From contig DMTJ01000359.1 in NCBI GenBank assembly GCA_003477185.1, forward strand, positions 1-5,342: a DNA stretch of 5,342 bases, given 5' to 3'. The stretch comes from Lentisphaeria bacterium (GTDB lineage: Bacteria > Verrucomicrobiota > Lentisphaeria > JABSQK01 > UBA12247). Below, one piece after another: positions 1-5,342 of this stretch (positions are counted from its first letter, which is position 1; every line of letters starts with the position of its first letter). The notes under the pieces are model-generated. The model saw nothing but the letters and a program-made list of their open reading frames with translations. It was not told where the DNA came from and did no database searches. The position numbers and the translations under genes are program-made.

Positions 1-135
1 CGGCGCGCGCAGGATGACACGGTTAAGGTGACTGTGGTCTGTAGCCTGTTTCTGTTGCTGCGCAGTCAGGATAAGCTTGTGGAGCTGGGAGATGGTGTCT
101 TGATCACTAAGCCACGGTGGAGGCCGGGAACGTGA
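1..135 (+). CDS. C-terminal end of an unidentified protein of the secretion/pilus operon (5' partial)
   Basis: Frame 1 is open from the first base of the window to a TGA at 133-135, giving 44 codons of the end of a protein that starts outside the window. The visible stretch contains KVTVVCSLFLLLR followed by a charged turn and VELGDGVLITKPRW, an alternation that looks like beta-strands of a compact C-terminal domain rather than a membrane helix. The stop shares its last base with the ATG of the next gene (TGATG), which is typical of translationally coupled genes in one operon and is the main reason to believe this frame is real. Because the next genes belong to a type II secretion / type IV pilus-like assembly set, this is probably another component of that machine. 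I cannot name the family from 44 residues. Confidence 0.6.
   Translation, partial: RRAQDDTVKVTVVCSLFLLLRSQDKLVELGDGVLITKPRWRPGT
119..123 (+). promoter_or_regulatory. Shine-Dalgarno GGAGG for the gene starting at 135
   Basis: GGAGG lies 11 bases before the ATG at 135 and inside the end of the upstream gene. It would fall inside the coding sequence if the in-frame GTG at 117 were used, so together with the TGATG overlap it favours ATG 135 as the start. The spacing is somewhat long; an in-frame GTG at 132, eight bases away, is a possible alternative start. Confidence 0.45.
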
Positions 136-851
136 TGGCGAGCGTGATTAAGGAATGGGAGCGTACGGCTTTCGGGGTGGTGATCGTACTGGTTCTGATC
201 GGCGGCGGCTACTGCACTGTGCGTATCGCACAGCTCTTCGGGCGCGTCCCGAGTAACCCGGTCCGGCACACACCTGGTACTCCTGTGTTCTCGGAGTCGG
301 CTTTTGCCTTTTTGACCGAGAAGCCGCTTCCCGAGGTCTCCAACAACAATGCTTTCAACACTCCGTACGGAATCCGAAATCCAGAATTTCGTGAGACCCC
401 GGCCGTGGTCCGGGAACCTAAGCGAACGCCTGAGGAGAAGCCGGCCTGGAAGCCTGCGTGGTTTAAGAAGAATCCCGACAAGCAGGCAAACGTGCCCAAA
501 GTCCGTAAGCCGAAGGAAGTGGCCCCAGTGCCGGCGAAGCCTGTGGAGCTGAATGTCGCCAAGAAACCGCCGGAACCGAAACCACCGCCGGGGCCGAAGG
601 TTCAGGAGTTCATCGAATACATGGGGGTGATGAAGTCCCCGGGCGGGCACGAGTTTGCTTTTATCAACCTGATCAAGGTGACTGACGGAGTAAGGGAAGT
701 GAGACCACAGTATCTCCAGACGGGGCGTCCGGTGAAGGGCTTTAAGATCGAAGCGTACGACGCAAAGTCCGTGACGCTGAACGGCAAGGGAGATCCGCCG
801 ACAAAGTTGCGCATCGGTCGTCAGTTAGAGGTCGGTGCCGTCACGCCATGA
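135..851 (+). CDS. Inner-membrane-anchored periplasmic protein with GspC/PilP-like C-terminal domain
   Basis: The 238-residue product has a short cytoplasmic start (MASVIKEWERTAFG), one hydrophobic segment at about residues 13-29, and then a long periplasmic part. Residues about 85-155 form a low-complexity Pro/Lys/Glu linker with repeated KP, PEPKPP and PxPKP motifs. The C-terminal part, from about residue 156 (VQEFIEYMGVM) to the end, alternates short strands and glycine turns: FAFINL, GRPVKGFKIEAYDAKSVTL, then LRIGRQLEVG. Membrane anchor, proline-rich linker and small beta domain is the architecture of GspC and PilP proteins, which link the inner-membrane platform to the secretin. This is a layout-level resemblance; sequence identity is low and I do not assign a symbol. 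The start at ATG 135 is chosen because it overlaps the upstream stop (TGATG). The assembly ATPase gene follows 45 bases downstream, supporting a shared operon and a role in pilus or pseudopilus assembly. Confidence 0.75.
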   Translation: MASVIKEWERTAFGVVIVLVLIGGGYCTVRIAQLFGRVPSNPVRHTPGTPVFSESAFAFLTEKPLPEVSNNNAFNTPYGIRNPEFRETPAVVREPKRTPEEKPAWKPAWFKKNPDKQANVPKVRKPKEVAPVPAKPVELNVAKKPPEPKPPPGPKVQEFIEYMGVMKSPGGHEFAFINLIKVTDGVREVRPQYLQTGRPVKGFKIEAYDAKSVTLNGKGDPPTKLRIGRQLEVGAVTP

Positions 852-896
852 TCGTGAATTCATACCCCGTATTCCTCATTATTCATAGGCTCTGTC

Positions 897-2615
897 ATGG
901 CTCGTGATCTTTTAGAGCTCCTGGAGCAGCAGGGCGAACTCGACCCTGCAGAAGTAGACCAGATTAAGAAGCGGCAGCGTCGCGGAAATGTCAGCGTGCC
1001 GCAGGCCCTCATTGGTCACGGAAAACTCTCGCAGTCCATTATTTACAAAGCGCTGGCGGATGCCAATAAGCTTCCGTTTGTCGAGCTGTCAAAGGGCGGT
1101 GTTACGGAGGAGGCGGTAAAAAAGGTGAGCGCAAAGGTCGCGTTTCACTACAAGATTATGCCCATTTCGATCGAAGGCGGCGTGCTTACTTTGGCGTTTA
1201 GCGAGCCGCCTGATGTGCGCCAGAGGGAGAACCTGAGGATGCTGCTGAGCATGCGGATCCGGCCAGCGATCGCAGCACCTAACGATATCTCGCACTCTGC
1301 CAAAAAGCACTATGGCCTAGGCGCGGATACGGTGCTGGCTATTCGCAGCGATCGCGCGACTTTCAGTCGGTTCGACGATGGCGGCTATGATCGCGATACT
1401 GCGCAGGACATCGAACTGGAAGAAGGCGATGCTTCGATCACCAGCCTGGTCAATCAGATTCTGGCTGAAGCTCTCGAGATGAAGGCGACAGATGTGCATA
1501 TCGAGCCCTTCGAAGATACCGTGCGACTGCGCTACCGGATCGACGGATTTCTGCGTGAAATCGCGCTGCCACCGGGGTTGCGGGAGCTGCATGCGTCGAT
1601 TATTTCGCGGATGAAAATCATGGCGGATCTTAACATCGCCGAGAAGCGCTTGCCTCACGACGGGCGAATTAAGCTGGTGATCGCCGAGAACGAGTTCGAC
1701 CTTCGTGTTTCGATCCTACCGACGCGCTTTGGCGAGACGCTCAACCTTCGTATCCTGAACCGTGACAACATCTTCTTCGACTTGGAGCGCCTTGGCCTGG
1801 AGAAGGAGCAATACCAGCTACTCCTGAAGCTGCTGGATCTACCCCATGGCATGATTCTGGTGACGGGCCCGACCGGCAGTGGGAAGACGACCACGCTGTA
1901 TGCGTCGCTCGCAAAGACGGATAAGGACACTCGCAAAGTGATCACGGTCGAAGATCCGGTGGAATACCAGTTGTATGGCATTAGTCAAATTCAGATCCAC
2001 GAGAGTATTGGGCTAACGTTTGCGAGCTGTCTGCGCTCCATCCTGCGGCATGACCCTGACATTGTGCTGGTGGGCGAGATGCGCGATAGCGAGACCGCCG
2101 AAATCGGGATCCGCGCGGCGCTGACGGGGCATTTGGTCCTTAGCACGCTGCATACAAATGACTCGGTGGGCGCGATTAATCGGTTGATCGACATGGGCGT
2201 CGAGCCGTTTCTGGTAGCATCCTCACTGTCCGCATCGTTGGCCCAGCGTCTGGTACGACGAATCTGCCCGTATTGTAAGGTCCCGCAGACGGACATCCCG
2301 GATGCAGTGGCGCTGGAGATGGGTGATGCGCTGGATTGTGACGCTGATGACGTACAGGCTTGGATCGGAGAAGGCTGCAATGAATGCACTGGCATTGGCT
2401 ACGTGGGCCGGGTCGCGATCTACGAGTTCTTCTTGATGGACGAGGATCTGCGTGACATGGTGAGCCGCCACGCGAATACCAATGAGCTACGATCTGCTGG
2501 CATTCGCAGTGGGATGCACACGCTGCGGGATGACGGCTGGCGAAAAGTTGCCAAGGGCGACACCAGTATTGAAGAAGTGCAGCGGATCACGACCGCTGCT
2601 CAGCTGCGCTACTGA
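897..2615 (+). CDS. gspE: Type II secretion / type IV pilus assembly ATPase (GspE/PilB family)
   Basis: This 572-residue cytoplasmic hexameric ATPase powers pseudopilus or pilus subunit assembly. An N-terminal GspE-N-like domain (about residues 1-140, with ALIGHGKLSQ and KLPFVEL) leads through an acidic linker (140-178) to the N2E domain (DVHIEP at 199-204). The ATPase core has all family motifs: Walker A GPTGSGKT at 324-331 (Lys330), Asp box EDPVE at 352-356, Walker B-like DPDIVLVGEMRD at 386-397 (Glu394), and the His box with H412 and LHTND (H419). A zinc-binding four-cysteine site, C457-x2-C460 and C494-x2-C497, is complete; this is usual in GspE and PilB and absent from PilT-type retraction ATPases. 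Length and motifs indicate an intact gene. The ATG at 897 has only a weak purine stretch (TAGG) upstream. GspE and PilB cannot be cleanly separated from the window; the symbol is a best guess on the secretion side. Confidence 0.95.
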   Translation: MARDLLELLEQQGELDPAEVDQIKKRQRRGNVSVPQALIGHGKLSQSIIYKALADANKLPFVELSKGGVTEEAVKKVSAKVAFHYKIMPISIEGGVLTLAFSEPPDVRQRENLRMLLSMRIRPAIAAPNDISHSAKKHYGLGADTVLAIRSDRATFSRFDDGGYDRDTAQDIELEEGDASITSLVNQILAEALEMKATDVHIEPFEDTVRLRYRIDGFLREIALPPGLRELHASIISRMKIMADLNIAEKRLPHDGRIKLVIAENEFDLRVSILPTRFGETLNLRILNRDNIFFDLERLGLEKEQYQLLLKLLDLPHGMILVTGPTGSGKTTTLYASLAKTDKDTRKVITVEDPVEYQLYGISQIQIHESIGLTFASCLRSILRHDPDIVLVGEMRDSETAEIGIRAALTGHLVLSTLHTNDSVGAINRLIDMGVEPFLVASSLSASLAQRLVRRICPYCKVPQTDIPDAVALEMGDALDCDADDVQAWIGEGCNECTGIGYVGRVAIYEFFLMDEDLRDMVSRHANTNELRSAGIRSGMHTLRDDGWRKVAKGDTSIEEVQRITTAAQLRY

Positions 2616-2619
2616 CACA

Positions 2620-2670
2620 AAAAAGCCGGTACCCAAGCCGCTCAGAGAGCGATTCAGATACCGGCTTTTT
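2620..2670. terminator. Bidirectional intrinsic terminator between convergent genes
   Basis: AAAAAGCCGGTA (2620-2631) is perfectly complementary to TACCGGCTTTTT (2659-2670). A second small stem, CGCTC-AGA-GAGCG (2639-2651), is nested inside the loop. The outer arms give a GC stem followed by a T-run on the + strand and, because of the A-run on the left, a T-run on the - strand too. The element starts 5 bases after the stop of the ATPase gene and ends 16 bases before the stop of the small exported protein gene on the other strand, so it can terminate both transcripts. Confidence 0.9.
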
Positions 2671-2686
2671 GAGCAGCGTGGTGCTG

Positions 2687-3046
2687 CTATCTGCAGGAAC
2701 TCACCCAGGTCCAGCATCCGGGACGAACGATTGTACGCACGGAGCAGCCGGTGTAGCTGCGACGGTAGCCGTAGACCGGAGCGGTCCACTGCCAGCGCCC
2801 GGCTGATGCCGAGTAGTAGCTGTAGCTGTGGCTCTGGCGTGGGGAGCTATAGCTGTAGCTGTGGCGGGGGGAGCTGTAGCTGTGTGACCGATGCGAACGA
2901 TGCCGATCGTAGCCAGACGAGTGATGGCTGTTTCCGCGATACGAGTCGTATCGCGAACGGCTGTCGCAGGATCGGTCTCCGGCGTGAGCAGCGGCGGTGG
3001 ACAGAATCAGGGCGAAAAGCAGGACGAGTTGGGTGGAAACCTTCAT
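2687..3046 (-). CDS. Small exported Ser/Tyr/His/Arg-rich protein of unknown function
   Basis: The 119-residue product starts at ATG 3046 with a textbook signal peptide: MK, then a hydrophobic core VLLFALIL and a probable cleavage site AHA|G after residue 22. A longer in-frame start at 3100 would add 18 polar residues before the signal peptide and is disfavoured. The mature protein has a tract of Ser, Tyr, His and Arg with repeats such as HSYSSPR (about residues 48-80). A distinct C-terminal part follows (about 84-119) with WQWTAPVYGYRRSYTGC, an RPGCWTW motif and a final SSCR. The mature part has four cysteines (C27, C101, C111, C118), so disulphides in the periplasm or outside the cell are plausible. 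The basic, Tyr/Ser-rich middle could bind polyanions or the cell surface, but this is speculation. Signal peptide, clean stop and a shared terminator support a real gene. No family is recognised. Confidence 0.75.
   Translation of the reverse strand: MKVSTQLVLLFALILSTAAAHAGDRSCDSRSRYDSYRGNSHHSSGYDRHRSHRSHSYSSPRHSYSYSSPRQSHSYSYYSASAGRWQWTAPVYGYRRSYTGCSVRTIVRPGCWTWVSSCR
2818..2884. repeat. Three in-frame copies of AGCTGTAGCTGTG inside the small exported protein gene
   Basis: AGCTGTAGCTGTG occurs at 2818-2830, 2851-2863 and 2872-2884, offset by 33 and 21 bases. Both offsets are multiples of three, so the repeats stay in frame and encode the alternating His-Ser-Tyr-Ser tract read on the - strand. 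The GGGGAGCT segments between copies also repeat and encode Ser-Ser-Pro-Arg. Such a tract can expand or contract by slippage without breaking the gene. Confidence 0.85.
2935..2955. repeat. Perfect 10-bp inverted repeat with one-base centre
   Basis: CGCGATACGA, then G, then TCGTATCGCG form a near-seamless palindrome centred on 2945. It lies inside the small exported protein gene, where it encodes about residues 31-37 (SRYDSYR), itself a nearly mirror-symmetric peptide. It could be a chance consequence of Arg/Ser/Tyr codons or a protein-binding site or RNA hairpin within the coding region. Confidence 0.8.
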
Positions 3047-3051
3047 GGCGG

Positions 3052-3079
3052 ATTCTCGGTTGTTGTGGGTGCGTGTCAA
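3052..3079 (-). promoter_or_regulatory. Possible sigma-70-type promoter of the small exported protein gene
   Basis: On the - strand a perfect TTGACA (3079-3074) is followed after 16 bases by GAGAAT (3057-3052), a 4-of-6 match to the -10 consensus. Only five bases separate this -10 box from the ATG at 3046, so a transcript from it would begin at or next to the start codon and be leaderless or nearly so. No good Shine-Dalgarno sequence precedes the ATG, which fits. The -35 match is good, the -10 match weak. Confidence 0.35.
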
Positions 3080-3186
3080 CACCCTCCGAAGGCCCGTCAT
3101 CGCACTTTATTCAACGTTTTTGGCGCTTTGCTCCCTTCGCTGCGCTCGGGCTCTGCCTGCGGCGGTGCGAACTTCGCAAATTTCGG

Positions 3187-4023
3187 TCAGAAATCGAGAC
3201 GCAGCCCGACGCGGGCCGTGCGGCCGGGAACTGTGTAGCCATTTACTTCCCGATAGTCGACATCGCCGATGTTCTCGACGCGGCCAAAGAGGGACAGATT
3301 TTCGCGAATCGGCAGTGAGCCGGCGAGGTCCACGCGCGCGTACGAATCTAGGGTGGTGGTGTTTGCCCGGTCGTTGAACCGCGGCCCGACGTACTGCACG
3401 GTGGCGTTGAGGTGAGCACCACTTTCCCAGAGGTAGGTGGCGCCGAGTTTCGCACTACGTTTTGCCCAGCGAGCCAGCTTTTTGCCGGTCGAGCGAACGA
3501 CAAGATCCTGCCAGGTGGCATCGGCGTGAAGGGTCAGGGCCGTGCTGAGCCGAAGCTCCGTGGCTAGCTCAATACCTTGCAGGCGAGCCTCCGGAATATT
3601 CTCGGGGGCCCAAAATGAGAATGGATCAGTGGGGTCGACTGGGCGCCATTCGATAAAGTCCTCAACTTCAGAATGTAAGTACGTGGCACTTACCTCGAGC
3701 TCGTCCCTCAAGAGATTCTGGCTGACGCCTGCATCCCAGCCGTGGTGCTTTCTGGTCTACGATTCGGGTTGCCGCCGAATGGTTGGTAGAGGTCGTTGAA
3801 GTTGGGTGCTTTGAAGCCGGTGCCTATTGCACCACGAAAGGTAGTGGCGGCTGCGTCGCAGGTGCGGGTGCCGGCAAGCCGCTAGGTTGTGATGCCCGCG
3901 TGGTGCGAGCCCCAATGGGATTGGGCAAAGATTGCGCGGCGATCGCAATGAGGATGAATCGTGGATTCGTAGCTTCGCGCCTATGAGGATAGACCACGCT
4001 TCTGAGCCCAGCTGATGCTCGGC
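3187..4023 (-). pseudogene. btuB: Decayed BtuB-like TonB-dependent outer-membrane receptor (3' half only)
   Basis: From 3720 down to the stop at 3187-3189 the - strand encodes an intact C-terminal barrel end of a TonB-dependent receptor: GWDAGVSQNLL, FIEW, ARLQGIELATEL, LFGRVENIGDVDYREVNGY, TVPGRTARVGLRLDF, ending in the terminal Phe used for outer-membrane insertion. Upstream, homology continues in another frame with FRGAIGTGFKAPNFNDLY, QPFGGNPN and RPESTT, joined to the last part only if one base is restored near 3738-3745. That upstream frame has an in-frame TAG at 3882-3884, between HAGITT and RLAGT. A second frame change near 3950 leads to EAWSILIGAKLRIHD, and a TGA at 4024-4026 closes the earliest recognisable part. 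About 280 of the roughly 600 residues usual for BtuB remain; signal peptide, TonB box, plug and first strands are absent. A cobalamin riboswitch upstream supports a vitamin B12 receptor. Single-base lesions could be sequencing errors, but the missing 5' half cannot. Confidence 0.8.
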
Positions 4024-4074
4024 TCACGTCGAGATAGCTTTTAGGGCTAAGCAACTCAGGCGCGAAGTGGATTG

Positions 4075-4190
4075 TATGTCAAGGTTTTTGACTCACGAGC
4101 TTTTGCTTGTTTACAGTGGTGCGACCGCTCCGAATTCTCACCGGATTCCGTTGACGTGCAGATGATCCCCCGCGGTGTCGGAGTCTTGCG
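4075..4190 (-). ncRNA. Cobalamin (B12) riboswitch, possibly degenerate
   Basis: Reading the - strand, the conserved cobalamin-riboswitch core is visible: GTCAACGGAATCCGGTG (about 4156-4140), GAATTCGGAGCGG, then CACTGTAA (4118-4111), and after a short variable stem the B12-box-like GAGTCAAAAACCTTGACA (4094-4077). The order and spacing match the leader of E. coli btuB (GGGAATCCAGTG, GAATCTGGAGC, GGTAA, B12 box), and CACTGTAA is the common form in other bacteria. Deviations are ACGGAA for the usual GGGAA, TCGCAC where CCCGC is common, and a B12 box ending TTGACA instead of TGCC; I also cannot find a clear 5' partner for the ACC arm. These may reflect decay. In intact loci cobalamin binding represses expression of the downstream transporter. 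Here only about 50 bases separate it from the receptor remnant, and no clear expression platform or start codon is left. A TAGAAT box at 4204-4199 could be the -10 of its promoter. Confidence 0.75.
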
Positions 4191-4288
4191 CAAGGTAGAT
4201 TCTAGTGTGCCAAGTCACAAATATGTGGGATACGAGTAAGAGCCAGTCGGACTTAGTTGAATTTGCTGAAAGTGGCGCAACGGAAGGA

Positions 4289-5342
4289 TTATTGGTTGAT
4301 TTTAATCCTCAACCTATCTGCTTCTTTCAGATCTCCGCCGAGGCGAATAAACTGCTGGAGGGAGTTGTTTGCCGATTCCAAGTCCCGGAGCTGCCAGTGG
4401 GCCTTTGCTTCCCAGTAGTAAGAGCGCGGATCTTCGCGTTGAACGCGGGCGCCCTCGCGGGCCCAATCAAGGCAAAGCTGATAGTCTCCGCCATCATAGG
4501 CCGCTTCCGCCTGAATGAGAAGTGCCCGGATGTAGTCGGAGTCCTGCTCAAGAATCAGCGCTGCAACCCGAGTGCGCAGGAGTTGATTCTCCATGACCAG
4601 CGGGAGAAGCAGTTTGAATGCGTGCGTGCGATCAGCCCCATCCTTTACTTGACGGGCCTGAAGAGACAGGATCTGCTCAGTCAGCCAGGAGATCGGTTGT
4701 GTGGCTCCGGGTGATTCAATAGGCTTCCACATGCTATATTTTGTGGCTATTTCTAGCCCTCGCTGCGGATTGCCTGCCAAGGCGTGGGCTTCGGTCGCGA
4801 TTAGCATCGCCGGTCGATAGCTGGGGTGTGATTCAAGTACCTGATCAATTGAGCGAACGGCGCGGGGAAAGTCTTCGACAATCATGGCCTGATCGGCGTC
4901 GGCCATGAGTTGCTGTGTCTTCCAGCCGGAATGACCGGCCACTCCCCCGACTACGAGGGCCATGCCAAGGGCGGCCACGATAAGGACGGAGAGCACGAGC
5001 TGAAATACCCCCAGGGCGAGGCGGAATGTTCCTCGGCTATTGTCGGTATGTTGGTGTCTGAGGTGCTGGAAAACGTGCAGGGGGAGGTGGCCCCAGCGGG
5101 CGACGGGAAGAATGACTAGGTACCAATACAGCTTGGTCTCGAGTAGGAGCATTGCCACAAAGGCCAGGCCCGTGGCCCCAGCGGCAATGAGAGACTGTGG
5201 CGCGGCGATGACAGCCGGAATGGCAAGCATGAGGAACACATAGGGGCCAGCCCCGGAAATCATGCCGATGAAACACACGGCGGCTGCCAGAATCAGCCAG
5301 GTGGAAGCGCCGCCGAATAGTAGCGCCACGGCGACTATCAGG
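4289..5342 (-). CDS. Membrane protein with C-terminal TPR-like repeats (5' partial)
   Basis: The frame is open from the window edge to a TAA at 4289-4291, giving 350 visible codons. A GTG at 5329 is available, but the reading frame runs on upstream with hydrophobic LIVAVALL, so the true start is probably outside the window. Numbering from that GTG, hydrophobic stretches lie at about 1-26, 29-43, 45-63 and 66-76. A short basic/His-rich loop follows (HVFQHLRHQHTD, 85-96), then a last membrane segment at about 103-131. The rest (135-346) is soluble and helical. TPR-like units are seen at about 145-197 (DFPRAVRSIDQVLESHPS, then ATEAHALAGNPQRGLEIA) and 270-330 (AAYDGGDYQLCLDWAREGA, then YWEAKAHWQLRDLESA), ending in a basic RLRIKINQ. 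TPR domains usually scaffold protein complexes. I do not recognise the family, and no catalytic motif is visible. It ends about 100 bases upstream of the B12 riboswitch on the same strand. Confidence 0.85.
   Translation of the reverse strand, partial: LIVAVALLFGGASTWLILAAAVCFIGMISGAGPYVFLMLAIPAVIAAPQSLIAAGATGLAFVAMLLLETKLYWYLVILPVARWGHLPLHVFQHLRHQHTDNSRGTFRLALGVFQLVLSVLIVAALGMALVVGGVAGHSGWKTQQLMADADQAMIVEDFPRAVRSIDQVLESHPSYRPAMLIATEAHALAGNPQRGLEIATKYSMWKPIESPGATQPISWLTEQILSLQARQVKDGADRTHAFKLLLPLVMENQLLRTRVAALILEQDSDYIRALLIQAEAAYDGGDYQLCLDWAREGARVQREDPRSYYWEAKAHWQLRDLESANNSLQQFIRLGGDLKEADRLRIKINQ

What the first reader, a model, noticed from the sequence alone, without database searches (positions are those of the whole stretch)
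3187..4200. B12 riboswitch stranded in front of a btuB pseudogene whose 5' half is deleted
The - strand carries a recognisable cobalamin riboswitch core (about 4075-4190), then after only about 50 bases the middle of a BtuB-like barrel, so the signal peptide, TonB box, plug and first strands (about 300 residues, inferred roughly 1 kb) are missing. The remnant also has a one-base deletion near 3740, a TAG at 3882-3884 and a frame change near 3950. A retained regulatory RNA beside a dead transporter suggests recent loss of B12 uptake, or that the leader RNA now controls something else.
Basis: partly seen in the sequence, partly recalled or inferred. Interest (0 to 1): 0.7.

Follow-up and report, generated by a model that had tools for sequence, protein, structure and literature searches.

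The report
Dead B12-receptor gene behind decaying riboswitch
A broken fragment of a vitamin B12 receptor gene still lies behind a B12-sensing type of RNA leader that is likely decaying too, while the same genome carries another B12-receptor-like gene with transporter-like neighbours, so B12 uptake has likely not been lost and this is likely ordinary gene decay.

Summary
The observation mostly holds. Minus strand 4161-4074 matches a cobalamin-riboswitch model built from ten relatives (46.1 bits, E 3.8e-15), although both Rfam models score it below their cut-offs. Downstream lies roughly the C-terminal 40% of a BtuB-type receptor in two pieces of different frame (3968-3744, with a TAG; 3741-3190); plug and first strands are gone. 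In 21 of 36 relatives' leaders examined a BtuB-like frame follows (six of the 36 were in hand because they hold btuB), so this is a wrecked copy of a usual arrangement.

"Loss of B12 uptake" is not supported: contig C566 of the same MAG carries a second BtuB-like gene beside BtuF-, BtuD- and BtuC-like genes, a full-length 627-aa protein 99% identical to it exists, and the MAG encodes MetH.

"Leader reused" is not supported either: three leader columns invariant in 16 of 16 compact relatives are changed, one breaking a core pair kept in 10 of 10. Three L5-L13 pairs remain, so function is not excluded.

Best reading: a redundant, riboswitch-led btuB copy decaying with its leader. Low interest; a riboswitch before a dead transporter has a published precedent.

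The parts
4074..4161 (-). Cobalamin-riboswitch core (aptamer relic)
   Evidence: Model R1 from 10 relatives, 46.1 bits, E 3.8e-15; RF01482 33.5 bits, below gathering
4119..4124 (-). L5 loop, UCGCAC; the 16 compact relatives have CGCG (15) or CGUG (1) here
   Evidence: Column with G in 16 of 16 compact relatives is A here
4088..4093 (-). B12-box segment AGUCAA; its last A faces C4116, so the C-G pair of the CUG/CAG helix is not formed
   Evidence: C46-G76 pair 10 of 10 in aligned relatives; not paired in the window
4058..4067 (-). Putative L13 element (CUUCGCGCCU), expression-platform side of the kissing loop
   Evidence: CGCG-type motif after the B12 box in relatives; assigned by comparison
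3744..3968 (-). BtuB remnant piece B, with an in-frame stop and a net gap of 15-16 residues
   Evidence: tblastn with seven full-length relatives; BtuB HMM model 394-450, domain E 1.4e-13 for a search of three frames
3882..3884 (-). TAG inside piece B
3187..3741 (-). BtuB remnant piece A (HMM 450-629, barrel C-terminus, stop codon at 3187-3189), in another frame
   Evidence: HMM domain E 3.8e-44 for a search of three frames; PF00593 E 1.1e-20

Best explanation
This is the wreck of a second BtuB-type vitamin B12 receptor gene, missing its 5' half and interrupted by a stop codon and a frame change, and it lies behind a cobalamin-riboswitch leader that likely belonged to it and is likely losing its own function. 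In many relatives the same kind of leader sits directly before a btuB-like gene; when B12 is plentiful, such leaders are expected to shut the receptor off through the aptamer and its L5-L13 kissing loop (inferred from published riboswitches). Here the genome keeps another btuB-like gene with BtuF-, BtuD- and BtuC-like neighbours and a B12-dependent methionine synthase, so the copy in the window was probably redundant. Under relaxed selection the receptor lost about 1.0-1.1 kb from its 5' end (size inferred), gained a stop, an in-frame gap and a frame change, and the leader began to drift: a C-G pair of the core CUG/CAG helix is now C-A, and the L5-L13 complement is down from four bases to three. 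Shown: the homologies, the lesions, the second gene set, the leader differences. Inferred: redundancy as the cause, loss of switching, the order of events.
For: Leader: 46.1 bits, E 3.8e-15 with a model that excludes the window; the next hit in the MAG is 13.5 bits, E 0.65 (which scored 150 of 1361 first-look candidates). Usual arrangement: a BtuB-like frame follows 21 of 36 relatives' leaders, or 15 of 30 without the six that were in hand because they hold btuB; in 14 relative loci with both, open receptor frames of 562-716 aa, first possible start codon after the Rfam match at 8-240 nt in 13 and 406 nt in one. Remnant: two frames, TAG, residues before 339-371 missing. Redundancy: C566 btuB-like 376 aa up to the contig end plus BtuF/BtuD/BtuC-like genes; full-length 627-aa homologue 99% identical; MetH 2114 bits against a cut-off of 1497. 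Relaxed constraint: remnant branch 1.01 against 0.48 for the sister pair in a tree of 73 rows. Leader drift: C46-G76 pair 10 of 10 in relatives, broken here; three columns invariant in 16 of 16 compact relatives changed; R1 score below 7 of 8 compact leaders not used in training. The 174-aa ORF cluster spans 18 contigs, longest 208,065 bases, the same length as the longest contig of the neighbouring GspE cluster, which speaks against a one-off assembly error.
Against: The window is a whole 5,342-base contig of an 84.6%-complete, 612-contig MAG; the junction between leader and remnant cannot be checked against another strain here. The B12-specific names on C566 (BtuF second-best hit, corrinoid ATPase and BtuC best hits) fall below their NCBIfam cut-offs and rest also on gene order. 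C566 is cut at its 5' end, so whether that gene keeps a riboswitch is unknown. The window leader deviates at 3 columns that are at least 90% conserved; two relatives deviate at 5 and 3 such columns, and 8 relatives, mostly with a large P6 insert that the model lacks, score below the window with R1. P5 pairing looks intact or stronger (by reading). Three of four L5-L13 pairs remain, and in the tested P. megaterium metE riboswitch three pairs define the functional kissing loop (PMC10653944, passages), so switching may persist. The sister placement of the remnant and C566 has only 84/78 support on a long branch. 15 of 36 leaders examined do not precede btuB within the stretch held, so the leader's original gene is inferred.
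Confidence: 0.84

Rival explanations
1. The genome has recently lost B12 uptake and the remnant marks that loss.
For: A dead btuB behind a riboswitch, and no other riboswitch of this kind was found in the MAG (150 of 1361 first-look candidates scored).
Against: BtuB-F-D-C-like genes on C566, a full-length 99% identical 627-aa BtuB-like protein, MetH present.
Confidence: 0.04
2. The leader RNA still works and now controls another gene, such as the small secreted protein at 2687-3046, or the 174-aa ORF as a new short gene.
For: The aptamer is recognisable at E 3.8e-15, three L5-L13 pairs remain, and the 174-aa frame is open and its cluster spans 18 contigs.
Against: Core pair broken; the downstream gene (start taken as the ATG at 3046) has its own promoter-like site at 3079-3052, 10 of 12 matches, and no promoter-like site was found on the minus strand before the leader within 2600-4400; the 174-aa ORF begins with TTG inside the barrel and lacks an N-terminal export region (by reading), and no other 96-304 aa homologue was found at E up to 1e-3 among 81 candidates.
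Confidence: 0.06
3. Assembly artefact: a chimeric contig joins a riboswitch to an unrelated btuB end, and the stop and frame change are sequence errors.
For: Short MAG contig; the junction is unchecked.
Against: Leader and btuB often belong together in relatives; the 174-aa ORF cluster spans 18 contigs up to 208 kb; several lesions cluster in one gene while the neighbouring GspE and TPR frames are open.
Confidence: 0.06

Closest known systems
Cobalamin (AdoCbl) riboswitch upstream of btuB, Rfam RF00174/RF01482
   Same: Core helices, L5, B12-box region and a putative L13 motif in order, before a BtuB-like sequence
   Different: Scores below both Rfam cut-offs; CUG/CAG helix broken; L5-L13 complement shortened; no intact gene downstream
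BtuB, TonB-dependent vitamin B12 receptor (TIGR01779)
   Same: C-terminal barrel, best NCBIfam hit TonB-B12
   Different: N-terminal 340-370 residues (signal peptide, TonB box, plug, first strands) absent; frame change and stop; 70.3 bits against a cut-off of 599.7
Bordetella pertussis BP3410: yybP-ykoY Mn riboswitch before a non-functional Mn exporter (PMC8546581; passages seen)
   Same: A riboswitch left in front of an inactivated transporter gene
   Different: There the riboswitch was shown to respond to Mn; here the leader also carries core changes and is untested

Membership tests
Cobalamin riboswitch (RF00174/RF01482) | Score over the curated gathering threshold | tested here: not met
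   33.5 < 50; 21.3 < 31.5
Cobalamin riboswitch (RF00174/RF01482) | Significant match to a lineage-specific structure model | tested here: met
   46.1 bits, E 3.8e-15, model built without the window
Cobalamin riboswitch (RF00174/RF01482) | Core CUG/CAG helix (covarying in relatives) | tested here: not met
   10 of 10 aligned relatives form C46-G76; window has C-A
Cobalamin riboswitch (RF00174/RF01482) | L5-L13 kissing-loop complement | tested here: inconclusive
   30 of 32 parsed relatives have a 4-nt complement of L5 downstream (4 of 36 not parsed; no chance control), the window none; 3 nt remain
Cobalamin riboswitch (RF00174/RF01482) | Binds B12 and changes expression | not testable with these tools
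   Needs RNA probing or a reporter
BtuB (TIGR01779) | C-terminal TonB-dependent-receptor barrel closest to BtuB | tested here: met
   PF00593 E 1.1e-20; TIGR01779 best of 9 NCBIfam hits. By PDB sequence search BtuB ranked third, after an iron receptor and CntO
BtuB (TIGR01779) | Full length with plug, over the curated cut-off | tested here: not met
   Homology starts at residue 339-371 of 610-638; 70.3 against 599.7 bits
Pseudogene | Disrupted reading frame against homologues | tested here: met
   TAG at 3882-3884, frame change at 3744/3741, net 15-16 residue gap, 5' truncation
Pseudogene | No purifying selection across strains | not tested
   No strain-level DNA reachable; only a long branch

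The most novel reading that the evidence does not exclude
Freed from its dead gene, the leader persists as a stand-alone B12-binding RNA: a short transcript with a rewired core (stronger P5, altered B12 box) that titrates or senses B12 and acts on the surviving btu genes in trans.
Probability: 0.03. Interest if true: 0.65.

Novelty: new member of a known kind. Interest (0 to 1): 0.2.

Why it matters
It is mainly a caution and a small case study. A riboswitch beside a dead transporter does not by itself mean that the pathway is lost: here a second gene set survives. Because receptor and leader show damage together, strains of this lineage could show in which order a gene and its regulatory RNA decay. 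For annotation, Rfam's cut-off probably passes over real B12 leaders in this class: 47 of 59 genomes (own included) match RF00174 at E up to 0.01 but only 28 of 59 pass its cut-off, and some of the weak ones stand before btuB-like genes.

Tried and rejected
Loss of B12 uptake: rejected. C607 as the missing 5' half of the surviving copy: the N-terminal receptor piece at C607:75-452 is only 34% identical to P0002, so it is another receptor; no riboswitch was found on C607. Another copy or mobile element in the leader region: the DNA search of 3900-4290 in the MAG found no second copy, only a 32-nt and a 20-nt match. Folded-structure argument for a new element: the fold of 4210-3960 is no better than shuffles (z -1.03). 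A 10-nt perfect inverted repeat (3973-3982 / 4058-4067) includes the L13 motif; I judged it chance (rough expectation about 0.2 in 631 bases, own estimate, no call). Synteny: in G001 the best GspE homologue (60%) is followed, in the about 2.2 kb left on that contig, by another gene and not by btuB; no same-family genome was among the 59 searched. The genome-contig scan kept 80 loci of 526 confirmed; by title none is Kiritimatiellota or Lentisphaerae, and the tool says that the window's own or very near records may be left out. Taxonomy was given by no call; named GspE hits among the 120 rows listed are one Kiritimatiellaeota and several Lentisphaerae-type names, so a PVC-group bacterium near these is an inference.

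Counting caveats: a leader counted as paired if any of its candidate boxes paired, so its result (36 of 36, G001:C84 being anchored wrongly there and re-read) is partly by construction; the count free of this is 10 of 10. In one search the box was likewise chosen by pairing where several fitted (16 compact relatives). The 36 leaders are the 30 loci returned plus six in loci fetched because they hold btuB, out of 61 rows, one of which is the window. In one search one locus (L029) also has possible start codons inside the Rfam match, which I skipped. In one search, P0057 (under 400 aa) was dropped and P0060 to P0120 were not used. Model R1 was trained on 10 leaders without the large P6 insert, so relatives with the insert score low for that reason. 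The HMM is of 15 receptors: 14 of relatives and the own C566 copy.

Full report
What the window is. It is the whole of contig C203 (5,342 bases) of an unnamed MAG of 3.95 Mb in 612 contigs, 84.6% complete. On the plus strand it carries a GspE/PilB-type ATPase (897-2615) with an ORF upstream; on the minus strand a TPR protein (4289-5341, open at the contig end), then the finding, then a small secreted-looking protein (2687-3046). Named hits of the GspE among the 120 rows listed are one Kiritimatiellaeota and several Lentisphaerae-type names, so the host is probably a PVC-group bacterium near these (inferred).

The riboswitch is real homology. Rfam gives one hit in the window, RF01482 at 4155-4078 (-), 33.5 bits, E 0.0021, under the gathering score of 50; RF00174 gives 21.3 bits, under 31.5. 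I built a model from ten compact leaders of relatives without the window. It finds 4161-4074 at 46.1 bits, E 3.8e-15, with filters off; in the MAG the next hit is 13.5 bits, E 0.65, with 150 of 1361 first-look candidates scored. RF00174 matches 47 of 59 genomes (own included) at E up to 0.01 and 28 of 59 over the cut-off.

The leader often heads btuB. Of 36 leaders of relatives examined, 21 are followed by a BtuB-like frame, 7 by a protein with a prepilin-type N-terminus, and 8 by neither, three of which look like MetE by their first residues (my reading). Six of the 36 were in hand because they hold btuB; without them it is 15 of 30. In 14 relative loci with both elements the receptor frame is open over 562-716 aa, and the first possible start codon after the Rfam match lies 8-240 nt on in 13 and 406 nt on in one. 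The window arrangement is therefore a damaged version of a usual one.

The receptor is broken. An HMM of 15 receptors (14 of relatives, one the own C566 copy) matches two frames of the minus strand: model 450-629 in one (E 3.8e-44) and 394-450 in another (E 1.4e-13), E-values being for three frames. tblastn with seven full-length relatives extends piece B to between 3923 and 3968 and shows homology beginning between residues 339 and 371 of 610-638. Within piece B there is a TAG at 3882-3884 and a net in-frame gap of 15-16 residues; between 3744 and 3741 the frame changes. From the aptamer end (4074) to the remnant (3968-3944) is about 105-130 nt. So about 1.0-1.1 kb of coding sequence is gone or beyond recognition.

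It is not the only copy. Contig C566 holds a BtuB-like gene of 376 aa open to the contig end, 39% identical to the remnant, followed on the same strand by a periplasmic binding protein, an ABC ATPase and a permease. NCBIfam's BtuF model is second-best for the first, a corrinoid ATPase model best for the second and BtuC best for the third; these B12-specific hits lie below curated cut-offs, and the binding protein passes only the general TroA-like cut-off, so the names are inferences from hit and order. A full-length protein (P0002, 627 aa, plug and barrel) is 99% identical to the C566 product. The MAG also encodes MetH over the cut-off (2114 against 1497 bits). B12 use and uptake therefore look retained.

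Relation of the copies. In a tree of 73 C-terminal receptor regions the remnant is sister to the C566/P0002 pair with weak support (84/78) and a long branch, 1.01 against 0.48 changes per column. That fits an older second copy under relaxed constraint; it does not prove a duplication in this lineage. No close intact orthologue was found: among the 120 proteins listed the nearest to the remnant, apart from its own cluster, is 44% identical (P0005), the search being limited to the 7,992 candidates sharing most words and to 207-658 aa. The remnant's 174-aa ORF forms one cluster, 5 member sequences on 18 contigs, longest 208,065 bases, equal to the longest contig of the neighbouring GspE cluster; this suggests that the truncated ORF is real in other assemblies.

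The leader is drifting too. In the alignment of ten relatives the pair C46-G76 is kept in 10 of 10 and its neighbour U47-A75 covaries (UA 7, CG 2, GC 1); the window has CUG facing CAA, so C4116 faces A4088. Three columns invariant in 16 of 16 compact relatives are changed: this one, the fourth L5 base (G to A) and one P4 base, which keeps a G-U pair. Of 32 relatives parsed (of 36), 30 have a four-base complement of L5 after a B12 box, and one (G006:C104) has changed both sides, CGUG with CACG; the window has none (no chance control), though CGC/GCG (three pairs) is left. With R1 the window scores below 7 of 8 compact leaders not used in training. Against over-reading: two relatives deviate at 5 and 3 columns that are at least 90% conserved, 8 relatives score below the window with R1, mostly for want of the P6 insert in the model, P5 pairing looks intact or stronger, and in a mutational study three L5-L13 pairs defined the functional kissing loop (PMC10653944, passages seen). 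I therefore call the leader 'likely losing function', not dead.

Is the leader reused? The next gene on the strand, with its start taken as the ATG at 3046, has a promoter-like site at 3079-3052 (10 of 12); the scan of 2600-4400 shows no promoter-like site on the minus strand before the leader and no terminator-like site on the minus strand. The 174-aa ORF starts with TTG inside the barrel and lacks an export region. Nothing in hand supports a new role, and nothing here measures expression.

Literature. A search for cobalamin riboswitch with btuB and pseudogene returned 7 papers; by title and start of abstract, which is all I saw of them, none is about a riboswitch before a dead btuB. Wider searches held 343 and 70 papers, of which I saw listings of 12 and 10. 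A search with Kiritimatiell, cobalamin and riboswitch returned none. A precedent of the kind is Bordetella pertussis BP3410, where a manganese riboswitch precedes a non-functional exporter (PMC8546581, passages). That makes this a new member of a known kind.

Verdict. A redundant btuB-type gene decaying with its leader; ordinary, with a small point of interest in the joint decay of gene and riboswitch.

Noticed in passing
G001:C84 (L180), G012:C1 (L069), G051:C3 (L064), G056:C43 (L065); also G030, G050, G052: Cobalamin-riboswitch leaders followed by frames with a prepilin-type start (FTLIELLVVIAIIAILAG...) in 7 of 36 leaders, four of them with the frame opening within about 140 nt (by motif; the G001 protein had no Pfam hit at E up to 1e-5). 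These genomes hold 12 to at least 150 prepilin-type matches each, so some are expected by chance; no held paper has both 'cobalamin riboswitch' and 'prepilin'.
   Followed up: partly
window 4237-4268 (-): A 32-nt stretch upstream of the leader is 88% identical to C577:2880-2911; its core AAGTCCGACNGNCTC occurs 23 times in the MAG with up to one mismatch against 10 for the reversed control: perhaps a dispersed REP-like repeat.
   Followed up: partly
window 2687-3046 (-): Small protein with a signal-peptide-like start and a Ser/Tyr/Arg/His-rich body with repeats (by reading); no Pfam hit up to E 1.
   Followed up: no
window 3973-3982 and 4058-4067: Perfect 10-nt inverted repeat, one arm being the L13 motif of the leader and the other lying next to the remnant's 5' end; may be chance.
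   Followed up: partly
L079 (G000:C607) 6428-6542: A near-perfect hairpin of about 38 pairs, matched on both strands by a miRNA model (MIR8670, below its cut-off): an unexplained long inverted repeat at the end of an ABC-permease-like ORF.
   Followed up: no
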